Source: Methylacidiphilum sp. Yel (GTDB lineage Bacteria > Verrucomicrobiota > Verrucomicrobiia > Methylacidiphilales > Methylacidiphilaceae). Taken from it: DNA of 64,000 nucleotides. Positions 1 through 64,000 of the stretch are shown here, piece by piece; position 1 is the stretch's first letter; every line of letters begins with the position of its first letter. Where the stretch lies: the NCBI RefSeq assembly GCF_004421185.1, contig NZ_LXQB01000088.1, forward strand, positions 1-64,000. The letters are read 5' to 3'. Under the pieces are notes generated by a model, which did not search any database, was not told the DNA's origin, and saw only the letters and a list, made by a program, of their open reading frames with translations. A program made the translations under genes and the position numbers.

Positions 1-69
1 TATTTTTATTGGATTTCAATTGTTCTTTTCTGTTCATACATAATTATACTACACATAGCTATAATTTAT

Positions 70-110
70 CGCCTTATATCCCCATGCCTGAAGGCAGGGG
101 CATTACGGCG
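70..110. repeat. Hairpin resembling an IS200/IS605 terminus
   Basis: CCCC-A-TGCCT pairs with AGGCA-GGGG around a two-base loop at 80-100, and an outer CGCC/GGCG pair closes the structure at 70 and 110. Hairpins of this shape sit at the ends of IS200/IS605 and tnpB-only elements. No transposase remains beside it, so this is at most a solo end. Confidence 0.4.
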
Positions 111-361
111 ATGGATGGTAAAAAAGATAGCAGAAGCTTGCCAGAAGAGGGATCATAATATGCTATTTAATTCCAATAAAAACAATATAATCCTCCTTCG
201 GCCGACATAAAAAAACATGGGAGAATAAAATGGAAATGTTAGAATGCTTCTAAAAGAAGAAAAGTAAAACTGAAAAAGAAAGAAAAAAAATAAACAGAAA
301 ATGGAAGCAAAAATAAAGGAGATAAAAAAGGAAGTTGAGGGCAATGAGGAGGCTATCTCTT

Positions 362-398
362 CAAGAAAAAAGAAAAGGGTTGGTATTAGACAACCCTT
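362..398 (-). terminator. Rho-independent terminator of ribH
   Basis: Read on the minus strand, AAGGGTTG and CAACCCTT form an 8-bp stem with an 8-base loop (375-398), followed directly by a T-rich tract (TTCTTTTTTC). It lies about 105 bp beyond the ribH stop codon in the right orientation. Confidence 0.75.
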
Positions 399-504
399 CT
401 ATCCATTGGTTATGCCATCCTCATGTAGAAATGAGTAAGTCTGACAGAACAGTTGGTTATTTAAGCAGACCCGATCGTGACTTTCAATATCTTTAAACCT
501 CTAA

Positions 505-939
505 CTAGGCTTCAGTGTTGTCAAACCTCAGTGACAACAGTTCCAAGGCCGTTTTTGCTCCTTCTATTCCTCGGTTGAGTTTGCCCATTGTCCGTGCTTT
601 AGCCTGGGATTGAGTACGTATCGAAAGCACTTCGTGAATGACTGGAAGATCGTTTTCAAGCCCTATCCTCATCAACGCATCAGTACAAGCTCGCAGGATT
701 TCAGCCGCATGTGCCGTCTTTCCTTGCCAGACGATCCCAAAACAGAGAATGCAGTCATAAATTTTTTTGCGGGCAAGTCTTTGGGTCTGCAGGGGAATTT
801 CGAATGCCCCCGGCACCCAAAAGACATCGACTTTGTGTCCTTGAAGTATATCCAAGGCTGACTCGACAAGCCGACTGGTATATTCCTTGTGATAAGAACT
901 AACCACTATAGCAAAACGAAACAGTGCCTTCTGTTCCAT
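505..939 (-). CDS. ribH: 6,7-dimethyl-8-ribityllumazine synthase
   Basis: Lumazine synthase condenses 5-amino-6-ribitylaminouracil with dihydroxybutanone phosphate, the penultimate step of riboflavin synthesis in the cytoplasm. The 144-aa protein has the family's VPGAFEIPL block near residue 42, then GKTAHAAEIL, which keeps the catalytic-type His, and the phosphate-binding end LNRGIEGAKTA. The usual IRGET is changed to WQGKT, a variant I associate with verrucomicrobial RibH. It is divergent from accA with 95 bp between them. It stands alone, without other rib genes nearby, and has its own terminator downstream. Confidence 0.9.
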   Translation of the reverse strand: MEQKALFRFAIVVSSYHKEYTSRLVESALDILQGHKVDVFWVPGAFEIPLQTQRLARKKIYDCILCFGIVWQGKTAHAAEILRACTDALMRIGLENDLPVIHEVLSIRTQSQAKARTMGKLNRGIEGAKTALELLSLRFDNTEA

Positions 940-1034
940 ATATTGTTCTAGATTCTCTGAAAAGACATGATAAAATATACATACATTTGAAATTTTTTAA
1001 CTGTTTGCTTCCAACAATATAAATCTATCCTTCT

Positions 1035-2000
1035 ATGCATTCTAACGGCTATTTGGATTTCGAAAAGCCCATTGTTGAAGTAATAGAACAAATAGAACGG
1101 TTAAAGACCAACAATGGTTTATCCGCTGAAGAACTAGAAAAACAAAGAAACATGCTAAAGAGCAAACTCGAAGAACTAAAAAAAACGATTTATTCTAGTC
1201 TTAGCCCATGGCAAAGGGTTCAAATTGCTCGCCATCCTAAAAGACCCTATTTTCTAGATTACATCAAAAGGTTATCCTCCGATTTTTTTGATCTCAATGG
1301 AGACAGACTCTTTGGTAACGATTTGTCTATCGTCGGGGGCTTATTGACCATTGATGGCATAAAAGCAATGGCAATAGGGCAGATGAAGGGAAGAACCCTC
1401 AAAGAAAACCTAGCCAGGAATTTCGGTTGTCCTCTTCCCGAAGGCTATAGAAAGGCCTTAAGACTGATGAAACTAGCCAATAAATTTCATCTTCCTATTA
1501 TTACATTCATTGACACGGCTGGAGCTTACCCTGGAATTGGATCAGAAGAAAGGCATGTTGGAGCGGCCATAGCTACCAATCTTATGGAGATGTCAGGCTT
1601 CACTGTGCCAATTGTTTCAGTTGTCATTGGCGAGGGAGGAAGCGGTGGGGCTTTAGGAATAGGGGTTGCTGACAGAATTTTGATGATGGAAAATGCCTAT
1701 TATTCGGTGATCTCCCCTGAAGGCTGTGCAGCTATTCTATGGAAAGATAAAAAGCATGCGCCACAAGCCGCAAAATTACTTAAACTGACTGCTCAAGAGC
1801 TTCTTGAACTTGGGATTATAGACCAGATCATTCCTGAGCCTCAAGGAGCTGCTCATTGGGACTGGGATCAAGCCACCGAAATCCTTAAGGAGTATATTCT
1901 TTCAAATATAAAAGCTTTAAAAGCCCTAAGCCCAAAGGAACTCTTAGAAAAAAGATACCTCCGTTATAGGAAAATAGGCCAGTGGATAGAAAAGCCTTAG
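1035..2000 (+). CDS. accA: Acetyl-CoA carboxylase carboxyltransferase, alpha subunit
   Basis: AccA forms the carboxyltransferase with AccD and moves CO2 from biotin carrier protein to acetyl-CoA, giving malonyl-CoA for fatty acid synthesis. The 321-aa length is normal. It has the helical N-terminus (about 1-60), the SPWQRVQIARHP block near residue 57, TFIDTAGAYPGIGSEER around 156, and the Gly-rich GEGGSGGALGIG near 199. Its partner accD lies 8 kb downstream at 10,232, so both carboxyltransferase subunits are in this window but not in one operon. Confidence 0.97.
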   Translation: MHSNGYLDFEKPIVEVIEQIERLKTNNGLSAEELEKQRNMLKSKLEELKKTIYSSLSPWQRVQIARHPKRPYFLDYIKRLSSDFFDLNGDRLFGNDLSIVGGLLTIDGIKAMAIGQMKGRTLKENLARNFGCPLPEGYRKALRLMKLANKFHLPIITFIDTAGAYPGIGSEERHVGAAIATNLMEMSGFTVPIVSVVIGEGGSGGALGIGVADRILMMENAYYSVISPEGCAAILWKDKKHAPQAAKLLKLTAQELLELGIIDQIIPEPQGAAHWDWDQATEILKEYILSNIKALKALSPKELLEKRYLRYRKIGQWIEKP

Positions 2001-2069
2001 AAAAAAGGGGAAACGTTTCCTATCTCTTTTTTCTTTAAAGTCCTTTCGTTTTTCTTTTACCTTATCGAA

Positions 2070-2921
2070 GTGGTTTTTTTATTGGTTCTTATTTTTTTTT
2101 CTTTTCTCTTAGCATCGGCCATAAGTCCTTTTGCCTATCATCTTTTTTTGTCGATAAGCGGCCCTCTTTCTTTTATCCGTTTTTATCACAGACTCCTTGA
2201 AATCATTTTGCTGGCAGTGGTTTTTCTTTTTCGAAAGCATCTTGGCCTTTACCACTGGGCAGATATAGGTTTTAAAAGACCAGTTTTTAGGCCCCTTTTG
2301 TATGGCATAGGATGGGCCATAGGGATAGTAGGCTTTTCTTTTGTTATAGAACCAGAAATCCTTGGCAAAATCATTCGGTTTCCACAAGCCACAGGCTCAA
2401 TAGAAGATAGTCTAAAAATTTTCTCCAAAGCGGCTGCAGTAGCCATTATCGAAGAGGTAATGATGAGAGGAATACTGCTTGGAGTTTTTCTAAGATCCAT
2501 TGGAGAGCTGCCTGCTCTTGTTGCTAGTGCTGGAGTTTTTTCCCTTTCCCATTTTTTGAATAATCAACCGCAAAATTATTCTGATTTCCATCCTACCCTA
2601 GGGAGTGGTTTCCGAGTCCTCCTAGAGATGTTTCAACCAGTCCTACGCCTAGAATGGATTTCTATCCAAGGACTCATTTTATTTTTGCTCGGCATCCTTT
2701 TGGGAGTAGCCTATATAAACGGGAAAAACATATGGCAGCCAATTGGTATCCATGGGGGTATTGTTTTTTTGGTACATTCCCAAAGCTGGATAGAACCTGA
2801 AAGGCTACTTTCTAATAGTAAAGAAAGTGTCATACTGTCAATTTTTTCTGCTGTCTTATGGATCTTTTACAGAAAATACTATGGGAAATCCAAAGGGAAG
2901 CTCAATGTTTTCTTTCTTTAA
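2070..2921 (+). CDS. CPBP-family intramembrane metalloprotease
   Basis: A 283-aa polytopic membrane protein of the CAAX-protease/Abi (CPBP) family, predicted to cut substrates within the membrane. Seen motifs: EEVMMRG (Glu pair near 128-129, Arg 133), FSLSHF with a His near 162, and an HGG motif near 227. These are the metal-binding and catalytic motifs of the family. The start is GTG. Its 3' end overlaps comF by about 60 bp, so the two are probably co-transcribed. The substrate cannot be told from sequence. Confidence 0.85.
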   Translation: MVFLLVLIFFSFLLASAISPFAYHLFLSISGPLSFIRFYHRLLEIILLAVVFLFRKHLGLYHWADIGFKRPVFRPLLYGIGWAIGIVGFSFVIEPEILGKIIRFPQATGSIEDSLKIFSKAAAVAIIEEVMMRGILLGVFLRSIGELPALVASAGVFSLSHFLNNQPQNYSDFHPTLGSGFRVLLEMFQPVLRLEWISIQGLILFLLGILLGVAYINGKNIWQPIGIHGGIVFLVHSQSWIEPERLLSNSKESVILSIFSAVLWIFYRKYYGKSKGKLNVFFL

Positions 2922-3553
2922 TTTATCCGCCTCCCAAGCTTCCCAACCTGCCTATCTACCCTCTGGATCCTCCTTTTTGTTATCGCTGCTGCCAACCCTT
3001 TCCTAAAGAATTACCCTATTTTAAAAACTGCAAAATTTGCTCAGTCCAGCCTAGGTCTTTTCTTTTTGCAAGAGCAGGATTTGTCTTCAGTGGACTTGTC
3101 CAAGAAGTGATTCAGCGGGTAAAATACCGCAACGAATACCACCTTATTGGTATCCTTGAAGAATGGCTAGAAAAAGGCTACAAAAAGTACATTGGTGGCT
3201 GGCGTTGTCATGGGGTTGTTCCAGTTCCTTTGCATCCGAAGAAATTCAGAAAAAGAGGCTTTAATTTGGCTGAAGAACTTGCACTGTCTCTTTGCCGCCG
3301 TCAACAATTAGAGTACTTACCAGCTTTGAAAAGAGTCAAGTTTAGTCAACAAAGGGGCCTTTCTTTACTAGAAAAAAGCACTAACATAAGAGATAGCTTT
3401 AGACTGAAAAGAGGCTTTGACCTATCGGCTAAGAACTTATTGATTGTTGACGATATAATGTTTACAGGGGCAACGGTGGAAGCATGCGCGGAAGTCTTGA
3501 AAAAAGAGGGAAGAGCTAAGGAAATAGCAGTTTTGACCCTCGCTAGAAACTAA
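2858..3553 (+). CDS. comF: ComF-family phosphoribosyltransferase-like protein
   Basis: ComF proteins support DNA uptake or recombination in competent bacteria and carry a phosphoribosyltransferase fold. The 231-aa protein has the N-terminal zinc site (C41-x2-C44 and C58-x2-C61), the block VPVPLHPKKFRKRGFN in the middle and a PRPP-binding loop LLIVDDIMFTGATV at about 193-206. It overlaps the upstream protease gene. Its last 185 bp or so are repeated in decayed form at 10,029-10,212, directly before accD, so the comF-accD junction was once contiguous and was later split. Confidence 0.88.
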   Translation: MDLLQKILWEIQREAQCFLSLIYPPPKLPNLPIYPLDPPFCYRCCQPFPKELPYFKNCKICSVQPRSFLFARAGFVFSGLVQEVIQRVKYRNEYHLIGILEEWLEKGYKKYIGGWRCHGVVPVPLHPKKFRKRGFNLAEELALSLCRRQQLEYLPALKRVKFSQQRGLSLLEKSTNIRDSFRLKRGFDLSAKNLLIVDDIMFTGATVEACAEVLKKEGRAKEIAVLTLARN

Positions 3554-3671
3554 GGAGCTTGAAAAACTGTGATCAACAAAGACAAACCATAAATTCCGTC
3601 GGGTGAGAAAGTGCTTGATATACCAGAAGGGCTATGGCCAAAGGGCCTTTTTTGTTGTCATTTTCTTTTAC
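3369..3671 (+). repeat. Left copy of the comF-tail/accD-head direct repeat
   Basis: This segment holds the last 185 bp of comF plus about 100 bp of the 5' end of accD. It matches 10,029-10,336 over its whole length with scattered substitutions and small indels. Here the comF part is intact and the accD part is dead. At the right copy the reverse holds. Confidence 0.9.
3569..3671 (+). pseudogene. 5' fragment of accD
   Basis: It begins with the same GTG start and the codons MINKDKP as accD at 10,232, then hits a TAA stop (CCACAA in accD reads CCATAA here). Similarity fades near 3,671. It is a leftover of the accD start made when the locus was duplicated or split. Confidence 0.85.
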
Positions 3672-3756
3672 AGATCCAGCTGTTGGCATTCAGTAGATTC
3701 AGAAGGAAGAAGAGCCACCCATAGGCATTTCCGATACAGTTAGAATCTGAATGAAA

Positions 3757-4344
3757 CTAGCGATCGGAAGCTGGAAGCGGTAAGTCAGGATCGAGCTTAT
3801 GTGCCTGATGCTCTAGAGATATTGCCTCAGCTATTTTTCCTTCCATCCGAAATGTAGCAGCATTATTCATAAGACAGAGAGCAAGTAATTTCTTTTGCAC
3901 CACAACCCCTTTGCCTCCACCGGCTCCCGCTTGGCGGTAAGTAGAACCCACGCTATATCCACTGGACATCTCCCCCTGGCTTACCGCAGCACGACCAAGA
4001 CCAATAGCCCGAGCAAACATCTTATGAGCTTCGGAGTATTTGCCTTCGGTCGCATAGACCACTCCAAGATTATTATAGGGAAGGAGAAGACTGAATGAGC
4101 CAAAGCTAGCTTTGGCCATCATCGTATGAAGATCAGCTTCAGCTTGTTTCTCGGCATCTGCTGCATGGCCAGAATTCAAAAGAACCTGGGCCTGTTTACC
4201 TTCTCCATTAGCTCCAAGGATGAATTGTAGCTGCCATCCAATGGAAGTGGGCTTCGTTGCTTGCCTGGGGAATAATACACCAAGAGGCATAGCAAAGAGA
4301 AAAAATTGAACCAACCATCGAATTAGGAATCTGTATGAAAGCAT
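3757..4344 (-). CDS. Secreted TPR-repeat protein
   Basis: A 195-aa protein with an N-terminal hydrophobic segment (residues 8-25) that looks like a signal peptide or anchor. Tetratricopeptide-like helices follow: LLPYNNLGVVYATEGKYSEA at about 88-107 and LALCLMNNAATFRMEGKIAEA at about 154-174. TPR folds mediate protein-protein contact. It starts 17 bp after the stop of the TonB receptor and should be on the same transcript, so a periplasmic accessory role for that receptor is a fair guess. No enzyme motif is visible. Confidence 0.6.
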   Translation of the reverse strand: MLSYRFLIRWLVQFFLFAMPLGVLFPRQATKPTSIGWQLQFILGANGEGKQAQVLLNSGHAADAEKQAEADLHTMMAKASFGSFSLLLPYNNLGVVYATEGKYSEAHKMFARAIGLGRAAVSQGEMSSGYSVGSTYRQAGAGGGKGVVVQKKLLALCLMNNAATFRMEGKIAEAISLEHQAHKLDPDLPLPASDR

Positions 4345-4361
4345 TGTACACCTTTTTCAGA

Positions 4362-7055
4362 CTAAAATTGGTAACTCACTTGACCTTGGATCCAAAATGG
4401 CCAAGAAACCATGAGCTCGTCATAATTGGCAAAGGAAGTAGCAAATCCACTTCCGAGTGTTATCCAGTTGTGCTGATCAGTGACGTTCCAAAACCATACA
4501 CGGGCTGTCCAATGTTTATCCGGACTCGTGTAATTAATGCCAAGGTTAAGCGTATACTGCCAAGGAATCCTAACTTGGTAATCATAGGCGAGATATTGGG
4601 GGCTTGTTGCGTTAAATGATGCAAAAAAACCGATACCACAATCCAATGTATAGGTCGCCATGAACGAGGTTTGGAAATTAGGCCAGCCAACATAGTTATA
4701 TGTCCCAAATGGAAAATATCCAAAACGGTCGAATGGATATTTCTCTGGATTGAGCAGAACATAATTGCTTGGATAAGGCTGATCCATGCTCGGACCTGTG
4801 GTAAGGGGTGGACCGTAGTCGAAGGTTCCCAGAATGTACGAAGCATTGGCTACAAGCCATAAATGACGATCCGGCTGATAGACAACTTGCATTGTTGCCC
4901 CAACCACATCAATTGGTACCGGAACAAGAAGGACCTTCTTGAAAGATTCTAATTCCTGAAATACCTGATCGAAGGCTGCGGTCAAAATGTTCAGCTTGCC
5001 GTTGAGCAGGCTAAAGTTAATTCCTCCGCTGTAGAGCCGCTGATGGAGATGAAGATCGAAGTTGCTTGTCAAGGGTGAAAGGCCGTAAAAGGCTCCAGTT
5101 TCAGCTAAATAGGCCTGTTGAAAATCAAAATAGACAGTTGTCCACTCATTAGGCTTCCAACGAGGGCTGAAGTCAAAATTAGGGATAACAGTAGAAAAGT
5201 AGTTTCCGGTAGGATGAAGCGCCTGGCCGAAGTCATAGTAGGTGCTGGGTGTCCCCACTGGATTCTGAGCCGTGCCCATAAGGCTCAAAACACTTGCTCC
5301 CATGAAAATAGAAAAGTGTTCACCGAAGTCTATCTGATGCTGCCAATAAGGTCGCAAGTACCAGGTCTCGGAATCAGTCGAACTAAAATTGCCTGGATTA
5401 AACACTTGCCCGGGACGTCCAGGAATAGGAACGTCCTGATAGAGGTATTTGGAAAACCAAGGCCTACCAGGCAAATTATACTGAAAATAGGAAGGGTAGA
5501 CCGCATCCGCCAATGGACCCATATTCCATGGATTAAAAGTCTGTTCGAAGTCACCCTCGTAGACAATCATATTGGCATAATCGACTTCAAATCCTGTATT
5601 AACGGTATGATGGATCCGGAACGGTTGCTTCTTCTTTAGGGGAAGATTTTTTGGGTCGCTCTGATCCCCTTTTTCTTCTGCTAGTGTTTCTCTGTCTCCT
5701 CCAATAGGAGTGTCGAAGTTAAAGAGGAATGACGTGTTGTTTTGTCCTACCCAAGAGCCAGGGGTATAAATATTATAAGGGGTAAAATTTTGGTAGTTAT
5801 AGGTGAACCACTCAAAGTTGCTATTGTTGATGATCTGAAATCCATCGTCGACGTTAATTCTCTGGATAATCTGGCCTCTCTCACTGACTACAAATCCTCC
5901 AGAGCCAGGATTTAAAAGATTTGCCCGATAGCCACCAATTGCTGATAAAGGAACATAGTGAATTGTGTTATAATACTTTGGTAGGACAGAAACCCCATAG
6001 TTATACAATTCCGGTCCGATATTATAGTTGACCTTATGGTGATCAACCAATACTGGTGGGCCTAAAAATACGTTCGGTATAAAAGCAGAAAGATATTCAT
6101 GGTTGGAAATAAGCTGCTGAGTAGGTCGGTTAATTCCACCAATCTCGTTATAGCCCTCTGTGTAGAACGAATTATTGAAGAAGATCTCGTAGTTGTCGTA
6201 AGGACGGAAGCTTAATGCCCCATAAAAGGCCTGATTGTGAAGATAATCATTATAATAGTAGTTACCTGAGTAATTACCCAGATAGCTGAACCGAAAGGCG
6301 AGCTTGTCATTGATGGGGCCTCCCACATCGGCCTGCCAAAGATTTTGATCATACATGCCCTCCATAACGGTCGCATAACCGTGGAATCCATCCCAGTAGG
6401 GCCGTTTGGTCTGAATATCGAGATAGCCTCCAGCAGCTCTGATAGAGAGAAGGCTCGGCATGGTCGGTCCCTGAACGATGTTGATCTGATCAAAGTCGTT
6501 CATATTCATAGGGCCTCCTTCATATCCGGTTCCAGGCAAGAAGGAGAGCATACCGTTGATATATTTGTTGGCTGGCATTCCTCGGATGTTGGGAACAGAG
6601 AACTCTCCAAAGGTTGTTCCCATATAGAGTCCAGGAGCCATATACATGAGAGACATGACATTTTGGGAAATGAAAGCTGATTGCTGGATTTCCTGCTGAG
6701 TAATCACCTGAACACTTCTCGGAGTGTCGATAATGTTCAGTGGCATACCATATACTGAGTTGATCTCGTAGTTGGACGGCAGAACCGAATTGTTCGTCGT
6801 CGATACAATAGTTTCGGGCATAGTGACGCTTTGACCTGCGGAGGAGGATGTTGGGGAAGAAGATGGAGGTGTAGTTGATGAAGGTGCAGTTGATTGGTTT
6901 TGCGCAAGTAGTGGTTGGAGATTTCCTAAATCCCCTCCCCTCCGATTCATGTCTCCATAGGGTGAAGATGTCAACAGTGGATCTTCTGGAACACTATCCC
7001 AACTCCCAGGACCACCACCTAGCATCGAAGTAGGATTCGGAACTTCCTCGTTCAA
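4362..7055 (-). CDS. TonB-dependent outer-membrane receptor, siderophore-receptor type
   Basis: An 897-aa frame with a Ser/Thr/Pro-rich N-terminus (about 55-80). The plug domain begins near residue 85 and contains IDTPRSVQVITQQEI (about 109-123), a hallmark of ferric-siderophore receptors such as FhuA and FecA. The rest is a long beta-barrel ending in the aromatic C-terminus WIQGQVSYQF expected of outer-membrane proteins. The open frame starts at a TTG and has no signal peptide. A signal peptide is encoded upstream in the same frame but is cut off by a TAA codon at 7065-7067. As read, the protein could not be exported, so the gene is either recently inactivated or needs stop-codon readthrough. 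The ligand is unknown: an iron chelator is most likely from the family, and another metal cannot be excluded. Confidence 0.82.
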   Translation of the reverse strand: MNEEVPNPTSMLGGGPGSWDSVPEDPLLTSSPYGDMNRRGGDLGNLQPLLAQNQSTAPSSTTPPSSSPTSSSAGQSVTMPETIVSTTNNSVLPSNYEINSVYGMPLNIIDTPRSVQVITQQEIQQSAFISQNVMSLMYMAPGLYMGTTFGEFSVPNIRGMPANKYINGMLSFLPGTGYEGGPMNMNDFDQINIVQGPTMPSLLSIRAAGGYLDIQTKRPYWDGFHGYATVMEGMYDQNLWQADVGGPINDKLAFRFSYLGNYSGNYYYNDYLHNQAFYGALSFRPYDNYEIFFNNSFYTEGYNEIGGINRPTQQLISNHEYLSAFIPNVFLGPPVLVDHHKVNYNIGPELYNYGVSVLPKYYNTIHYVPLSAIGGYRANLLNPGSGGFVVSERGQIIQRINVDDGFQIINNSNFEWFTYNYQNFTPYNIYTPGSWVGQNNTSFLFNFDTPIGGDRETLAEEKGDQSDPKNLPLKKKQPFRIHHTVNTGFEVDYANMIVYEGDFEQTFNPWNMGPLADAVYPSYFQYNLPGRPWFSKYLYQDVPIPGRPGQVFNPGNFSSTDSETWYLRPYWQHQIDFGEHFSIFMGASVLSLMGTAQNPVGTPSTYYDFGQALHPTGNYFSTVIPNFDFSPRWKPNEWTTVYFDFQQAYLAETGAFYGLSPLTSNFDLHLHQRLYSGGINFSLLNGKLNILTAAFDQVFQELESFKKVLLVPVPIDVVGATMQVVYQPDRHLWLVANASYILGTFDYGPPLTTGPSMDQPYPSNYVLLNPEKYPFDRFGYFPFGTYNYVGWPNFQTSFMATYTLDCGIGFFASFNATSPQYLAYDYQVRIPWQYTLNLGINYTSPDKHWTARVWFWNVTDQHNWITLGSGFATSFANYDELMVSWPFWIQGQVSYQF

Positions 7056-7064
7056 TAATGAAGA

Positions 7065-7163
7065 TTATCTGCTTTTCTCTGTCTCAGGGGCAACGACACA
7101 ATAAGTAGTACTGTCAAGTAGGATAATAAGGATAATAGTAAGATACATCTTATATATGTGCAT
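7065..7163 (-). pseudogene. Signal-peptide exon of the TonB receptor, ended by an in-frame TAA
   Basis: An ATG at 7163 opens 32 codons that read as a clear signal peptide: a Lys near the start, a hydrophobic core LTIILIILL, and small residues around VVAPE. A TAA at 7067-7065 then ends it. Three codons later the receptor frame continues in the same phase. A single base change in the TAA would give a full receptor of about 933 residues. Confidence 0.7.
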
Positions 7164-7997
7164 GAAATGCTAATACTACTGCATAATACGATATTTCAAG
7201 TTCTCTTATGTTAAATTTATATGTCATTATTATTACATATATGTGTCAGTGGTATGGCATATATATTACATAAATATTAATACTTTGTTGCGTATATGTC
7301 ATAATCGGATACAGTACTATCTATCTAACATAGAAATGTCCTATGTAAGGAAAATGGAATATCCTAAAAGACTAGGAAGGGTTGAATAGTCAGATTTGAG
7401 CTATGGAAAGCCAATGGCTCCCAAAAGTCAATGCCCTATTCGGTCATAAATCTAAAAGATAGATATTTTATGAAAAAGCTTGAAAGTGTCTAACGATCTA
7501 ACCAGACTTATCGAAGCCATTCGGCTTCTAAGTATGCTTTCTTATTCTTTTCAAAAAGCATCATACTGGATTATCTTACGAAAGTTATCACCTTTGCCTT
7601 CTGAAAATGATTCATAACACCATTTGGAATAGTAATTGGATTAGATACAAAAAAATCTTTCATTTTCTCTTTGACTTCTATTTCTCATATAAGTATAAGT
7701 CATCGCAAAGATTATTCCTTTACCTCAGTCTCATACGCTCTTCTTCTGTTTATTTAAGATAATCTGTCCTTTGATTCTCTTCTCTATACAAGAAAGTGTA
7801 ATCCGCATTCCTTTTAAAACGATAATAAATCGATCATACTCGTCCGAAAATGATTGTCTATTACAGTAATTAATTAAAATACAATTCTCATTTCTAAACT
7901 CTACCTCATCATCTGCTTTGTAATCAGATTTGCATACATTAGCCTTATTGAATAAACAACACTGCTTACGTGGTACGTTATTTATATTTTCGTAATA
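7164..7997. other. Very AT-rich non-coding stretch upstream of the TonB receptor
   Basis: I see no gene in these 830 bp. The part nearest the receptor (7,140-7,320) is rich in TATATG and ATTACATA words and should hold its promoter. Two short words, GAAAATGATTC and GAAAATGATTG, near 7,600 and 7,850 faintly recall half Fur boxes, but the match is too weak to call. Confidence 0.5.
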
Positions 7998-9237
7998 TTA
8001 TTCAATTGTTCCGTCAGCCTTACTCATTTCTACTAACATAGGTTCGAAGTTGACTTCCTGCTTCACCGAGGATGGTTTCACTCGGGCCAGAGCCTTCCTC
8101 TCCACAGGCTTCACATCCTGTCGGTCCTCGCCGTAAGACCGCTTAGGACGGCCAATCCATACGCCAGGAGATTCATGGCCGCTTTCATATCCTGGTCCTG
8201 AAGGGTGCCACAGTCCGGACATCGCCACTCGCAAACTGCCAGCGGCATTTTTTTCCTGCACCGTCCTGCCAGTCGAACAGCTCTTGCTGGACAGAAATCA
8301 GCGGTCGGGCATCACCACAAACCCACCACACCCCTTTGCCTTGTATTTCAGTTACAGCCGAAATTCGAAGAATCCCATGTCGGATAGGGAACAGGCAAGA
8401 TTACCGGTTCTTCTCCATGCCGCCCACTTTCAGCTCTTCGACAACCACGCGGTGAAATCATCGCCTGAGCCGTGAGGTGAGCTTGTGTAAGCCCTCCTGC
8501 CGGATATTGGCAATCCTGGCATGCAGCCTTGCAAATCCAAGCCTTGGCTTTGGTCGATCCCTTTTTCTTGCGCAAGAGATTTCTAGAGAGTCTCCGCAAT
8601 CGCGTGAGCAAGTTCTTGTGCGGCTTGGGACCGATGAGCTTTTCTCCGGTGGAGACGTTGCCATGGCAGATACCCCTAAATCTACCCCAGTTGGGCCTTG
8701 GTTTTCTGCAGGATACAGGGGGATAGCGTCGGCAGTGACGGTGATGCTGACAAACCCCACCGGTCCGCCACCCGGGAGACGGTAGCGGAGATGAGCTTGC
8801 CTGTAAAACGCAACGCCTCCCGCATCCGTACCTAACTCAGTTTTGGAATGCGAATGCGTCGGCCATCGTGGGAAAACTGGTCGTTGGTCAGAGTAAAACG
8901 ATCAGGCACGCCTTTCTCTCTGAACTTTGGATACTTGGCATGCCCCGCCAAGAAGTTCTTGAAGGCCTCTCCCAGCTGGATGATGGCCATCTGTGGCGCG
9001 TTCTTGCTGCCTTTGAGCATCCACGGGAAATGCTTGCCTTTCATGGCGTTGAACTGACGGCGCAAAGAGCACCGCGAGGGCTTGTGTAGACAGGCGTCGG
9101 CATCCCATGGCCTTATATGGCCTCTGCCACTGGGCCAGCGACCAGTTGTAGGCAAACCACGCGGTCCTCGCCGTTTTGGCAAAGTAGGTGGCCTGCTTAT
9201 GGTTTGGGTCAAGCGCGATTTTGTGGGCAACGATCAT
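7998..9237 (-). pseudogene. Decayed tnpB of an IS607-family element
   Basis: Reading from 9,237 downward, a TnpB-like N-terminus (HKQATYFAKTARTAWFAYN) is followed by pieces in several frames and ends in the C-terminal part SVKQEVNFEPMLVEMSK. TnpB is an RNA-guided nuclease found in such elements. Frameshifts and stops break the reading frame many times, so it is dead. The probable start is an ATG at 9,237 with GGAGGA eight bases upstream. Confidence 0.75.
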
Positions 9238-9239
9238 AG

Positions 9240-9865
9240 CTAGGATTCCTCCATGGTTTTTTTCTACGCCAGTAAGCAGCTTCTGGGTCTTGCCTGAGCG
9301 GCTGTACTTCAGCCGGGCGCTGAACACAAAGATGCTCTCCAGCACCACCTTGGCCAAATCTTCCTCGAAGGTCGTCTCCTCATCCTGGGTGAGGATCACA
9401 ACCTCGACACCCTTGGCCTCGCAAATAACAAACTCCAGTTCCGCGCCAAAGTCCTTCAGCTGGTCTTTGTGGGGAATGACCAAGCGGCCGACCTGCCTGT
9501 TGATGATCACATCCAGCAGCCGCTTTAAGCCTTTCTTGTGGTAGTTCTTCCTAGAGCCCAGGTCGGCAATGACTTCGAACATACAACCTTGTCGGGCGCA
9601 GTAGAGTGCAAGAAGCTGCTTTTGCAGCTCCAGCTCATCTTTCTACTCGATGCTGAACACACTGACGTAGGCGATGGTGCGAGGTGCTGCCTCCGGCGCG
9701 TAAAATTGATCTAACCGAAGTTGCGCAAGGGCGTAGCGACACTGTCTCCCCCAGCTGTGCGTTCATCAGAACAAACTTGCCCTCGCGCTCGCATCACCGC
9801 AGCACTTGAGGCGCAACCTCCAGGAACTCGGCGGCCTCTTGAATGCTGACAAGCTTGCAAGACAT
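9240..9865 (-). pseudogene. Decayed IS607-type serine recombinase (tnpA)
   Basis: From the ATG at 9,865 the frame reads a MerR-like helix-turn-helix start (LVSIQEAAEFLEVAPQVLR), then meets TGA where a Trp is usual. Later pieces include FEVIADLGSRKNYHKKGLKR and the recombinase core VVILTQDEETTFEEDLAK followed by IFVFSARL. A further TAG and at least one frameshift interrupt it. IS607 TnpA catalyses serine recombination, and this copy cannot. Confidence 0.75.
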
Positions 9866-10028
9866 GCTCAAAATATATATCTTTGCCTAAGAAAGTGCGA
9901 CTTAAATTGAAACTGTTCAAGCACCTAGTCAATAAGAACAAATAAAATCCTATTCACTTACATCGATATTTAAGAGAGAGTAGGTTGATTGAGCATAAGA
10001 AAGAAGAAGAAACAAGAAAGAAAAAAAG

Positions 10029-10212
10029 TAGAGAAAAGTGCCAACACAAGGGATAGCTTTAGACTGAAAAGGGGCTTTGACTTATCGGCTAAGAACTTGT
10101 TAATTTAGACGTAATAATGCCCACAGGAGCAACCGTTGAAATATGTGCTGAAGTCTTGATAAAAGAGGCAGAGCTAAGGAAATAGCAGTTTTGACCCTCT
10201 CGCTAGAAACTA
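10029..10212 (+). pseudogene. 3' fragment of comF
   Basis: It matches the last 185 bp of comF (3,369-3,553) but has lost the PRPP loop: the stretch encoding LLIVDD now contains TTAATTTAG and is out of frame. It directly precedes accD with the same spacing that comF has to the dead accD fragment. Confidence 0.85.
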
Positions 10213-10336
10213 AGAAGGAGCTTGAAAAACTGTGATCAACAAAGACAAACCACAAATTCCGTCGGGAGACAAAGTGCTTGATATACCAGAAGGGCTATGG
10301 ACAAAGTGCCCTTCTTGTTCCCGTTTCCTTTATAAT
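10029..10336 (+). repeat. Right copy of the comF-tail/accD-head direct repeat
   Basis: The partner of 3,369-3,671, offset by about 6,660 bp. In this copy the accD part is the functional one. Confidence 0.9.
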
Positions 10337-11065
10337 AAGGAACTTCAGTTGAACCAATCAGTCTGTCAGTATTGTCAGCATCATTTTCCTCTTCAAGCCA
10401 TGGAACGTATCTCCTTCCTTGCTGATCCACAAAGCTTTGTTGAATATGATCACAATCTCCTTTCTGTTGATGTCCTTGGATTCAGCGGTGAAAAAAGCTA
10501 CGAAGAAAGACTCCGTTACTATCAGGAAAAAACGGGTCTTAACGAAGCGGTGGTTTGCGGAAAGTGCACCATCGGCTCTATTCCAGTTTTTATAAGTGTG
10601 ATGGATTTTAACTTCCTTGGTGGAAGTATGGGCAGTGTGGTAGGGGAAAAAATAACCCGAACGATTGAAAGATCCCTGTCAGAAAGAATACCTCTTATTA
10701 TCATATCCGCATCAGGTGGGGCCCGAATGTATGAGGGAATGATAAGCCTTATGCAGATGGCTAAGACCTCTGCGGCTCTTCAAAGGCTTTCTCAGGCGGG
10801 CATTCCCTACATCTCCATATTGACCAATCCTACAATGGCCGGAGTTACTGCTAGTTTCGCTTCCCTAGGAGATATTATTATTGCTGAACCCAAAGCAATG
10901 ATCGGTTTTGCAGGCAGTAGAGTGATCAAAGAGACAACGCAGCAGGAGCTGCCGCAGGGTTTTCAAACATCTGAATTCCTGTTGGAAAAAGGCCTCATCG
11001 ATAAAATAATCCACAGAAAAGATCTTAGATCTTCTCTAAAAGAGCTGCTTTATTTTTTGGTCTGA
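10232..11065 (+). CDS. accD: Acetyl-CoA carboxylase carboxyltransferase, beta subunit
   Basis: AccD pairs with AccA to make malonyl-CoA. The 277-aa protein has the N-terminal four-Cys zinc ribbon (CPSC near residue 25 and CQYC near 46), followed by the crotonase-like carboxyltransferase core with IISASGGARMYEGMISLMQM near 155-174 and TNPTMAGVTASFA near 198. The start is GTG with AAGGAG 11 bases upstream. It was originally downstream of comF, as the flanking comF remnant shows. Confidence 0.96.
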   Translation: MINKDKPQIPSGDKVLDIPEGLWTKCPSCSRFLYNKELQLNQSVCQYCQHHFPLQAMERISFLADPQSFVEYDHNLLSVDVLGFSGEKSYEERLRYYQEKTGLNEAVVCGKCTIGSIPVFISVMDFNFLGGSMGSVVGEKITRTIERSLSERIPLIIISASGGARMYEGMISLMQMAKTSAALQRLSQAGIPYISILTNPTMAGVTASFASLGDIIIAEPKAMIGFAGSRVIKETTQQELPQGFQTSEFLLEKGLIDKIIHRKDLRSSLKELLYFLV

Positions 11066-11461
11066 TTGCCATGGTTCCTTTTCAAAAGAAGAAGATATTA
11101 TTAAATGGACTAGACTACTGAACCTGGTGCAATCCATAGCAAACTTCTTCGCTCATAATGGAAAAGGAACATAAATTTCATTCTTTCCAAGAATTGTTCT
11201 TTTGAAGCTTATTTTTCATTTTTCTCAAAAGAAAGTTTCTTGAAATTTTTAATTATCAGTGTTTCTTTGATTGAAAGTGAAATTTTCGTTTCATCAAAGA
11301 GTAAGGGAGATTCTTCTATACATTGTCTATTTCTGAAAAATACTCTCCGCTTTTCCATTCCGCTTTTTCCATGTTGTCAAAGCGATGAAAATTTTTTTTG
11401 GCTAAAAAATCTAAACATGTAAAAAAGATATTAAAGAAAGAGGCTTAGAAAAGATCGTGGG
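11066..11461 (+). other. Intergenic region upstream of the fusion gene
   Basis: These 396 bp contain no believable gene. The only open frame (11,240-11,422) has no ribosome site or recognisable content. There are several short self-complementary runs, such as GTGAAATTTTCGTTTCATC, but no strong terminator or riboswitch that I recognise. The promoter of the downstream gene should lie here. Confidence 0.5.
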
Positions 11462-13672
11462 ATGAAAAATATTTTGTTTGTTTGTACTGGTAATATTTGC
11501 AGAAGCCCAATGGCTAAAGGCCTTTTTGAATCTTTGATCCGTGGAAATAAGGACATTCAAGTGGATTCCGCAGGCATAGGAGCCATTAGCGGACTGCCGC
11601 CAAGTGCTCATGCTATAGAGGTCATGGCCGAAATAGGCATCGACATTTCTCATATTCGAAGTAAGCCAGTCAACTCAGAATTAATTAGAAAGGCAGATTT
11701 TATTTTCTGCATGAGCTATTCTCATCTAGACTCTCTACTACTTCTCTATCCAGAGGCTGGGGAAAAAACATTTCTTCTTTTGGAATTTGCAAACGATCTC
11801 CCCATAATGGCCAGGGAAATTCCTGATCCTATAGGTGGTTCCATTGAACTATATAAACTCTGTCGGGACCAAATGAGGCAGGTTATGCCAAAAATTCTGT
11901 CTTTTGTTTTGAGCGAAGCTTCTTCCTCCAATGCCTCTGGTTCCGCCACCGAAACCAAAGATAAAAGCAGGCTTCGTGTCCTTCTCGGCTCCAATTTTTA
12001 TGGGGTTGAACTCAAAAATGCTGCCAAGGAAATTCTTGAAAAGTGGCAGATCCCCTTTGAAGAGATTGTCCCTACTGATCCTCTCGACATAGTAGAAATG
12101 GTTGAGAGGATAGCTGTGGAGCTCTTAGAAGGAAACTTTGATACCAGCATTCTTTTTTCAAAAAATGGAATTGATGTAGAGATTGCAGCCAACAAATTTC
12201 CTCAGCTCCGAGCTGTCCGAGCCACTGCCCTTTCGGATATTCTGGTGGCAAAAAAAGAATTAAATTGTAACGTATTGTGTCTGGGAAGTCAGTATGTCAA
12301 AATAGCCGATCTTCCCCAAATTTTAAAAACTTGGATAGATGGCTTTATTGAAAAGCCAGCTAACCATGAACGTTATGAACCTTTAGAATCTTCCCTACAA
12401 CAGCCTATGCATAGTCAACATCCCCATTTCGAATCAGCCTTAGCTCAAAATGATCCAAAAATTTACTTCCTTATAAAAAAGGAAGCACAAAGACAAAAGC
12501 AAAACCTCGAACTCATTGCTTCTGAAAACTTTACAAGTCCTGCCGTCATGGAAGCTCAAGGCAGCTGCCTCACGAACAAGTATGCCGAAGGCTATCCAGG
12601 AAGAAGATGGTATGGCGGCTGTGAAAATGTTGATGAAATTGAATCCCTTGCTATAGAAAGAGCTAAGGAGCTTTTCAAAGCCGAATACGTCAATGTTCAG
12701 CCCCATTCAGGGTCTCAAGCAAACATGGCTGTCTATTTTGCTATGCTTAAACCCTTTGATACCATCATGAGCATGGATCTTAGCCACGGTGGACATTTGA
12801 CACATGGGTTTAAGATGAATTTTTCAGGGAAATTTTTCCACGTTTTCCATTACGGTGTTAGTCCAAAAGATGAAAGAATCGATTATGATAGCCTGGAAGC
12901 TGCCGTTAGAGAACACAAGCCAAAGATGCTCATCGCTGGAGCTTCCGCTTATCCGGTGATAATAGATTTTCTAAGGCTTAAAAGTATTGCAGACAGCGTT
13001 GGAGCTTACCTCATGGTTGATATGGCGCATATAGCAGGGCTTGTGGCCACTGGACTACATCCTTCCCCGATACCTTATGCAGACTTTGTCACTACGACCA
13101 CGCATAAAACTTTGCGAGGGCCACGAGGTGGAGTTATCTTTGCCAAAGCCCAGTATGGGAAAGAAATTGACAGCCAAGTCTTTCCAGGTATTCAAGGTGG
13201 TCCTTTAGTTCATGTGATCGCTGCAAAAGCCGTTTGCTTTCATGAAGCTTTGCAAGAGTCTTTTATCGAATATCAAAAACAGGTGATCAAAAATGCAAAA
13301 GCCTTAGCCGAGGGGTTGAAAAAAAATGGATACCGGCTTGTCTCTGGCGGAACAGAAAACCATCTTATTCTTGTAGATCTTAGACCTGTTGGTATCACTG
13401 GAAAAGAGGCTCAGGATATTCTAGATTCCGTCGGGATTACAGTGAACAAAAACACAATTCCTTTTGATACGGTTCCTCCCTACCAGGGAGGAGGGATCCG
13501 CATAGGTTCGCCCGCGGTCACTACACGTGGAATGAAGGAAAATGAGATGTTTGATATTGCTGAATGGATTCATCAGGCGCTAACGTATAGAAAAGATCCT
13601 AAGAGGCTAGAAAAAATAAGACAATCGGTCTTAGAACTAACCAGTAGGTTCCCATTGCCATTTGATAAATAA
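11462..13672 (+). CDS. glyA: Triple fusion: low-molecular-weight phosphotyrosine phosphatase, RpiB-like domain, serine hydroxymethyltransferase
   Basis: One uninterrupted 736-aa frame holds three domains. Residues 1-150 are a low-molecular-weight phosphotyrosine phosphatase with the P-loop CTGNICRS (Cys8, Arg14) and the general-acid DP motif in IPDPIGG. Residues 170-315 align with ribose-5-phosphate isomerase B ([27 protein letters not shown]). The isomerase's DHAG motif reads NFYG, and the catalytic Cys and the following His are missing, so this domain is probably not catalytic. Residues 322-736 are a full serine hydroxymethyltransferase with [23 protein letters not shown] and the PLP lysine in [10 protein letters not shown] (Lys549). 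SHMT makes glycine and methylene-tetrahydrofolate, central in one-carbon metabolism. The middle domain may act as a linker or a sugar-phosphate sensor (inference). Confidence 0.93.
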
Positions 13673-13701
13673 CATTTTTTTTCCAATGCATTCCTCTTGA
13701 G

Positions 13702-13731
13702 TTGACATCTTAATAACAAGTTTTGTTTAAT
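13702..13731 (+). promoter_or_regulatory. Sigma-70-type promoter of the lipoprotein gene
   Basis: TTGACA at 13,702-13,707 and TTTAAT at 13,726-13,731 are separated by 18 bp. Transcription would start near 13,738. This rules out the ATG at 13,730 as the start codon and favours the ATG at 13,766. Confidence 0.6.
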
Positions 13732-13765
13732 GTATGCCAAATTTAACCCGAAAATAGGTTTTCAC

Positions 13766-14215
13766 ATGCATAAATTGAAAAATTATTCGAAATGTTATGG
13801 TTATATTTCAAACTGGAAAAAACTCTTCTTTCCCTTCCTATTGTTTTCTTTTTTAATCGGCTGCAACCCTTCTCCTAAAAGCGGAGATGCAAACCCCGAG
13901 AAAAAAAAGGAAGAAGCCACCGCCTCACAAGAATCCTCTTCTCAGGAGCCAGCACTGCCTTCTCCAGAGTTTTCTGCACCAAAGCAGAAGGAAGAAAGTA
14001 GTCCAGCAGCTTCTTCTAAGCCTGGAGAACAAGAACAAACAAAAGCTCCTGCTCCCGAACAGGCTATACAGCAGGAAGTAAAAAAAGAGGCAGACGCTAT
14101 TGAAAAAGAAGCAAAACAGAAAGCTGAAAGTCTAGAAAATAATCTAGAACAACAAGCTCAGCCTCAGGCTCCAGCCAGTCAGCCTCAAACTCCAGCTCCT
14201 GAAAAAGAGCCATAA
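13766..14215 (+). CDS. Pro/Glu/Gln-rich lipoprotein of unknown function
   Basis: With the start at 13,766 the protein has 149 residues. A Lys-containing N-terminus and a hydrophobic run (LFFPFLLFSFLIGC) end in a lipobox with the lipidated Cys near residue 33. The rest is low complexity: Glu/Lys/Ser/Pro-rich, with a short charged helix (VKKEADAIEKEAKQKAESLE) and a PAPEKEP-type tail. It looks like an envelope-anchored, mostly disordered spacer protein. I do not recognise a family. Confidence 0.65.
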   Translation: MHKLKNYSKCYGYISNWKKLFFPFLLFSFLIGCNPSPKSGDANPEKKKEEATASQESSSQEPALPSPEFSAPKQKEESSPAASSKPGEQEQTKAPAPEQAIQQEVKKEADAIEKEAKQKAESLENNLEQQAQPQAPASQPQTPAPEKEP

Positions 14216-14365
14216 AGGTAGAGGAGAGAAGAATTGAAAAAACGAGTTCTTTAGACTCCCTCATTCTTTTAACGGAGTCTTGGATTGTCCTTATAGCTAC
14301 TATTTTTTTTATTTGTATTTTGTTCTTTTACACGAAGAGAAAGTTCGATTACTATTTATTTACCA

Positions 14366-14449
14366 AGGACAGTAAAGATACAGGCAGGCTAACCCCGCCA
14401 GGTCCGAAAGGAAGCAACGGTAACTTGACCTTATCTGTTACTGTCCTTG
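14366..14449 (+). ncRNA. ffs: Small bacterial SRP RNA (4.5S type)
   Basis: The conserved Ffh-binding hairpin is plain: CCAGGTCCGAAAGGAAGCAACGG follows the core AGGCAGGCTAACC. The two ends pair (AAGGACAGTAA with TTACTGTCCTT), closing an 84-base molecule. SRP RNA with Ffh targets nascent membrane proteins to the translocon. It sits 13 bp before dnaX, the same neighbourhood as in many bacteria. Confidence 0.93.
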
Positions 14450-14462
14450 GCCTTTTGGATGC

Positions 14463-16241
14463 ATGTACCAAGTTTTTAGTAGAAAATACCGGCCTAAAGT
14501 TTTTTCAGAAGTCGTTGGCCAGGATCATGTGGTTAGGACATTGAAAAATGCGATTCGACTACAACGAGTCGCTCATGCTTATCTTTTTTCTGGGCCGAGA
14601 GGCACTGGGAAAACCACCCTTGCAAGAATCCTTGCTAAATCACTGAATTGTACAGATGGACCAAACGCTGATTTCGATCCCAATGACCCGATTTGCCTCG
14701 ACATTGATGCGGGTAGATCCTTTGATTGCATTGAAATTGATGGGGCTTCCAATAACGGGGTTGAGCAGGTAAGAGATCTGCGGGAAGCGGCTAAAACACT
14801 GCCTGTTCAATCACGCTATAAAATATATATCATAGACGAAGTGCATATGCTGACTCAAGCGGCCTTCAATGCCCTTTTAAAGATTCTAGAAGAGCCACCA
14901 CAGCATGTAAAATTTATTTTCGCAACAACCGAACCCCATAAAATCCCCACAACGGTTATTTCTCGATGCCAGCGCTTTCATTTTAAACGTATTCCCCGAA
15001 AGCTTATAGCCGATCATCTCCAAAAAATCTGTTCCTATGAACATATCGATGCCGATCGCAAAGCTCTTGAAATCATTGCTGATATCAGCGAAGGAGCACT
15101 ACGCGATGCAGAAGTAGCTTTAGATCAGCTTATAAGTTTTTATGGAGAACGAATTGACCTCGCTTCTGTTCAGGAAATGTTTGGCATCGTTGGATTGGAG
15201 CCATTGTGTGGAATACTTAGGGATATAGCTAGTGGGCAGTCTCTAGAAGCATTGAAAAAAGTGCATATGCTTTTGGAATCTGGCAAAGATCCAATATTGT
15301 TGGCTCGTGAATTCCGTAATCTTTTACATCACGTCGCTCTTTTTAAGGCTTCGATTACGACTCTTAAAGGCCAGCTTGACGCTGAGGAGTTAGAATTGAT
15401 TAGAGAAGCATCAAACCATCTTTCTCTTTCCTTGGTAATCGATCTTCTTGAAGCGATGGACAGTTGGGAAAACAAGCTGCGTTATGCACTCCATAAAGAA
15501 GTCCTTTTTGAAATTGCCATCCTCGAACTCTCCCAGCTAAAAGAAAAAGTAGAGCTAGAAGAACTCTTAGCCAGATTGTCTCGAAGCGAAGGGAACCTCT
15601 CCGAAGAAAAGATCTTCCCCTTGCCTTCTGCCAAAAAAGAAGACAAACCGATTGAAGAGACCTCCTTCGAAGCTATCTCCTCTTTACCTAAAGAAAAGGC
15701 TTCAGAAAGTGCAAAAAGCCAAGCCGATAATACCTCTTTAATTTCTGTAGCGGATAAAAAAGAAGATCCTAGAGAACCCCTTCCATCTAGTGATTCATTC
15801 GCCCAAAAATGGGCTTTTGTTGTCGAATCATTCTCCACATCTAATCCGGCATTCAAGGAGATTGCAAAGCATCTTCACTTTTACGAACTTGGCGCCGAAG
15901 AGCTCAGGATCAACCATTCTATGGAACCAACTGAATTCGTAAAGCGGATTGCTCCTTTTTACCCATCACTTAATCTGGAAGTCAAAAAAGTGTTTGATAA
16001 AAAACTTGTTTTTCTCCCACTTCATATCAAAGCTACAACAGCACTGACCAAATCTGAATCATCTTCCAAAAACAAAAATAAGGGCTATGCCAATAATACC
16101 CATGAAGAAAAAAAACAGACAGATAATTTCTCGATTGACGAATCAAGTCTCAAAAATGATCCTTTAATAAAAGAAGCCTTAGAGCTTTTTAAAGGGAAGA
16201 TCCTGAGAATAGAAAAACGAAATAAAGAAGAGGGACCGTGA
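14463..16241 (+). CDS. dnaX: DNA polymerase III subunit gamma/tau
   Basis: DnaX is the clamp-loader ATPase of the replicase. The 592-aa protein has the start [18 protein letters not shown], Walker [10 protein letters not shown] at about 44-52, Walker B IIDEVHML near 123-130 and the sensor [20 protein letters not shown] split over the next 40 residues. The C-terminal half is Ser/Glu/Lys-rich and linker-like. The zinc module between Walker A and B, normally four Cys, is degenerate: after LNCTDGP it reads [10 protein letters not shown], so most zinc ligands are gone. It overlaps ebfC by 4 bp (GTGA). Confidence 0.96.
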
Positions 16242-16546
16242 ATATTAATAAGATAGTGAAACAAGCCCAAAAGCTGCAGGAAGAAGCAAAAAAAATTCAG
16301 GAACAATTGGCCTCTCTGAGTTTTGAAGGAGAAAGTGGAGGGTCCAAAGTCAAAGCAACCGTCAATGGCGAAGGGGTTCTGGTCAAAATTGCCATCGATC
16401 CTAGCCTGTTAGAAACGAAAGATAGTGAAATGATCGAAGATCTCATCGTTGTCGCTGTTCAGGCTGCTCAAGAAAAGGCCAAAGAAGCTTCTCAAGCACA
16501 ATTTCAAAAGTTAGGGAGTGGCTTGGGCATTCCTGGGATGTTCTAA
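16238..16546 (+). CDS. ebfC: Nucleoid-associated protein, YbaB/EbfC family
   Basis: A 102-aa DNA-binding protein of the YbaB/EbfC family, which forms tweezer-shaped dimers. The N-terminal helix ([20 protein letters not shown]), the beta core ([20 protein letters not shown]) and the C-terminal helix with the Gly-rich end [11 protein letters not shown] are typical. The start is GTG, overlapping the dnaX stop. It lies in the conserved dnaX-ebfC-recR cluster. Confidence 0.92.
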
Positions 16547-16564
16547 GACCAAGAACTAAAAGAG

Positions 16565-17164
16565 ATGATCGACTTTCCTCCTGTAATTCGAAACCTTATT
16601 GAAGCCTTAAAGGAGTTGCCTGCTGTTGGTCCACGCTCAGCTGAAAGAATTATCCTTTATCTTCTAGAAGAAAATAAAGGAACAAAACAAAGGCTTGTTG
16701 CTTCTTTAAAGGAGCTCGAAACAAAAATCACACTCTGTTCTCGATGCGGTTTTTATAGTGAAGAGCCTCTTTGCCAAATCTGCCAGGATCCATCCAGGGA
16801 TCTTCTATATTATTGCGTTGTCATTCATCCTGTCGATGTTTTAAAAATAGAAAGAACAGGAGCCTTTCGCGGAGTTTACCATGTGTTAGGCAAAAAAATC
16901 TCCCCCTTAGAAGGGCATACCCCTGAAGACCTTCCTATCGCCCATCTCATTCAGAGGATAGACAAAGAAAAACCTAGAGAAGTCATTCTAGCTTTTGGAA
17001 CAGATGCGGAAGCCGAAGCAACAGCTTTATTCGTTAGTCAGATTTTGAAGAAGAGAGCCATTAAGGTCTCCTCCCTGGCTATGGGACTTCCTGCTGGTAG
17101 CGGACTTGAATACGCAGACAGCGTTACCTTAAGTTATGCCTTATCAGGAAGAAGAGAACTTTAA
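16565..17164 (+). CDS. recR: Recombination mediator protein RecR
   Basis: RecR works with RecO and RecF to load RecA at gaps. The 199-aa protein has the helix-hairpin-helix LKELPAVGPRSAERI near the N-terminus, a four-Cys zinc finger (CSRCGF near 58 and CQIC near 70), a Toprim domain (YYCVVIHPVDVLKIERTG, about 79-96) and the C-terminal Walker-B-like region ending LSYALSGRREL. The gap to ebfC is 18 bp, so it is in the same operon. Confidence 0.96.
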   Translation: MIDFPPVIRNLIEALKELPAVGPRSAERIILYLLEENKGTKQRLVASLKELETKITLCSRCGFYSEEPLCQICQDPSRDLLYYCVVIHPVDVLKIERTGAFRGVYHVLGKKISPLEGHTPEDLPIAHLIQRIDKEKPREVILAFGTDAEAEATALFVSQILKKRAIKVSSLAMGLPAGSGLEYADSVTLSYALSGRREL

Positions 17165-17255
17165 ATCCTTCTCAAAAAATATTTTATTAGTGGAGATTGC
17201 CTACTATTTGTTGCTTTCCAAAATTTTTTTTCTCTATTAAGATTTTCCTTATAGG

Positions 17256-17588
17256 ATGAAATTTGTAACATTCTTTTTTTTGAGCTTTCTTCTTCTTCCT
17301 CATCTATCCTATGCCCTTATGATGGGGACATCCAAAGGAGTGCGAATTACTATTCTCAATCCTCACGGTGCAGAGAACATGGAAAAAAACAAAATAGTGA
17401 GAATTCCCAAAGGAAAAGTGTACATTCAGTCTCTCAAAACTGTTGATTCAAAAAAGAAAGATCCTGTGGTTCAGACCCAATCAGTCAATAAAAAGCCAAA
17501 AATTTCTTTTGCAGAAATAAAAGGAAAAGCACTGCAGGAAAAGAAAAAAAATCGAAACAACCTCACACATAAAGGAAAGACCCTTTAA
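17256..17588 (+). CDS. Small exported basic protein
   Basis: A 110-aa protein with a good signal peptide (KFVTFFFLSFLLLPHLSYA) and a basic, Lys-rich mature part (VRIPKGKVYIQSLKTVD, then several KKK runs). I recognise no family. Its exported Lys-rich character resembles the small protein at 36,023. Confidence 0.5.
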   Translation: MKFVTFFFLSFLLLPHLSYALMMGTSKGVRITILNPHGAENMEKNKIVRIPKGKVYIQSLKTVDSKKKDPVVQTQSVNKKPKISFAEIKGKALQEKKKNRNNLTHKGKTL

Positions 17589-17628
17589 ATAAAAGAAGCT
17601 TGAGTGGAAGTATGCGTACTAGAAAGTA

Positions 17629-18210
17629 TTAGAAATTCCACCACGGAGGTTCATTTCCAATTTTCCATTTAAGACTGCAGCCAATACTGGGTTTTTGATC
17701 AGGATCGACTGGTTCTCCTTTAAGGGTAGCTTCAATGGCTTTTGAGAGATCTGCACCAGTAACAGCCACTCCACTATTTGGTCTACTATCGTCGTAGCGC
17801 CCCCTATAAACTAATTTCCTCTCCTTATCGAAAAGGAAAAAATCTGGTGTACAGACTGCTTTATACGCTTTTGCCGTTTTCTGAGTTTCATCGAAAAGAT
17901 AAGGAAAAGTGTAGCCTACTTGAAGAGCTACTTCTTTCATCTTCTCTGGACTATCATCGGGATACCTTGACACATCGTTAGAATTAATTGCCACCGCTGC
18001 CAATCCCTCTTTTTGATATTTAGCAATCGTTTGCGCCAAATGATGCTGGATATGTTTTACATAAGGGCAGTGGTTACATATAAACATCACTAATAAGGCT
18101 GGGAAACTATCAAAATCAGATAAAGAAAAGATTTTTCCGCTTACTGCATCTGGTAAAGAAAATTCAGGAGCCTTTGTTCCCAAAGGCAGCATAAGAGAGC
18201 TAACAGCCAT
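17629..18210 (-). CDS. Thioredoxin-fold redoxin of the AhpC/TSA-like family
   Basis: About 193 aa when started at the ATG at 18,210, which is better placed than the upstream TTG at 18,246. It contains the peroxiredoxin-like opening LGTKAPEFSLPDAVSGK, a CxxC redox motif in FICNHCPYVKHIQ (Cys45 and Cys48), and the conserved YKAVCTPDFFLFD segment. Proteins of this type are usually annotated as thioredoxin-family proteins acting in thiol redox control; the partner is unknown. It is divergent from the stress protein next door. Confidence 0.8.
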   Translation of the reverse strand: MAVSSLMLPLGTKAPEFSLPDAVSGKIFSLSDFDSFPALLVMFICNHCPYVKHIQHHLAQTIAKYQKEGLAAVAINSNDVSRYPDDSPEKMKEVALQVGYTFPYLFDETQKTAKAYKAVCTPDFFLFDKERKLVYRGRYDDSRPNSGVAVTGADLSKAIEATLKGEPVDPDQKPSIGCSLKWKIGNEPPWWNF

Positions 18211-18288
18211 AACAAAATTTTTTTCCCAATTTTCTTTTTTAACCAATAAAAGTCAAATAAAAATAAAAAGGAGAAAAGAAAAAAGGAT

Positions 18289-18732
18289 ATGTATACAAAA
18301 ATACTACTTGCCTACGACAGGTCCAAAGGTGGGAAAATGGCTATCGATGAAGGTTTTTGTTTAGCCAAAACTTTGGGATGTCAATTAGGTGTTATTTGGG
18401 TTGTTCCTCCAATTCCTTACTATGCCATTAGTCTTGTGATTGAACACGAAGAAGAAGAAAAAGGAGAGAAGTCATTTTTTTCGGAAATAAGAAAAGACAT
18501 CCAAGAAGCGGAAAATAAATGGGGAATAAAAGTAAGGGAATTTTACAAAAAATATGGTCATCCTGCATTAGAAATTGTTAACTGCGCAAATGAAAATGGC
18601 TATGATCTGATTGTCCTTGGACATAGTGGTTATTCAGGTGCTTTGGGCAGGGCCTTAGGAAGTACAGCGGCACGTGTTAGCGAGGAGGCAAGATGTTCTG
18701 TCTTGATCGCGCGCCATCCTCCTGCTGAATAA
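18289..18732 (+). CDS. Universal stress protein, UspA family
   Basis: A 147-aa single-domain Usp. The start YTKILLAYDRSKGGKMAIDEG and the ATP-binding-type end LIVLGHSGYSGALGRALGSTA, followed by VSEEARCSVLIAR, are typical, including the G-x2-G-x9-G(S/T) pattern. A central Glu-rich insert (HEEEEKGEKSFF) is unusual. These proteins bind ATP and respond to stress, and the exact role is not known. Confidence 0.9.
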   Translation: MYTKILLAYDRSKGGKMAIDEGFCLAKTLGCQLGVIWVVPPIPYYAISLVIEHEEEEKGEKSFFSEIRKDIQEAENKWGIKVREFYKKYGHPALEIVNCANENGYDLIVLGHSGYSGALGRALGSTAARVSEEARCSVLIARHPPAE

Positions 18733-18735
18733 TAA

Positions 18736-19110
18736 GATTAAACTCCAGATCCTTCATCCTTACAAGCTACATCGAAAGCCCTCTCAACCATTCCCTCAAA
18801 CTTACTCATTTCTACTAACACAGGCTCAAAGCGGACTTCCTGCTTCATAGATGCTGGTTTCACTCGGTTCTTACGGCTCGAGCCAGAGCCCTCCTCTCCA
18901 CAGGCTTCACATCCGGTCGGCTCTCGCCGTAGAGCGCTTATAGCGGCCAATCCATCTGCCAGAAGATTGCTAGCCGCATTCACCAGTCCTGAGGGGTTCC
19001 ACAGTCCGGACAGGTCCAATGCTGACTAACTTGCGATACATCCTCAAAATATATATCTTTGTGAAAAAAAGCCACTTAAATTGAAACTGTTCAAGCCCTT
19101 TTTCTTCTCA
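18736..19110 (-). mobile_element. Internally deleted IS607-type derivative (MITE-like)
   Basis: This piece is closely related to the element at 7,998-9,923. It joins the tnpB C-terminal end (VKPASMKQEVRFEPVLVEMS) directly to the tnpA-side terminus (19,025-19,100), with almost the whole of both genes missing. It starts four bases after the stop codon of the stress-protein gene. Confidence 0.65.
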
Positions 19111-19206
19111 TTGGAATCCCCAAAAGGCGTTAGACAAAAAATTAGTTTTATAAAGTAAAATATCTTTTTTTTCTTTCATTTTTTAAAAAACAGTATATTT
19201 TCCTAT

Positions 19207-19220
19207 TATATCTATAGAGA
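19207..19220 (+). promoter_or_regulatory. Shared 14-bp motif before cysI
   Basis: TATATCTATAGAGA lies nine bases before the cysI start. The identical 14 bases, in the same orientation relative to the gene, lie five bases before the start of the GntR regulator at 21,854. It is a candidate operator for that regulator. Confidence 0.45.
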
Positions 19221-19229
19221 TATATAATT

Positions 19230-20957
19230 ATGCCATCACCCGTAGAGTCCATTAAGGAAAAGAGTCGGAATCTTCGTGGGGCGATTTTAGAAACACTAAA
19301 AAAGGCTTCAGCAACGCATTTTTCCGAAGAAGATTACCAGATTCTTAAATTTCACGGTTGCTACCAACAAGATGACAGGGATCTAAGGAATGAACGAAAA
19401 AAGCTTGGACTAGATAAAGCCTGGATTTTTATGGTTCGAACCAAATGTCCTGGAGGAGCTTTGACAGCCTCTCAATACCTTTCTTTAGACAAACTGAGCG
19501 ATTCGGTTGGTAATGGAACCCTTCGGATTACGACTAGGCAAGGCATTCAACTCCATGGGGTTGTTTTTGGAGGGCTCCATCGCTGCATTTCTTCCATCAT
19601 TGCCTCTGGCATCCATACCTGGGGTGCCTGCGGGGATATCGTCAGGAATGTAGTGGCTCCGCCTTCTCCTATAAAAGATGGCCCGCATGATGAACTTCAA
19701 AAACTTGCCCTTTCTATCAGCAATACTTTTCTTTCGAAAAGCAAAGCCTATGCTGAAATTTGGATTAATAACATTCCAGTGGAATATGTATCGGCGCAAG
19801 AAAGTTCAGTGGAGGAAGAACCGATCTATGGGAAGGTGTATCTGCCTCGGAAATTTAAAATCGGCTTTGCTATTCCTCCAAGAAATGATGTCGATATTTA
19901 TTCACAGGACCTTGGCTTCGTTGCCCATGTTTCAGGCACTACAATAGAGGGGTTTACCGTTTTGGTTGGTGGCAGTCATGGGATGACTCATGGCGTTGTT
20001 AAGACTTACCCTAAACTAGCTGTTCCTTTGTTTTATATTCCAAAAGAAAAGCTTACGGAAACAGCCATTGCTATTGTTACAATGCATCGAGATTTTGGTA
20101 ATAGGGAAGATCGCAAAAGAGCAAGACTGAAATATCTCATTGATGAAAAAGGCATCGATTGGTTCCGTTTAGAGGTAGTCCAGCGGCTTTCTTTTTCTCC
20201 AGAAGCCCCAAAACATTTTTCATTTACCACCGTATCGGATAACCTAGGATGGCATCCTCAAGGCGATGGGAAGTACTTTCTTGGAATCAGAATAGAAAAT
20301 GGACGAATAGCTGATTTTCCTTCCCTTCCCTTACGAAGTATCCTCCGCTCTATTATAGAAGATTATCAACCCTCTATCCGTCTGACACCTAATGCCAATA
20401 TTCTTCTATGCGATATTGACGAGGAGAAAAAAGAAAAAATAGGAAAGATTCTTTTAGAAAATCGTATTTTCCCCCTCTCTACTAAGACTGCAGCTAGGAA
20501 TCTGGCACATGCCTGCGTTGCTCTTCCAACATGCGGGCTAGCCCTTGCAGAAAGTGAAAGAGTCTTTTCCAAAATCATGGATCAGCTAGAAGATATTCTA
20601 AAAGAACTAGGATTAGAAAAAGAAGAAATTCTTTTCCGGATGAGTGGTTGTCCCAACGGTTGTTCTCGGCCCTATAATGCTGATATATCTTTTGTGGGAA
20701 GGGCTCCCAACCGCTATGCCCTTTTTGTAGGTGGATCTACCGCAGGGGATAGACTAGCCAGTCTACAGAAAAGAGTGGTTGATATCAACGACATCCCAGC
20801 GGTAGTCCGTGAATATCTGGAGGATTTCGTTCGTAACAGAAGACACGAAGAATCATTCAGTCAATACTGGCAGAGGATTAACCCTAATTGCGAGCAATCT
20901 TTTCCCCAAAACTTCCACATGGAAATGTCTTCTTTACAAACAAAAAATATTTCCTAA
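19230..20957 (+). CDS. cysI: Assimilatory sulfite reductase hemoprotein (CysI-like)
   Basis: The enzyme reduces sulfite to sulfide with six electrons, using siroheme coupled to a 4Fe-4S cluster. The 575-aa protein has the two ferredoxin-like nitrite/sulfite reductase halves and the cofactor ligands Cys429 and Cys435 in ACVALPTCGLALAESER, and Cys474 and Cys478 in MSGCPNGCSRP. TRQGIQLHGV near residue 102 and the tail APNRYALFVGG agree with CysI rather than with siroheme nitrite reductase. No flavoprotein (CysJ) lies next to it, so it may take electrons from ferredoxin or from a distant partner. The GntR gene downstream is convergent. Confidence 0.88.
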   Translation: MPSPVESIKEKSRNLRGAILETLKKASATHFSEEDYQILKFHGCYQQDDRDLRNERKKLGLDKAWIFMVRTKCPGGALTASQYLSLDKLSDSVGNGTLRITTRQGIQLHGVVFGGLHRCISSIIASGIHTWGACGDIVRNVVAPPSPIKDGPHDELQKLALSISNTFLSKSKAYAEIWINNIPVEYVSAQESSVEEEPIYGKVYLPRKFKIGFAIPPRNDVDIYSQDLGFVAHVSGTTIEGFTVLVGGSHGMTHGVVKTYPKLAVPLFYIPKEKLTETAIAIVTMHRDFGNREDRKRARLKYLIDEKGIDWFRLEVVQRLSFSPEAPKHFSFTTVSDNLGWHPQGDGKYFLGIRIENGRIADFPSLPLRSILRSIIEDYQPSIRLTPNANILLCDIDEEKKEKIGKILLENRIFPLSTKTAARNLAHACVALPTCGLALAESERVFSKIMDQLEDILKELGLEKEEILFRMSGCPNGCSRPYNADISFVGRAPNRYALFVGGSTAGDRLASLQKRVVDINDIPAVVREYLEDFVRNRRHEESFSQYWQRINPNCEQSFPQNFHMEMSSLQTKNIS

Positions 20958-21023
20958 AAAAACTTCTTAGGATTTACTTCCTGCAAGGAAGCTGACTCTC
21001 ACATAGAGATCAGCATCACTCAC

Positions 21024-21854
21024 TTAGCTATGGCTCTGCCCATTTTTAATTGGTTGTACGAACAACGGAGAAAATTGGCGTAGAGGCAATGCCGAAGGAA
21101 TATGAAAATTTTTAAAAGGATCTCTTTCTAACTCCAGTTCGTAAATCACGCGATCACACCGGTAAAATCGTTTCTGGAAATAAATGGGTTGATCTGAAAC
21201 GGTAAAGGAAGTCCGATGAATCGCTAGAACAGCCTGGTTTTCTTTTATTTCTAAATAGCTTGCCAGTTCGCTATCCGCATTCACAGCTTCAATCAAATAT
21301 CGACCACGGATTACAGGAATCTTGTATTCACGTTGTAATATCTGATATATAGTTTCTCTTTCTAAATCCCGACCATCCAAAAGCCGGGCATAATAAAGAG
21401 GAAGCCAGGTTCTATCAAAAGCGATAGGTTTTCCATTACCAAGCCGTAACCGATCAAGCCGAACGCAAACACTCCGTTCTTCAATACCTAACTCTTTGGC
21501 AACATCCTTTGAAGCATTTTCTTGGGCATAAAATAACACTTTGGATGAAGGCTCAATACCAGCGCTCGAAATATCCTCAGAAAAATCAGTCAGTCTGACC
21601 AATCCATGACGTAACCTAAAATCTGCAACAAAAGACCCAAGCCCTTGTTTTCGATAAATCAACCCCTCTGATTCCAAAGTTTGAAGCGCCCTTCTGACCG
21701 TAATACGGCTTATGTTAAAGGTCTTTTGAAGCTCTTTCTCCGAAGGTAGCTGCGCCCCAATCCCCAGACGACCAGAATCAATTTCGTTTCTAATCCACTG
21801 GCTAACTACCTCATGTCGTGGTAACCGTTGATAGCGAGAAATACTTGATTGCAT
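21024..21854 (-). CDS. GntR-family regulator with a UTRA effector domain (HutC subfamily)
   Basis: The 276-aa protein has an N-terminal winged helix (VVSQWIRNEIDSGRLGIGAQ, then LPSEKELQKTFNISRITVRR, about 14-58), followed by a UTRA domain (about 90-240) with FDRTWLPLYYARLL and the typical VLAIHRTSFTVSDQPIYFQ segment. UTRA domains bind small molecules, often sugars or amino-acid derivatives. A 14-bp sequence just before its start is repeated before cysI, which suggests autoregulation and control of sulfite reduction. Confidence 0.88.
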   Translation of the reverse strand: MQSSISRYQRLPRHEVVSQWIRNEIDSGRLGIGAQLPSEKELQKTFNISRITVRRALQTLESEGLIYRKQGLGSFVADFRLRHGLVRLTDFSEDISSAGIEPSSKVLFYAQENASKDVAKELGIEERSVCVRLDRLRLGNGKPIAFDRTWLPLYYARLLDGRDLERETIYQILQREYKIPVIRGRYLIEAVNADSELASYLEIKENQAVLAIHRTSFTVSDQPIYFQKRFYRCDRVIYELELERDPFKNFHIPSALPLRQFSPLFVQPIKNGQSHS

Positions 21855-21859
21855 TTATT

Positions 21860-21873
21860 TCTCTATAGATATA
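21860..21873 (-). promoter_or_regulatory. Shared 14-bp motif before the GntR regulator gene
   Basis: On the coding strand it reads TATATCTATAGAGA, identical to 19,207-19,220. The match extends to a following ATA one base later. It overlaps the place where ribosomes bind, so it could act as DNA operator or in the RNA. Confidence 0.45.
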
Positions 21874-21999
21874 CTATATTTGAAAACTATACAAGAATAA
21901 TCTCCTAAACTTGATCAATTGAAATATCAACTAATAACATTATATAAAAACACCTTTTTTTCAACCTTTTTCATTTTGTCTCACTGATATACTAAAGCA

Positions 22000-23004
22000 A
22001 TGGAAGAGTATTCATTTTCATTACCCAAGGAACTGATTGCCCTTGATCCAACGCCTCAAAGGGATCATTGCAAACTAATGGTAGTCGACAGAAAAACTGG
22101 TCGTTTTTATCACTGCCAATTTTCTGATCTTCCCCAATTTCTTTCAAAAGAAGACCTCCTGGTCTTGAATAATTCGAAGGTATTGCCCGCTTTTTTCAAA
22201 TCAATGGATGAAAAGACAACCTTTCTTTTTGTAGAGGCTCTAACCCCCTACCAATGGAAAGTCATGGCCTCCCCCTCCAAACATCTAAAGAATGGTTTAA
22301 TCGTTTGGCTAAAAAAGTCGCAAAAAGATGGCTATTGTGAGCTTGAGGCAAAAATCGTTTCTAAACTTTCCGGTGGCTATTATATTCTGGAATTTGATAA
22401 AGAACCCAATCTTGAAAGCCTTGGACTTCCTCCCCTTCCTCCTTATATCCGAAAGTTGAGAAGAAAGAATAACAGACCCGAAATAGAACAGCAGGATATG
22501 GAATACTATCAGACCGTCTTTGCCCAATGCCCTGGATCGATTGCGGCGCCCACAGCTGGACTCCATTTTTCAAAGGGGTTACTGAGCAAGTTTAAAACCG
22601 CTTTTATTACTCTTCATATTGGTCCTGGCACTTTTCGTCCCCTTACCTCTGAACAGCTAAAGACAGCGAAATTAGAACCAGAATATTTTATCATCAATGC
22701 CAACCTAAAAAAAATGTATAAAGAGGGGCAACGAATTGTTGCCATTGGCACCACTGTAGTGCGTGTTTTAGAAACGATAAAAAACCTAGAACCTCAAGAG
22801 GGATGGACTGATCTTTTTATTTTTCCACCCTTCCAATTCCAACGGACAGGGGCTTTAATCACCAATTTTCATTTACCAAAATCTAGCTTGTTTCTTTTAA
22901 CCTGTGCCTTTGCAGGGACCGATCTTCTTAAAGCAGCCTATGAAGAAGCAATCAAAAAAGGCTATAGGTTTTATAGCTATGGCGATGCTATGCTGATTCT
23001 TTAA
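22000..23004 (+). CDS. queA: S-adenosylmethionine:tRNA ribosyltransferase-isomerase
   Basis: QueA converts preQ1 in tRNA to epoxyqueuosine, using the ribosyl group of SAM. The 334-aa protein shows YSFSLPKELIALDPTPQRDH at the start, LPPYIRK near 147, YQTVFAQCPGSIAAPTAGLH (about 169-188), LHIGPGTFRPL near 207 and the C-terminal FHLPKSSLFLLTCAFAG. Full length and intact. It is followed by tRNA-Arg. Confidence 0.96.
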   Translation: MEEYSFSLPKELIALDPTPQRDHCKLMVVDRKTGRFYHCQFSDLPQFLSKEDLLVLNNSKVLPAFFKSMDEKTTFLFVEALTPYQWKVMASPSKHLKNGLIVWLKKSQKDGYCELEAKIVSKLSGGYYILEFDKEPNLESLGLPPLPPYIRKLRRKNNRPEIEQQDMEYYQTVFAQCPGSIAAPTAGLHFSKGLLSKFKTAFITLHIGPGTFRPLTSEQLKTAKLEPEYFIINANLKKMYKEGQRIVAIGTTVVRVLETIKNLEPQEGWTDLFIFPPFQFQRTGALITNFHLPKSSLFLLTCAFAGTDLLKAAYEEAIKKGYRFYSYGDAMLIL

Positions 23005-23124
23005 AAGAATGAAACAGTTTTCCTTTCTAAAGAAAATAGAAAAAAATAGCCATCACCGAACAATTGTTCTATGCTAGAGGACAATTCATAATCGTTTTTA
23101 AAAGCAGTTTCCATTTTAGAGAGT

Positions 23125-23198
23125 GGTCCCGTAGCTCAGAAGGATAGAGCAGCGCTTTCCTAAAGCGCGGGTCGGGAGTTCGAATCTCCCCGGGACCG
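23125..23198 (+). tRNA. tRNA-Arg (anticodon CCU)
   Basis: A full cloverleaf can be drawn: acceptor GGTCCCG with CGGGACC, D stem GCTC/GAGC, anticodon stem GCGCT/AGCGC with loop TTCCTAA (anticodon at 23,159-23,161), and T arm GGGAG-TTCGAAT-CTCCC. The 3' CCA is not encoded. Its 3' 46 bases double as the attachment site of the integrated element, and integration leaves the tRNA whole. Confidence 0.97.
23153..23198 (+). repeat. attL: 46-bp attachment core inside tRNA-Arg
   Basis: These 46 bases, from the anticodon stem to the discriminator base, recur without mismatch at 32,948-32,993. Just inside the element an 11-bp direct repeat TTTTCCTCTGG occurs at 23,204 and 23,256 and might be integrase arm sites. 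Confidence 0.93.
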
Positions 23199-23635
23199 GG
23201 AAATTTTCCTCTGGTGACAAGCCCATTCCCGGCATTTTATATGGATACACAGGATTTTTCCTCTGGAAGGCATTGCATTTACATTAGCATATGTGTGCAT
23301 AAATGCGCAACGAAGTTAACGAAAAATTTACGACACTTAGAATGAAGATTGGATGGGCAAAGTGCACCCAATCCAGACAGAGTTTTCCTCGCCCATTCTT
23401 GATCTGCATTAGGCAGACGATACAAAAATGGCCGAAAACCGTAGGCTTTTTCGCCTTTTGAAAGGCGCACCATGTCTTGTTTTTTTTAAAAAATTTTCTT
23501 GCCACAAGACCTTTTTTTTTCCCAGAATAGCGAGATAAAAGATGCTCCCGATCAACAGCGAGCCGCTTCCTCTTGGCCACCTCAACATTGAACGAGGAGA
23601 AGGAGAATGGGGGGTGCAAAAAACAAAGGGAAAAC
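23199..23635. other. Element left-end region without a clear gene
   Basis: Besides the TTTTCCTCTGG repeats there is a tight hairpin, CGCCTTT-TG-AAAGGCG, at 23,452-23,467. Minus-strand open frames across 23,279-23,643 have no recognisable content or convincing start. The promoter of the cargo genes should be here. Confidence 0.5.
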
Positions 23636-24613
23636 ATGCACATCCGAAATGGATTGCTTAAAACGCTAGCGCTTCTTTTTGCCTTCTTGCCCTTACTTTC
23701 GGCTTGGGGCGAAGACGAATACTTCGCGGAAAAGCGGAAGATCCTACAGGGTCTCGGCGTACCGCAGGGGGAACCAATGCAAGTTAAGGACGTCGAGGAT
23801 GCCGATTGGGCAAAACAGGCGTTGTCCTATTGGGAGGGCCTCCCTAATTGGAGGCAAATTCTTCTTTACCATTACAATTGCTACCAGGATCTGCGTACTA
23901 AAGTTACCGATGAATTCAATGTTTCTGCCCTCCAGCATATTAATCAACGCTCGTGGACTGGGGGTAGCTTGGTTCTCCACGCCGGAGAGTCTGAAAGAAA
24001 CATCCGTTTTAAGGACGTTGACTGGAGGGATGCCCGGATTTGGCACGGGGCCGTCTCTGGTGTAAGATACAGGGCCATCGTGGAGGGTGGTGATTCTGAT
24101 ATTCAGTATAGAATCCAATTCTTTCCGAGAGAAGACAAGGTAAAAGGACTCCAAAAGGAGTACATTTGCACCAGTATATCGAAATTGTTCATTGCAAGCA
24201 TAACAGCGGAATCGGACGACGAAATCATCCTCGTAGTACACAGGATGACCAATCTACCGGCAGGTACTATTAACACAAAAACGCTTCTCGCAGACAAGAG
24301 AGGGGAACGAAGCGTTTGCTGCAGTTCTGTAACAGCTCCGCGTCCGGGCCACTGCTACACAGTTATTCTCGTGGATGATGACGAAGATGAGTTTGTGGGA
24401 ACGTTGGATGCTTCAAAGAACTGGATCTTTTACAACTTTAAAGACGGAAAGTTGTCGGTAGTGAAGCCTCGTCCGTCTTCTCCGGATAGGCAACCTGAGC
24501 CTCAGACGCCCTCCCAGGGCACAATAAAGCAGTGGCTTGCTATGGCTGCAGCCCTAAGCAAGGCCATGACAGGACATAACAAGACAAGACAGGCTGGGGC
24601 AGATAAGAGATGA
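23636..24613 (+). CDS. Exported cargo protein 1 of the integrated element
   Basis: With the start at the ATG at 23,636 (GGG five bases upstream) the product has 325 residues. It begins with a clear signal peptide (LLKTLALLFAFLPLLSAWG). The mature part is about 300 aa with several Cys, a middle region rich in beta-like segments (YRIQFFPREDK, IILVVHRMTNLPAGT), an acidic patch VDDDEDEF, and a Pro/Ser/Gln-rich tail. I recognise no family. Its TGA overlaps an ATG of the next frame (ATGA), so the two cargo genes probably form an operon. Confidence 0.6.
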   Translation: MHIRNGLLKTLALLFAFLPLLSAWGEDEYFAEKRKILQGLGVPQGEPMQVKDVEDADWAKQALSYWEGLPNWRQILLYHYNCYQDLRTKVTDEFNVSALQHINQRSWTGGSLVLHAGESERNIRFKDVDWRDARIWHGAVSGVRYRAIVEGGDSDIQYRIQFFPREDKVKGLQKEYICTSISKLFIASITAESDDEIILVVHRMTNLPAGTINTKTLLADKRGERSVCCSSVTAPRPGHCYTVILVDDDEDEFVGTLDASKNWIFYNFKDGKLSVVKPRPSSPDRQPEPQTPSQGTIKQWLAMAAALSKAMTGHNKTRQAGADKR

Positions 24614-24621
24614 TTTGTTCT
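24566..24621 (+). repeat. Cassette-flanking repeat, left copy
   Basis: Two words occur in order: ATGACAGGACATAACAA (24,566) and AGATAAGAGATGATTTG (24,601). The same pair recurs at 25,042-25,193, beyond cargo gene 2, so that gene is bracketed by related sequence. A third, weaker copy of the second word lies at 25,456. Confidence 0.7.
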
Positions 24622-24657
24622 TGTGCTTTTCAAGGGAATGAAGTTATCATTGATCAT

Positions 24658-24999
24658 ATGAAAAAACTAATGCTGTCAATTCTTCTGTGCGTCATGTGTT
24701 CCACCACATATGCTAGTGGGATGTTTCTGAACCAAGTGGGAACAATGACATTCGGCCAGGCTGATGGCCAAAACATCTGGCTCAACAGAATCGGTCCAAT
24801 CACAATGGGATATGTGGGCAGGGAGAACGTCTGGCTATATGATTCTACCTATGGGAGCACTATGACATTCGGACACGTCGGGAGTGAACCTGTGTGGATA
24901 AACAATGGGAATGCATGGATGAGCTCATATTTTGGTGATGAAAATGTGGAAGATTCTGATGTGTGGATGAATGTCGATGGTTCAGAAAATGATGAATAG
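24658..24999 (+). CDS. Exported cargo protein 2, small tandem-repeat protein
   Basis: 113 aa from the ATG at 24,658, which starts a good signal peptide (KKLMLSILLCVMCSTTYAS). The ATG at 24,610 would add 16 residues before it. The mature protein is built of about four short repeats, each near 20 residues with a Gly-x-x-Thr-x-Gly start and a Trp near the end: GTMTFGQADGQNIWLN, GPITMGYVGRENVWLY, GSTMTFGHVGSEPVWIN, then a diverged SSYFGDENVEDSDVWMN. It is acidic at the C-terminus. The repeats look like short beta strands of a small solenoid or surface polymer (inference). No known function. Confidence 0.65.
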   Translation: MKKLMLSILLCVMCSTTYASGMFLNQVGTMTFGQADGQNIWLNRIGPITMGYVGRENVWLYDSTYGSTMTFGHVGSEPVWINNGNAWMSSYFGDENVEDSDVWMNVDGSENDE

Positions 25000-25041
25000 C
25001 TTCGGCAATTCTCATAGGGGACAGAAAAACAAAGACAGATC

Positions 25042-25193
25042 ATGACAGGACATAACAAAACAAGACAAGACAAGACAAGAAAAAATCCAATCCAATCCCA
25101 GCCAATCCAAGACAATCTAAGACAAGAAAAGAAAGGACAAAAAAGGAAAGATAATAACATGTCATGACATGGAGAAGAGATGATTTGTTCTTG
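25042..25193 (+). repeat. Cassette-flanking repeat, right copy
   Basis: Repeats ATGACAGGACATAACAA and, after an expanded AAGAC/CAATC microsatellite, AGAAGAGATGATTTGTTCTTG. Compare 24,566-24,621. Confidence 0.7.
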
Positions 25194-25363
25194 CGTTTTG
25201 CCAGTAAAGTAGGTTAATTGCACAAGGAGCGCTCGATCTCTGAATGCTCCAGGCTTTTTTCTTTTTTGCTGAGCATGTAGTGTGCATACCGGTATAACCG
25301 GATCCAGTAGGTTGCTCACGCAGGGAAAGAGTCCTGGAGCAATTTTTTTTCTCACACCTAATA

Positions 25364-25382
25364 CTCTACTAAATTAGTAGAG
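25364..25382. promoter_or_regulatory. Palindromic operator-like site
   Basis: CTCTACTAA and TTAGTAGAG are perfect inverted 9-bp arms around a single A. It lies between the cargo genes and the origin-like block. A repressor site is likely, and the element's small HTH protein is one possible ligand. Confidence 0.4.
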
Positions 25383-25583
25383 AAATCTCACCTCTATAGG
25401 TACCCCTAGAGTGCAAATGTTTATCAGCGTCAGCGCTCTATAAAAGCGGTGCTCCAGATAAGAGATAATTTGTCGTTAAGTTTTTTTTCCCAGTTTTTTC
25501 ACCACCTTGTTTATAAGTCTTTGTATAGCAGGGACATACACATAGCTATGTCTGTAATTCCTTATGGGTAGAGGAAACAGGTC

Positions 25584-25960
<377 letters not shown>

Positions 25961-26083
25961 AGAGTTAGCCATGCCATAATCCAATACCCCCCTTCCCTTC
26001 CAAGATCAATCATGGCAAAGAGTTCATCCCCACTGAAGCTTTTTCTCCAATGGGGGATTTTTCATCGACATTCCCTCTATGCC

Positions 26084-26809
26084 TTATGGGGAAGAAGTGG
26101 GGAACTCTGAAGAAGCTAGTTGAGCCATACAAGCTGGATAATCTTCTATGAGGGATTTCACCCAAGCAACCGAGAATAGCCATCTCCTCGAATGGTCGAT
26201 TTTATAATGCTTGAAATACTTCTGTATATATTTGATGACTTTCTTAGCTCCTTCTTTGTACTTGTCAGGAGGAAGTTTGTTTTTCAGGTATTTTAATAAG
26301 ATTTGGTTTTGAATTTCTGGGGACAGCTTATCAACATCCTGGATTTCTCGTTTTCCTTGGTTTTTCTCCTCCCAAATCCTCTTCAATTCATTGGAAAGTT
26401 CTTGGATGGAAAGATCTTTCTCTGGTTGAGATGGGGATGGTTGAAACACCATAGAGTTATGTTTACAGGAGGATTCTTCTTCTATAGCCTTCTCTACCAA
26501 GCAGGACCATGTGTCTTTTGTGTGACTTGGAATGTTGCTGCAGATAAACTCAGTTTTTTCTCTACATTGGGGAGGTGGGAGGGGAAGTCTGCTTTTGAAG
26601 TGCATATACACTAACATACCTTGAACTTGTAGAGGGAGTTTAGAAGCGATCTCTTTGTTAACGTCCCGGATATGAAGTGTCCCTCGGTTTAATCCCTGAA
26701 TGCTATTGTTCAAGACATCGCATTCTATAGAGGTGAAGTTGTTGTGTAACTCTTCTTCTTTACCAAGGATCAGGAAAAGTTCTTGGATTGTTGGTGATTC
26801 GGGTTTCAT
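26084..26809 (-). CDS. Protein with two copies of the primase C-terminal module
   Basis: 241 aa from the ATG at 26,809, which overlaps the primase stop (ATGA). This start is preferred to the ATG at 26,887, which lies inside the primase gene. It contains two diverged copies of a module of about 75 residues, each preceded by a (S/T)IQEL motif: copy 1 with IRDVNKEIASKLPLQVQ and copy 2 with IQDVDKLSPEIQNQILLKYL and a Trp near its end. The same module ends the primase. No known domain is recognised. It is probably a replication partner or regulator, inferred from its place. Confidence 0.6.
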   Translation of the reverse strand: MKPESPTIQELFLILGKEEELHNNFTSIECDVLNNSIQGLNRGTLHIRDVNKEIASKLPLQVQGMLVYMHFKSRLPLPPPQCREKTEFICSNIPSHTKDTWSCLVEKAIEEESSCKHNSMVFQPSPSQPEKDLSIQELSNELKRIWEEKNQGKREIQDVDKLSPEIQNQILLKYLKNKLPPDKYKEGAKKVIKYIQKYFKHYKIDHSRRWLFSVAWVKSLIEDYPACMAQLASSEFPTSSP

Positions 26810-29800
26810 TTTGTTTTTTCTTTCTTTTGCTCCCGAAGATTGTTCACCAAGTCTACAACTTTGTTCGCCCAATCGAAATAACTCCATTCCGGATCTTGTA
26901 AATCTTTTTGTATGGCGTTGATAACTTCTTTTTGTTGTTTAAGGGGAAGGTTGGCGGCTTCTATGTATGTTAATAACAATTTGTATTGAGTTTTTTTAGT
27001 AAGCTGATTAATGAGCTCTGGCGAAATATCTCGTGGGTCTTTTCCCTCCTGTATCTCCTCCATTTCTATTTCTGTAAGATCCTTAATAATCTCATCCTCT
27101 ATTTCTGTTTCTTCTGCATTGGAAGGGTTTTGTCTTGTTGATAAGAGCTTACCATTTGTCTGTTCTGGTGTGATTTGTGATGAAAATTCTTGGGTGAAAT
27201 CTGGTTGCCCATTTGAGGACTCTGATGTGATTTGTGATTCTTCTGGCTGGAAAAGTTCTTGGATGGAAAGATCTTCCTTTGGGTGACCATTCATTGGTGA
27301 TGATTCTGGTGTGATTTGTGGTTCATCTCCATTTTTTTCATTGAGCAGGGAGGCTATCCATCCTGAATTTGTACTTTCGTAAATTCGGAGTGGGTTCCCC
27401 TTCTTGTCCTTGCCATATTTGACAATACGAATGCCAATCTTTGGATTTTTCTCCAGTTTGTTCCGGACAATACGGACAGAATAAAAGTTTATCTCCTTTA
27501 TGTTCTTTTCGCTCCACCCAAGCTCCTCGGCTTTCTTTTTCATTTTCTCAGATAGTTCTGTGTCTGCAATCGGTCCAAGTTTTCCGTCTTTCTGTTCATC
27601 TTTAAAGACATTTGCAAATAGTGTAAGATGAAAATGTGGATCTTCTTCAATATATTGTTCAAAGGTTTCCTGGGTGTTCTTTCTATAGATGTCATCAAAT
27701 GTTCCAGGCTTCCCTAACAATCCTCCTTCTTCTAGAAGTCTTATCGCTCGATGTATTTCTACAAAGCACACGCCCGGCGAGGTAGACTTTATGCGCTCTT
27801 CTGGAGGCAAATCTTGCCAAGGTTTCATTATATATCCTAAGGCTTTTAGCCACCATCCCCAAAGGCGAGGACGCAGATTTTTAGCATCATCTATTAAAAA
27901 TCTCGAAGAAATGTTATATTCACCCTCTCCCCTCCCAGGAAATTCTACAACCCAAAGTCGGCGTTCAAGGTCAGCTGCAGCGGAGTTTTGGATAAGTTGA
28001 GAGGGTTGGTAAATGCTTGTGATAATAAGATTGGGATGAAGTACATATTTGTTTATATCGTGATTAGTCCAATTCTGTCGTTGGAAATGCCCCCCTACTG
28101 TTGAAGAAGAGCATAAGAGTTGATGTGTTTGAGGATCTATACTTTTTGGTTCGGCATTATCCCAAATAACTATATCCTGCTGACTGAATAGAAGTGGTAG
28201 ATCTTCTTTACCTTTCCCTAGAGTATTTATAACGCTATCATCACCGGTAAGTGCGGCTTTAAGCTGTTTAGCTATCGTGCTTTTCCCAGATCCAGGGGGT
28301 CCAATGAGATAGAGGATATAGCGAGGTACTTCTCCAAGGAAGGTTTGAAGGTGAGATGCTATAAATATGTAGGCCTTTTCGGTATCGACTTGAAAAATTT
28401 TTTTATAGAATTGAAGCAAAGGTCCTTCTTCTTTCAACTCTTCAGGATTAGGAAACTCGATCTTGGGCAAAGGAGTGGTGTCTTTAGGAAGGACCCAGCG
28501 ATGAGATGGAAAGCGCTCAATTAGTTTGTGATAGGTAAGCTGCCATATTTTATACTGCTGAGTTTCCTTATCAACTTCCCCAATCAAGAAGGCCCCCTGT
28601 TGAGGGTTCTCCACCATCACGAATGCGATCGGAGCGTGGTTTTCGTAAATAGTATAATACCTCTCCGTATGTATTTTTACCTGACCGTCATATAAGTTAG
28701 ATTTACGTTCTCCTCGCTGTGTATCTTTCGCTCGTTTTTCAAGTATAGTAAGAACTTTTTCCTCATTTATAGGCGGAATTTTAAGATCATCCGCCAGGCC
28801 CACGATAGCTTTGACGGCTTCATCAGAGTTCACAGGGATCGTTTCTAGAATTTTCCCTTCACTGTTCTTTATATCTATATACCAATCACCGTTCGTGTTT
28901 TGGATGAAAGAGAGGCGATTGGATTTTTCGATTTCATTAGCTAGAATTTTCTTTTCCAGGCCAAGCAGAGTAGATAAAGAGATTTTTCCGTTCTTTTCGC
29001 TAGCCTGCCTAGAATACAGTTCTGCCTTTTGGATTAGCTCTCGTTGAATATTGACAAGCTTCTTTGCTCTTAAATCCCAACAACCCGGCACCAGGGGTTT
29101 CCACTTTTTAACAGCATCTTTGAGGGAGGTTTCGTCTGTGTCGCAAGTGGAAGCTAGCGCCTTGAAGAAGATGCCGCAATTGTCCTCGGAGGGGTTGGCG
29201 TTGCTCCAGTTTTTAACCCATTGATCAAATGGGATTCTTTGGAGCTTCTCTTGCAGAACCTTTTTGCGCTCCTCAGGGTTGTTGATTGTTTCCCTCAAGT
29301 GTTTAGAGAAGTCGTCGTACCCTTTAAAATTACTTGGCCAGGTTAGAAGAAAAACCTCAACTCCTTTTTTGAGCATCAAGAATCCGAACCTAAGAACAGC
29401 GCCCAGGACATCGCTGTTATTTCTCCAATCCCCATCTGGCGCCCAGTACACCTGCTCATAATTCCCCTCCTCTAGAAACCGCTCGAGTGCCGGTTGTAAT
29501 CTGTGCTGGTAAGAGGGCGTCCCATCTTGCAGTTTAGAAGTTGTGAGCCAGCAGCCGTTCGTCCCTACGACGTCTGCATCAAAGTCCATATCCTGAGCGG
29601 CAGCCAAAGCTTTGGCGGGGCCCTCGACAATGTAGAGCACTCCCCCTTCTTCCCTGTGGGAGCTATTAGATATCGGAAAGAGCGGCCATGCGCCTGTTTG
29701 CGCCAGGAACTTGCCTGAGGGGTGTCCTGTTTCTTCCTCATACGAGGTAAACCATTTGTCCTGGTCTTTATCACTCTTCCAGACAGGCCGAAGAAGGAAG

Positions 29801-30081
29801 ACGTGCTCCAGCCACTTGTCCTCCTTCCAAGCTATACCACGGAACCATACCAGTTCGACTAAGTTATTTTGGTGTTGCTCCAAGGTAACTGCTGCTGCAG
29901 GGTTCCGAAGCCTTTCTTCAACTTCACTCCAACACCCCTCCCCAAAAGGAGGTTTGATCACTTCAACCAAACCCTCAGGAACGTTTACAATCCCCCGTTG
30001 GTTGAAATACTCGCTAGTTGAAAAATTTTCCTTTTCTTGTTCAAAAGAATTTGTTATGTTAATATCATCAGTAGGGTTCAT
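26806..30081 (-). CDS. Element primase-helicase with Toprim-like and SF3/AAA-type ATPase domains
   Basis: About 1,091 aa from the ATG at 30,081, which has AGGA eight bases upstream; the TTG at 30,111 is a weaker start. Residues 150-240 hold a Toprim-like domain of the type found next to plasmid and phage primases (YIVEGPAKALAAAQDMDFDA). Residues 560-760 are a helicase ATPase with Walker A GPPGSGKST (about 594-602), Walker B DIVIWDNAE and an arginine-rich DLERRLWVVEF. The C-terminal 180 residues carry a threefold SQIT-x-E linker repeat and the module shared with the next gene. It should open and prime the nearby iteron origin, as P4 alpha or D5-type proteins do. Confidence 0.85.
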   Translation of the reverse strand: MNPTDDINITNSFEQEKENFSTSEYFNQRGIVNVPEGLVEVIKPPFGEGCWSEVEERLRNPAAAVTLEQHQNNLVELVWFRGIAWKEDKWLEHVFLLRPVWKSDKDQDKWFTSYEEETGHPSGKFLAQTGAWPLFPISNSSHREEGGVLYIVEGPAKALAAAQDMDFDADVVGTNGCWLTTSKLQDGTPSYQHRLQPALERFLEEGNYEQVYWAPDGDWRNNSDVLGAVLRFGFLMLKKGVEVFLLTWPSNFKGYDDFSKHLRETINNPEERKKVLQEKLQRIPFDQWVKNWSNANPSEDNCGIFFKALASTCDTDETSLKDAVKKWKPLVPGCWDLRAKKLVNIQRELIQKAELYSRQASEKNGKISLSTLLGLEKKILANEIEKSNRLSFIQNTNGDWYIDIKNSEGKILETIPVNSDEAVKAIVGLADDLKIPPINEEKVLTILEKRAKDTQRGERKSNLYDGQVKIHTERYYTIYENHAPIAFVMVENPQQGAFLIGEVDKETQQYKIWQLTYHKLIERFPSHRWVLPKDTTPLPKIEFPNPEELKEEGPLLQFYKKIFQVDTEKAYIFIASHLQTFLGEVPRYILYLIGPPGSGKSTIAKQLKAALTGDDSVINTLGKGKEDLPLLFSQQDIVIWDNAEPKSIDPQTHQLLCSSSTVGGHFQRQNWTNHDINKYVLHPNLIITSIYQPSQLIQNSAAADLERRLWVVEFPGRGEGEYNISSRFLIDDAKNLRPRLWGWWLKALGYIMKPWQDLPPEERIKSTSPGVCFVEIHRAIRLLEEGGLLGKPGTFDDIYRKNTQETFEQYIEEDPHFHLTLFANVFKDEQKDGKLGPIADTELSEKMKKKAEELGWSEKNIKEINFYSVRIVRNKLEKNPKIGIRIVKYGKDKKGNPLRIYESTNSGWIASLLNEKNGDEPQITPESSPMNGHPKEDLSIQELFQPEESQITSESSNGQPDFTQEFSSQITPEQTNGKLLSTRQNPSNAEETEIEDEIIKDLTEIEMEEIQEGKDPRDISPELINQLTKKTQYKLLLTYIEAANLPLKQQKEVINAIQKDLQDPEWSYFDWANKVVDLVNNLREQKKEKTK

Positions 30082-30085
30082 AGCA

Positions 30086-30391
30086 TTAATCCTGTTTTCG
30101 CCGAAAGGCAATGGAGACAGATTCAGTAGGATTCATATCATTGAGCCCTATGTGGGAATGGCCGCATAGGGCTTTGTTTTTAGACGCAGTGCGTTTTCTC
30201 CTCTTCCCCAATCCTTCCTGGGCAATCCTGGCAAGCTCCTCCTCAGGAATGCGGACAAGCTTCCCTAGCCTACGGAATTGAATTTGACCGCTTACGATCC
30301 ACCTTCGTACAGTGGCTGGATGCACTGAGAGGATTTGAGCAGCCTCGCTCACAGTGAAAAACCTCCAGGGGACAGGTCCAGGCTTAGGCAT
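30086..30391 (-). CDS. Small helix-turn-helix protein, excisionase-like
   Basis: 101 aa with a MerR/AlpA-type DNA-binding domain at residues 10-56 (FFTVSEAAQILSVHPATVRR, then a wing GQIQFRRLGKLVRIPEEEL). Proteins like this act as excisionases or as activators of integrase genes in satellites. A basic tail (GKRRKRTASKNK) follows. Its start overlaps the previous gene by 8 bp and its stop lies just before the primase start, so translation is probably coupled. Confidence 0.8.
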   Translation of the reverse strand: MPKPGPVPWRFFTVSEAAQILSVHPATVRRWIVSGQIQFRRLGKLVRIPEEELARIAQEGLGKRRKRTASKNKALCGHSHIGLNDMNPTESVSIAFRRKQD

Positions 30392-30707
30392 ACACCACCT
30401 CCTCTGGCCGGTCTTCCTTAGTGCTAGCTGCCACCTTTTCTGGTGAAATAGCTTGGATAATTTGAGAAGCGTTATGTTCCCCGACTTTTTGTTTCTCTTC
30501 CTTACAAATCTCTAACCATACTTTCCGAAGCTGATCAGAAGGCACCCAGGCTTCATCCCATATGCGATAAACGGTCAACCTGTCCTCTAGAATAGCTTGC
30601 TGAAGAGCTGGTAAACGTGATTTAGGTTGCTTAGAGAGGAACTCTCCAAGATTGGTTAAACGAATAAGTTCTCTGCCAGAAACAAGAAAGATAAATTCTC
30701 TTACCAT
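30384..30707 (-). CDS. Element protein of unknown function, 107 aa
   Basis: The frame overlaps the HTH gene by 8 bp and shares its direction. The N-terminal 70 residues (REFIFLVSGRELIRLTNLGE, then LPALQQAILEDRLTVYRIWD) look like a small alpha/beta fold. The C-terminus is Glu/Lys/Ser-rich. I do not recognise it. Confidence 0.55.
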   Translation of the reverse strand: MVREFIFLVSGRELIRLTNLGEFLSKQPKSRLPALQQAILEDRLTVYRIWDEAWVPSDQLRKVWLEICKEEKQKVGEHNASQIIQAISPEKVAASTKEDRPEEVVYA

Positions 30708-30759
30708 ACCACAAGGTGGCTTGTGGGATGGTTTGTAGAAAGCCTTCCTACAAAAAAAA

Positions 30760-31653
30760 TTAAAGAAGAGGAAGTGGTTTGCCTAATTGAGAAAACATTT
30801 CTTTTTTTGCCAGTAATTTTTGTCGGATGCACCCGGCCAGCAGGTCTACGGCTTTGGCCCACTTGTTGGATTTGATGTGTATATTTTTTTTCTCAAGAAT
30901 CTTATATATTATATCCGGGTCTTCTTTCTGCTTTTCTTTTAAGGCCTGTTTGGCCACTTCTTTGCATGCTGTGTTTACCTTATAACCTTGCTGTATTAGC
31001 TTGTAGGCTTGATACGCAAGGTTATCGATATTGATATCAGAAGTCCATGCATCAGGATTCTTAGGTTTATACTCAGTGAGTATTTTATGGTTTATAAGCT
31101 CATCCACTTCTAATAACTCATAAGCTTTGAGTTGCTCATCCCTCCACGTATTTTCTATAAACTCCTCAACTCGCCTAATAGCCTCTTTTCCTGAGTTGAC
31201 CTTAGGGGGACAATAACAGAATTCAGCGCATGCCGCATAAATTCTCTGTGGCACCAGGATAGCGGCTCTGAAATCCTTGGCTAAAGTTTTAGACCCCGTT
31301 CTCCAGACAATAGATTTTACAGCCAGATCCTCTGCTATTTTTAAAATACTAGCCAATTCGTCAAAGAAAATTCCTGCAAGCCGTAAGGCTTCTAAATTTT
31401 TTGAGAAGAGGGCCCAAAAGATAAAAATCTTAATCCGACCTAGGACAACGTCTCCCTCGCTCTGTTTCAGCGGGAAAGGGACGATTGGTTGTCTCAAGAG
31501 CTCCTGAGCAAGACACACTGGATGAAACTCAAGCGGGATTTCTACATTGGGGTTCGGCCGTGGTGGTCCCCAATAGCCTTGAAGAGCCTGGATTGAATAA
31601 AACTTGTAATTCTCAGTATCTTGTGGTATATTTTTTTCGTTTAGAGTGTTCAT
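30760..31653 (-). CDS. Element protein of unknown function, 297 aa
   Basis: A mainly helical protein between the integrase and the replication genes. It has a hydrophobic segment IKIFIFWALFSKNLEALRLAG near 75-95, a two-Cys stretch CAEFCYCPP near 142-150, and a long charged helical second half (KQALKEKQKEDPDIIYKILE). No domain is recognised. It may be an element-specific regulator. Confidence 0.6.
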   Translation of the reverse strand: MNTLNEKNIPQDTENYKFYSIQALQGYWGPPRPNPNVEIPLEFHPVCLAQELLRQPIVPFPLKQSEGDVVLGRIKIFIFWALFSKNLEALRLAGIFFDELASILKIAEDLAVKSIVWRTGSKTLAKDFRAAILVPQRIYAACAEFCYCPPKVNSGKEAIRRVEEFIENTWRDEQLKAYELLEVDELINHKILTEYKPKNPDAWTSDINIDNLAYQAYKLIQQGYKVNTACKEVAKQALKEKQKEDPDIIYKILEKKNIHIKSNKWAKAVDLLAGCIRQKLLAKKEMFSQLGKPLPLL

Positions 31654-31733
31654 AATATAGATGGGCCGGGCCTAGTCCGTCCGGCCTTTCCCATTTCTAT
31701 TTAATAAATACATTTCATTCTCCATGACAAATT

Positions 31734-32879
31734 TTATAATCTAAAAGGAAGTTCCTCAGGTAATGTAATTGGAGGTTTGATTAGAAAATATTCTTTTGCC
31801 TCTTCTTTGGTTCTCAATGCACAATAATGCCTATAAGTGACCGATGGGTTTGTGTGTCCTAGAATGGCTGCTGTTTTTCCTGCATTCTCATACAAAGCCA
31901 AGTGATAGCTAGCAAAGCTATGCCGCATCCCGTTAGGCACCCACTTGACTCCTGCTTTGTCAGCCAGTTTCCGGAGTCTTTTGTTTAGATTTGAAGGAGA
32001 CACTGGTTGTGATGGGTCGTCTTTTTGACAGGCATCAAGCCATAAGCTTAAGGGTTCTGTGATATCAATAATCCTGGTGGAAGCTGTTTTTGCTTTGCCT
32101 GCCTGGATCCGAATCTGCTTGTCTGTGATATCCTTCCACGTTAAACGACATAGCTCAGCAGTCCTGATTCCTGCAAAGAATCCTAGGACCAAAGGGGGAA
32201 GGCATTTAGGATCGTGCTCCAGGGAATATAAGAGAAGTTTCTGCACATCGACTGGAGAGAAAGTTTGAGGTTCAGTGGGTTTGGGCCTTGGAACAGGGAT
32301 TTCGGCGATAGGGTTGTTTAAAATCCATTGGCGCATACGGGAGTAGTTAAAGAAGACAGAGAGCACGCGATGTACGTTCCGAGCCGTCCAGACGCTAGGC
32401 TGCTTTCCTAAATAATCTAAAAGTTCTGTGCGGGAAATGCCGCCAAGCTTTCTTCCACCAAAGAATCTGGTAGCATGCCAAAGATAGCGCCTAAGATCAG
32501 AAAAACGACGAGGTCTAACCTCTCGAGATTTTGCTTCAAGAAAAGCTCCAACCGCTTCCTCCCAAACTGGACTGAATCGCTCGGCTTGGATTTGCTTTCG
32601 GCCTCGATCCAAAGCTTCCTCCAGTGAGGAACCAAGTTGCCGCAGCTCTTCTTGTACCTTTTCTACTTTTTTGAGCAAAGCCAATCGTTGTGGAGAAAGA
32701 GACAAAGCTTCTTTCCCTGCCGCCTCTAATGCCTGCTTTAGTTCTCTAGCCCTTGACTTTGCTTGAGCTTCGGAATTAAAGTATTCTCTATGAGATTTCC
32801 CATCCTCTCCCCAGTAACTCACAAGCCATTTGTATCTGGGAACGTCCGACTTTCTTATTTTTGGGATTCGTTTTAGCAT
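31734..32879 (-). CDS. int: Tyrosine recombinase (integrase) of the element
   Basis: 381 aa. An N-terminal arm-binding region and a coiled segment (about 60-105) precede the SAM-like core-binding domain (105-195) and the catalytic domain (205-360). Catalytic residues seen: Arg239 in FFAGIRTAELCRLTW, a Lys near 264, Arg319 in NGMRHSFASY (the usual first His of H-x-x-R is Asn), His342 in ILGHTNPSVTYRHY, and the nucleophile Tyr352. It lies 68 bp from attR, as expected for a tRNA-targeting integrase, and should catalyse both integration and excision. Confidence 0.93.
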   Translation of the reverse strand: MLKRIPKIRKSDVPRYKWLVSYWGEDGKSHREYFNSEAQAKSRARELKQALEAAGKEALSLSPQRLALLKKVEKVQEELRQLGSSLEEALDRGRKQIQAERFSPVWEEAVGAFLEAKSREVRPRRFSDLRRYLWHATRFFGGRKLGGISRTELLDYLGKQPSVWTARNVHRVLSVFFNYSRMRQWILNNPIAEIPVPRPKPTEPQTFSPVDVQKLLLYSLEHDPKCLPPLVLGFFAGIRTAELCRLTWKDITDKQIRIQAGKAKTASTRIIDITEPLSLWLDACQKDDPSQPVSPSNLNKRLRKLADKAGVKWVPNGMRHSFASYHLALYENAGKTAAILGHTNPSVTYRHYCALRTKEEAKEYFLIKPPITLPEELPFRL

Positions 32880-32947
32880 AATGATAAATATAACGACGCT
32901 TCAACGACAACACAAGAAAAAAATTCTTCTACCAGATTAACATATAA

Positions 32948-32993
32948 CGCTTTCCTAAAGCGCGGGTCGGGAGTTCGAATCTCCCCGGGACCG
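32948..32993 (+). repeat. attR: 46-bp copy of the tRNA-Arg 3' end
   Basis: Identical to 23,153-23,198. The rest of the tRNA is absent here, so this is the displaced partial copy that marks the right end of the element. Confidence 0.95.
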
Positions 32994-33071
32994 CCAGTTT
33001 TTTCCCCTCCTTCTTTCCCTTCCTATCGATCAACGAGCACACACGTTTTCTTCTATAGTTTTGGTCTACCT

Positions 33072-34116
33072 TTCAACAAATTTGCGCAGGAGACCCCGCC
33101 TTTCAAGGCGGGGAGAGATAGCGCCACCGCGCAGCGGCGATGCTTTACAAGTGAAACATAAATTTCTTTAATCGTGAACATGAATGAATTGCCAGCCACC
33201 CAATCGCAGAGGTGCAAACTGAAGCTCCTGCTCACTAAAGAGCAGGAGGAGGCGGTTCGGCGCACGGCGTTGGCTTACCGTAACCCCCCCTGAATCACGC
33301 ATCCACTGTCGCTTTTTTGGGCGGGAAGATATCGCAAGGCATGAAACTGCAAAGGCTGGTGTCCCAGGATTTGCGCGAGAGGTTAGGGCTGCCAGCTCAA
33401 ATGGCATGCAACGTGCCCAGGCAAGCGGCTGCGGCCTACAAAATCCTCTGGGAACGCGACAAAGTGGGCGCGGCCCATAAAGCGAAAGGCTGGATCGGCC
33501 CGGCGCTATAAGGGTCTCGACAAGGCCGTCGAAAAGGCTTTGGACCGGAACCCGCAGGCCTCCATCACCACGGTCAAGGGGGTGGACATGAACCGCCGGA
33601 ACATCGCGGTGAAATCCAATACCCAAGGCAAATGTCGTTTTTATCCTAGTGGACACCGAAGGCACCTGGCCAAGCGCGTGCCGCCAGTAGACGAAGTGCG
33701 CTGCAAGCGAAGGGCATTCGCGGAGCCACACGCGATGGTAGTCATGGAGTGGCTAAAGGCTATCCGTCATCGAACCGAGTGCAGACACTCGGAGAAGGTT
33801 TCCGTCAAACGCCGCAAGGTCAACCGCAAGGGGAGCACCCGGTTTGCGGGCATGTTGGGCGGGAGAATCGGCCCAATAAGGGACTGCTGTTTGTATGCGC
33901 CCATTGTGGGTATACGCTCCAGGCCGATTTAGTGGCTGCCAGGAACATCAGCATGCGAACGCTTTTCATCTGGCAAGACTGGGTGAGGACGGGGCGATAG
34001 TCAGCCGTCCCTGAAGCATCGGGCGATGAAGCCAAAGCCGCGCGTCTTTCTAGATACGCGCAAGCCAAAGGTGGAGCCTGGATGCAAGCTCCATCTTTTA
34101 GGACAGAGTAGTTGAC
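33072..34116 (+). mobile_element. Degenerate tnpB-only element, copy 1
   Basis: The left end carries a perfect hairpin CCCCGCCTT-TC-AAGGCGGGG (33,094-33,113) and the right end finishes GTAGTTGAC. The tnpB reading starts near 33,174 (NELPATQSQRCKLKLLLTKE), breaks at a run of C near 33,287, and goes on in other frames through a RuvC-like VDMNRRNIAVKSN to the zinc-ribbon part LLFVCAHCGYTLQADLVAARN. There is no Y1 transposase. It is a sibling of 38,113-39,171 and lies just outside attR. Confidence 0.8.
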
Positions 34117-34797
34117 CTATTTGATATGCCTTTTTTTATGCCCAAAGGAGGTTGCATTGAGTGGTTAAAAAAAGAGGAGAAAATTGAAAACTTTAATGGC
34201 TCATTGAGCATAAATCACAGATATTTTTGTCCGTAACGGAGAGGGCTGCAATTTATAAATTAAAAACCCTTTTCTTTGGATTGGGAAAAACTACTATTAT
34301 AACCTTCCTATTAGGCAAAATACCAATAAAAACTTATTGGCTTAGATAACTTTTCGTCCCTTAGATCGATATCCACCTTCTTTTGATTCACCCCAAACAT
34401 AGGATAGGAGAAAAATCTATAATTTTGGGATAAAATGCCTTAACTACTAGAAAGTGCACTATTTTTATAAAAACTTAGGGACAAATAAGAAAAAAAAATC
34501 CGCTAAATTTTTGCTAACATTTCCGAAATAGAACAAAATTGAAACATAATAATTTTTTATAAAACTATGAAATTTCCTGTTTTTATTTTTGTATTTATTC
34601 TTCTTTTTGTCATTGTCTGGGGGTTTGCTTTTTATTATATCTCCACAAGATTTTGAATCCTTTTATCAACAGATTAATTAACATCTCAGGACTGAAGTCT
34701 AAGCTTGCTTGGGTCTTTTATATAAGGCATAACGCTATTTTTTTTTCTTCTTGTAGGAGGAATCTAAAAGAATCAAAAACTGCTTAATATCCCTCTT
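34117..34797. other. AT-rich intergenic region before dinB
   Basis: Apart from a possible 29-residue membrane peptide at 34,567 I see no gene. A strong AGGAGG at 34,757 is not followed by a usable start codon at normal distance. It may be a decayed leader. Confidence 0.5.
34567..34656 (+). CDS. Possible 29-residue single-pass membrane peptide
   Basis: ATG to TGA encodes MKFPVFIFVFILLFVIV followed by WGFAFYYISTRF: one transmembrane helix with a Lys at the start and an Arg at the end. Such tiny proteins often belong to respiratory or transport complexes. No ribosome site is clear, so it may be chance. Confidence 0.3.
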   Translation: MKFPVFIFVFILLFVIVWGFAFYYISTRF

Positions 34798-35925
34798 TTG
34801 TGCTATTTTTTAGTTGTGATCATTGCAAATGCTTCTTATGAAGAGCCATCTGTCATAAGCAAGGAAAGAGGTTGGTTTATATTCATCGATCTCGATGCAT
34901 TCTATGCTTCCGTGGAAATACTTCAGCATCCTGAATTAAAGGGAACTCCAATGGTAGTATGTATGGGAAGCCTACAAGGCAGAGGAGTAGTATCTACCGC
35001 CTCTTACGAGGCAAGAAAGTATGGGGTGCACAGCGGGATGCCACTGCGAAGAGCTATTTCCCTTTGCCCTGGCCTTATCCTTGTGCCCGCACATCATGCT
35101 CTTTACGAGGAATATTCGGCAAGAGTTTATGCTCTTTTAAAAACCTTTTCAGAGCGAATCCAAAAAGTATCAATTGACGAGGCTTGCTTGGAGTTGGACC
35201 CACATAGCGAACCTGAAAAGATGGCATTGGCAATTCAAAGCGCTATTAAAGAAAAACTTGGTCTACCCAGCACCATTGGAGTAGCCTCCAATAAACTTGT
35301 GGCAAAGATCGCTTGTGACCTTGCAAAACCCAACGGGGTCAAGGTCGTCCCCAAGGGCACTGAAAAAACTTTTTTAGCACCCCTACCTGTAGAAAAAATT
35401 CCAGAAGTCGGTCCTGCAACTGTTAAAAAATTGCATACCATGGGGGTAATCACTATTGATGATCTAGCAAAGATACCAGAAGAACAATTAATAGAAAGGT
35501 TCGGGAAACGAGGCCGATATTTTCACCTGGCCTCTTTGGGCATAGATCTTAGTCCTTTAGAGCTAGAAACCAGACCTCGGTCTATGAGTCGGGAAGTAAC
35601 CTTCAATAAGGATACTAAAAATCTGGAGCTGCTTAGAAAAGAGCTTTACAGCATGAGTCAAAAACTGGCCGAAGATCTCAAAATACAAGGACTTGTCGCA
35701 AAAACAGTCTTTATTAAGTTAAGATACTCTGATTTTTCTACCCTTTTACGCCAGCTCACTTTGACATCCCCAACACATAATCCCCTCGAGATCGCTTCCT
35801 GTGGGATTTTACTGCTAAAGGCAAACTTACAAAAGAATCGAGCCGTTAGGCTAATTGGTCTTGGAGTGCGTAATCTTATTGCAAGAAATAAAACTAAGAA
35901 AGAGGAGAAAGAAGAGAAAAATTAG
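34798..35925 (+). CDS. dinB: DNA polymerase IV (Y family)
   Basis: A translesion polymerase that copies damaged DNA with low fidelity. Of 375 residues, the palm motif FIDLDAFYASVE (near 29-40) and SIDEACLEL (about 124-132) carry the metal-binding acids. PEVGPATVKKL near 202 is the thumb helix-hairpin-helix, and the little-finger domain follows to residue 350. The start is uncertain: TTG at 34,798 or GTG at 34,816. The C-terminus is a Lys/Glu run (KTKKEEKEEKN) and lacks the usual QLxLF-type clamp-binding peptide. Confidence 0.93.
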   Translation: MCYFLVVIIANASYEEPSVISKERGWFIFIDLDAFYASVEILQHPELKGTPMVVCMGSLQGRGVVSTASYEARKYGVHSGMPLRRAISLCPGLILVPAHHALYEEYSARVYALLKTFSERIQKVSIDEACLELDPHSEPEKMALAIQSAIKEKLGLPSTIGVASNKLVAKIACDLAKPNGVKVVPKGTEKTFLAPLPVEKIPEVGPATVKKLHTMGVITIDDLAKIPEEQLIERFGKRGRYFHLASLGIDLSPLELETRPRSMSREVTFNKDTKNLELLRKELYSMSQKLAEDLKIQGLVAKTVFIKLRYSDFSTLLRQLTLTSPTHNPLEIASCGILLLKANLQKNRAVRLIGLGVRNLIARNKTKKEEKEEKN

Positions 35926-36022
35926 AAAAAAGCTCCTTCTCTATTATATGCTTTACTTATAAGCTTTTATAAGATATTATAATCGAAAACCCTAAGAAAG
36001 GGTTAAAACTTCGAGAATACAA

Positions 36023-36343
36023 ATGAAACATTTAAAGACAGTCTTTATCCTAACATTAAGCCTTTTCTTTGGCATACCGATTATTAGTGGGAAAGCACAA
36101 AGTACTCAACCAGCCACACAAACCCAGAACAACCCACAGGGAATTACAAAGGAAGACAAAAACACCAGCCAAAATCAATCTAAGGAAGGAAAAACACATC
36201 ATCACAAAGCCACAACAGGAAAGAAAACGAAGAAAAAAATAAAGAAAGATACAAAAAAATTTGGCCATGATGTGGAAAAGTCATTCAAAGATGTAGGGGG
36301 AGAAATGGAAAAAGGCTTTACTGGGAAAAGAACCATTAAATAG
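36023..36343 (+). CDS. Small exported Lys-rich protein
   Basis: 106 aa with a signal peptide (KTVFILTLSLFFGIPIISGK), a Gln/Asn/Thr-rich middle, a HHHK patch and a strongly basic end (KKTKKKIKKDTKKFGHD). It ends in a helix-like VEKSFKDVGGEMEKGFTGK. No family is recognised. It may bind acidic surface polymers or metals through its His and Lys residues (guess). Confidence 0.5.
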   Translation: MKHLKTVFILTLSLFFGIPIISGKAQSTQPATQTQNNPQGITKEDKNTSQNQSKEGKTHHHKATTGKKTKKKIKKDTKKFGHDVEKSFKDVGGEMEKGFTGKRTIK

Positions 36344-36370
36344 ATTGTGTGTTTTTAACGATTGACCTTT

Positions 36371-36413
36371 AGAAAGAAAAGAAAAATTATATTGCTCTTT
36401 TTCTTTTCTTTCT
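36371..36413 (+). terminator. Perfect 16-bp hairpin abutting the phoD start
   Basis: AGAAAGAAAAGAAAAA (36,371-36,386) and its exact complement (36,398-36,413) flank an 11-base loop. The right arm is T-rich and ends at the base before the first phoD ATG. It can serve as terminator for the upstream gene and can also shape phoD translation. Confidence 0.5.
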
Positions 36414-37832
36414 ATGAGGTCGATGTTTTATAAAGTCCTTTTTCTATTTTGTCTTTTTAATTGTGTTTCTCTTTCTGTATTTGGAGAAAAAACAGAAGGC
36501 AATTTTTTCCCTTATGGAGTTGCCAGTGGGGATCCCACCACAAACTCCGTTATCCTTTGGAGCCGGATTGAAAGTTCGATGCCTGCAATTAATGTTCAAT
36601 ATGAAGTCGCACTGGATCCGGAATTTAAAAAACCTGTAGCCAGTGGCATTGTTTCAACCTCTCCTGAAATCGATTATACCTTAAAAAAAGAGGTGGAAGG
36701 CCTCCAACCTGCAAAGATCTATTATTACCGTTGGTCTTGGAATGGGCATTTTAGTCCGATAGGACGAACAAAAACATTGCCGCTAAAAGCTGAAAAGATT
36801 CGAATAGCTATAGCCAGCTGTCAGCATTACGGAGCGGGATTTTATACAGCCTATAAGTACATGCTACAAGACAACCCTGATTTTATTATTCATCTTGGTG
36901 ATTGGATCTATGAATTTCCGGTGTATGGAACAGTTTGCGCTAGGCCAGATCTAGTAGGCATAGCTGGTGATCTTGCCACCTACCGAGCAAAACACAGGCT
37001 TTATCGAACTGATCCTGATCTTCAGGAAGCCTTAAGAAATTTTCCTCTATTTGCCATATGGGACGACCATGAGGTGCAAAATGATTATGCTGGAAGAGCT
37101 CTTTCATTCTATAACCCCGATCGAATGAAAGCAGCTTATCAAGCTTTTTTTGAATATTTGCCTATTCGACAACAAAAAGAATGGAAACTTTACCGGTCTT
37201 TTAAAATCGGGAATCTTCTCGAGTGTTTTCTTACAGATGGCAGACAATATCGAGAAGAAGATATTTGGCATCCTGCCGTCCATGCCCCAGTTGAAGCGAT
37301 GATGCAGGCATCGGCACCTGGAAGATCGATGCTTGGATCCGAACAAAGAAATTGGCTCATTGACTCTTTGAAATCAAGCCATGCCCAATGGAAATTTATT
37401 GCCAGTGGGGATATGATGATGGATATCAAACTAGAAGGTAAACCCATAAATTTAGATCAATGGGATGGATTCGCATGGGAAAGGAACGAGATTTTAAAGG
37501 CAATACGTGACAATCAGATCCGTAATGTTGTTGTATTAAGTGGGGATACTCATGTTTTCTCTTTTGGCAAACTACTACTTGATGGAGAGCAAATAGCTAG
37601 CGAAATCGGAACTGCAGGAATATCTTCCCCGGCTGGCAAAATCGAAGGCAAAGAGAAAATTCTCAAAGAGAACCCTCATATTCTTTTTAACGATACAGAG
37701 CATCGCGGGTATGTTTTAATAGACATAAGCCCAAGTGGTTGTAGCGGCTATTTTTATGGAATAAGCACTGTACTACATAAAGAGGGTGAAAGAATACTTC
37801 TTAAAGAAATCCACATTCCTAGTCATTTTTAA
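36414..37832 (+). CDS. phoD: PhoD-family alkaline phosphatase/phosphodiesterase
   Basis: 472 aa with a signal peptide (about 1-24), an N-terminal fibronectin-like domain typical of PhoD (YGVASGDPTTNSVILWSRIE) and a metallophosphatase core: IRIAIASCQHY, FIIHLGDWIYE, IWDDHEVQNDYAG and VVLSGDTHVFSFG carry the metal-binding Asp, Asn and His residues. PhoD enzymes use Fe and Ca and hydrolyse phosphodiesters outside the cell membrane. The first ATG directly follows the hairpin and has no ribosome site; ATG at 36,423, preceded by GAGG, is an alternative start. Confidence 0.87.
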   Translation: MRSMFYKVLFLFCLFNCVSLSVFGEKTEGNFFPYGVASGDPTTNSVILWSRIESSMPAINVQYEVALDPEFKKPVASGIVSTSPEIDYTLKKEVEGLQPAKIYYYRWSWNGHFSPIGRTKTLPLKAEKIRIAIASCQHYGAGFYTAYKYMLQDNPDFIIHLGDWIYEFPVYGTVCARPDLVGIAGDLATYRAKHRLYRTDPDLQEALRNFPLFAIWDDHEVQNDYAGRALSFYNPDRMKAAYQAFFEYLPIRQQKEWKLYRSFKIGNLLECFLTDGRQYREEDIWHPAVHAPVEAMMQASAPGRSMLGSEQRNWLIDSLKSSHAQWKFIASGDMMMDIKLEGKPINLDQWDGFAWERNEILKAIRDNQIRNVVVLSGDTHVFSFGKLLLDGEQIASEIGTAGISSPAGKIEGKEKILKENPHILFNDTEHRGYVLIDISPSGCSGYFYGISTVLHKEGERILLKEIHIPSHF

Positions 37833-37914
37833 ATAATAGATGAATTATTTTTTTGTGTGTGTTGAACATTAAAGACTTGTATAATTTCCATTTGATCGTT
37901 CTTTTTTCTAAATC

Positions 37915-39392
37915 ATGAATAAGTATACCGTTGAATTTATAGGAACCTTTTTCTTGTTCGAACTATTGGGTGCACTGTCTTAGTAAGCGATGGAATTCCA
38001 CCCTTGGCAATCTGTTCGGCTTTAATGGTTATGATATTTCAGGAGGCCATATTTCTGGAGGCCATTTCAATCCAGCAGTAACTCTTGGCGTATGGTTACG
38101 CGTCCGATGCCATTCAACAATTTTGCGCGGGAGTCCCCGCCTTTCAAGGCGGCAGAGGGATAGCGCAGCCTCGCAGCGGCGATGCTTTACAACTGAAACA
38201 TAAATTTCTTTAATCGTGAACCTGAATGAATTGCCAGCCACCCAATCGCTGAGGTGCAAACTGAAGCTCCTGCTCACTAAAGAGCAGGAGGAGGCGGTGC
38301 GGCGTACGGCGTTGGCTTACCGTAATGCCCTGAATCACGCATCCATTGTCGCTTTTGTGGGCGAAAAGATATCGCAAGACATGAAACTGCAAAGGCTGGT
38401 GTCCAAGGATTTGCGCGAGAGGTTCGGGCTGCCAGCTCAAATGGCATGCAACGTGCCCAGACAAGTGGCTGCGGTTAACAAAACCCTCTGGGAACGCGCC
38501 AAAGCGGGCGCGACCCATAAAGCGAAAGGCTGGACCAGCCCGGCGCTATAATGTTCTTGACAAGGCACCCAGATTCACTGCCATGACCATGACTTTGAAC
38601 CATCGCCAGGGACTGGTCCTTGGGCAAGGAACAAACGGTCAGCATGGGGACTTTGGGCGGAGGCATCCGGTGCCGATACGAAGGATGGGACCGGCATCTG
38701 GAGTGGATCGCTCGGCCCACTGAAGGCTATCCGTCATCGAACCGAGCGCATACAGTCGGAGAAGGTTTCCGTCAAACGCCGCAAGGGGAGCACTTGGGAT
38801 TTTTCGGAGCTGCAAGCCAAGATGGCTTACAAAATCCGACTGCCGGGCGGGGTGCCGGTTTGGATGGATGCGGATTCCTCCAGCCAGAGACGGGCGGTTT
38901 GCGGGCATGTTGGGCTGGAGAATCGGCTCAATAAGGGACTGCTGTTTGTATGCGCCCATTGTGGGTATACGCTCCATGCCGATTTAGTGGCTGCCAGAAA
39001 CATCAGCATGCGAACGTTTTCATCTAGCAAGACTGGGTGAGGACTGAGCGATTGTCAGCCGCCCCTGAAGCACACCGGGTGATGAAGCCAAAGCCGCGCA
39101 TCTTTCTAGATACGCGCAAGCTGCGGTGGAGCCTGGATGCAAGCTCCTTCCTTTAGGACGGAGTAGTTGACAAGATGTCCTACCCTATATGTTTTTGCAG
39201 ATTCTTAGGGCTCTAGCCGCAGCAGAGCTTGTGAGGCTTTTTAGAAAGCCTCCATCAACGCCAATGTCTATCGATTTGCTTCCGGCATTTGCAGCAGAAT
39301 TTCTTTTTAGTTTTGCCCTAGTATACGTAGTTCTTAATGTTACTACAGCAAAGGGAACGGCAGGAAATTCCTTTTATGGACTTGGCATCGTG
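37915..39392 (+). pseudogene. Aquaporin gene, frameshifted and split by a tnpB element
   Basis: The start MNKYTVEFIGTFFLFE meets a TAG after 22 codons. A shifted frame continues with SGGHISGGHFNPAVTLGVWL, the first NPA motif of aquaporins. The element at 38,113-39,171 follows, after which the gene resumes with RALAAAELVRLFRKPPS and LLPAFAAEFLFSFALVYVVL, and stops near 39,392. The second NPA half is gone. Intact, it would be a water or small-solute channel (AqpZ/MIP family). Confidence 0.85.
38113..39171 (+). mobile_element. Degenerate tnpB-only element, copy 2, inside the aquaporin gene
   Basis: A close relative of copy 1 at 33,072: same left-end hairpin (near 38,135), same start NELPATQSLRCKLKLLLTKE and same right end GTAGTTGAC. 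The tnpB N-terminal third is open (38,216-38,551). The middle is deleted and rearranged, and the zinc-ribbon end is shifted. No target duplication is apparent, as expected for this family. Confidence 0.82.
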
Positions 39393-39403
39393 ACGACCAA
39401 ATG

Positions 39404-39450
39404 CGGCCGCCGCAAGCCCCTGGCTTCAGAGAGGGGGATAAGTCGGATTT
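39404..39450 (+). repeat. tnpB-element right-end-like hairpin
   Basis: GCCGCCGCAAGCCCCTGGCT followed by TCAGAGAGGGGGATAAG can fold into a CCCCT/GGGGG hairpin. The pattern AAGCCCCTGRCTTYAG is common at the right ends of tnpB elements, where the guide RNA scaffold ends. It may mark the event that removed the second half of the aquaporin gene. Confidence 0.4.
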
Positions 39451-39544
39451 GGATTTTTCACGTTAGGGGTTGAATTTATGCATTCATCTGTCTTATAACG
39501 GCTGAGTGGAGTACTAATCGAACAACAAGGCCCAAAAGAATGTC

Positions 39545-39745
39545 TGAGAAAAAGCGAGTCTAGGCGCCGTCGTTCGTCTGCGAGCTCTGGCGCAGGAACG
39601 TGGTCTTGCCGACCAGCCGCATGCCAAGCACAGTGTGGACCTTGTTCTTGATGATGGAAAGCCGTGCATCCCGTCGAGTCAGGCCTTCTAGCCTAACTGG
39701 CTCGAGACCCGCGATGTGCTTTTCTTACAGCACCGCTATGCGAGA
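39545..39745 (-). pseudogene. Remnant of an AAA-family ATPase (DUF4143 type), N-terminal part
   Basis: The minus strand reads EKHIAGLEPVRLEGLTRRDA, then KNKVHTVLGMRLVGKTTFLR, a Walker A of the GMRxxGKTT type used by the ATPases annotated with DUF4143. Stops follow at once, so only about 65 codons remain. GC is much higher than in the surroundings. Confidence 0.6.
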
Positions 39746-39759
39746 TAGTTTACTGCATT

Positions 39760-39784
39760 TATGTCCTTATGATAAGGACATAAT
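39760..39784. promoter_or_regulatory. Perfect palindrome upstream of the ATPase remnant
   Basis: TTATGTCCTTAT and ATAAGGACATAA are exact 12-bp inverted arms around a G. A third half-site, TGTCCTTATT, lies at 39,796. It sits where the promoter of the dead ATPase gene would be and looks like an operator. Confidence 0.5.
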
Positions 39785-40119
39785 ACACATATTCTGTCCT
39801 TATTGAAAGGAGACCAGCGCCACTGCAACGGCCCAGGCATATATTTTATTTTATACAAATCTATAAAACACTAACACATACCATTCGGAATCCATTATTT
39901 ATGATTTGTAAATGGGGCATGAAAATGCATACAAACGAAATGCGAAGACACAAGGGAAGAAAAAATAGCGCTAAATATTTGTTTATCAGGTGAATAGACA
40001 TGTGATCACGCACAACTCATGTTATTTATGTAAAATAGAAGTTTTTCTTATAGGTGAAATAAAAATATTAGATTTTAATGATTAGTCTAACTTTACTTAT
40101 CTAATGAGGCTACTCATGT

Positions 40120-40546
40120 CGTAATGGGCAGAGGAGCGAGCGAAAGGCCTCGTCGATGCCGCTGTGCGGTGTGGAGTAAGGAGAATGAGGTGCCGCTTGG
40201 GATCCTTGGCGACCTCCTGAAGCAGCGCGTGCCGTTCCTGCTGAGTGCCACCATTCGCCGCAGCGGTACCGCGCACCTCGTCGATGATCATAAGTTACGG
40301 ACAGAACGGGAAAAACTGGTGCCGGTTACGGTCGGTCTTGACGGAGTCAAGATTTTACTGCCTGCACAGAAAAATGTTCGTAGAGGTTTCGGCCGAGCGG
40401 GGTCTGCCGCTCGAGCCGTCCCACTGTCCATGAACGGGTCACCACGGGTTCAAGGTCGAACTTCTCGGCGAGTTTCTCTCATCCGTCTCTGCGGCTAACA
40501 CGACCCATTGGCAGTTTCGGAAGCGAACGATAGAGCCGGGATTCAT
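40120..40546 (-). pseudogene. Remnant of an SNF2/DEAD-like helicase, N-terminal part
   Basis: From ATG at 40,546 the minus strand reads MNPGSIVRFRNCQWVVLAAE. Out of frame it continues as KFDLEPVVTRSWTVGRLERQ, and then as MIIDEVRGTAAANGG with QQERHALLQEVAKDPKRHLI LLTPH, which corresponds to the Walker B and motif III region of SNF2-type helicases. Several frameshifts and large deletions. Helicases of this kind often belong to phage-defence clusters, but which one cannot be said. Confidence 0.6.
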
Positions 40547-40559
40547 ATCGCCTTCCTCA

Positions 40560-40905
40560 AACTGCTTGTGCTTCTCCCCAAGGGAAATAGCTTACTGCCT
40601 CTAGAGCAGCTCCCTCCAAAAGCTAAAGGAAACCTAAACTCTTCCCACAAAGCCCTGGCCAATAGTCTTGGCAACCAAATCGCCTCCGATTCCGGCGTAG
40701 AGCTCTCCGTCGTCTTGCGAGTCTCTCCAGTTAAAAGACCACAAGCCGGTCCACATGAGGAGTCAAAAGCTCCTTGCGCTAGAAGATTCGCTATCCTTCG
40801 GCTCTCTAGAGCTTCACTCGATCGTAGTAGCTCTCCACCAGTCGAACGGACTGGTCACTTTCCCGCTTGAGCCGCCGGATTGGAACGAAACGCAGAAACA
40901 TAATG
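40560..40905 (-). pseudogene. Remnant of the gene upstream of the helicase
   Basis: Read in shifting frames, the minus strand yields RRLKRESDQSVRLVESYYDR, LLTPHVDRLVVF and, at the end, EAVSYFPWGE. The order suggests the C-terminal half of a protein encoded directly before the helicase. It is GC-rich and full of stops. I cannot name the family. Confidence 0.4.
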
Positions 40906-41223
40906 AGACATTATCCTACAATGCTGATCTATTTTAGTGTTCCGAATGATTGTGCCAATTTAGTCAATTCAACGAAATGGTTCCGTAATTCCATTGGTTG
41001 TAGGCTACCGGCAGTACTGCGAGCAGATGAACTTACCCCCTGCGCTATTAACAGTCGCTCTAATTACAGCTAGGGCAAATTCCAATAGCTAAAAGCCTAA
41101 GTTTTTTTTCCTTTTGCAACGTATAGTTGGTTAACAAACCATCTAGAACGAAGTCTTTTTAGACGCGATGCTCTTCCTCTTCAGTGAATCATCAAATCTA
41201 AAAAGCTAGTTCTATTGATACTC
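40906..41223. other. Non-coding junction after the scrapyard
   Basis: A short open frame (40,867-41,073, plus strand) has no recognisable content. I see no RNA gene or strong signal here. Confidence 0.5.
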
Positions 41224-41850
41224 CTAGTTTAAAGCAATCCAGCTACCGGCTGCAAAGAGAGCAGCCGACCAGAGCAGATCAAAATTAATCCATTTTCTAT
41301 AAAGTACTTTCAAAAGATCGCTCCTATATACAATGGTGGCAATGACAATCACCGCAAGAAAATAGCCAAGGGTATGCATCGCCGGTGGAATAAAAAGTTG
41401 TGCAGTAATACCTGATGGCTGCAGCCAAAAAGCTAAGGAGCGACTGCAGAAAGAGGAACCAACAAGGAGCATCAAACCAGCCCCATGAGCAGAAGCCATC
41501 AGGAAAGACCAATAGATCAGATCGGCTACACCAACATTCATCCCAACCCATTTAGGATGCCTTGAACGAATGAGCCAGTAAAATGCAAAACTGAAAAGAG
41601 CTATGACGGCCATCCATTTAATCCATTGTAAAGAAACCCATTTTCCCAAAAGCAAGAAGCAGGCAAAATAGGAGCCTACCGACAAAAAATGACCTGTTAA
41701 TAAGGCTATGGCTGAACGAACGATCCATCGGAAACTATTATGCTGTAGACCAAGAGCAACCGCAAAAAGCCAACCCATTGCTGGATTTAGTCCATGAAAA
41801 ATACCTATCCCAAGATAGTAGCCGAGGCTTTCAATGCTCATGGAAAACAA
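41224..41850 (-). CDS. Polytopic membrane protein coupled to methanethiol oxidase
   Basis: 208 aa with about six hydrophobic segments. The N-terminal IGIFHGLNPAMGWLFAVALG and the following LLTGHFLSVG form a conserved His/Asn-containing core that I have seen in proteins annotated only as membrane proteins, vaguely like TauE/UreH exporters. Its start lies 13 bp inside the end of the oxidase gene, so the two are translationally coupled. A role in metal supply for the oxidase or in export of a sulfur product is possible (inference). Confidence 0.6.
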   Translation of the reverse strand: MFSMSIESLGYYLGIGIFHGLNPAMGWLFAVALGLQHNSFRWIVRSAIALLTGHFLSVGSYFACFLLLGKWVSLQWIKWMAVIALFSFAFYWLIRSRHPKWVGMNVGVADLIYWSFLMASAHGAGLMLLVGSSFCSRSLAFWLQPSGITAQLFIPPAMHTLGYFLAVIVIATIVYRSDLLKVLYRKWINFDLLWSAALFAAGSWIALN

Positions 41851-43241
41851 AAAGAATCTGTTGAAGAATCCCCTCCTTGCAGTCGCACTTGATGAGGCCT
41901 GAATCCAGGGAATTCCACAAAGAAATCCTTTTCTAACTCAAAGCTTTCAGCCTTAATCTTTACTAACCAACCTTCTATTCCAGCTGGATAAAACTGTTCA
42001 TCCCAAGCCCAGTAAAGAGAATTAGTCAGATAAATTCTTTTGCCATCTCGACTGATTTCTACCATTTGAGGACCACCAAGAAGGGGCTTTTGCGGCATTT
42101 TTGGATGCGGTGTTCTACTAACAATCCCTCCAATTTTAATACAACCTTCAAAAACAGGATGAAAGGGATCGCTGACATCGTACTTATGCAGTTCTCCAGT
42201 TCCCCAGCAGGAAACATAAAGATATTTATCATCTAAAGATAGATCGATGTCTGTCACCAAAGGAGGTACCATACCAAATGGTTGTAAGAGAGGAGGGAGC
42301 GCTTCTGGATTGGCTTTCAAAGCTGGAATTTCAATTACTTTTTGAATCTGCCAATCGTTTTTTTCTTTAAACCATAACCATACTGAAGCGGATAGATCTT
42401 TCCTAGAAATTACTACTCCCAAAAATCCATAGAGCCTTCTAGGATCATGTGCAGGCCTTACTTCCAAAGCCATTTGATATTCATTTCCTAGATCCAAAGC
42501 TTTTAAATGCTTTCTTTTTCTTAAATCCCAAACATGAAGGCTGTGACCATATTGACCATCCATTAGGAGGCTGCCCACAACCCCATTTTCAATCATTGGT
42601 GGAGTGCCCCATTCACTACTCAAAAGAATATCTTGGTTGATATGCCACCAAAAATCATAGGCATAATATTGAGGACCTCTATCTATTTCCCACATCCCTA
42701 AAGGCTCAAAAGAAAAATGATCCATAATAAAAATTCCTCCTGGCCCCTCTCCTTCATTGTTGCCTAACGCACTGATGTAAATCCCATCAGGCCCACAATG
42801 GACAGTGTGAGGTCGAGAATATCCAGTCCTCTTCATTAATGTTTCTGGCTCTATAATCTTGGAAATCGATGGGAAACTTGGATCAGGTTTTGTGTCGATA
42901 ATATAAATGCGGGAAGATCTTAATCCAGGCACTATAAGATATCTTCTTTCAAGATGCGGATGCGGAGCATTCGGACAAAGTGCGCTGCTACAAGCATTCC
43001 AGCCATAATGATGCAGTTCATCCCCGCTATAAGGCATTTCCAACAAGCTAAGGATTTGAGCATAACTTTTAGAATCAGGATCCACATCGATCACAGCCAA
43101 TACATCTCCTCTCTTTTTATCCGGATGATCGGAAGAGAGGGCTTTAGGATTAAAAGCAACTACATAAGCAAGTTTTTCTGGCGGAGCATTCATTGCCAAC
43201 CTTGCAGAGGGATAAAATGTAGGGTCTATAGTCCAATTCAT
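41838..43241 (-). CDS. mtoX: Methanethiol oxidase, selenium-binding protein (SBP56) family
   Basis: 467 aa covering the whole SBP56 beta-propeller: LAYVVAFNPKALSSDHPDKK, ELHHYGWNACSSALCPNAPH (about 75-94), YSRPHTVHCGPDGIYISALG, SSEWGTPPMIENG, and the C-terminal YLTNSLYWAWDEQFYPAGIE. Characterised bacterial members oxidise methanethiol to formaldehyde, hydrogen sulfide and hydrogen peroxide and use copper. No signal peptide is visible. It would detoxify or use methanethiol, and the sulfite reductase in this window also feeds the sulfide pool. Confidence 0.88.
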   Translation of the reverse strand: MNWTIDPTFYPSARLAMNAPPEKLAYVVAFNPKALSSDHPDKKRGDVLAVIDVDPDSKSYAQILSLLEMPYSGDELHHYGWNACSSALCPNAPHPHLERRYLIVPGLRSSRIYIIDTKPDPSFPSISKIIEPETLMKRTGYSRPHTVHCGPDGIYISALGNNEGEGPGGIFIMDHFSFEPLGMWEIDRGPQYYAYDFWWHINQDILLSSEWGTPPMIENGVVGSLLMDGQYGHSLHVWDLRKRKHLKALDLGNEYQMALEVRPAHDPRRLYGFLGVVISRKDLSASVWLWFKEKNDWQIQKVIEIPALKANPEALPPLLQPFGMVPPLVTDIDLSLDDKYLYVSCWGTGELHKYDVSDPFHPVFEGCIKIGGIVSRTPHPKMPQKPLLGGPQMVEISRDGKRIYLTNSLYWAWDEQFYPAGIEGWLVKIKAESFELEKDFFVEFPGFRPHQVRLQGGDSSTDSFCFP

Positions 43242-43580
43242 AATGTTCCTAATATGAGAAAATATTGGAAAATATATTCCTTAAAAACAAGATTTAAAGA
43301 GATATTTTATGGGTGCTCATTGAAATGATGTTTGTAGGGTACACTACAAGGTCAATGATGTAAGAGCTAACCGAATGAATCACTTTGGTTTCTATGCAAT
43401 AACCAATCTGGTACTAGCTTAAAGCCAAACCAAAATAAGCAATAGCCCTAAACTTCTAACCCTGCTAGCCACGTTGAGTTAGCTTACCTATAAATGCAAC
43501 ACTGAGTAGGGTGTCCGTGATCGGAAGAAACAACAGGCCATTGAATTGATTTATAATTGCGATTTTCTTAAGAACAAGTG
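43242..43580. other. Intergenic region with a possible IS110-type remnant
   Basis: Minus-strand translation between about 43,540 and 43,340 gives scraps such as DTLLSVAFIGKLTQ and FRAIAYFGLALS-YQIG, recalling the C-terminal VGAYFGLTPRRYQSG region of IS110 transposases. Stops and short length make this doubtful. The promoter of mtoX must also be here. Confidence 0.3.
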
Positions 43581-44984
43581 CTAAATATCAGGAACAAATA
43601 GAGAAACCAGTTCAGATGAACTTTTGCTAAAAAACTTTTCTTTACTAAGATAAAGATCGAGAATTAGTTTTTTTCTTTCTTCGGAAAAAAGATTATCCAA
43701 AGAACTTTCTATCTTCTGCAACAATACCTTTTGAAATTCACTTCTTCTTTTAGGATGTCCAAGGGGATAGAGAATCTCTTTTTTTATCGTTGCAGTGCCA
43801 TCTTCAAAAAACACTTGTATTGCATTAGGAACAGCCATCTTTTCAGGATCATAATACTCGGAGGTATAGGCCTTATCCTCAATAGTTACCATCCTTTTTC
43901 TTAGCGCATCAATCCGGGGATCTCTTGCTACCTCATCTTCGTATAGATCTTGAGTCACCCTACCGTATAACAGAGCTATAGCTACAATGTACTCCAAACA
44001 GTGATCACGATCTGCTGGATTATGAAGAGGACCCTGCTTATGAATAATTCTGATCGCCGGCAGCTGTGTATGAATCTCAATTCGACGTATTTTTTCAAGT
44101 TTAGGAAGAACTTCTTCTCTAAGTTCCAAAGCTGCTTCTATTGCACTCTGGGAATGATATTCCGCTGGAAAAGGTTTGAAAAGAACATTTTCCATGACAA
44201 ACTGCGATAGCGATCTCTCCATCACAATTGGTGCTCCTCTTAGGAGAGCATCTGAAAATCCCCATTGAGGAAGAGACAGCACATTGGGATAACCCATTTC
44301 CCCTTTGATTGCCATAAACGCTAACCATACCGCTCTTCGGACAGCATCTGCTGCCGCCCAAGACTTTCTCCATCCTGTAGCCGGTGCATGTCGATAAATT
44401 CTTAAGGGAGCTCCATCCACAAAACTGTTGCTTAAGGCACTCATTACTTCTCTTTCTCCTCCCCCAAGGATGGATGTTACGATGGCTGCCGAAGCCACAC
44501 GAACAAAGGCAACATGGTCTAAGCCAAAACGATTCAAAGAGTTTTTTAAGGAAAGGATCCCTTGGATTTCGTGAGCTTTTATCATCCATTCCAGAATTTT
44601 CAACCCACTTATCTTTTCCCCTTTAATCCTCTCCATGTACTGTGTGCATGCTAAAATCCCACCCAAATTATCAGAAGGATGCCCCCATTCTTGAGCCAAC
44701 CAAGCATCATTGTAATCAAGCCAACGGACAGCGCAGCTTATAGCATAGGAAGCATTGAGGGGATCAGCCTTAAGCAAAGTCCCTGGTATGACACAGGTTC
44801 CAGGGGAATCAAAAAGTGGGGTCATTCTCCGGCGACATTCTTCAGATTTAACCCCGTGGAACAAGCAAGCTAGAGCATCCCAAAAACAAAGATAGGCATT
44901 TTCAATAGCACTAACACTAAAATCCTTGCTATGAAGTGCATAGCTACAAATTTCTTCCAATACCTGATCACCTTCAATGTTCAT
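43581..44984 (-). CDS. prpD: MmgE/PrpD-family protein
   Basis: 467 aa of the family of 2-methylcitrate dehydratase PrpD, with the N-terminal helical domain (YLCFWDALACLFHG, AISCAVRWLDYNDAWLAQEW) followed by GHPSDNLGGILA, the family's signature, and the C-terminal mixed domain (FKPFPAEYHSQSAIEAALEL, YIVAIALLYG). It would dehydrate 2-methylcitrate or a related acid. There is no prpB or prpC beside it, so the true substrate is open. Last gene of a likely minus-strand operon after rpe. Confidence 0.85.
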   Translation of the reverse strand: MNIEGDQVLEEICSYALHSKDFSVSAIENAYLCFWDALACLFHGVKSEECRRRMTPLFDSPGTCVIPGTLLKADPLNASYAISCAVRWLDYNDAWLAQEWGHPSDNLGGILACTQYMERIKGEKISGLKILEWMIKAHEIQGILSLKNSLNRFGLDHVAFVRVASAAIVTSILGGGEREVMSALSNSFVDGAPLRIYRHAPATGWRKSWAAADAVRRAVWLAFMAIKGEMGYPNVLSLPQWGFSDALLRGAPIVMERSLSQFVMENVLFKPFPAEYHSQSAIEAALELREEVLPKLEKIRRIEIHTQLPAIRIIHKQGPLHNPADRDHCLEYIVAIALLYGRVTQDLYEDEVARDPRIDALRKRMVTIEDKAYTSEYYDPEKMAVPNAIQVFFEDGTATIKKEILYPLGHPKRRSEFQKVLLQKIESSLDNLFSEERKKLILDLYLSKEKFFSKSSSELVSLFVPDI

Positions 44985-45046
44985 CAGGATGCATCCTTTC
45001 TTTTGTATTGCTTCTCTTTCCTAGTTACACCCATTCTAAACCAATC

Positions 45047-45736
45047 TCAAGAGAAAGCCTTTTCAATACTTTCCCTTAGTTGTAAAATATTTTCTTTGAC
45101 ATTTCCTTTAAAAACAGCGGAACCAGCAACCAATACATTAGCTCCAGCTCTTACAATTTCAGTAGCATTGGCAGGTTTAACCCCTCCATCAATTTCAAGC
45201 CAGGCTTTAGATTTATTCGCATCAAGCATCTGCCTGAGTCGTTCCACTTTCCTTGTACTAGTTGGAATATACTCCTGTCCACCAAATCCAGGATTTACCG
45301 ACATAATTAGAATCAAATCAGCATAGCAAATAATTTCTTCAAGGCTCACCAATGGAGTTGCTGGATTCAATGTTACTCCTGCCCCAACTCCTAAGTCATG
45401 GATCAACTGAACTGTCCGATTCAAATGAGGGCAAGTTTCTACATGAACAGTTATAATGTCAGCACCCGCCTTGACAAAATCAGGAATATAGCGATCAGGA
45501 TTTTCAATCATCAAATGCACATCCAACGTTGTTCCTGTCGCTTTTTTTAAATTTCTAAGAGCTTCGACAATCAAAGGACCGATGGTAATGTTTGGAACAA
45601 AATGACCATCCATTACATCAATATGAAGCCAATCTGCTCCAGCATCTAGTGCTTCTTTGGCATGAGCTTCTAACCGAGAAAAATCAGCAGACAAAATAGA
45701 AGGAGCAATTTTAATATCTTTAGGACTCATTTTCAT
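45047..45736 (-). CDS. rpe: Ribulose-phosphate 3-epimerase
   Basis: 229-aa TIM barrel that interconverts ribulose 5-phosphate and xylulose 5-phosphate in the pentose phosphate and Calvin cycles. Metal and catalytic motifs are present: APSILSADFSRLEAHAKEAL, LHIDVMDGHFVPNITIGP, DVHLMIENPD, MSVNPGFGGQEYIP and LEIDGGVKPANA, followed by LVAGSAVF. Full length. It sits between the old-yellow-enzyme and prpD with gaps of about 65 bp. Confidence 0.95.
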   Translation of the reverse strand: MKMSPKDIKIAPSILSADFSRLEAHAKEALDAGADWLHIDVMDGHFVPNITIGPLIVEALRNLKKATGTTLDVHLMIENPDRYIPDFVKAGADIITVHVETCPHLNRTVQLIHDLGVGAGVTLNPATPLVSLEEIICYADLILIMSVNPGFGGQEYIPTSTRKVERLRQMLDANKSKAWLEIDGGVKPANATEIVRAGANVLVAGSAVFKGNVKENILQLRESIEKAFS

Positions 45737-45803
45737 GCTCTATGATTATCTTGGTTCTATATATGCAATGACAAATAAAAATTTCTTTTTTCTAAAAAGA
45801 AAA

Positions 45804-46868
45804 TTACGATGGTTTAGCTCGCAAATACTGAGAGGGCCATGAAACTTTGACTCCCAGGGCATCAGCAGCCTTCAAAACCCAGTAAGGCTCTCTGAGTAGC
45901 TCTCTAGCTAAAAAAACGCAATCGGCTTTATTTTCAGAAAGAATACCCTCAGCCTGCCAGGGATCGGTGATCATCCCTACAGCACCCGTCATAATGCCTA
46001 CTTGCTTACGTATCGATTGAGAGAATGGGACTTGATAGTTAGGACCAATCGGTATAGGGACATTAATAAGCCCACCACTAGAACAATCGATCAAATCAAT
46101 TCCAATCTCTTTAAGCCGATGACAAAAGGAAATCGATTGCTCAAGATCCCAGCCATCTTTATGCCAATCAGATGCCGAAATGCGGACAAAAACAGGGAGT
46201 TCTGGAGGCCACAGGGATCGGACAGCCTTCGCAACAATAAGAGGAAATCTCATCCTGTTTTCTAGACTTCCCCCAAATTCATCCGTCCGCTTATTAGACA
46301 GCGGGGAAAGAAATTCATGAAGCAAGTAGCCATGAGCCATATGGATTTCCAACACTTGGAATCCAGCTTTTCTTGCCCGTTGTGTCGCGCGGGCAAAATC
46401 CTCTTCTACTCTATGGATATCTTTGTGGGTCATCTCCATGGGTATAGGAGAAAGCGCATCAAAAGGGATGGGACTGGGCGCTATAGGAATCCAGCCGTTT
46501 CTTTCAGGAGGAACTGGAGCCCCTCCAAACCATGGCTTATCAGTGGAAGCCTTTCTGCCTGCATGGGCAATCTGTATCCCCGCAACCGCGCCTTGTTTGG
46601 AAATAAAATTAACAATTGGAATAAAAGGCTCAATATGCCTATCAGACCAAATACCTGAATCAAAAGGGGTAATTCTTCCTTCTGGACTGACTGCTGTCGC
46701 TTCAACCATTACTAAACTGACTCCTCCTACAGCTCTTGAACCTAAATGGACAAGATGCCACTCATTTACAAATCCTTCTTCAGCCGAATACATACACATT
46801 GGAGAAAGGAAAATCCTGTTTTTAAAACGGACTGAACGGATACAAAAAGGCTCAAAGAGCTTGCTCAT
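45804..46868 (-). CDS. Old-yellow-enzyme family NAD(P)H:flavin oxidoreductase, YqjM type
   Basis: 354-aa FMN TIM barrel: FKNRIFLSPMCMYSAEEGFV near the N-terminus with the YqjM-type Cys, IQIAHAGRKAS, QVLEIHMAHGYLLHEFLSPL with NKRTDEFGGSLENRMRF, and the phosphate-binding end CVFLARELLREPYW. YqjM-like enzymes reduce activated C=C bonds of enones and may help against electrophile or oxidative stress. Co-directional with rpe and likely in one operon. Confidence 0.9.
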   Translation of the reverse strand: MSKLFEPFCIRSVRFKNRIFLSPMCMYSAEEGFVNEWHLVHLGSRAVGGVSLVMVEATAVSPEGRITPFDSGIWSDRHIEPFIPIVNFISKQGAVAGIQIAHAGRKASTDKPWFGGAPVPPERNGWIPIAPSPIPFDALSPIPMEMTHKDIHRVEEDFARATQRARKAGFQVLEIHMAHGYLLHEFLSPLSNKRTDEFGGSLENRMRFPLIVAKAVRSLWPPELPVFVRISASDWHKDGWDLEQSISFCHRLKEIGIDLIDCSSGGLINVPIPIGPNYQVPFSQSIRKQVGIMTGAVGMITDPWQAEGILSENKADCVFLARELLREPYWVLKAADALGVKVSWPSQYLRAKPS

Positions 46869-46898
46869 AGTTTCTCTTTGTTCTCAGTTAGTTTGTTT

Positions 46899-47696
46899 TT
46901 AGTTGCTGCCAATCTGCCGAGGCAATTTAAAATCTTTCATTGAAATAATCTGTCTGGCATGAGTTTGTCCAAATATATATTTGAGTCGGTATTCTAGATC
47001 GAAAAGAGAGGGCATATATCCAAACAGGCCCTTTTCAGCATTGGCTTGATAGTGGATATCAAGCTTATCGACAACCGCAATAAACCATGCCATGGCCACC
47101 GGTTTGGGTAGCCTGCCTTCTACATACAGGACTGAAAAATCATCTTTACTAATCCATATTTTACCTTGAACAGAGTTGATTAGCTTTTCTATCTTAGACT
47201 GATAGGGTTGGTTCGGTTTTGGCTCAAAACCGATAATATATGAAGCCAGTCCATGCCATTGGTTCATTCCTTCGTAATGTAATTTAAATCGGGGAACAAG
47301 GTTCCGAAGCGAAAGATAATCTGAGACTAAGTTAGCCGTCTGAGCTTTTTGAATGTCTTTGGTGCTCATCTTTCGGAAAGACAAAGTTCCGCTATTTGGG
47401 TCAGCTGACAAAAGAAAGCCTTCTCCAGGTTTGACTAGAAATTCAAGACAGTCTGTCTTTACAGGCTTTCCAAAAGGGTCTAATTTTTGAAGTTCAATTT
47501 TTTCCTGATATTCCAACCCAAGCATAGCTTTGGTCATCAGCTCGTTTTGAGAGATGGCACGGCTGACGATTTCTTCAAGAGTTATGGAAGATTTATTAGT
47601 TTGCTGATCTTTATGTTGGCTATTGGCAAAGGACCATCCATACATCAACAAAAGCAAGATTTCAAAAATAACAACTATCATTTGCTTTTTTTTCAT
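46899..47696 (-). CDS. Exported protein, possibly LolA-like
   Basis: 265 aa with a signal peptide (about 6-24). The mature part has repeated beta-strand-like segments (CLEFLVKPGEGFLLSADPNS, GLASYIIGFEPKPNQPYQSK, GKIWISKDDFSVLYVEGRLP), a pattern seen in LolA-fold proteins of acidobacteria and verrucomicrobia that bind lipids in the periplasm. The assignment is by pattern only. First gene of the OYE-rpe-prpD run. Only 20 bp separate it from the divergent aminotransferase. Confidence 0.55.
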   Translation of the reverse strand: MKKKQMIVVIFEILLLLMYGWSFANSQHKDQQTNKSSITLEEIVSRAISQNELMTKAMLGLEYQEKIELQKLDPFGKPVKTDCLEFLVKPGEGFLLSADPNSGTLSFRKMSTKDIQKAQTANLVSDYLSLRNLVPRFKLHYEGMNQWHGLASYIIGFEPKPNQPYQSKIEKLINSVQGKIWISKDDFSVLYVEGRLPKPVAMAWFIAVVDKLDIHYQANAEKGLFGYMPSLFDLEYRLKYIFGQTHARQIISMKDFKLPRQIGSN

Positions 47697-47716
47697 AAGA
47701 AAGATATTTTGACGGA

Positions 47717-48805
47717 ATGTCGAACCACATAAAACTTTTTATACCTGGTCCTACTGAAGTATCTAAAAAGACTTTCGAAGCTTTTGCAAGTCCAATGATC
47801 GGACACAGAAGCAAGGACTTCCAAGCTCTTTATCGTGAAGTCCAATCTGGGCTTCAGAAACTATTCTATACGCAAAGACCTGTGTTTTTCAGTACAAGTT
47901 CCGCTTGGGGGGTCATGGAAGCTGCCATACGAAATCTCGTTCAGAAAAAAGTGCTTTGCTGTATGAATGGAGCTTTCTCTGACAAATGGTTTGATGTAGC
48001 AATCCGCTGCGGTAAAGAAGCAGATAAGCTCCAGTATCCATGGGGAAAGCCAATTGATCCTAGTGATTTAAAAAACCGTTTAAATTCGAACGCATATGAT
48101 GCAGTAACTTTCATTCATAATGAAACTTCCACGGGAATGATGAATCCTCTTTTTGAAGTTGCTGCCGTCATGAAAGAGTTCCCAGAGGTTTCTTTTATCG
48201 TAGACTGTGTCTCTTCCTTCAGTGTTCTTAAGATTCCTTTTGATGATCTTGGAATAGATGTCATGTTAACGGGTACTCAAAAAGCTTTGGCTTTGCCTCC
48301 CGGCGGAGCTCTTTTTGTCGTATCACAAAAAGCAATGGCTAAAGCTGAAAAAACACCTGCAAGAGGATATTACTTTGATTTCCTTGAGTTTCAAAAGAAT
48401 CACGAAAATTCCATGACTCCCAGTACCCCTTCCATCAGTCTCTTTTATGCATTGAAAAGTAAAATAGCAGAAATCTTCGAAGAAGGACTTGAAAACAGAT
48501 ATCAAAGGCATCTCACCATGGCTTTGATGACAAGGCAATGGGCCAAGAAAAGGGGCTTTGAGCTTTTCCCACAAATTGGATATGAATCGATTTCTTTGAG
48601 TTGTATCAAAAACAATCTAGGGATTGATATTCCTCAATGGATTCAACTTCTTAAAAATCGTTATAGCATGATAATTGATGGAGGCTATGGGAAAATAAAA
48701 GGACAGACTTTTCGGATTTCTCATATGGGAGATGAGACCCCTAAAACCATTGGCAATCTCTTGGATAATCTGGATGAGTGCTTACAAGAACTTAAGAAAG
48801 CTTGA
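47717..48805 (+). CDS. Class V aminotransferase, serine/alanine-glyoxylate type
   Basis: 362-aa PLP enzyme: IKLFIPGPTEVSKKTFEA at the start, GHRSKDFQALYREVQSGL, FSTSSAWGVMEAAIRNL, VTFIHNETSTGMMNP, and the PLP lysine in MLTGTQKALALPPGG. Related enzymes convert glyoxylate with serine or alanine to glycine, and the family also includes phosphoserine-type members. In a C1-using bacterium a glyoxylate/serine role next to the SHMT fusion would make sense, but the substrate is not proved by sequence. Confidence 0.88.
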   Translation: MSNHIKLFIPGPTEVSKKTFEAFASPMIGHRSKDFQALYREVQSGLQKLFYTQRPVFFSTSSAWGVMEAAIRNLVQKKVLCCMNGAFSDKWFDVAIRCGKEADKLQYPWGKPIDPSDLKNRLNSNAYDAVTFIHNETSTGMMNPLFEVAAVMKEFPEVSFIVDCVSSFSVLKIPFDDLGIDVMLTGTQKALALPPGGALFVVSQKAMAKAEKTPARGYYFDFLEFQKNHENSMTPSTPSISLFYALKSKIAEIFEEGLENRYQRHLTMALMTRQWAKKRGFELFPQIGYESISLSCIKNNLGIDIPQWIQLLKNRYSMIIDGGYGKIKGQTFRISHMGDETPKTIGNLLDNLDECLQELKKA

Positions 48806-49075
48806 TGGTTTAGCTTACTTTATAAAGTAATGCCTCACAAGCGTCGTGTGTGTGGGTGAGTTGCGCCACAAGGGGGGGGTAGGCCAAATCATTGGGTTTT
48901 ACAAAGAAGAGATTTTTTTCTCCAACTTAGAGGGGGGTGCGGAGAAACCATGTCGGCCCTCCTCACAGCTAACGCTTCAGCCAGTAGGAATACAGCAAGC
49001 AGGAATTTTTCTTTTGAACATTGACTCTTTCCAAAGACAGTTTTTAATCCTATCTTTGAGGAAAGAACTATTGGC

Positions 49076-49747
49076 ATGCGTATTCTTGTCGTCGAAGATG
49101 AAGGTAAAATCTGCCGATTCATTGCCAAGGGATTGGAAGCAGAGGGTTTTGTTGTCGATACTTGCAACCGAGGTGAGGAGGCCCTACTTCAATTGCTCAC
49201 AACCCCTTATGATGCAGCGATCTTAGACATTATGCTTCCAGGACCAGATGGGATCAGTGTCCTTAAGGCTGTTAGGGAAAAAGGGGTTCATCTTCCTATT
49301 CTTTTATTGAGTGCAAGAAGCCAAACAAGAGACAAAATAGAAGGGTTGAACAGTGGTGCTGACGACTATCTTCCAAAACCTTTTTCTATGGATGAGCTAG
49401 TGGCTCGTTTAAGGGCCTTAATCCGAAGAACGGCAGGTGTCGGTCTCTCTGTTTATAAAGTAGGGAATTTGACGCTGAATTTGGTAACAAGAGAAGTGTT
49501 CCGCGGTCAAAAGAAAATCGATTTAACGGCAAAGGAATTTTCCCTTCTTGAGCTACTAATGAGAACACCAGGAAGAGTTTTCACGAGGACTCAAATTTGT
49601 GAGCATGTTTGGAATTATCATTTTGATCCTGGAACAAACCTTGTGGATGTCTATATCCAAAAGCTGCGCAAAAAGATTGACGAACTGGAAGAACAAAAAT
49701 TGATACAAACCGTTCGGGGTGTTGGCTACAAGATAGAAGCCGTCTAG
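49076..49747 (+). CDS. OmpR-family response regulator
   Basis: 223 aa: a receiver domain (1-115) with phospho-acceptor Asp51 in AAILDIMLPGPDG and Lys in DDYLPKPFSMDELVAR, and a winged-helix DNA-binding domain (125-220) with LTAKEFSLLELLMRTPGRVF and VDVYIQKLRKKID. It pairs with the sensor kinase 11 bp downstream. Because of the metal pump operon nearby it may be a CusR/CzcR-type metal regulator (inference). Confidence 0.93.
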   Translation: MRILVVEDEGKICRFIAKGLEAEGFVVDTCNRGEEALLQLLTTPYDAAILDIMLPGPDGISVLKAVREKGVHLPILLLSARSQTRDKIEGLNSGADDYLPKPFSMDELVARLRALIRRTAGVGLSVYKVGNLTLNLVTREVFRGQKKIDLTAKEFSLLELLMRTPGRVFTRTQICEHVWNYHFDPGTNLVDVYIQKLRKKIDELEEQKLIQTVRGVGYKIEAV

Positions 49748-49758
49748 GAAACCCTGCT

Positions 49759-51165
49759 GTGGCCATTTCTATTGTTGCTATGAAAAACCTTCCTCTAGGC
49801 TGGAAGATAGCCCTTTGGAGCGCTTTTTTAGTTGGAGTCTCTCTTCTTTCATCTGGAATTGTCGCTGGCTTGGCCCTCTATAGAGAGTTGATTGAAAGTA
49901 CAGACAAAGAGTTGAAAACCGATTCGATTGAATTGGTCGGTCTTTTAACCGAAAAGCCTGTCTCCTTCTTTTCTTCTAAAGACTCATTTTCTTTGAATAT
50001 TAATCCCTTCGAAGAAAGCTCCATTCTCGAACTGTCTTATTCTAATCCAGCATTGATCTACAAATCGCCACTCTTAGCTGGTAAAAACCTCTTTGAAGAC
50101 CATGCAATCAACAGTTTTTTTTATGCACAACTTGGAGATGGCCTCTATCGCGTATTTTATACTGAAAAGAACGGGTATAAGCTTGCTCTTGGGAAAAAGA
50201 TGCTTTCGATCTATGAAATCCTCACTGAAGCTTCCTACGCCTATCTACTATCTGCCCCCTTCGCTTTGATCCTTTCCACTTTTGGAGGTTGGTGGATCTC
50301 TAGAAAGGCTTTGCTGCCCATCCGTCAAATGACCTCTACCCTTGAACAGATCAGAGCTTCGGCTTTGCATCAAAGACTTTCCATTCCAGCACTAGATCCA
50401 GATCTTAAAAGGCTTGTAACGATCCTCAATGAAATGCTTGGAAGATTGGAAGAGGCTTTTCAAAGAGAAATTAGACTGACCGCTGATGCCTCCCACGAAT
50501 TAAAAACACCCCTAACCATTTTAAAAAACGAGTTGGAATCAGCACTCCAAAGAACTGATATAGATAGTCAAACTGAAAAAACGTTTCTGAACTTATACGA
50601 ACAGGTCCAGTCTTTAAGCTCTATTACGCAAACACTTCTTTTTTTATCTAATTTGGATAGAGACAGTTCTTTTATAAAACCGACTCGTATCGACATATCC
50701 CAAATCCTCAACGAAATTTTAGAAGACACCGCTATTCTTGCTGCCTCCAAAGGGATCACTATTGAAAAGCAACTCCCCCAATCGACTCCCATGATTGCCG
50801 ACGAAGATCTCATACGCCGACTCTTATGGAATATCTTTGACAATGCTATTCAGTACAATATTTCAGGGGGGTACATAGGCGTGAGCTTGCAACTTAAAGG
50901 TACTGACCGATGCCTTCTTCAGATAAGTAACAGTGGGCCTGTAGTGCCCGAAGAAGAAAGAAAAAAAATTTTCGAACGCTTTTACAGAGGGAAGAATGCT
51001 ACTGAACATGGAATTTCTGGACATGGACTAGGTCTTAATTTGTGTAGGGAAATTGTGCTCGCCCATAAAGGAGAAATTACCTACTTGATTGATGAAAAAG
51101 GACACAACCAGTTTTCCCTCCTTCTTCCAACAGGTTGTGGTAATGAATCAGAGAAAAAAAACTAG
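49759..51165 (+). CDS. Sensor histidine kinase
   Basis: 468 aa, two transmembrane segments (about 20-42 and 160-180) flanking a sensing domain of about 115 residues, then HAMP (about 180-230), the dimerisation domain with phospho-acceptor His246 in DASHELKTPLTILKNELE, and an ATP-binding domain with N box NIFDNAIQYN and G boxes GHGLGLNLC. The GTG start has AGGA nine bases upstream; ATG at 49,780 is an alternative. The architecture matches CusS/CzcS-type kinases. Confidence 0.93.
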   Translation: MAISIVAMKNLPLGWKIALWSAFLVGVSLLSSGIVAGLALYRELIESTDKELKTDSIELVGLLTEKPVSFFSSKDSFSLNINPFEESSILELSYSNPALIYKSPLLAGKNLFEDHAINSFFYAQLGDGLYRVFYTEKNGYKLALGKKMLSIYEILTEASYAYLLSAPFALILSTFGGWWISRKALLPIRQMTSTLEQIRASALHQRLSIPALDPDLKRLVTILNEMLGRLEEAFQREIRLTADASHELKTPLTILKNELESALQRTDIDSQTEKTFLNLYEQVQSLSSITQTLLFLSNLDRDSSFIKPTRIDISQILNEILEDTAILAASKGITIEKQLPQSTPMIADEDLIRRLLWNIFDNAIQYNISGGYIGVSLQLKGTDRCLLQISNSGPVVPEEERKKIFERFYRGKNATEHGISGHGLGLNLCREIVLAHKGEITYLIDEKGHNQFSLLLPTGCGNESEKKN

Positions 51166-51172
51166 CTGTTCT

Positions 51173-51922
51173 TTAGCCGGTTGCTTTGCCTTGGTTGGCC
51201 ACCATTCGTTCGGCTTTCTTAATCTCTTGAATATCTCCAAGGTAATAGGAAGTAAGTTTTCTGCCTTTCTCATCGAGTTCATAAACCAAAGGAAAACCCG
51301 TCGGGATATTCAATCCAACGATCTCTTTGTCACTGATACTCTCGATATGCTTTATTAGGGCACGAATACTATTCCCATGGGCAGCAATCAATACCTTTTT
51401 TCCAGAGAGAACTTCGGGAAGAATCTTCTCAGTCCAGTAGGGCACAGTTCTCTCTAAGGTGTCTTTTAGACTTTCAGCTGAGGGAATGCTTTCAGGAGGC
51501 AGGGATCTATAGCGAGGATCAAACTTAGGATGTCTTGGATCGTTCGAATCTAATACAGGTGGCCTAATGTCATAGCTTCTGCGCCACAACAGTACTTGCT
51601 CTTCCCCATATTTTTTTGCCATTTCAGATTTATTGAGTCCTTGCAAAGCCCCATAATGCCTTTCGTTAAGCCGCCAACTTTTCTCCACAGGAATCCACAT
51701 CAAGTCCATTTTATCCAGGATGATCCAAAGCGTTCGGATTGCTCGTTTTAAAAGGGACGTATAGGCAATATCAAAGACAAAATTCTCTTCTTTTAGTAAC
51801 CTAGCGGCGTTTTCTGCTTCTTCTATTCCATGGGCAGATAAATCAATGTCTGTCCAGCCCGTAAACCTATTCTCCCTATTCCATAGACTTTCACCATGAC
51901 GAAGAAAGACAACTTTCATCAT
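51173..51922 (-). CDS. gpmA: 2,3-bisphosphoglycerate-dependent phosphoglycerate mutase
   Basis: 249 aa. It interconverts 3- and 2-phosphoglycerate in glycolysis and gluconeogenesis. The phospho-His motif [19 protein letters not shown] (His9), [20 protein letters not shown] and the second catalytic His in [18 protein letters not shown] are present. It is convergent with the kinase gene, 7 bp apart, and splits the regulator pair from the efflux operon. Confidence 0.96.
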
Positions 51923-52060
51923 TTATTATGAGTCGAAATTGGCAAAAAAGAAAAATTAATTTTTTTTCATTGAAACGATTATTCTTTCTTTACCTTATCG
52001 ATCCATGTTTTCTCTAAAGAAGATAGTTAAAAAAGCCGGTTATTTTCCAGAACAGTAGAC

Positions 52061-53404
52061 ATGAGCTTTCACATCATAGTCATGAAAATAGGTTATGGCA
52101 TGCAACTGCTTAGTATCTGGATTTTCTGTTTTATCGCCTTTGATTGCATATATGGAGCAGAGAATAAAGAAAGACTTTTAAAAAAGCTGGTTGAACAAGC
52201 CCTTACAGTCGATCCCACAGTCCGTTATTTTTATATGGAAATCGAAGCGGCAAAAGGTCAACAAATTCAGGCTAGACTATTTCCTTTCCCTCAGTTCATC
52301 GGGTATATTGGACCATGGAATAGCAGTGGCTCTATTAATGCTCCTTCGGCCTTCATTCCCTATGGCTATCAGTTATACCAACTTTACCAACCCCTTCCAT
52401 TTCCTGGTAAGCTTAAATCTCATAAAGAAATAGCTCATCTAGACCGGGAAATTGCCGAGCTTGTTTTTTTAAGATACAAATTATTTTTAGCCTTCAAAGT
52501 CTATTCCCTTCTTTACAGTATAGGACTTACCAACGAAAATCTTCGAGTCACTGAAGAAATCATTGAAAGGCTATCGGCCTTGATTACCTTTTTGTCACAA
52601 AGACCTAAGATTGGTATCCAAGGCCTTATTGAACTAAAAGTTCTTCAGGGAAGTTTAATTAGTTTTCTCCAGAGCCAAAGGGATCAGCAACAAAACCTGA
52701 CCACTCTCAAATCTCAACTCAACGCCCTTTTAAATCAATCTCCTTTAACCCCCTTACCTTCGAACATCCTTCCTGAGAGAACTTTCCCTAAACTAAGTCT
52801 GGAATCTCTCCGAGGGTTAGCATTAACTCATAACCCCACAATTCTTATCAATGATCTTTTAATACGCAGGGCTGAAAAAGAGCTCTACTTAGCCAAGCTA
52901 AATGCCTATCCAGATTTCACTGCTGGTCCTTTCTGGGAATACAACAAAGGCATTAATACCGATCAGGGAGGTGGGATTACTTTTACTGTAGGAATTCCTT
53001 TCAGCGGTTCGAATGTTCCAGGTCAAGCCGGATTTGCATGGACAACGAACAAAGGAAACATTATCAGTGCGCAAGCAAAAGTATCCCAAGCTCATTCCAT
53101 ATACCATGCTACTGTTCAAATGATTGATTCTTTACTTGGCTCCCGATTTGCTGTTTATGAAAAAGCTCGAGAACAACTCCTATCATTGCCTTCGGAAAAA
53201 ATTTTAGAGAAGCTGAAAGAGGCAGCAGCTATTGCAGAAAGACAGTACCGAGTAGGATCGATTGATATCAACCGGTTTCTAGCAGTCCAAAAACAATACC
53301 AAGCGGTTTCTTTATCAATCAGAAATACTGAAATCGATCTGCTCTCATCCTTTTACGAATTAGAGAACATTGCCGGAATAGAACCTAGCCAAACTATATT
53401 TTAA
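52061..53404 (+). CDS. Outer-membrane efflux protein 1 (CzcC/TolC type)
   Basis: 447 aa with an N-terminal hydrophobic signal (about 15-30) and the repeated helical-hairpin pattern of the outer-membrane factor family: YMEIEAAKGQQIQARLFPFP, QRPKIGIQGLIELKVLQGSL, and near the end AAAIAERQYRVGSIDINRFL. It forms the outer-membrane channel for the pump encoded downstream. Its neighbour at 53,406 is a clear paralogue, sharing EAAKGQ, RPKIGIQGL, and AERQYRVG. Confidence 0.87.
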   Translation: MSFHIIVMKIGYGMQLLSIWIFCFIAFDCIYGAENKERLLKKLVEQALTVDPTVRYFYMEIEAAKGQQIQARLFPFPQFIGYIGPWNSSGSINAPSAFIPYGYQLYQLYQPLPFPGKLKSHKEIAHLDREIAELVFLRYKLFLAFKVYSLLYSIGLTNENLRVTEEIIERLSALITFLSQRPKIGIQGLIELKVLQGSLISFLQSQRDQQQNLTTLKSQLNALLNQSPLTPLPSNILPERTFPKLSLESLRGLALTHNPTILINDLLIRRAEKELYLAKLNAYPDFTAGPFWEYNKGINTDQGGGITFTVGIPFSGSNVPGQAGFAWTTNKGNIISAQAKVSQAHSIYHATVQMIDSLLGSRFAVYEKAREQLLSLPSEKILEKLKEAAAIAERQYRVGSIDINRFLAVQKQYQAVSLSIRNTEIDLLSSFYELENIAGIEPSQTIF

Positions 53405-53405
53405 A

Positions 53406-54719
53406 ATGAAAACACAGCCCAAAATTAAGCCTTGTTATCCTTTTTTTCTTCTTGAACTCCTGGTCCTTTGTCTCTGTTTTTTTTGTCTTCCTTTTTCTTT
53501 GAAAGGCCAATCGGATAAGTTGAACTTTTCTATTACGATTCAAAATCTCATAGAAGAAGCCTACCGGAGGAATCCAGAAATACTCTATTATGAAGCAGGG
53601 ATCGAAGCGGCTAAAGGTCAATCGATCCAAGCAAAAATTTTACCCTATCCAGAAATTGTTGGCTATGCCGGCCCATGGTTTAGCTCCCCAAGTCAGGGAG
53701 AAAAAGCAGGTGGGGCAACGGGTTTTTACCAAGAATACGAAATCGTTCAGCCCTTTTTCTTCCCTGGGAAAATGGACATTCTTAAAGCCATTTCAGACAA
53801 AGATGGAGAATTAGCAAGGCTTTGGTTAAATCAATTCAAGTTAAGCTTAAGAGCGCAAGTGGCAAGCCTTGCTTATCAGTTGGCTGTCGCCGATGTGAAT
53901 GCAAAAGCAACACAAGAAATTGTCAACCAAAGCAAAGAACTAATCGATTTTTTAGCAAAACGCCCAAAAATCGGAATTCAAGGGCTGCTTGATTTGAGGA
54001 TAATCCAGGGAAGTTTAGTTGATTTTCAGAGAATGTACAGGGAGCAGGAACAACTAAAAAAAACAGTGTTTGCTCAACTCAACGCTATTCTTGGCTATCC
54101 TCCAGAGCATCCTCTTCCTCAAAATATTTTACCGCCAGTCCAATGGCCTACTGTTCCTGATCTACAAAAGCTTCTTGATTTGGCAAGCAGACAAAACAAT
54201 TTCATCAAAATGCGAGTGGTGGAAATCGAACGAGCTGGAAAAGTAATCGATTCGGCAAAGCTGATGAATATGCCAGATTTCGGTCTTGGTCCTTATTTCA
54301 TTCAGGAAAAAGGGACAAACAACAACATTGGTCCAGGAGTGATTTTTACTAGTGGCGTTCCTCTTTGGAATCAGAACCGTGGAAATATTCTTAGCTCTGA
54401 AGCAAGAAAAGAGCAGGCGGTTTCCATGCTCGCTTCAACTTGGAGAATGGTTCAAAGTGCGATCAACTCCAGATTAGAAGTATATAGACAAGCAACCAAC
54501 TTATTAGCTAAACAGCCACTATCCCTTTTGGAAGAACTTCGTTCGGCCGTCAATCTTGCCGAAAGACAGTATCGGGTTGGAGCCCTGCCTGTTCAAACAT
54601 TTCTAGAAATGCAAAGACAATATCTCTTCAGTGCGCTTACTTTAAGAACTGCACAGATCGATGCAGCGGTTGCTTTCTATGACCTACAAACCCTTACTGG
54701 TGGAGAATGGTCAAAATAA
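53406..54719 (+). CDS. Outer-membrane efflux protein 2 (CzcC/TolC type)
   Basis: 437 aa, paralogue of the preceding gene, only one base after its stop. Signal peptide (about 8-35), then IEAAKGQSIQAKILPYPEIV, KRPKIGIQGLLDLRIIQGSL and NLAERQYRVGALPVQTFLEM. The tandem pair arose by duplication. The two channels might serve different pumps or conditions, or form mixed trimers (inference). Confidence 0.87.
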   Translation: MKTQPKIKPCYPFFLLELLVLCLCFFCLPFSLKGQSDKLNFSITIQNLIEEAYRRNPEILYYEAGIEAAKGQSIQAKILPYPEIVGYAGPWFSSPSQGEKAGGATGFYQEYEIVQPFFFPGKMDILKAISDKDGELARLWLNQFKLSLRAQVASLAYQLAVADVNAKATQEIVNQSKELIDFLAKRPKIGIQGLLDLRIIQGSLVDFQRMYREQEQLKKTVFAQLNAILGYPPEHPLPQNILPPVQWPTVPDLQKLLDLASRQNNFIKMRVVEIERAGKVIDSAKLMNMPDFGLGPYFIQEKGTNNNIGPGVIFTSGVPLWNQNRGNILSSEARKEQAVSMLASTWRMVQSAINSRLEVYRQATNLLAKQPLSLLEELRSAVNLAERQYRVGALPVQTFLEMQRQYLFSALTLRTAQIDAAVAFYDLQTLTGGEWSK

Positions 54720-54733
54720 CATTAAAATGATAA

Positions 54734-55615
54734 ATGCTACTGACTGCAATGCACTTCTGTTTTTTATTGTGCCCCTTCCTAATAAAGTTTCCAGGCTTTA
54801 CCTCTTTTTTTATTTTCTTTTTTGTTCTCATAGCTTGGTTGACTTTCTTTTTTTATCCTTCCCTTTATGGAGAAGTTATGAACAATCCTTCTGGAGCTTC
54901 TGCGCCGGAGATTGTTTTTGAAGAGTCTCTGCCGCGACTGGACCCCTCCTCTCCGCCGCAATTCATTCCTGGTAAAGGACTTTTCCTTGGTGAAATCACA
55001 GAAAAAGAAATGGGGATTCAAAAAGAGGCCGCGGTCGAAAAGGAAATTGCTCCCCTCTACTTTGGAGAAAGTCAAGTTTACAGGGCCTCATGGGAAAAAA
55101 CTTCCGAGCAGAGTGGTTTGAAAGAAGGTTTTGCCTATTCTACTTCTTTTATTGATGCTAAAGATTCTGAAAAACTTAACGTTGGTCAACGCGTGCTTGT
55201 TAAATCCAAACAGGAAAGCTCAGAGGCTAGCTATGAGGGAAAGATTTTTTTTATAGACAAAGAGCTCATTCCAGTCATAGGGAAAGCTGAACTCATTTTA
55301 CAGATCACTGATCCTAAACAGAGTCTCCAAGCGGGTGATTGGATAAACTTTGAAACTTCCCTGGGGCTGGTTGCAACTTGGGTAACTGTTCCTGAATCGG
55401 CAATTTTGTACACCGCCAGTGGCTGCTTCTCCTATCTTTTTTTAGGTCATGGCAGGTATCTACGCAAACCGATTGAAGTCGCCTTTGTCAGTCAAGGAAT
55501 AGCCGCCATAAAAAAAGGAATCGAAAAAGGACAAGAGGTTGTGACACACGGGGCCAAACAGCTTTGGTTACTCGAACTGTCTCTGTCTCAATCTGGAGGG
55601 CCTTCCACCTACTAA
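54734..55615 (+). CDS. Compact periplasmic adaptor-like protein of the efflux system
   Basis: 293 aa with one or two N-terminal hydrophobic segments (about 5-45). It has beta-barrel and membrane-proximal parts like CzcB/HlyD adaptors (VGQRVLVKSKQESSEASYEG, VPESAILYTASGCFSYLFLG and the end GIEKGQEVVTHGAKQL). The long alpha-helical hairpin and the two lipoyl halves of normal adaptors, which run to 350-500 residues, are not seen. It lies between the channel and pump genes, so the role is clear from context, but it must contact its partners differently. Confidence 0.7.
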   Translation: MLLTAMHFCFLLCPFLIKFPGFTSFFIFFFVLIAWLTFFFYPSLYGEVMNNPSGASAPEIVFEESLPRLDPSSPPQFIPGKGLFLGEITEKEMGIQKEAAVEKEIAPLYFGESQVYRASWEKTSEQSGLKEGFAYSTSFIDAKDSEKLNVGQRVLVKSKQESSEASYEGKIFFIDKELIPVIGKAELILQITDPKQSLQAGDWINFETSLGLVATWVTVPESAILYTASGCFSYLFLGHGRYLRKPIEVAFVSQGIAAIKKGIEKGQEVVTHGAKQLWLLELSLSQSGGPSTY

Positions 55616-55624
55616 AGCAAAGTT

Positions 55625-58600
55625 ATGACAAGAAAGATCATTTTTTTGTCTATCGAAAAGAAAGAAATTGTCCTTGGCTTAGCCATTGTTCTATTCATCG
55701 TCGGACTATGGTCTTTTTTCCATCTGCCTATTGATGCTGTTCCAGATCTATCGAATGTTCAAGTTCAAATTAATACCTATGTTCCCGCTTTTGCCCCTGA
55801 AGAAGTAGAAAAACTAATCACTTTCCCAATAGAAATCGAAATGGGAGGGATCCCAGGGCTAGAAACGATCCGTTCTCTAAGCAAATTCGGTCTTTCTCAA
55901 GTGACATTAATCTTTAGAGACGGGACTGATGTTTATCGCAGTAGGCAACTTGTAGGCGAAAGGCTACTGGTGGCCAGCTCAAAGATTCCACCTAATATTA
56001 CCCCAACCATGGCACCCATAGCCACAGGACTGGGCGAAATTTTCAATTACATTATCCGCTATAAAGAAGGCGCAGACAAGCCTTCTTCGGAACTGCTTCA
56101 ATTGATAGAACTACGCCTACTCCAGGAATACACAATTAGACCGATGCTTAGAAGGGTAGCAGGCGTAGCCGATGTAAATACGAGCGGTGGGTATCAAAAG
56201 CTGATACTCGTGGAACCTGATCCTAGTCGGCTGACTAATGTGGGGCTGACGATTGGTGAATTTGGGCATATTGTTGGCCAAAATACGGAGATTGCCGGTG
56301 GAGGAGTCATCAATAAAGCGGGCGAACAGCTTACAGTAAGATCTTTGGGCAGGGTGAATACGCTTGATGAAATTGCGATAATCCCGATTAAATACGCTGG
56401 AGGATCACGGCCAGTATTAGTAAGGGATGTAGCTAAGGTAGAAGTGGGAGGCAACATCCGAGTAGGAGCAGCAACTTACAATGGTGCAGAAGCTGTTCTT
56501 GGAACAGTGATGATGCTTATTAAAGAAAATAGTCGGACTGTTTCTGAGAGAGTGAGCAAGCAGTTGGAACTTATCCAGCAAAGAATTCCCTCTTCCTTCG
56601 AAATCATTCCCGTTTATAACAGGGCAGATGTAGTTAATGCAACCATCCGAACAGTGACTCATAACTTGACGGAGGGAGCACTATTAGTCACTGCAATCAT
56701 CTTTGTTTTACTGGGTAACTGGAGAAGTTCATTACTTATCGCCTCAGTCATTCCTATGTCCTTCCTTTTTGCCATCACTCTTATGTGTTGGTTGGGACTT
56801 TCCGGAAACCTTATGAGCTTAGGGGCTATTGATTTTGGATTGATCGTTGATGGAGCTGTCGTCGTTACAGAAAATGTTCTTCGAAGGCTCTCTGTAAAAG
56901 AGGCTTTACTTGCTCGACCTATCAGTCCAGAAGAAAAAAGAAAAGAAATCTTCGATGCTACTTTACAAGTAATCGGCTCTGTCTTCTTTGGGATTCTAAT
57001 TATTACAGTCGTCTATCTACCGATTCTCACCCTCTCTGGAATCGAAGGGAAGACCTTTAGACCCATGGCGATAACTGTTATTTTCATTCTTTCTGGCTCT
57101 CTACTGTTGAGTTTAACCTATGTCCCAACCGTAGCCGTGCTTGGTTTAAAAGCTCAAAAGGAAATGAAAGAAACTTTTCTGGTCTCTGTGCTTAAAAAGG
57201 CCTATCTTTTGGTGTTGCATTGGACACTAGCTTCTGGCAAATGGATAGTTCTTCCTGCTGCTCTGCTCTTAATAGCTGGCGCCTTTATGGCCTTTAGTCG
57301 GCTAGGAACCGAATTCATCCCAAGACTTGAAGAAGGATCAATTGCTGCCATGATCTATAGAGCCTGGTCCAGTGATTTGCCTTCCTCGGTAGCTATGGAA
57401 AAAAAGACTGAAAAGATGCTTTTAGAAAAATTCCCAGAAATCAAATGCATCTTTTCTAGAGTAGGCACTTCAGAAATTGCTACCGATCCCATGCCCCCAA
57501 ACGAAAATGACATCTACTTGATGCTAAAACCAAAAGATATTTGGAGAAAGAAAAATGGAAAACCGATTTCCAAAGCAGAGCTTATTGAGTTGATAAACAA
57601 AGAAATTTCCTACCGCGTCCCTGGACAAAAAGTCCTTTTTTCCCAACCCATTGAAACACGATTCAATGAAATGCTCGAAGGCGTCCGAACGGATCTTTCG
57701 ATCAAATGGTTTGGAGAAGATTACGATATTTTAACCAATTTAGCCAAGCAAACCGAAGCAATTGTCAAATCTATCCCTGGAACTCTTGAAACCCAAATTC
57801 AAGCCGAAGGAGATGCTCCTTCTCTAGAATTTTTTCCTGATCGACAGTTGATGGCCAAATATAATATCGAAGCCAGCGAAATGAATTCGGCAATATATTC
57901 GGCGATGGCTGGGAACCCTGTAGGTCTCATTATCGATGGAGAAAAGCGATATCCTATTACTATCCGACTTTCAGAACACTTTAGAGAAAATCCAGAAGAA
58001 ATCCTTAATCTGCCAATTAAATCGGTGACTGGCGGTGTAATGCCACTTTCTTCTATCTGCCACTACCAAATTTGTAAAAGGCCGCGATCGATTTTCAGAG
58101 AAAACGGCGTTCGCTATCGTGCTGTCATGGTCAGTTTTACAAAGAAAGATATCGAAGGGTATGTTGAGGAAATCAGAAAAAAAGTTGAAAAACAGATTCA
58201 TCCTCCTAAGGGATATTACGTCGAGTATACCGGTCAGTATCAAAATTTAATAAAAGCAAGGCAGAGACTCTTTGTTATTGTACCCTCTTGCCTGTTACTT
58301 ATCTTCTTTTTATCGTATATCGCCCTGAAAAATTTCAAACAGAGTCTTCTTGTCATTTCTAGTGTCCCTTTTGCAGCCACCGGTGGCATATTATCTCTTT
58401 TCTTTTTACATATTCCTTTTAGTATTTCTGCAGCCATTGGTATGATCGCTCTTTCAGGTATATCCGTTCTGGCCTCTTTGATCCTCGTCACCTTTATCAA
58501 CCAGCTTCGACAGGAAGGATATGAACTAAAAGAAGCGATTGAAAGAAGCTGTGACTTAAGATTTCGACCGATACTGACCACTGCAGCGGTTGCAAGCCTT

Positions 58601-58804
58601 GGCTTTATCCCAATGGCACTTTCTAGAGGAGCTGGGGCTGAAGTTCAAAAACCTCTTGCCATTGTTGTCATTGGAGGGATTGGTTCATCGACTTTCCTAA
58701 CCCTTTTATTGCTACCTCTTTTGTATTTTTATCTGGAATATCGAAAAGAAAAAAAACAAGTTCATCCAATAGTCAAAGAGAAAGAATTCCTTGAAAAAAA
58801 ATAA
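55625..58804 (+). CDS. czcA: RND heavy-metal efflux pump, CzcA type
   Basis: 1,059 aa with the RND plan: one transmembrane helix, a large periplasmic loop, six helices, then the same again. The proton-relay motif in helix 4 reads AIDFGLIVDGAVVVTEN, with Asp403, Asp409 and Glu416 at nearly the CzcA positions 402, 408 and 415. This points to divalent cations (Co, Zn, Cd, Ni) rather than Cu/Ag-type CusA. Last gene of the operon with the adaptor and channels. Confidence 0.93.
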   Translation: MTRKIIFLSIEKKEIVLGLAIVLFIVGLWSFFHLPIDAVPDLSNVQVQINTYVPAFAPEEVEKLITFPIEIEMGGIPGLETIRSLSKFGLSQVTLIFRDGTDVYRSRQLVGERLLVASSKIPPNITPTMAPIATGLGEIFNYIIRYKEGADKPSSELLQLIELRLLQEYTIRPMLRRVAGVADVNTSGGYQKLILVEPDPSRLTNVGLTIGEFGHIVGQNTEIAGGGVINKAGEQLTVRSLGRVNTLDEIAIIPIKYAGGSRPVLVRDVAKVEVGGNIRVGAATYNGAEAVLGTVMMLIKENSRTVSERVSKQLELIQQRIPSSFEIIPVYNRADVVNATIRTVTHNLTEGALLVTAIIFVLLGNWRSSLLIASVIPMSFLFAITLMCWLGLSGNLMSLGAIDFGLIVDGAVVVTENVLRRLSVKEALLARPISPEEKRKEIFDATLQVIGSVFFGILIITVVYLPILTLSGIEGKTFRPMAITVIFILSGSLLLSLTYVPTVAVLGLKAQKEMKETFLVSVLKKAYLLVLHWTLASGKWIVLPAALLLIAGAFMAFSRLGTEFIPRLEEGSIAAMIYRAWSSDLPSSVAMEKKTEKMLLEKFPEIKCIFSRVGTSEIATDPMPPNENDIYLMLKPKDIWRKKNGKPISKAELIELINKEISYRVPGQKVLFSQPIETRFNEMLEGVRTDLSIKWFGEDYDILTNLAKQTEAIVKSIPGTLETQIQAEGDAPSLEFFPDRQLMAKYNIEASEMNSAIYSAMAGNPVGLIIDGEKRYPITIRLSEHFRENPEEILNLPIKSVTGGVMPLSSICHYQICKRPRSIFRENGVRYRAVMVSFTKKDIEGYVEEIRKKVEKQIHPPKGYYVEYTGQYQNLIKARQRLFVIVPSCLLLIFFLSYIALKNFKQSLLVISSVPFAATGGILSLFFLHIPFSISAAIGMIALSGISVLASLILVTFINQLRQEGYELKEAIERSCDLRFRPILTTAAVASLGFIPMALSRGAGAEVQKPLAIVVIGGIGSSTFLTLLLLPLLYFYLEYRKEKKQVHPIVKEKEFLEKK

Positions 58805-58851
58805 CCGAAAAAAAAACATATAATTTCAGGAAATTAAAAAGAAGGGTCCTT

Positions 58852-59403
58852 TTGTTACTAAAGAAAAGGCTGCAGTTTTTGTATCCTTGGTGTCTTATTT
58901 TTTTCCTTTTTTCCCTGATGCATGGATTGATGGCGGAAAGAGAAAAAAATTTTCAATGGATTAGAAGCCAAACGGAGGTTCAGATTTCAGAAATTATTGT
59001 TAGCTTATCGGAACAAAAAATCTATGCCTATGGTACCAATGGGAAACTTGTTGGCACATCGATTATTTCTTCAGGAAAAGAAAATTTTTCTACCCCAGCT
59101 GGAGAATACCAGATCATAGAAAAAGAAAAAATTCATTATTCAAACCTTTATGGCTATATTGTCGACCGTAATGGAAATATCCTACGGCCAGGCAGTTCTA
59201 AAGAAAGAATTTCAAAAAAATGGCATTTTCGAGGAGCCCCAATGCCCTACTTCCTGCGCTTGACAAACAGTGGCATCGGCTTTCATGGTGGGCCAACCAC
59301 AGGCCGGCCTATTTCTCATGGATGTATCCGATTGCCTATGGATTTTGCTGTAAAACTTTTTACAAACACCCCTATTCACACCAGAGTACTTGTTTTCAAT
59401 TAA
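58852..59403 (+). CDS. L,D-transpeptidase (YkuD family)
   Basis: 183 aa, TTG start with AAGGG nearby. A signal/anchor segment (about 8-25) is followed by a YkuD domain: QIYAYGTNGKLV-type start, STPAGEYQIIEKEKIHYSNL, and the catalytic GFHGGPTTGRPISHGCIRLP with nucleophile Cys158 and His two residues before. It forms 3-3 cross-links in peptidoglycan or attaches proteins to it. It follows the pump gene by 47 bp and may be on its transcript. Confidence 0.9.
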   Translation: MLLKKRLQFLYPWCLIFFLFSLMHGLMAEREKNFQWIRSQTEVQISEIIVSLSEQKIYAYGTNGKLVGTSIISSGKENFSTPAGEYQIIEKEKIHYSNLYGYIVDRNGNILRPGSSKERISKKWHFRGAPMPYFLRLTNSGIGFHGGPTTGRPISHGCIRLPMDFAVKLFTNTPIHTRVLVFN

Positions 59404-59418
59404 AAAGCAAAATAAAAC

Positions 59419-59455
59419 GAATAGGAATTTTTTTTCTTTCCTATCCCTCATTCGC
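59419..59455. terminator. Possible bidirectional terminator
   Basis: ATAGGAA and TTCCTAT form a 7-bp stem around a T-rich loop between the convergent transpeptidase and hyuB genes. Modest stem, so only a suggestion. Confidence 0.3.
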
Positions 59456-59475
59456 CTAACTTTTTTATGCACAAC

Positions 59476-61041
59476 TTATTTCTTCACTCCCCATCCACCC
59501 CCACCTGGTGTTTCAATTCTTAAAAGATCTCCTTTTTGGACGCTGAACAATTTTTTTGAAGGCAACCGAATTTCCTGGCCCTGACTGATTAAAATATTTT
59601 CTCCAGCTTTACCATCTTCGCCTCCCAAAAGACCATACGGAGCAAATTTTCTTCTATCCGAAAGAATTGAGACAGTCATTGGTTGCAGAAATTCTATTTC
59701 CCGAATGATCCCATCGCCTCCTTTTTTTTCTCCCTTGCCACCTGACCCCTCTCTAATGGCATACCTTTTCACCCGGATAGGCAAATTATATTCCATCGTT
59801 TCGATGGGAGTATTTAAAGAGTTAGTCATATGTGTTTGGACAGCATTGTCCCCATCACCTAAAGGTCCCCCTCCCATCCCCCCGCCAATGGTTTCATAAT
59901 AGCTAAAAGGCTCTCCACTCTCATAATGGAGGCCTCCAAAACTAAGATTATTCATTGTTCCACTGCTAGCCGCTGGGATAGACTCCGGGATAGCTTGATG
60001 CAAAGCTTTCAGAAGAACATCAACGATTCTTTGTGAGGTTTCCACATTGCCTCCAGCCACAGAAGCTGGATAGATGGCATTCACTACAGTTCCTGAAGGA
60101 GCAATCAGCTGCACGGAGGATAATATTCCTGCATTAGCAGGCACGTCTTCAGGCAAAAGCGCTCGCAAGACGTAGGCAACAGCCGAATGAGTGATGGAAA
60201 AGACTGCGTTGAGGTTCCCTTCGACCTGGTGAGATGAGCCGTTGAAGTCAATTAACAGACTCTTGCCTTTCTTTTGAATTGCTACCTGTATAGGAATTGG
60301 ATCTGGAGAAATCCCGTCGTCATCTAAGAAATCCAAAGCTTTGTAGGTTCCATCTGGTATTTGTTCTAGCCTCTTTTGCACCATACTCGCTGTGTAATCA
60401 ATTAAAGCGCTCATAGCCTCGGCTATCTTTTCTTTCCCATATTTGCGGACCATCTCCAAGAGCCTTTTTTCACCTACTCGATTTGCTGATAATTGGGCTG
60501 TCAAATCGCCTTCGCGTTCTGAAGGAGTACGAACATTCGAAAGGATCAGATTTAATAGCGGCTCGTTCCATTTTCCCTCTTCAACCAGTTTTACTGCAGG
60601 GATACGCAACCCCTCCTGGTATATATCTCGGGTTAAGGCCATCGAGCCTGGAGCTATGCCGCCAATATCTGAATGATGGGCTCGAGACGCTACATAAAAA
60701 AAAGGAGTTCCATCGGCATTGTCAATGAAAACGGCCGTTATCATGGTAATATCCGGAAGATGCGTCCCTCCCTCGAAAGGATCATTGAGAATTACTACAT
60801 CCCCCTTTTTCATGGGAATCGAACGAACAACCCTACGAACAGCCATCGGCATAGAACCTAAATGCACAGGCATATGGTCGCCTTGAGCCACAAGTAAGCC
60901 TTCTTCATTATAGATAGCGCAGGAATAGTCCCGCCTTTCTTTAATGTTCGGAGAAAAAGCAGTCCTTCGCAAGGTTACGCCCATTTCTTCGGCAACATAA
61001 ATAAAAAGAGACTTAAATATCTCTAATTCAATCGGATCCAT
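59476..61041 (-). CDS. hyuB: Hydantoinase B/oxoprolinase family subunit
   Basis: 521 aa: DPIELEIFKSLFIYVAEEMG at the start, VILNDPFEGGTHLPDITMIT, ASRAHHSDIGGIAPGSM, GGGMGGGPLGDGDNAVQTHM and the end LLRIETPGGGGWG, all typical of N-methylhydantoinase B and the matching half of 5-oxoprolinase. With HyuA it forms an ATP-dependent ring-opening enzyme for hydantoins or 5-oxoproline. The gap to hyuA is 37 bp. Confidence 0.9.
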   Translation of the reverse strand: MDPIELEIFKSLFIYVAEEMGVTLRRTAFSPNIKERRDYSCAIYNEEGLLVAQGDHMPVHLGSMPMAVRRVVRSIPMKKGDVVILNDPFEGGTHLPDITMITAVFIDNADGTPFFYVASRAHHSDIGGIAPGSMALTRDIYQEGLRIPAVKLVEEGKWNEPLLNLILSNVRTPSEREGDLTAQLSANRVGEKRLLEMVRKYGKEKIAEAMSALIDYTASMVQKRLEQIPDGTYKALDFLDDDGISPDPIPIQVAIQKKGKSLLIDFNGSSHQVEGNLNAVFSITHSAVAYVLRALLPEDVPANAGILSSVQLIAPSGTVVNAIYPASVAGGNVETSQRIVDVLLKALHQAIPESIPAASSGTMNNLSFGGLHYESGEPFSYYETIGGGMGGGPLGDGDNAVQTHMTNSLNTPIETMEYNLPIRVKRYAIREGSGGKGEKKGGDGIIREIEFLQPMTVSILSDRRKFAPYGLLGGEDGKAGENILISQGQEIRLPSKKLFSVQKGDLLRIETPGGGGWGVKK

Positions 61042-61078
61042 AATCCTCCTGAAATAAAAAACACAGAGTCAAAACCGA

Positions 61079-63154
61079 TCAAGTCCTCTTGGAGATAAAA
61101 AGATTTCCATAACAGTCGACAATGACTTCAAAGCCAGGGTTCACAACTGAGGTTGCACTATATTCAACAATTATTGCAGGACCGACTATCCGATTTCCTC
61201 CCTCTAGCTTTTCCCTTAGATAAAAGGAAGTGGGCCACTGCTTTTTTTGAAAATAAACCGTCCTTGTCCCAATCAAAGCTTCAGGACGAGGGGTTTCTCC
61301 AAGGATTGGATAGCTGGGAAAAGTCATCTTATCAATAACGCCCACAGCTTTTAAGCGAAAAGTCACCGCTTCTATTGTTCTTGACCAGTCACAATAGCCA
61401 AACCTTTCCTCATGTTTTTGGTGAAATTCTCTTTCCAATCTCGTACTGTAAGGGAGGCTAATCTCAAAAGATTGGCCCTTATATCTCAAATCAATGTATC
61501 TGCTAAATAGTTGTCTAGAACTAGGTATTCCCTCTTCTTCTAGATCTTTCTTAGCTTCTCTTTCTAATTTTCTAAAAAAAGATTCGATCTCTTCTTCCTC
61601 AAATGCTTCCAAGGGTCTAATACAACTAAAAGAATAATCTTTGACAACATCAGACAATAACACACCCAATGAACAGAATAACCCTGGATCTTTTGGCACC
61701 ACGACAAGGGGAATCCCAAGAGCTTCCGCTAAGTCACAACCATGTAGTCCACCGGCTCCACCATACACCATTAAAGAAAAATCTCTTGGATCTAGTCCCT
61801 TGGAAACCGTCATAAGCTCGATAGCTTTAGCCATTTGTAAGTTAGTTATATCCAATATTCCCTGAGCAAGTCCTATGACTCCTTTTTCGATCCCCCCTTC
61901 CTTTTCGATATACTCAGCCATTTTCTGTTGGCAAAATTGCTCGAAAAGTTGCCAGGTCCTTTGTCGATCCAATCGTAACTGCCCACCCAAAAAAACCGTA
62001 TCCAGTAATCTGCCTAAAATAACATGCGCATCTGTCACCGTTAGACATTCCCCTTTCCCATAGCAAATCGGTCCTGGATCGGAACCGGCACTCTGAGGAC
62101 CTACTCGCAAAGCTCCTCCTGCATCAACCCGAACGATCGATCCGCCACCCGCTGCAATCGATTTAATCGAGAGGATAGAGCTGCCAAAGGCATATCCCCC
62201 AATCTCACCTTCTGTCGTTCTATCCATCTCTTCGCCCACAAAAAAACTGACATCCGTTGATGTTCCTCCCATATCAAGTGTTACCACTCGTTCTAAACCA
62301 CAGCTGCGAGCCACAGCTGCTGCTGCACAGACCCCTCCCGCTGGTCCTGATAAGATCGTCAAAAGTGGTTTTTTCCTGATCCCATCCACCGATAATATGC
62401 CACCGTTAGATTGCATGATTCTGAAAAAAGACTTTCTTCGACAACGAGAAAGAAGTCGATGTCCAAAACGAGAGGCAATCCACTCATAAAGAGATTTCAA
62501 AGCTCCTTCGAGATATCTTGAAATTACCGGACCAATCATAGCATTGAGGACCGTCGTCGACGTTCTTTCATATTCCCTATATTCAGAAAGAATTTCATGC
62601 GATAAGCTTACCTGATAGCCTTTCTGTCTTAGGAATAACCCAAGCTTCTTTTCGTGGAGGGGATTAGCAAAAGAAAAAAGGAAAGAGACAGCCACGCTTT
62701 CTACTTGCTCCTCTTTTAATTTGTCAACCACTGTGTCCACTGCGGAAAGATCGATAGACTCTAGCACTTCTCCTTCCTTTGTGACTCTTTCAGGAACCCC
62801 AAAACGGAGGCGTCGTGGAATAAGACAAGGGACTTTAGATGGCCCAAGTTTATAGAGGCTACGCCGGTTCTGTCTACCAATCTCAAGAACATCCTCAAAG
62901 CCTTTGGTCGTAAAAAGAGCTGTCTTAGCACCTTTGCCCTCAAGAATAGCATTGGTTCCAACGGTAGTGCCATGGACAATTTCAAAAGCGTTCAGACGAT
63001 CAAAAGAGTTAAGCAGTTCCTTGATTCCTTCAATTAATCCTTCTTCAGGTCGTATACTGGTCGACCGCCGTTTTAACCTATGAATAGAACCCCCATCATA
63101 AACCACAAAATCTGTAAAAGTGCCTCCTATGTCCACGCCAATTCTAACAAACAT
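61079..63154 (-). CDS. hyuA: Hydantoinase A/oxoprolinase family subunit
   Basis: 691 aa with the ATPase start VRIGVDIGGTFTDFVVYDGG, HGTTVGTNAILEGKGAKTAL (about 62-81), GPAGGVCAAAAVARSCGL, TLDMGGTSTDVSFFVG and YGGAGGLHGCDLAEALGIP. These are the acetate-kinase-like nucleotide-binding motifs of HyuA, 5-oxoprolinase and acetone carboxylase. No gamma subunit of acetone carboxylase is near, which favours hydantoinase or oxoprolinase. Confidence 0.9.
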   Translation of the reverse strand: MFVRIGVDIGGTFTDFVVYDGGSIHRLKRRSTSIRPEEGLIEGIKELLNSFDRLNAFEIVHGTTVGTNAILEGKGAKTALFTTKGFEDVLEIGRQNRRSLYKLGPSKVPCLIPRRLRFGVPERVTKEGEVLESIDLSAVDTVVDKLKEEQVESVAVSFLFSFANPLHEKKLGLFLRQKGYQVSLSHEILSEYREYERTSTTVLNAMIGPVISRYLEGALKSLYEWIASRFGHRLLSRCRRKSFFRIMQSNGGILSVDGIRKKPLLTILSGPAGGVCAAAAVARSCGLERVVTLDMGGTSTDVSFFVGEEMDRTTEGEIGGYAFGSSILSIKSIAAGGGSIVRVDAGGALRVGPQSAGSDPGPICYGKGECLTVTDAHVILGRLLDTVFLGGQLRLDRQRTWQLFEQFCQQKMAEYIEKEGGIEKGVIGLAQGILDITNLQMAKAIELMTVSKGLDPRDFSLMVYGGAGGLHGCDLAEALGIPLVVVPKDPGLFCSLGVLLSDVVKDYSFSCIRPLEAFEEEEIESFFRKLEREAKKDLEEEGIPSSRQLFSRYIDLRYKGQSFEISLPYSTRLEREFHQKHEERFGYCDWSRTIEAVTFRLKAVGVIDKMTFPSYPILGETPRPEALIGTRTVYFQKKQWPTSFYLREKLEGGNRIVGPAIIVEYSATSVVNPGFEVIVDCYGNLFISKRT

Positions 63155-63381
63155 ATTCCGACAATCCTTAAAGCTCTATTATTATAATGCGTTCTCTCCA
63201 ACAAAACTCAGTAGCTTTTGAAGAGCACTAAATCTTGTTCAATTACTCAGCAGTCTTTTGCCTTTGCTTTTTCGCTTTCCTTTTATATCCTCTTTGGAAA
63301 GTGTCCTTAAGAAAAAAATCATCCCAACAACTACCGATGAATCAAAAAGATATATATCCTGAAATGTAAAAAAAAACACCT

Positions 63382-64000
63382 ATGAATAACGACAAAAAAA
63401 CAAGGGACGATCTTCCATCTCAAGAAGAACTATTAAAGTTTCTATTAACCAAACATTCCTATCCCCATAAGCCCAAACATATTCGCTTTGTTCAAACCCA
63501 TGCATCCTATGTTTTTATCGTTCCTCCGTTTGTTTACAAAATAAAAAAACCAGTGAATTTTGGATTTCTTGATTTTTCTACTCTCGAAAAAAGACGTTTT
63601 TTTTGCCAACAAGAAATTCAGTTAAACCGACTCCTTTGCCCTGATGCTTACTTAGGCGTAATTCCCATTTTCAGAAATCCTTCAGGTTTCTTGTCTTTTG
63701 ATGGCTCAGGGACTGCCGTTGAATATGCAGTGCAAATGCGTATGCTTCCGCATCGCTATTTTTTCAAAAGATTACTCCTTAGGAATTGCGTGCAACGTGG
63801 GGATATTGATAGGCTTGTCTCTAAGCTTTGTCAGTTCTATAAAGAAACCGAAGACGGAGCGGATATTGCTTCATGGGGTACCATCGAGAAAATTAAAAAA
63901 AATACCGATGAAAACTTTGAGCAGACCCAATCCGTTATCAATATAATCCTCAGCCGAACCGCCTTTGAGTCGATCCGCTATTTTACAAACCGTTTTTACG
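63382..64000 (+). CDS. AAA/aminoglycoside-phosphotransferase-like protein, partial
   Basis: An open frame from ATG at 63,382 to the window edge (206 codons, no stop). It reads QTHASYVFIVPPFVYKIKKP, then NFGFLDFSTLEKRRFFCQQE and LNRLLCPDAYLGVIPI, the opening of two-domain proteins (COG2187-like kinase domain, usually followed by a P-loop domain). These have a phosphotransferase fold and unknown substrate. The second domain is outside the window. Confidence 0.75.
   Translation, partial: MNNDKKTRDDLPSQEELLKFLLTKHSYPHKPKHIRFVQTHASYVFIVPPFVYKIKKPVNFGFLDFSTLEKRRFFCQQEIQLNRLLCPDAYLGVIPIFRNPSGFLSFDGSGTAVEYAVQMRMLPHRYFFKRLLLRNCVQRGDIDRLVSKLCQFYKETEDGADIASWGTIEKIKKNTDENFEQTQSVINIILSRTAFESIRYFTNRFY

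What the first reader, a model, noticed from the sequence alone, without database searches (positions are those of the whole stretch)
23153..32993. A 9.8-kb integrated element with its own replication module and exported cargo
Perfect 46-bp repeats at tRNA-Arg(CCU) and downstream of an intact tyrosine integrase define both ends exactly. Inside are an excisionase-like HTH protein, a primase-helicase, an iteron-like origin and two signal-peptide-bearing proteins, but no structural, conjugation or resistance genes. Such an element in a verrucomicrobial host would be a satellite or integrative plasmid with an unknown way of spreading, and the exported cargo is atypical for satellites.
Basis: partly seen in the sequence, partly recalled or inferred. 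Interest (0 to 1): 0.82.

Follow-up and report, generated by a model that had tools for sequence, protein, structure and literature searches.

The report
Small tRNA-integrated plasmid with exported cargo
A 9.8-kb piece of DNA that inserted itself into an arginine tRNA gene carries its own integration and replication genes plus two apparently exported proteins of unknown function; it is real and was mobile in recent evolution, but it is a new example of a familiar kind of element, an integrative plasmid.

Summary
A perfect 46-bp repeat (23153-23198 and 32948-32993, 9,795 bp apart) bounds an element in tRNA-Arg(CCU), and two same-genus genomes have the uninterrupted site, so the boundaries are exact. 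Inside are a tyrosine integrase, an excisionase-type HTH protein, a replication protein (DUF3854 Toprim-type primase plus SF3 helicase), an iteron cluster (11 ATGCAGG in about 370 bp; shuffles reach at most 6) and two predicted secreted proteins. The helicase half is homologous to replication proteins of small circular plasmids (pH6Ac, pM44602); the Rep of a sibling element matches 34 plasmid records, mostly non-mobilizable, against one phage. That sibling, in another genus of the family, has the same gene order but other cargo; a decayed relative in a same-genus genome carries a homolog of the small secreted protein. Best reading: an integrative plasmid that excises, replicates as a circle and hitches on an unidentified carrier. 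The kind is known; this lineage and its cargo are new. How it moves between cells and what the cargo does remain open.

The parts
23124..23199 (+). tRNA-Arg(CCU), integration target, restored by the element's copy of the 3' half
   Evidence: ARAGORN, Rfam tRNA E 1.3e-12
23153..23198 (+). attL core, 46-bp direct repeat
   Evidence: empty sites in G003 and G004
23636..24613 (+). cargo 1: predicted secreted protein, 325 aa, no homolog found
   Evidence: signal sequence by eye; uninformative model
24658..24999 (+). cargo 2: small predicted secreted protein, 113 aa, with repeats of the type xTFGxxG
   Evidence: homolog beside the decayed integrase of G001, E 2e-8; further homologs in G000:C16, G002, G009
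25583..25957 (.). candidate replication origin: 11 ATGCAGG iterons in both orientations on either side of an A-tract of about 80 bp (25736-25815)
26084..26809 (-). orf241, accessory protein; ATGA overlap with the rep stop codon; shares a module with the Rep C-terminus
26806..30081 (-). replication protein, 1091 aa: DUF3854 (Toprim-type primase) plus SF3 helicase
30086..30391 (-). HTH_17 excisionase/regulator, 101 aa
30384..30707 (-). orf107, unknown; overlaps the excisionase gene by 8 bp
30760..31653 (-). orf297, unknown; same position as orf331 of the sibling element but no detectable homology
31734..32879 (-). tyrosine integrase, 381 aa; catalytic-type residues R239, K264, R319, H342, Y352 present (first box II His is Asn in all four relatives aligned)
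32948..32993 (+). attR core, displaced 3' half of the tRNA gene

Best explanation
An integrative plasmid. Integrase recombines the 46-bp tRNA 3' half on the circle with the chromosomal tRNA-Arg(CCU), restoring the tRNA (shown by anatomy and empty sites). The HTH protein promotes excision (inferred from family). On the excised circle the replication protein is proposed to bind the ATGCAGG iterons, melt the neighbouring A-tract with its SF3 helicase and prime with its Toprim domain (domains and iterons shown, function inferred). Orf241, whose start overlaps the rep stop and which shares a module with Rep, is probably a replisome accessory (inferred). The element has no recognisable transfer genes, so it would move by hitching on a helper, or by DNA uptake or vesicles (unknown). 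The two secreted proteins are exchangeable cargo acting at the cell surface or outside (inferred).
For: Exact repeat and two empty sites. Intact integrase and excisionase-type HTH. Rep helicase half homologous to pH6Ac Rep (E 8e-9) and pM44602 (5e-6); the sibling Rep matches 34 plasmid records, 29 typed non-mobilizable. A low-confidence model (pLDDT 51) nevertheless retrieves almost only SF3 helicases at the top: papillomavirus E1, poxvirus D5/E5, NrS-1, AAV Rep. DUF3854 proteins support autonomous plasmid replication in cyanobacteria (PMC10079941). Iteron cluster far above shuffles. Sibling element G010 has the same order int, orf, HTH, Rep, accessory orf, and its own 9-nt repeat GCGCCGTTT in two clusters.
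Against: No circle, copy-number or excision data. Iterons and A-tract are not proven to be an origin. The Rep as a whole has no close relative, so its function rests on distant homology. No partition or toxin-antitoxin gene was recognised.
Confidence: 0.72

Rival explanations
1. A phage satellite (functionally like P4 or PICI): integrase, excisionase, primase-helicase and origin are its own, and a helper phage supplies capsids.
For: Gene content int, HTH, primase-SF3 helicase, iterons and about 10 kb size is satellite-like. The sibling Rep has a distant relative in one phage, Zeta1847.
Against: No terminase, capsid, packaging or helper-interference hit in any inner gene. No PF05065 capsid in own genome or 12 relatives; phrog_2 terminase hits are marginal and the same model rings in 11 of 14 control genomes. 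No relative in IMG/VR.
Confidence: 0.15
2. An integrative mobilizable element that uses a conjugative helper through an oriT on the circle.
For: Size, tRNA site and lack of an own transfer system fit; three uncharacterised proteins could include an unknown mobilisation factor.
Against: No relaxase family in the element; PF03432 relaxase found neither in the own genome nor in the family members searched, only in G016 of the same order. Other relaxase families were not searched genome-wide.
Confidence: 0.08
3. A fixed genomic island or decayed prophage remnant that no longer moves.
For: The relative in G001 has decayed: stop in the integrase, IS-like repeats.
Against: All eight genes here are open without internal stops, the repeats are perfect and the site is empty in two same-genus genomes.
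Confidence: 0.05

Closest known systems
Small non-mobilizable plasmids with a primase plus SF3-type helicase Rep: pH6Ac (11,991 bp, Methanothrix harundinacea), pM44602 (20,019 bp, Methylobacterium sp. 4-46)
   Same: Helicase half of Rep homologous; small circular replicons typed non-mobilizable
   Different: Free plasmids; their N-terminal halves differ (weak Prim-Pol match in pH6Ac); no tyrosine integrase is annotated on them
Cyanobacterial DUF3854 Rep plasmids (CyRepA1 on pSYSA, CyRepA2 on pCC5.2; PMC10079941)
   Same: DUF3854 domain in a protein shown to support autonomous replication
   Different: Their helicase part is a DEXDc domain, here SF3; those are free plasmids
Sibling element on G010:C101 (L059) at tRNA-Thr(TGU)
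   Same: Integrase 37% identical, same gene order, DUF3854 plus SF3 Rep
   Different: Other tRNA, two HTH_17 proteins, a GHKL-type ATPase with a DUF4325 protein; left end not on the contig
Tycheposons and other hitcher elements with a tyrosine recombinase (PMC11389934, PMC10872708)
   Same: Tyrosine recombinase at a tRNA, cargo, no own conjugation or virion genes recognised
   Different: Homology to tycheposon genes was not tested; reported cargo there is largely metabolic
P4-like satellites and PICI
   Same: Similar layout: integrase, excisionase, primase-helicase, iterons
   Different: No packaging or capsid-modifying gene found here

Membership tests
tRNA-integrated genomic island (Islander type) | tRNA gene restored, displaced 3' fragment at the far end | tested here: met
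tRNA-integrated genomic island (Islander type) | tyrosine integrase next to an end | tested here: met
   31734-32879, 68 bp from attR
tRNA-integrated genomic island (Islander type) | uninterrupted site in relatives | tested here: met
   G003, G004
Integrative plasmid | Rep homologous to plasmid replication proteins | tested here: met
   pH6Ac E 8e-9, pM44602 E 5e-6, helicase half only
Integrative plasmid | origin with iterons | tested here: inconclusive
   cluster significant, function untested
Integrative plasmid | exists as a replicating circle | not testable with these tools
   no reads available
Phage satellite (P4-like, PICI) | packaging, TerS or capsid-interference genes | tested here: not met
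   no PHROGs or Pfam hit of this kind
Phage satellite (P4-like, PICI) | helper phage present | tested here: inconclusive
   no PF05065 in 13 genomes; other capsid families not searched
IME / ICE | relaxase or conjugation genes | tested here: not met
Tycheposon | homology to the Prochlorococcus elements | not tested
   no reference sequence compared

The most novel reading that the evidence does not exclude
The element belongs to an undescribed lineage of integrative plasmids of this verrucomicrobial family whose exported cargo helps its own spread, for instance by cell contact or vesicle uptake, in hosts with no detected capsid or relaxase helper.
Probability: 0.06. Interest if true: 0.7.

Novelty: new member of a known kind. 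Interest (0 to 1): 0.36.

Why it matters
It gives an exactly bounded, apparently intact element in a bacterial genus for which I found no described integrative plasmid in the papers searched. If it replicates as a circle, its int/attP and rep/iteron parts could serve as genetic tools there. It also adds a clean case to the general open question of how elements without transfer genes move.

Tried and rejected
Close relatives of Rep: none in phages, plasmids, IMG/VR, GTDB contigs or 289 phylum genomes. Defence cargo: no PADLOC hit beyond weak ATPase or HTH matches. Cargo 1 has no homolog and its single-sequence model is useless (pLDDT 39). The G016 DUF3854 hit (L072) lies beside a relaxase and a gene that reads like VirD4/TraG and is a different, plasmid-like locus. 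The apparent tRNA-Thr on L059 is judged a displaced att half rather than a true tRNA (no Rfam tRNA hit). A TCTACCAG motif shared between integrase and att in the window and L045 may be an integrase arm site; too little data. Composition does not set the element apart (GC 43.3% against 42.1% for the rest of the window).

Full report
Observation. The 46-bp direct repeat is perfect and lies at 23153-23198 (inside tRNA-Arg(CCU), 23124-23199) and 32948-32993, 9,795 bp apart. Two same-genus genomes carry the uninterrupted locus: G003 and G004 align to window 21551-23198 and continue directly at 32948, sharing the 46 bp once. This fixes the ends and shows insertion after these lineages split, or loss in both.

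Gene content. On the minus strand from the attR end: integrase (31734-32879), orf297, orf107, excisionase-type HTH_17 protein, Rep (26806-30081) and orf241; several overlap or nearly touch, as in an operon. On the plus strand next to attL: a 325-aa and a 113-aa protein with N-terminal signal sequences recognisable by eye. No gene has a phage structural, relaxase, conjugation or resistance hit. All eight reading frames are intact.

Replication protein. The N-terminal half has DUF3854 (E 3.6e-8), a Toprim-related domain found in cyanobacterial Rep proteins with demonstrated replication activity (PMC10079941). The C-terminal half passes the cut-off of PF00910, an SF3-helicase family, and a low-confidence model still retrieves SF3 helicases at the top of the PDB search. 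Pairwise it is homologous to the Rep of plasmids pH6Ac (E 8e-9) and pM44602 (E 5e-6) and, over both halves, to the Rep of the sibling element in G010 (E 6e-5 and 1.5e-4). The G010 Rep itself matches 34 plasmid records (32-37% identity in those listed), 29 of them typed non-mobilizable, and one phage. So the protein is a divergent member of a replication-protein family of small plasmids, with interchangeable primase halves (Toprim-type here, a weak Prim-Pol match in pH6Ac).

Candidate origin. Eleven of 17 ATGCAGG copies in the 64-kb window lie in 25584-25956, in both orientations around an A-tract. For any 7-mer, no shuffle exceeded six in 400 bp and no other part of the window exceeded four. 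The sibling has a different 9-nt repeat, GCGCCGTTT, in two clusters at either side of its HTH-Rep region. That fits repeats recognised by each element's own Rep; it is inference.

Relatives. G010:C101 (L059), another genus of the same family, carries int, orf331, two HTH_17 proteins, DUF3854-SF3 Rep and an accessory orf in the same order, with a displaced tRNA-Thr 3' half next to the integrase, and a GHKL-type ATPase plus DUF4325 protein further left. G001 holds a decayed relative at tRNA-Thr(TGU): repeated tRNA 3' halves, an integrase with an internal stop, and a homolog of the 113-aa secreted protein. Elsewhere in the phylum, contigs of G276 and G069 hold an SF3-type primase near a gene that reads like a tyrosine integrase (by eye). 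Homologs of the small secreted protein also occur away from integrases, including a second one in the same genome. Thus this cargo is drawn from a family that the hosts carry anyway.

Mechanism. Integration and its exactness are shown. Excision, circular replication from the iterons and an accessory role of orf241 are inferred. Transfer is unexplained: no PF05065 capsid was found in 13 genomes and no PF03432 relaxase in the own genome or family members searched, but other capsid and relaxase families were not searched and the own assembly is in 88 contigs.

Host. Kinship tables put G001-G004 in the same genus. The name Methylacidiphilum rests on my recollection that G002's length, 2,287,145 bp, equals that of M. 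infernorum V4; it was not verified by a tool.

Verdict. Real, precisely bounded and recent; best described as an integrative plasmid, a known kind, with a divergent Rep and unexplained exported cargo.

Noticed in passing
window 33078-34117: This stretch beside attR is missing from the empty-site genome G003 and holds fragments that read like a broken TnpB (zinc-finger end at 33749-34000): probably a separate decayed IS605-type insertion.
   Followed up: partly
L045 2638-10564 (G001): tRNA-Thr(TGU) with two displaced 3' copies (about 3880-3916 and 10528-10564): stacked and decayed islands with IS-like repeats and a split integrase.
   Followed up: partly
L059 952-2222: GHKL-type ATPase next to a DUF4325 STAS-like protein beside the sibling element's Rep region, a possible regulatory or defence pair.
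   Followed up: no
L097 6076-6546 (G000:C16), L076, L077, L082: Family of small secreted proteins with xTFGxxG repeats, also elsewhere in this and related genomes; function unknown.
   Followed up: partly
window 26395-26429 and 27252-27286: Orf241 and the Rep C-terminus share a module, with a 35-bp DNA stretch 91% identical, suggesting domain duplication.
   Followed up: partly
window 25020-25160: Low-complexity run of AAGAC and AATCC units between cargo and the iteron region, of unknown meaning.
   Followed up: no

What the first reader, a model, noticed from the sequence alone, without database searches (positions are those of the whole stretch)
52061..58804. Metal efflux operon with two channels and an adaptor lacking its hairpin
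Two tandem paralogous channels, a 293-aa adaptor without visible lipoyl and coiled-hairpin parts, and a CzcA-type pump with the D/D/E relay suggest an altered tripartite geometry. The volcanic, metal-rich habitat inferred for the host fits. The adjacent two-component system may sense the metal.
Basis: partly seen in the sequence, partly recalled or inferred. Interest (0 to 1): 0.5.

Follow-up and report, generated by a model that had tools for sequence, protein, structure and literature searches.

The report
Metal pump with a stump adaptor
A bacterial metal-export pump keeps only the half of its connector protein that grips the pump and has lost the arm thought to reach the outer-membrane exit channel, so these pumps probably join to their exit in some other way.

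Summary
Window 52061-58804 is a tight four-gene operon: two paralogous TolC-type channels, a short adaptor, and a CzcA-type RND pump with D403/D409/E416. Against E. coli CusB the adaptor has one clean gap, CusB 128-238, i.e. lipoyl domain plus alpha-hairpin. The AlphaFold2 model shows only membrane-proximal and beta-barrel domains (CusB Z 15.1). This is not decay: 22 of 24 family rows (window included) share the gap, and the order channel - short adaptor - pump recurs across Verrucomicrobiota. Their pumps form one group. A few relatives have lost the barrel too. The closest precedent, BesA, lost only its hairpin; its authors rely on the lipoyl domain for channel contact (PMC3807786). Neither pump nor modelled channel shows a compensating extension. 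The channel pair is a separate, later duplication seen only in two genera: the first copy has Arg/Ala in 9 of 9, the second Thr/Glu in 9 of 9, at the TolC D371/D374 gate positions. Best reading: a pump collar without a bridge, channel and pump touching directly. That contact is inferred; a full adaptor acting in trans is not excluded. New variant of a known kind.

The parts
52061..53404 (+). OEP1: first TolC-type outer-membrane channel, 447 aa; copy with Arg/Ala at the gate positions
53406..54719 (+). OEP2: second TolC-type channel, 437 aa; gate positions Thr398/Glu401; full-length TolC-fold model
54734..55615 (+). short RND adaptor, 293 aa: N-terminal hydrophobic segment, membrane-proximal and beta-barrel domains only; no lipoyl domain, no hairpin
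55085..55129 (+). junction where the lipoyl + hairpin insert is missing: loop residues 118-132 of the adaptor, between strands 108-117 and 133-141 of the model
55625..58804 (+). CzcA-type RND pump, 1059 aa, D403/D409/E416; no indel over 11 aa against CusA
49076..49747 (+). response regulator, CzcR/CopR-like (below cut-off); possible regulator
49759..51165 (+). sensor kinase, CzcS/CopS-like (below cut-off); possible metal sensor
58852..59403 (+). L,D-transpeptidase (YkuD) 47 bases after the pump, found there in 5 of 5 loci of the genus; link to the pump unknown

Best explanation
This is a proton-driven heavy-metal (CzcA-type, probably divalent cation) efflux operon. Its adaptor has been cut back to the modules that sit on the pump: the membrane-proximal domain and the beta-barrel. 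SHOWN: the domain loss, its conservation, the pairing with one group of D/D/E pumps and with TolC-type channels, the absence of a large extension in pump or modelled channel, and a lineage-limited doubling of the channel with opposite residues at the gate positions. INFERRED: the stump proteins form a collar round the periplasmic part of the pump, as the same domains of CusB do on CusA, and stabilise it or, in relatives with His/Cys tails, hand metal to it. The channel then docks directly on the pump's docking domain, with little or no help from the adaptor. In genera g1 and g3, OEP1 and OEP2 probably share work: either a mixed OEP1/OEP2 channel, or two alternative channels for one pump.
For: Single gap CusB 128-238. 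It removes CusB M190 (domain 4), M227 and A236 (domain 3) and keeps M241 and A248 (domain 2) and M324 (domain 1), as assigned in passages of PMC6715271. Model with 140 of 293 residues at pLDDT 90 or more, matching CusB over 195 residues, Z 15.1. Channel, short adaptor and pump adjacent in 25 of 28 loci of the order, window included, the other 3 cut by contig ends, and in that order in 20 of 20 further phylum loci. The 47 pumps of short-adaptor operons form one group, with one orphan pump of the own genome inside it; 43 of 47 have D/D/E and 4 of 47 D/D/D; of the 10 other pumps only that orphan has D/D/E. OEP2 model aligns with TolC and CusC end to end, Z 28.5 and 25.0, so no longer barrel. Pump against CusA: largest indel 11 aa. 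First channel copies of g1 and g3 group together (support 94/93); R398/A401 in 9 of 9 first copies, T/E in 9 of 9 second copies.
Against: No complex was modelled; direct docking is argued by exclusion. Full-length adaptors exist elsewhere in the genome, and in three relatives (L043, L051, L127) a separate operon with a full-type adaptor and its own pump lies within 10 kb. In AcrAB-TolC and MexAB-OprM the hairpins form the join (general knowledge), and a bare join would leave a gap unless the channel sits lower. Substrate was not tested. The model's first 75 residues are of low confidence. A mixed channel rests on sequence pattern alone; in the channel tree the second copies are not resolved as one clade, and the branch uniting the first copies joins long branches (warning). 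The pump tree carries a similar warning.
Confidence: 0.55

Rival explanations
1. The bridge is supplied in trans: a full-length adaptor from another locus joins the pump to the channels, and the short protein is only an accessory collar or metal donor.
For: The own genome has 6 TIGR01730 matches over the cut-off on other contigs, including a 472-aa frame beside a CusA-type pump on contig 25. In L043, L051 and L127 a full-type adaptor with its own pump lies within 10 kb of the short-adaptor operon.
Against: No second adaptor was seen between channel and pump in the operons examined (search by the short profile and three full adaptors of the own genome). The adaptors on contigs 12 (78362-79303), 25 and 52 sit beside their own pumps. 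The short adaptor alone is kept beside channel and pump across the phylum.
Confidence: 0.2
2. Another small periplasmic protein replaces the lost arm.
For: A family of 154-176 aa (8 aligned) with His and CxxC / CxC motifs follows the pump in 15 of 35 scored loci; an L,D-transpeptidase follows it in the window's genus.
Against: The small protein looks like a metal carrier, and no match better than E 0.27 was found in the own genome. No neighbour family other than pump, adaptor and channel reaches more than 15 of the 35 scored loci.
Confidence: 0.1
3. The adaptor is a decaying remnant, and the pump no longer drives export across the outer membrane.
For: Adaptor dN/dS (0.17 and 0.33) is higher than the pump's (0.07 and 0.07); its N-terminus varies between close relatives, and the window's family lacks the His/Cys tail found in 13 of 24 rows (my reading).
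Against: No stop inside the matched frame in the 5 genomes of the genus, same gap through the order, dN/dS well under 1, strong core conservation.
Confidence: 0.07
4. Ordinary CzcCBA operon; the adaptor is normal and only looks short.
For: Gene order and pump are ordinary.
Against: Model and alignments show two of four domains absent.
Confidence: 0.02

Closest known systems
BesA of Borrelia burgdorferi (BesCAB; PDB 4KKS, 4KKT, 4KKU)
   Same: RND adaptor without alpha-hairpin in an operon with a TolC homologue and an RND pump; keeps membrane-proximal and beta-barrel domains (PMC3807786); structural match Z 13.5-13.7
   Different: BesA keeps the lipoyl domain, which its authors propose contacts the channel; the window's adaptor has lost that too. 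BesABC is a drug pump; this one is of the metal type.
Hairpin-less adaptor of a Legionella fallonii plasmid (324 aa, WP_157010450.1)
   Same: TolC - short adaptor - RND pump order, no hairpin; PMC3807786 already mentions Legionella among hairpin-less sequences
   Different: Keeps both lipoyl halves (my reading; not modelled)
CusCBA of E. coli and ZneA/ZneB of Cupriavidus
   Same: Metal RND pump, TolC-type channel, adaptor homologous in the membrane-proximal and barrel domains
   Different: Their adaptors have lipoyl and helical domains; CusA has A, not D, at the first relay position (alignment); the cus operon has one channel gene
EmrA of Aquifex aeolicus
   Same: Known case of an adaptor that lacks a domain to suit its pump (PMC4158417, abstract in listings)
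   Different: EmrA lacks the membrane-proximal domain and has a longer hairpin: the opposite trimming

Membership tests
RND periplasmic adaptor family (RND_mfp, TIGR01730) | score over the curated cut-off of 94.9 bits | tested here: not met
   55.2 bits, positions 177-313 of 322 only
RND periplasmic adaptor family (RND_mfp, TIGR01730) | membrane-proximal and beta-barrel domains | tested here: met
   AlphaFold2 model, match to CusB 195 residues Z 15.1
RND periplasmic adaptor family (RND_mfp, TIGR01730) | lipoyl domain | tested here: not met
   gap CusB 128-238; no such element in the model
RND periplasmic adaptor family (RND_mfp, TIGR01730) | alpha-helical hairpin | tested here: not met
BesA-type hairpin-less adaptors | lipoyl domain kept, hairpin replaced by a short loop | tested here: not met
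   hairpin absent, but lipoyl absent as well
CusA/CzcA heavy-metal RND pumps (TIGR00914) | score over the cut-off of 701 bits | tested here: met
   1097 bits
CusA/CzcA heavy-metal RND pumps (TIGR00914) | D/D/E proton relay of the CzcA type (type recalled) | tested here: met
   D403, D409, E416
CusA/CzcA heavy-metal RND pumps (TIGR00914) | export of Co/Zn/Cd/Ni shown | not testable with these tools
   needs a metal assay
TolC-type outer-membrane factors (PF02321) | two OEP repeats and full-length TolC fold | tested here: met
   two matches in each channel; fold tested on OEP2 only, Z 25.0 with CusC and 28.5 with TolC
CzcRS/CopRS metal two-component systems (TIGR01387, TIGR01386) | score over the curated cut-offs | tested here: not met
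   246.2 of 279.2 and 202.2 of 292.55 bits

The most novel reading that the evidence does not exclude
A clade of metal RND pumps in Verrucomicrobiota works without any adaptor bridge. The adaptor has been reduced step by step from four domains to two, and in some members to the membrane-proximal domain alone, while the TolC-type channel docks directly on the pump. In two genera the channel has become a hetero-oligomer of two duplicated subunits whose gate ring pairs Arg of one with Glu of the other.
Probability: 0.35. Interest if true: 0.85.

Novelty: new variant of a known kind. Interest (0 to 1): 0.6.

Why it matters
How the RND pump and the TolC channel meet (directly, or tip-to-tip through the adaptor's hairpins) has been disputed (reviewed in PMC4446572, passages). 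BesA is the structurally known exception named in the papers read, and its authors saved channel contact by assigning it to the lipoyl domain. Here that domain is gone as well, and in some relatives the barrel too. If these pumps export metal across the outer membrane, the bridging role of adaptors is dispensable, and the part that cannot be lost is the one that sits on the pump. The graded series (CusB, BesA/Legionella, window, membrane-proximal-only) makes the duty of each adaptor domain testable. The doubled channels offer a candidate for a mixed TolC-type trimer.

Tried and rejected
Considered and rejected. (1) A compensating longer channel: OEP2 model and OEP repeat lengths are ordinary. 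(2) A compensating insertion in the pump: none over 11 aa against CusA. (3) A BesC-like loss of all gate residues: not so; among the 46 channels of these operons, the 38 that are not first copies all keep an acid at the D374 position and have none at the D371 position; the 8 first copies lack both (one row, L122, is divergent and its alignment there unsure). (4) A conserved hairpin gene next door: one search gave no neighbour family in more than 15 of 35 scored loci besides pump, adaptor and channel. (5) Lipoyl-less adaptors outside the phylum: in 72,556 plasmid records no place covers 80% of the query (the adaptor of relative L082), and the 20 rows shown of 60 cover at most 46%. The scan of the 84,980-species collection used two peptide patterns only and gave 9 loci, all Verrucomicrobiota by title. 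Neither is a full search of other phyla.

Led nowhere: the promoter/terminator scan found fewer sites than shuffles give. The region upstream of OEP1 is partly conserved in the genus, but I identified no regulator repeat there. A first regular-expression count of the D/D/E residues was faulty and was replaced by alignment columns.

Rows dropped. A1 holds 24 of the 28 short adaptors fetched as loci; L009, L010, L011 and L021 were left out as near copies or cut contigs, L030 is the same gene as L004, and L002 and L031 are full-type. In one search, 9 of 44 loci had no scored adaptor because my overlap filter removed it, and in L043 and L051 the anchor was a full-type adaptor. In one search three pumps under 900 aa were dropped, and the main pumps of L048 and L129 were lost by the same filter; the label 'short-linked' was set by me by locus and includes the second tandem pumps of g3. 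One search lacked the second channel of L038, which was read. One search left out channels of 500 aa or more.

Literature: search listings 8, 26, 36, 68, 78, 79, 91, 92, 95; PMC3807786 parts 1 and 2 of 4; passages of PMC8277102, PMC4446572, PMC13328181, PMC4338810, PMC6688271, PMC8779874 and PMC6715271; PMC4158417 abstract in listings only. That I found no lipoyl-less RND adaptor in print rests on searches of an open-access library; that I found no mixed TolC trimer rests on search 92, whose two papers I did not check for it.

Full report
WHAT IS THERE. Window 52061-58804 holds four genes on the + strand with gaps of 1, 14 and 9 bases: two TolC-type channels (here OEP1 and OEP2), a 293-aa protein and a 1059-aa RND pump. 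Pfam and NCBIfam name the channels and the pump without doubt. The 293-aa protein only reaches the rear part of the RND adaptor model, 55.2 bits against a cut-off of 94.9. Upstream lie an opposite-strand gene that reads like a phosphoglycerate mutase (my reading, not scanned) and a CzcR/CzcS-like two-component pair that scores below the curated cut-offs. Downstream is an L,D-transpeptidase gene.

THE ADAPTOR. An AlphaFold2 model from an alignment of the window protein with eight relatives has mean pLDDT 77.8, with 140 of 293 residues at 90 or more; residues 1-17, 40-65 and 288-293 are under 50. It shows a membrane-proximal domain and a beta-barrel, and nothing like a lipoyl domain or a hairpin. 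VIA-align puts CusB first (Z 15.1, 195 residues, rmsd 3.9), then ZneB and BesA (Z 13.7 each). Aligned with E. coli CusB (fetched), 22 of 24 family rows, window included, have one gap that starts at CusB 128 and ends at 238 (21 rows) or 239 (one row); the other two have 121-245 and 122-238. Passages of PMC6715271 place CusB M190 in domain 4, M227 and A236 in domain 3, M241 and A248 in domain 2 and M324 in domain 1. The gap therefore takes out domains 3 and 4 and spares 1 and 2.

IT IS A FAMILY. Of 40 genomes searched with the window protein (own included), 25 have a match. In 25 of the 28 short-adaptor loci fetched from this order, window included, the short gene lies between a channel gene and a pump gene; in the other 3 the contig ends. 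A profile search of 387 genomes of the phylum gave 23 genomes with short-type matches among the rows at E 2e-23 or better; the list was cut and weaker rows were not sorted, so this is a lower bound. I read 17 frames behind these and (L090, L098-L113) and the surroundings of 20 loci: channel, short adaptor and pump in that order in 20 of 20, the channel of L123 being cut by its contig and 688 bases lying between adaptor and pump in L127. In L090, L121 and L122 the aligned adaptor has only 136-151 aa, and the gap runs from CusB 105 (102 in L122) to 318, so the barrel is lost too and only the membrane-proximal domain remains; L136 looks the same by profile coordinates. In the plasmid collection the adaptor of relative L082 finds, in the 20 rows shown of 60, only the rear part of other adaptors. 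The best of these, from Legionella fallonii, has 324 aa, no hairpin and, by my reading, both lipoyl halves. That gives a graded series: CusB (four domains), BesA and Legionella (three), the window (two), and L090, L121 and L122 (one).

THE PUMP. Its best solved relatives are ZneA and CusA. Against CusA it has no indel over 11 residues. In a quick tree of 57 pumps, with warnings about long branches, the 47 of short-adaptor operons form one group; the only intruder is a second pump of the own genome on contig 65, a contig without any adaptor or channel match. 43 of the 47 have D/D/E at the relay positions and 4 have D/D/D; of the 10 other pumps, 7 have A/D/E, one S/D/E, one T/D/E, and the contig-65 pump D/D/E. 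The four D/D/D pumps are the second of two tandem pumps in the sister genus g3.

THE TWO CHANNELS. Tandem channels occur in 5 of 5 loci of the window's genus g1 and in 4 of 4 loci read of genus g3. The related genus g2 (L036) and the other loci showed one channel per operon (L123 is cut and cannot tell). In a tree of 48 channels the first copies of g1 and g3 group together (support 94/93), which fits one duplication before the two genera split; but the second copies are not resolved as one clade, and long branches meet there. The AlphaFold2 model of OEP2 matches TolC and CusC over the full length (Z 28.5 and 25.0). At the second tip, the positions that align with TolC D371 and D374 (CusC: E, D) are R and A in 9 of 9 first copies and T and E in 9 of 9 second copies. 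Among the 46 channels of these operons, the 38 that are not first copies all have an acid at the second position and none at the first. Six channels from elsewhere in the own genome have an acid at the first position, 6 of 6. The first copy thus carries a conserved positive residue three places from where the second carries a negative one, about one helical turn. That is the basis for the idea of a mixed channel; it is a pattern, not proof.

OTHER PARTS OF THE SYSTEM. In relatives outside the window's family the adaptor often has a lipoprotein-type cysteine (13 of 24 rows) and a His/Cys-rich tail (13 of 24 rows), by my reading; the 10 rows of the window's family have neither. In 15 of 35 scored loci a small protein with His and a Cys cluster follows the pump; the one member scanned has no Pfam match, and no good match was found in the own genome (best E 0.27). 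One P-type metal ATPase neighbour was scanned and confirmed, and its similarity cluster occurs in 13 loci. These neighbours fit a metal system, probably for divalent cations. The metal is not known.

HOW IT MOST LIKELY WORKS. Shown: what is lost, what is kept, and that it is kept together. Inferred: the two remaining domains are those that sit on the pump, so the stump still forms a collar. Neither modelled channel nor pump is longer than usual, so the collar should not reach the channel tip as a hairpin does. The channel must then sit directly on the pump, or something supplied in trans must bridge. I give direct docking 0.55 and a trans adaptor 0.2; the genome does encode full adaptors, and in L043, L051 and L127 one lies within 10 kb in a separate operon.

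COMPARISON WITH WHAT IS KNOWN. BesA (PMC3807786, parts 1 and 2 of 4 read) lacks the hairpin and keeps the lipoyl domain. [quoted passage not shown] Reviews of 2015 and 2021 name BesA as the aberrant case (passages). I found no report of an RND adaptor without a lipoyl domain (searches; open-access library only). Two genome papers on Methylacidiphilum count heavy-metal pumps and, in the passages read, do not mention the adaptor's form; that the host belongs to that genus is likely but was not tested. So it is a new variant of tripartite metal pumps, more extreme than BesA.

VERDICT. The finding is real and better than first described: the adaptor is a defined, conserved, two-domain form of a phylum-wide series, while the doubled channel is a separate event with its own interesting residue swap. 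Interest 0.6; it would rise if direct docking or a mixed channel were shown.

Noticed in passing
L090 5713-6237, L121 8818-9390, L122 8745-9200, L136 8180-9157: Adaptors reduced further, to little more than the membrane-proximal domain, still between a TolC-type channel and a CzcA-type pump.
   Followed up: partly
L037, L038, L039, L040 (genus g3): Operon of two channels, one short adaptor and two tandem pumps; the second pump has D/D/D instead of D/D/E at the proton relay, which recalls paired pumps of the MdtBC kind (recalled).
   Followed up: partly
L141 7306-10518 (own genome, contig 65): Orphan CzcA-type pump of the same group without adaptor or channel match on its contig; the orthologue has one stop in G004 and three in G002, so it seems to be decaying there.
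   Followed up: partly
L085 9934-10410, L042 13943-14419, L046 4975-5484 and others: Small periplasmic His/Cys-cluster protein after the pump in 15 of 35 scored loci; the one member scanned has no Pfam family; possible metal carrier.
   Followed up: partly
L085 4143-4631, L042 8075-8563, L046 10811-11257: Another small secreted-looking protein just before the channel gene, in 6 loci; no Pfam match for the one scanned.
   Followed up: no
window 58852-59403: L,D-transpeptidase 47 bases after the pump in 5 of 5 loci of the genus; could anchor an envelope part, or be a chance neighbour.
   Followed up: no
L143 3410-4384: Legionella fallonii plasmid RND operon with a hairpin-less adaptor that seems to keep its lipoyl domain: a BesA-like form next to metal genes.
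   Followed up: partly
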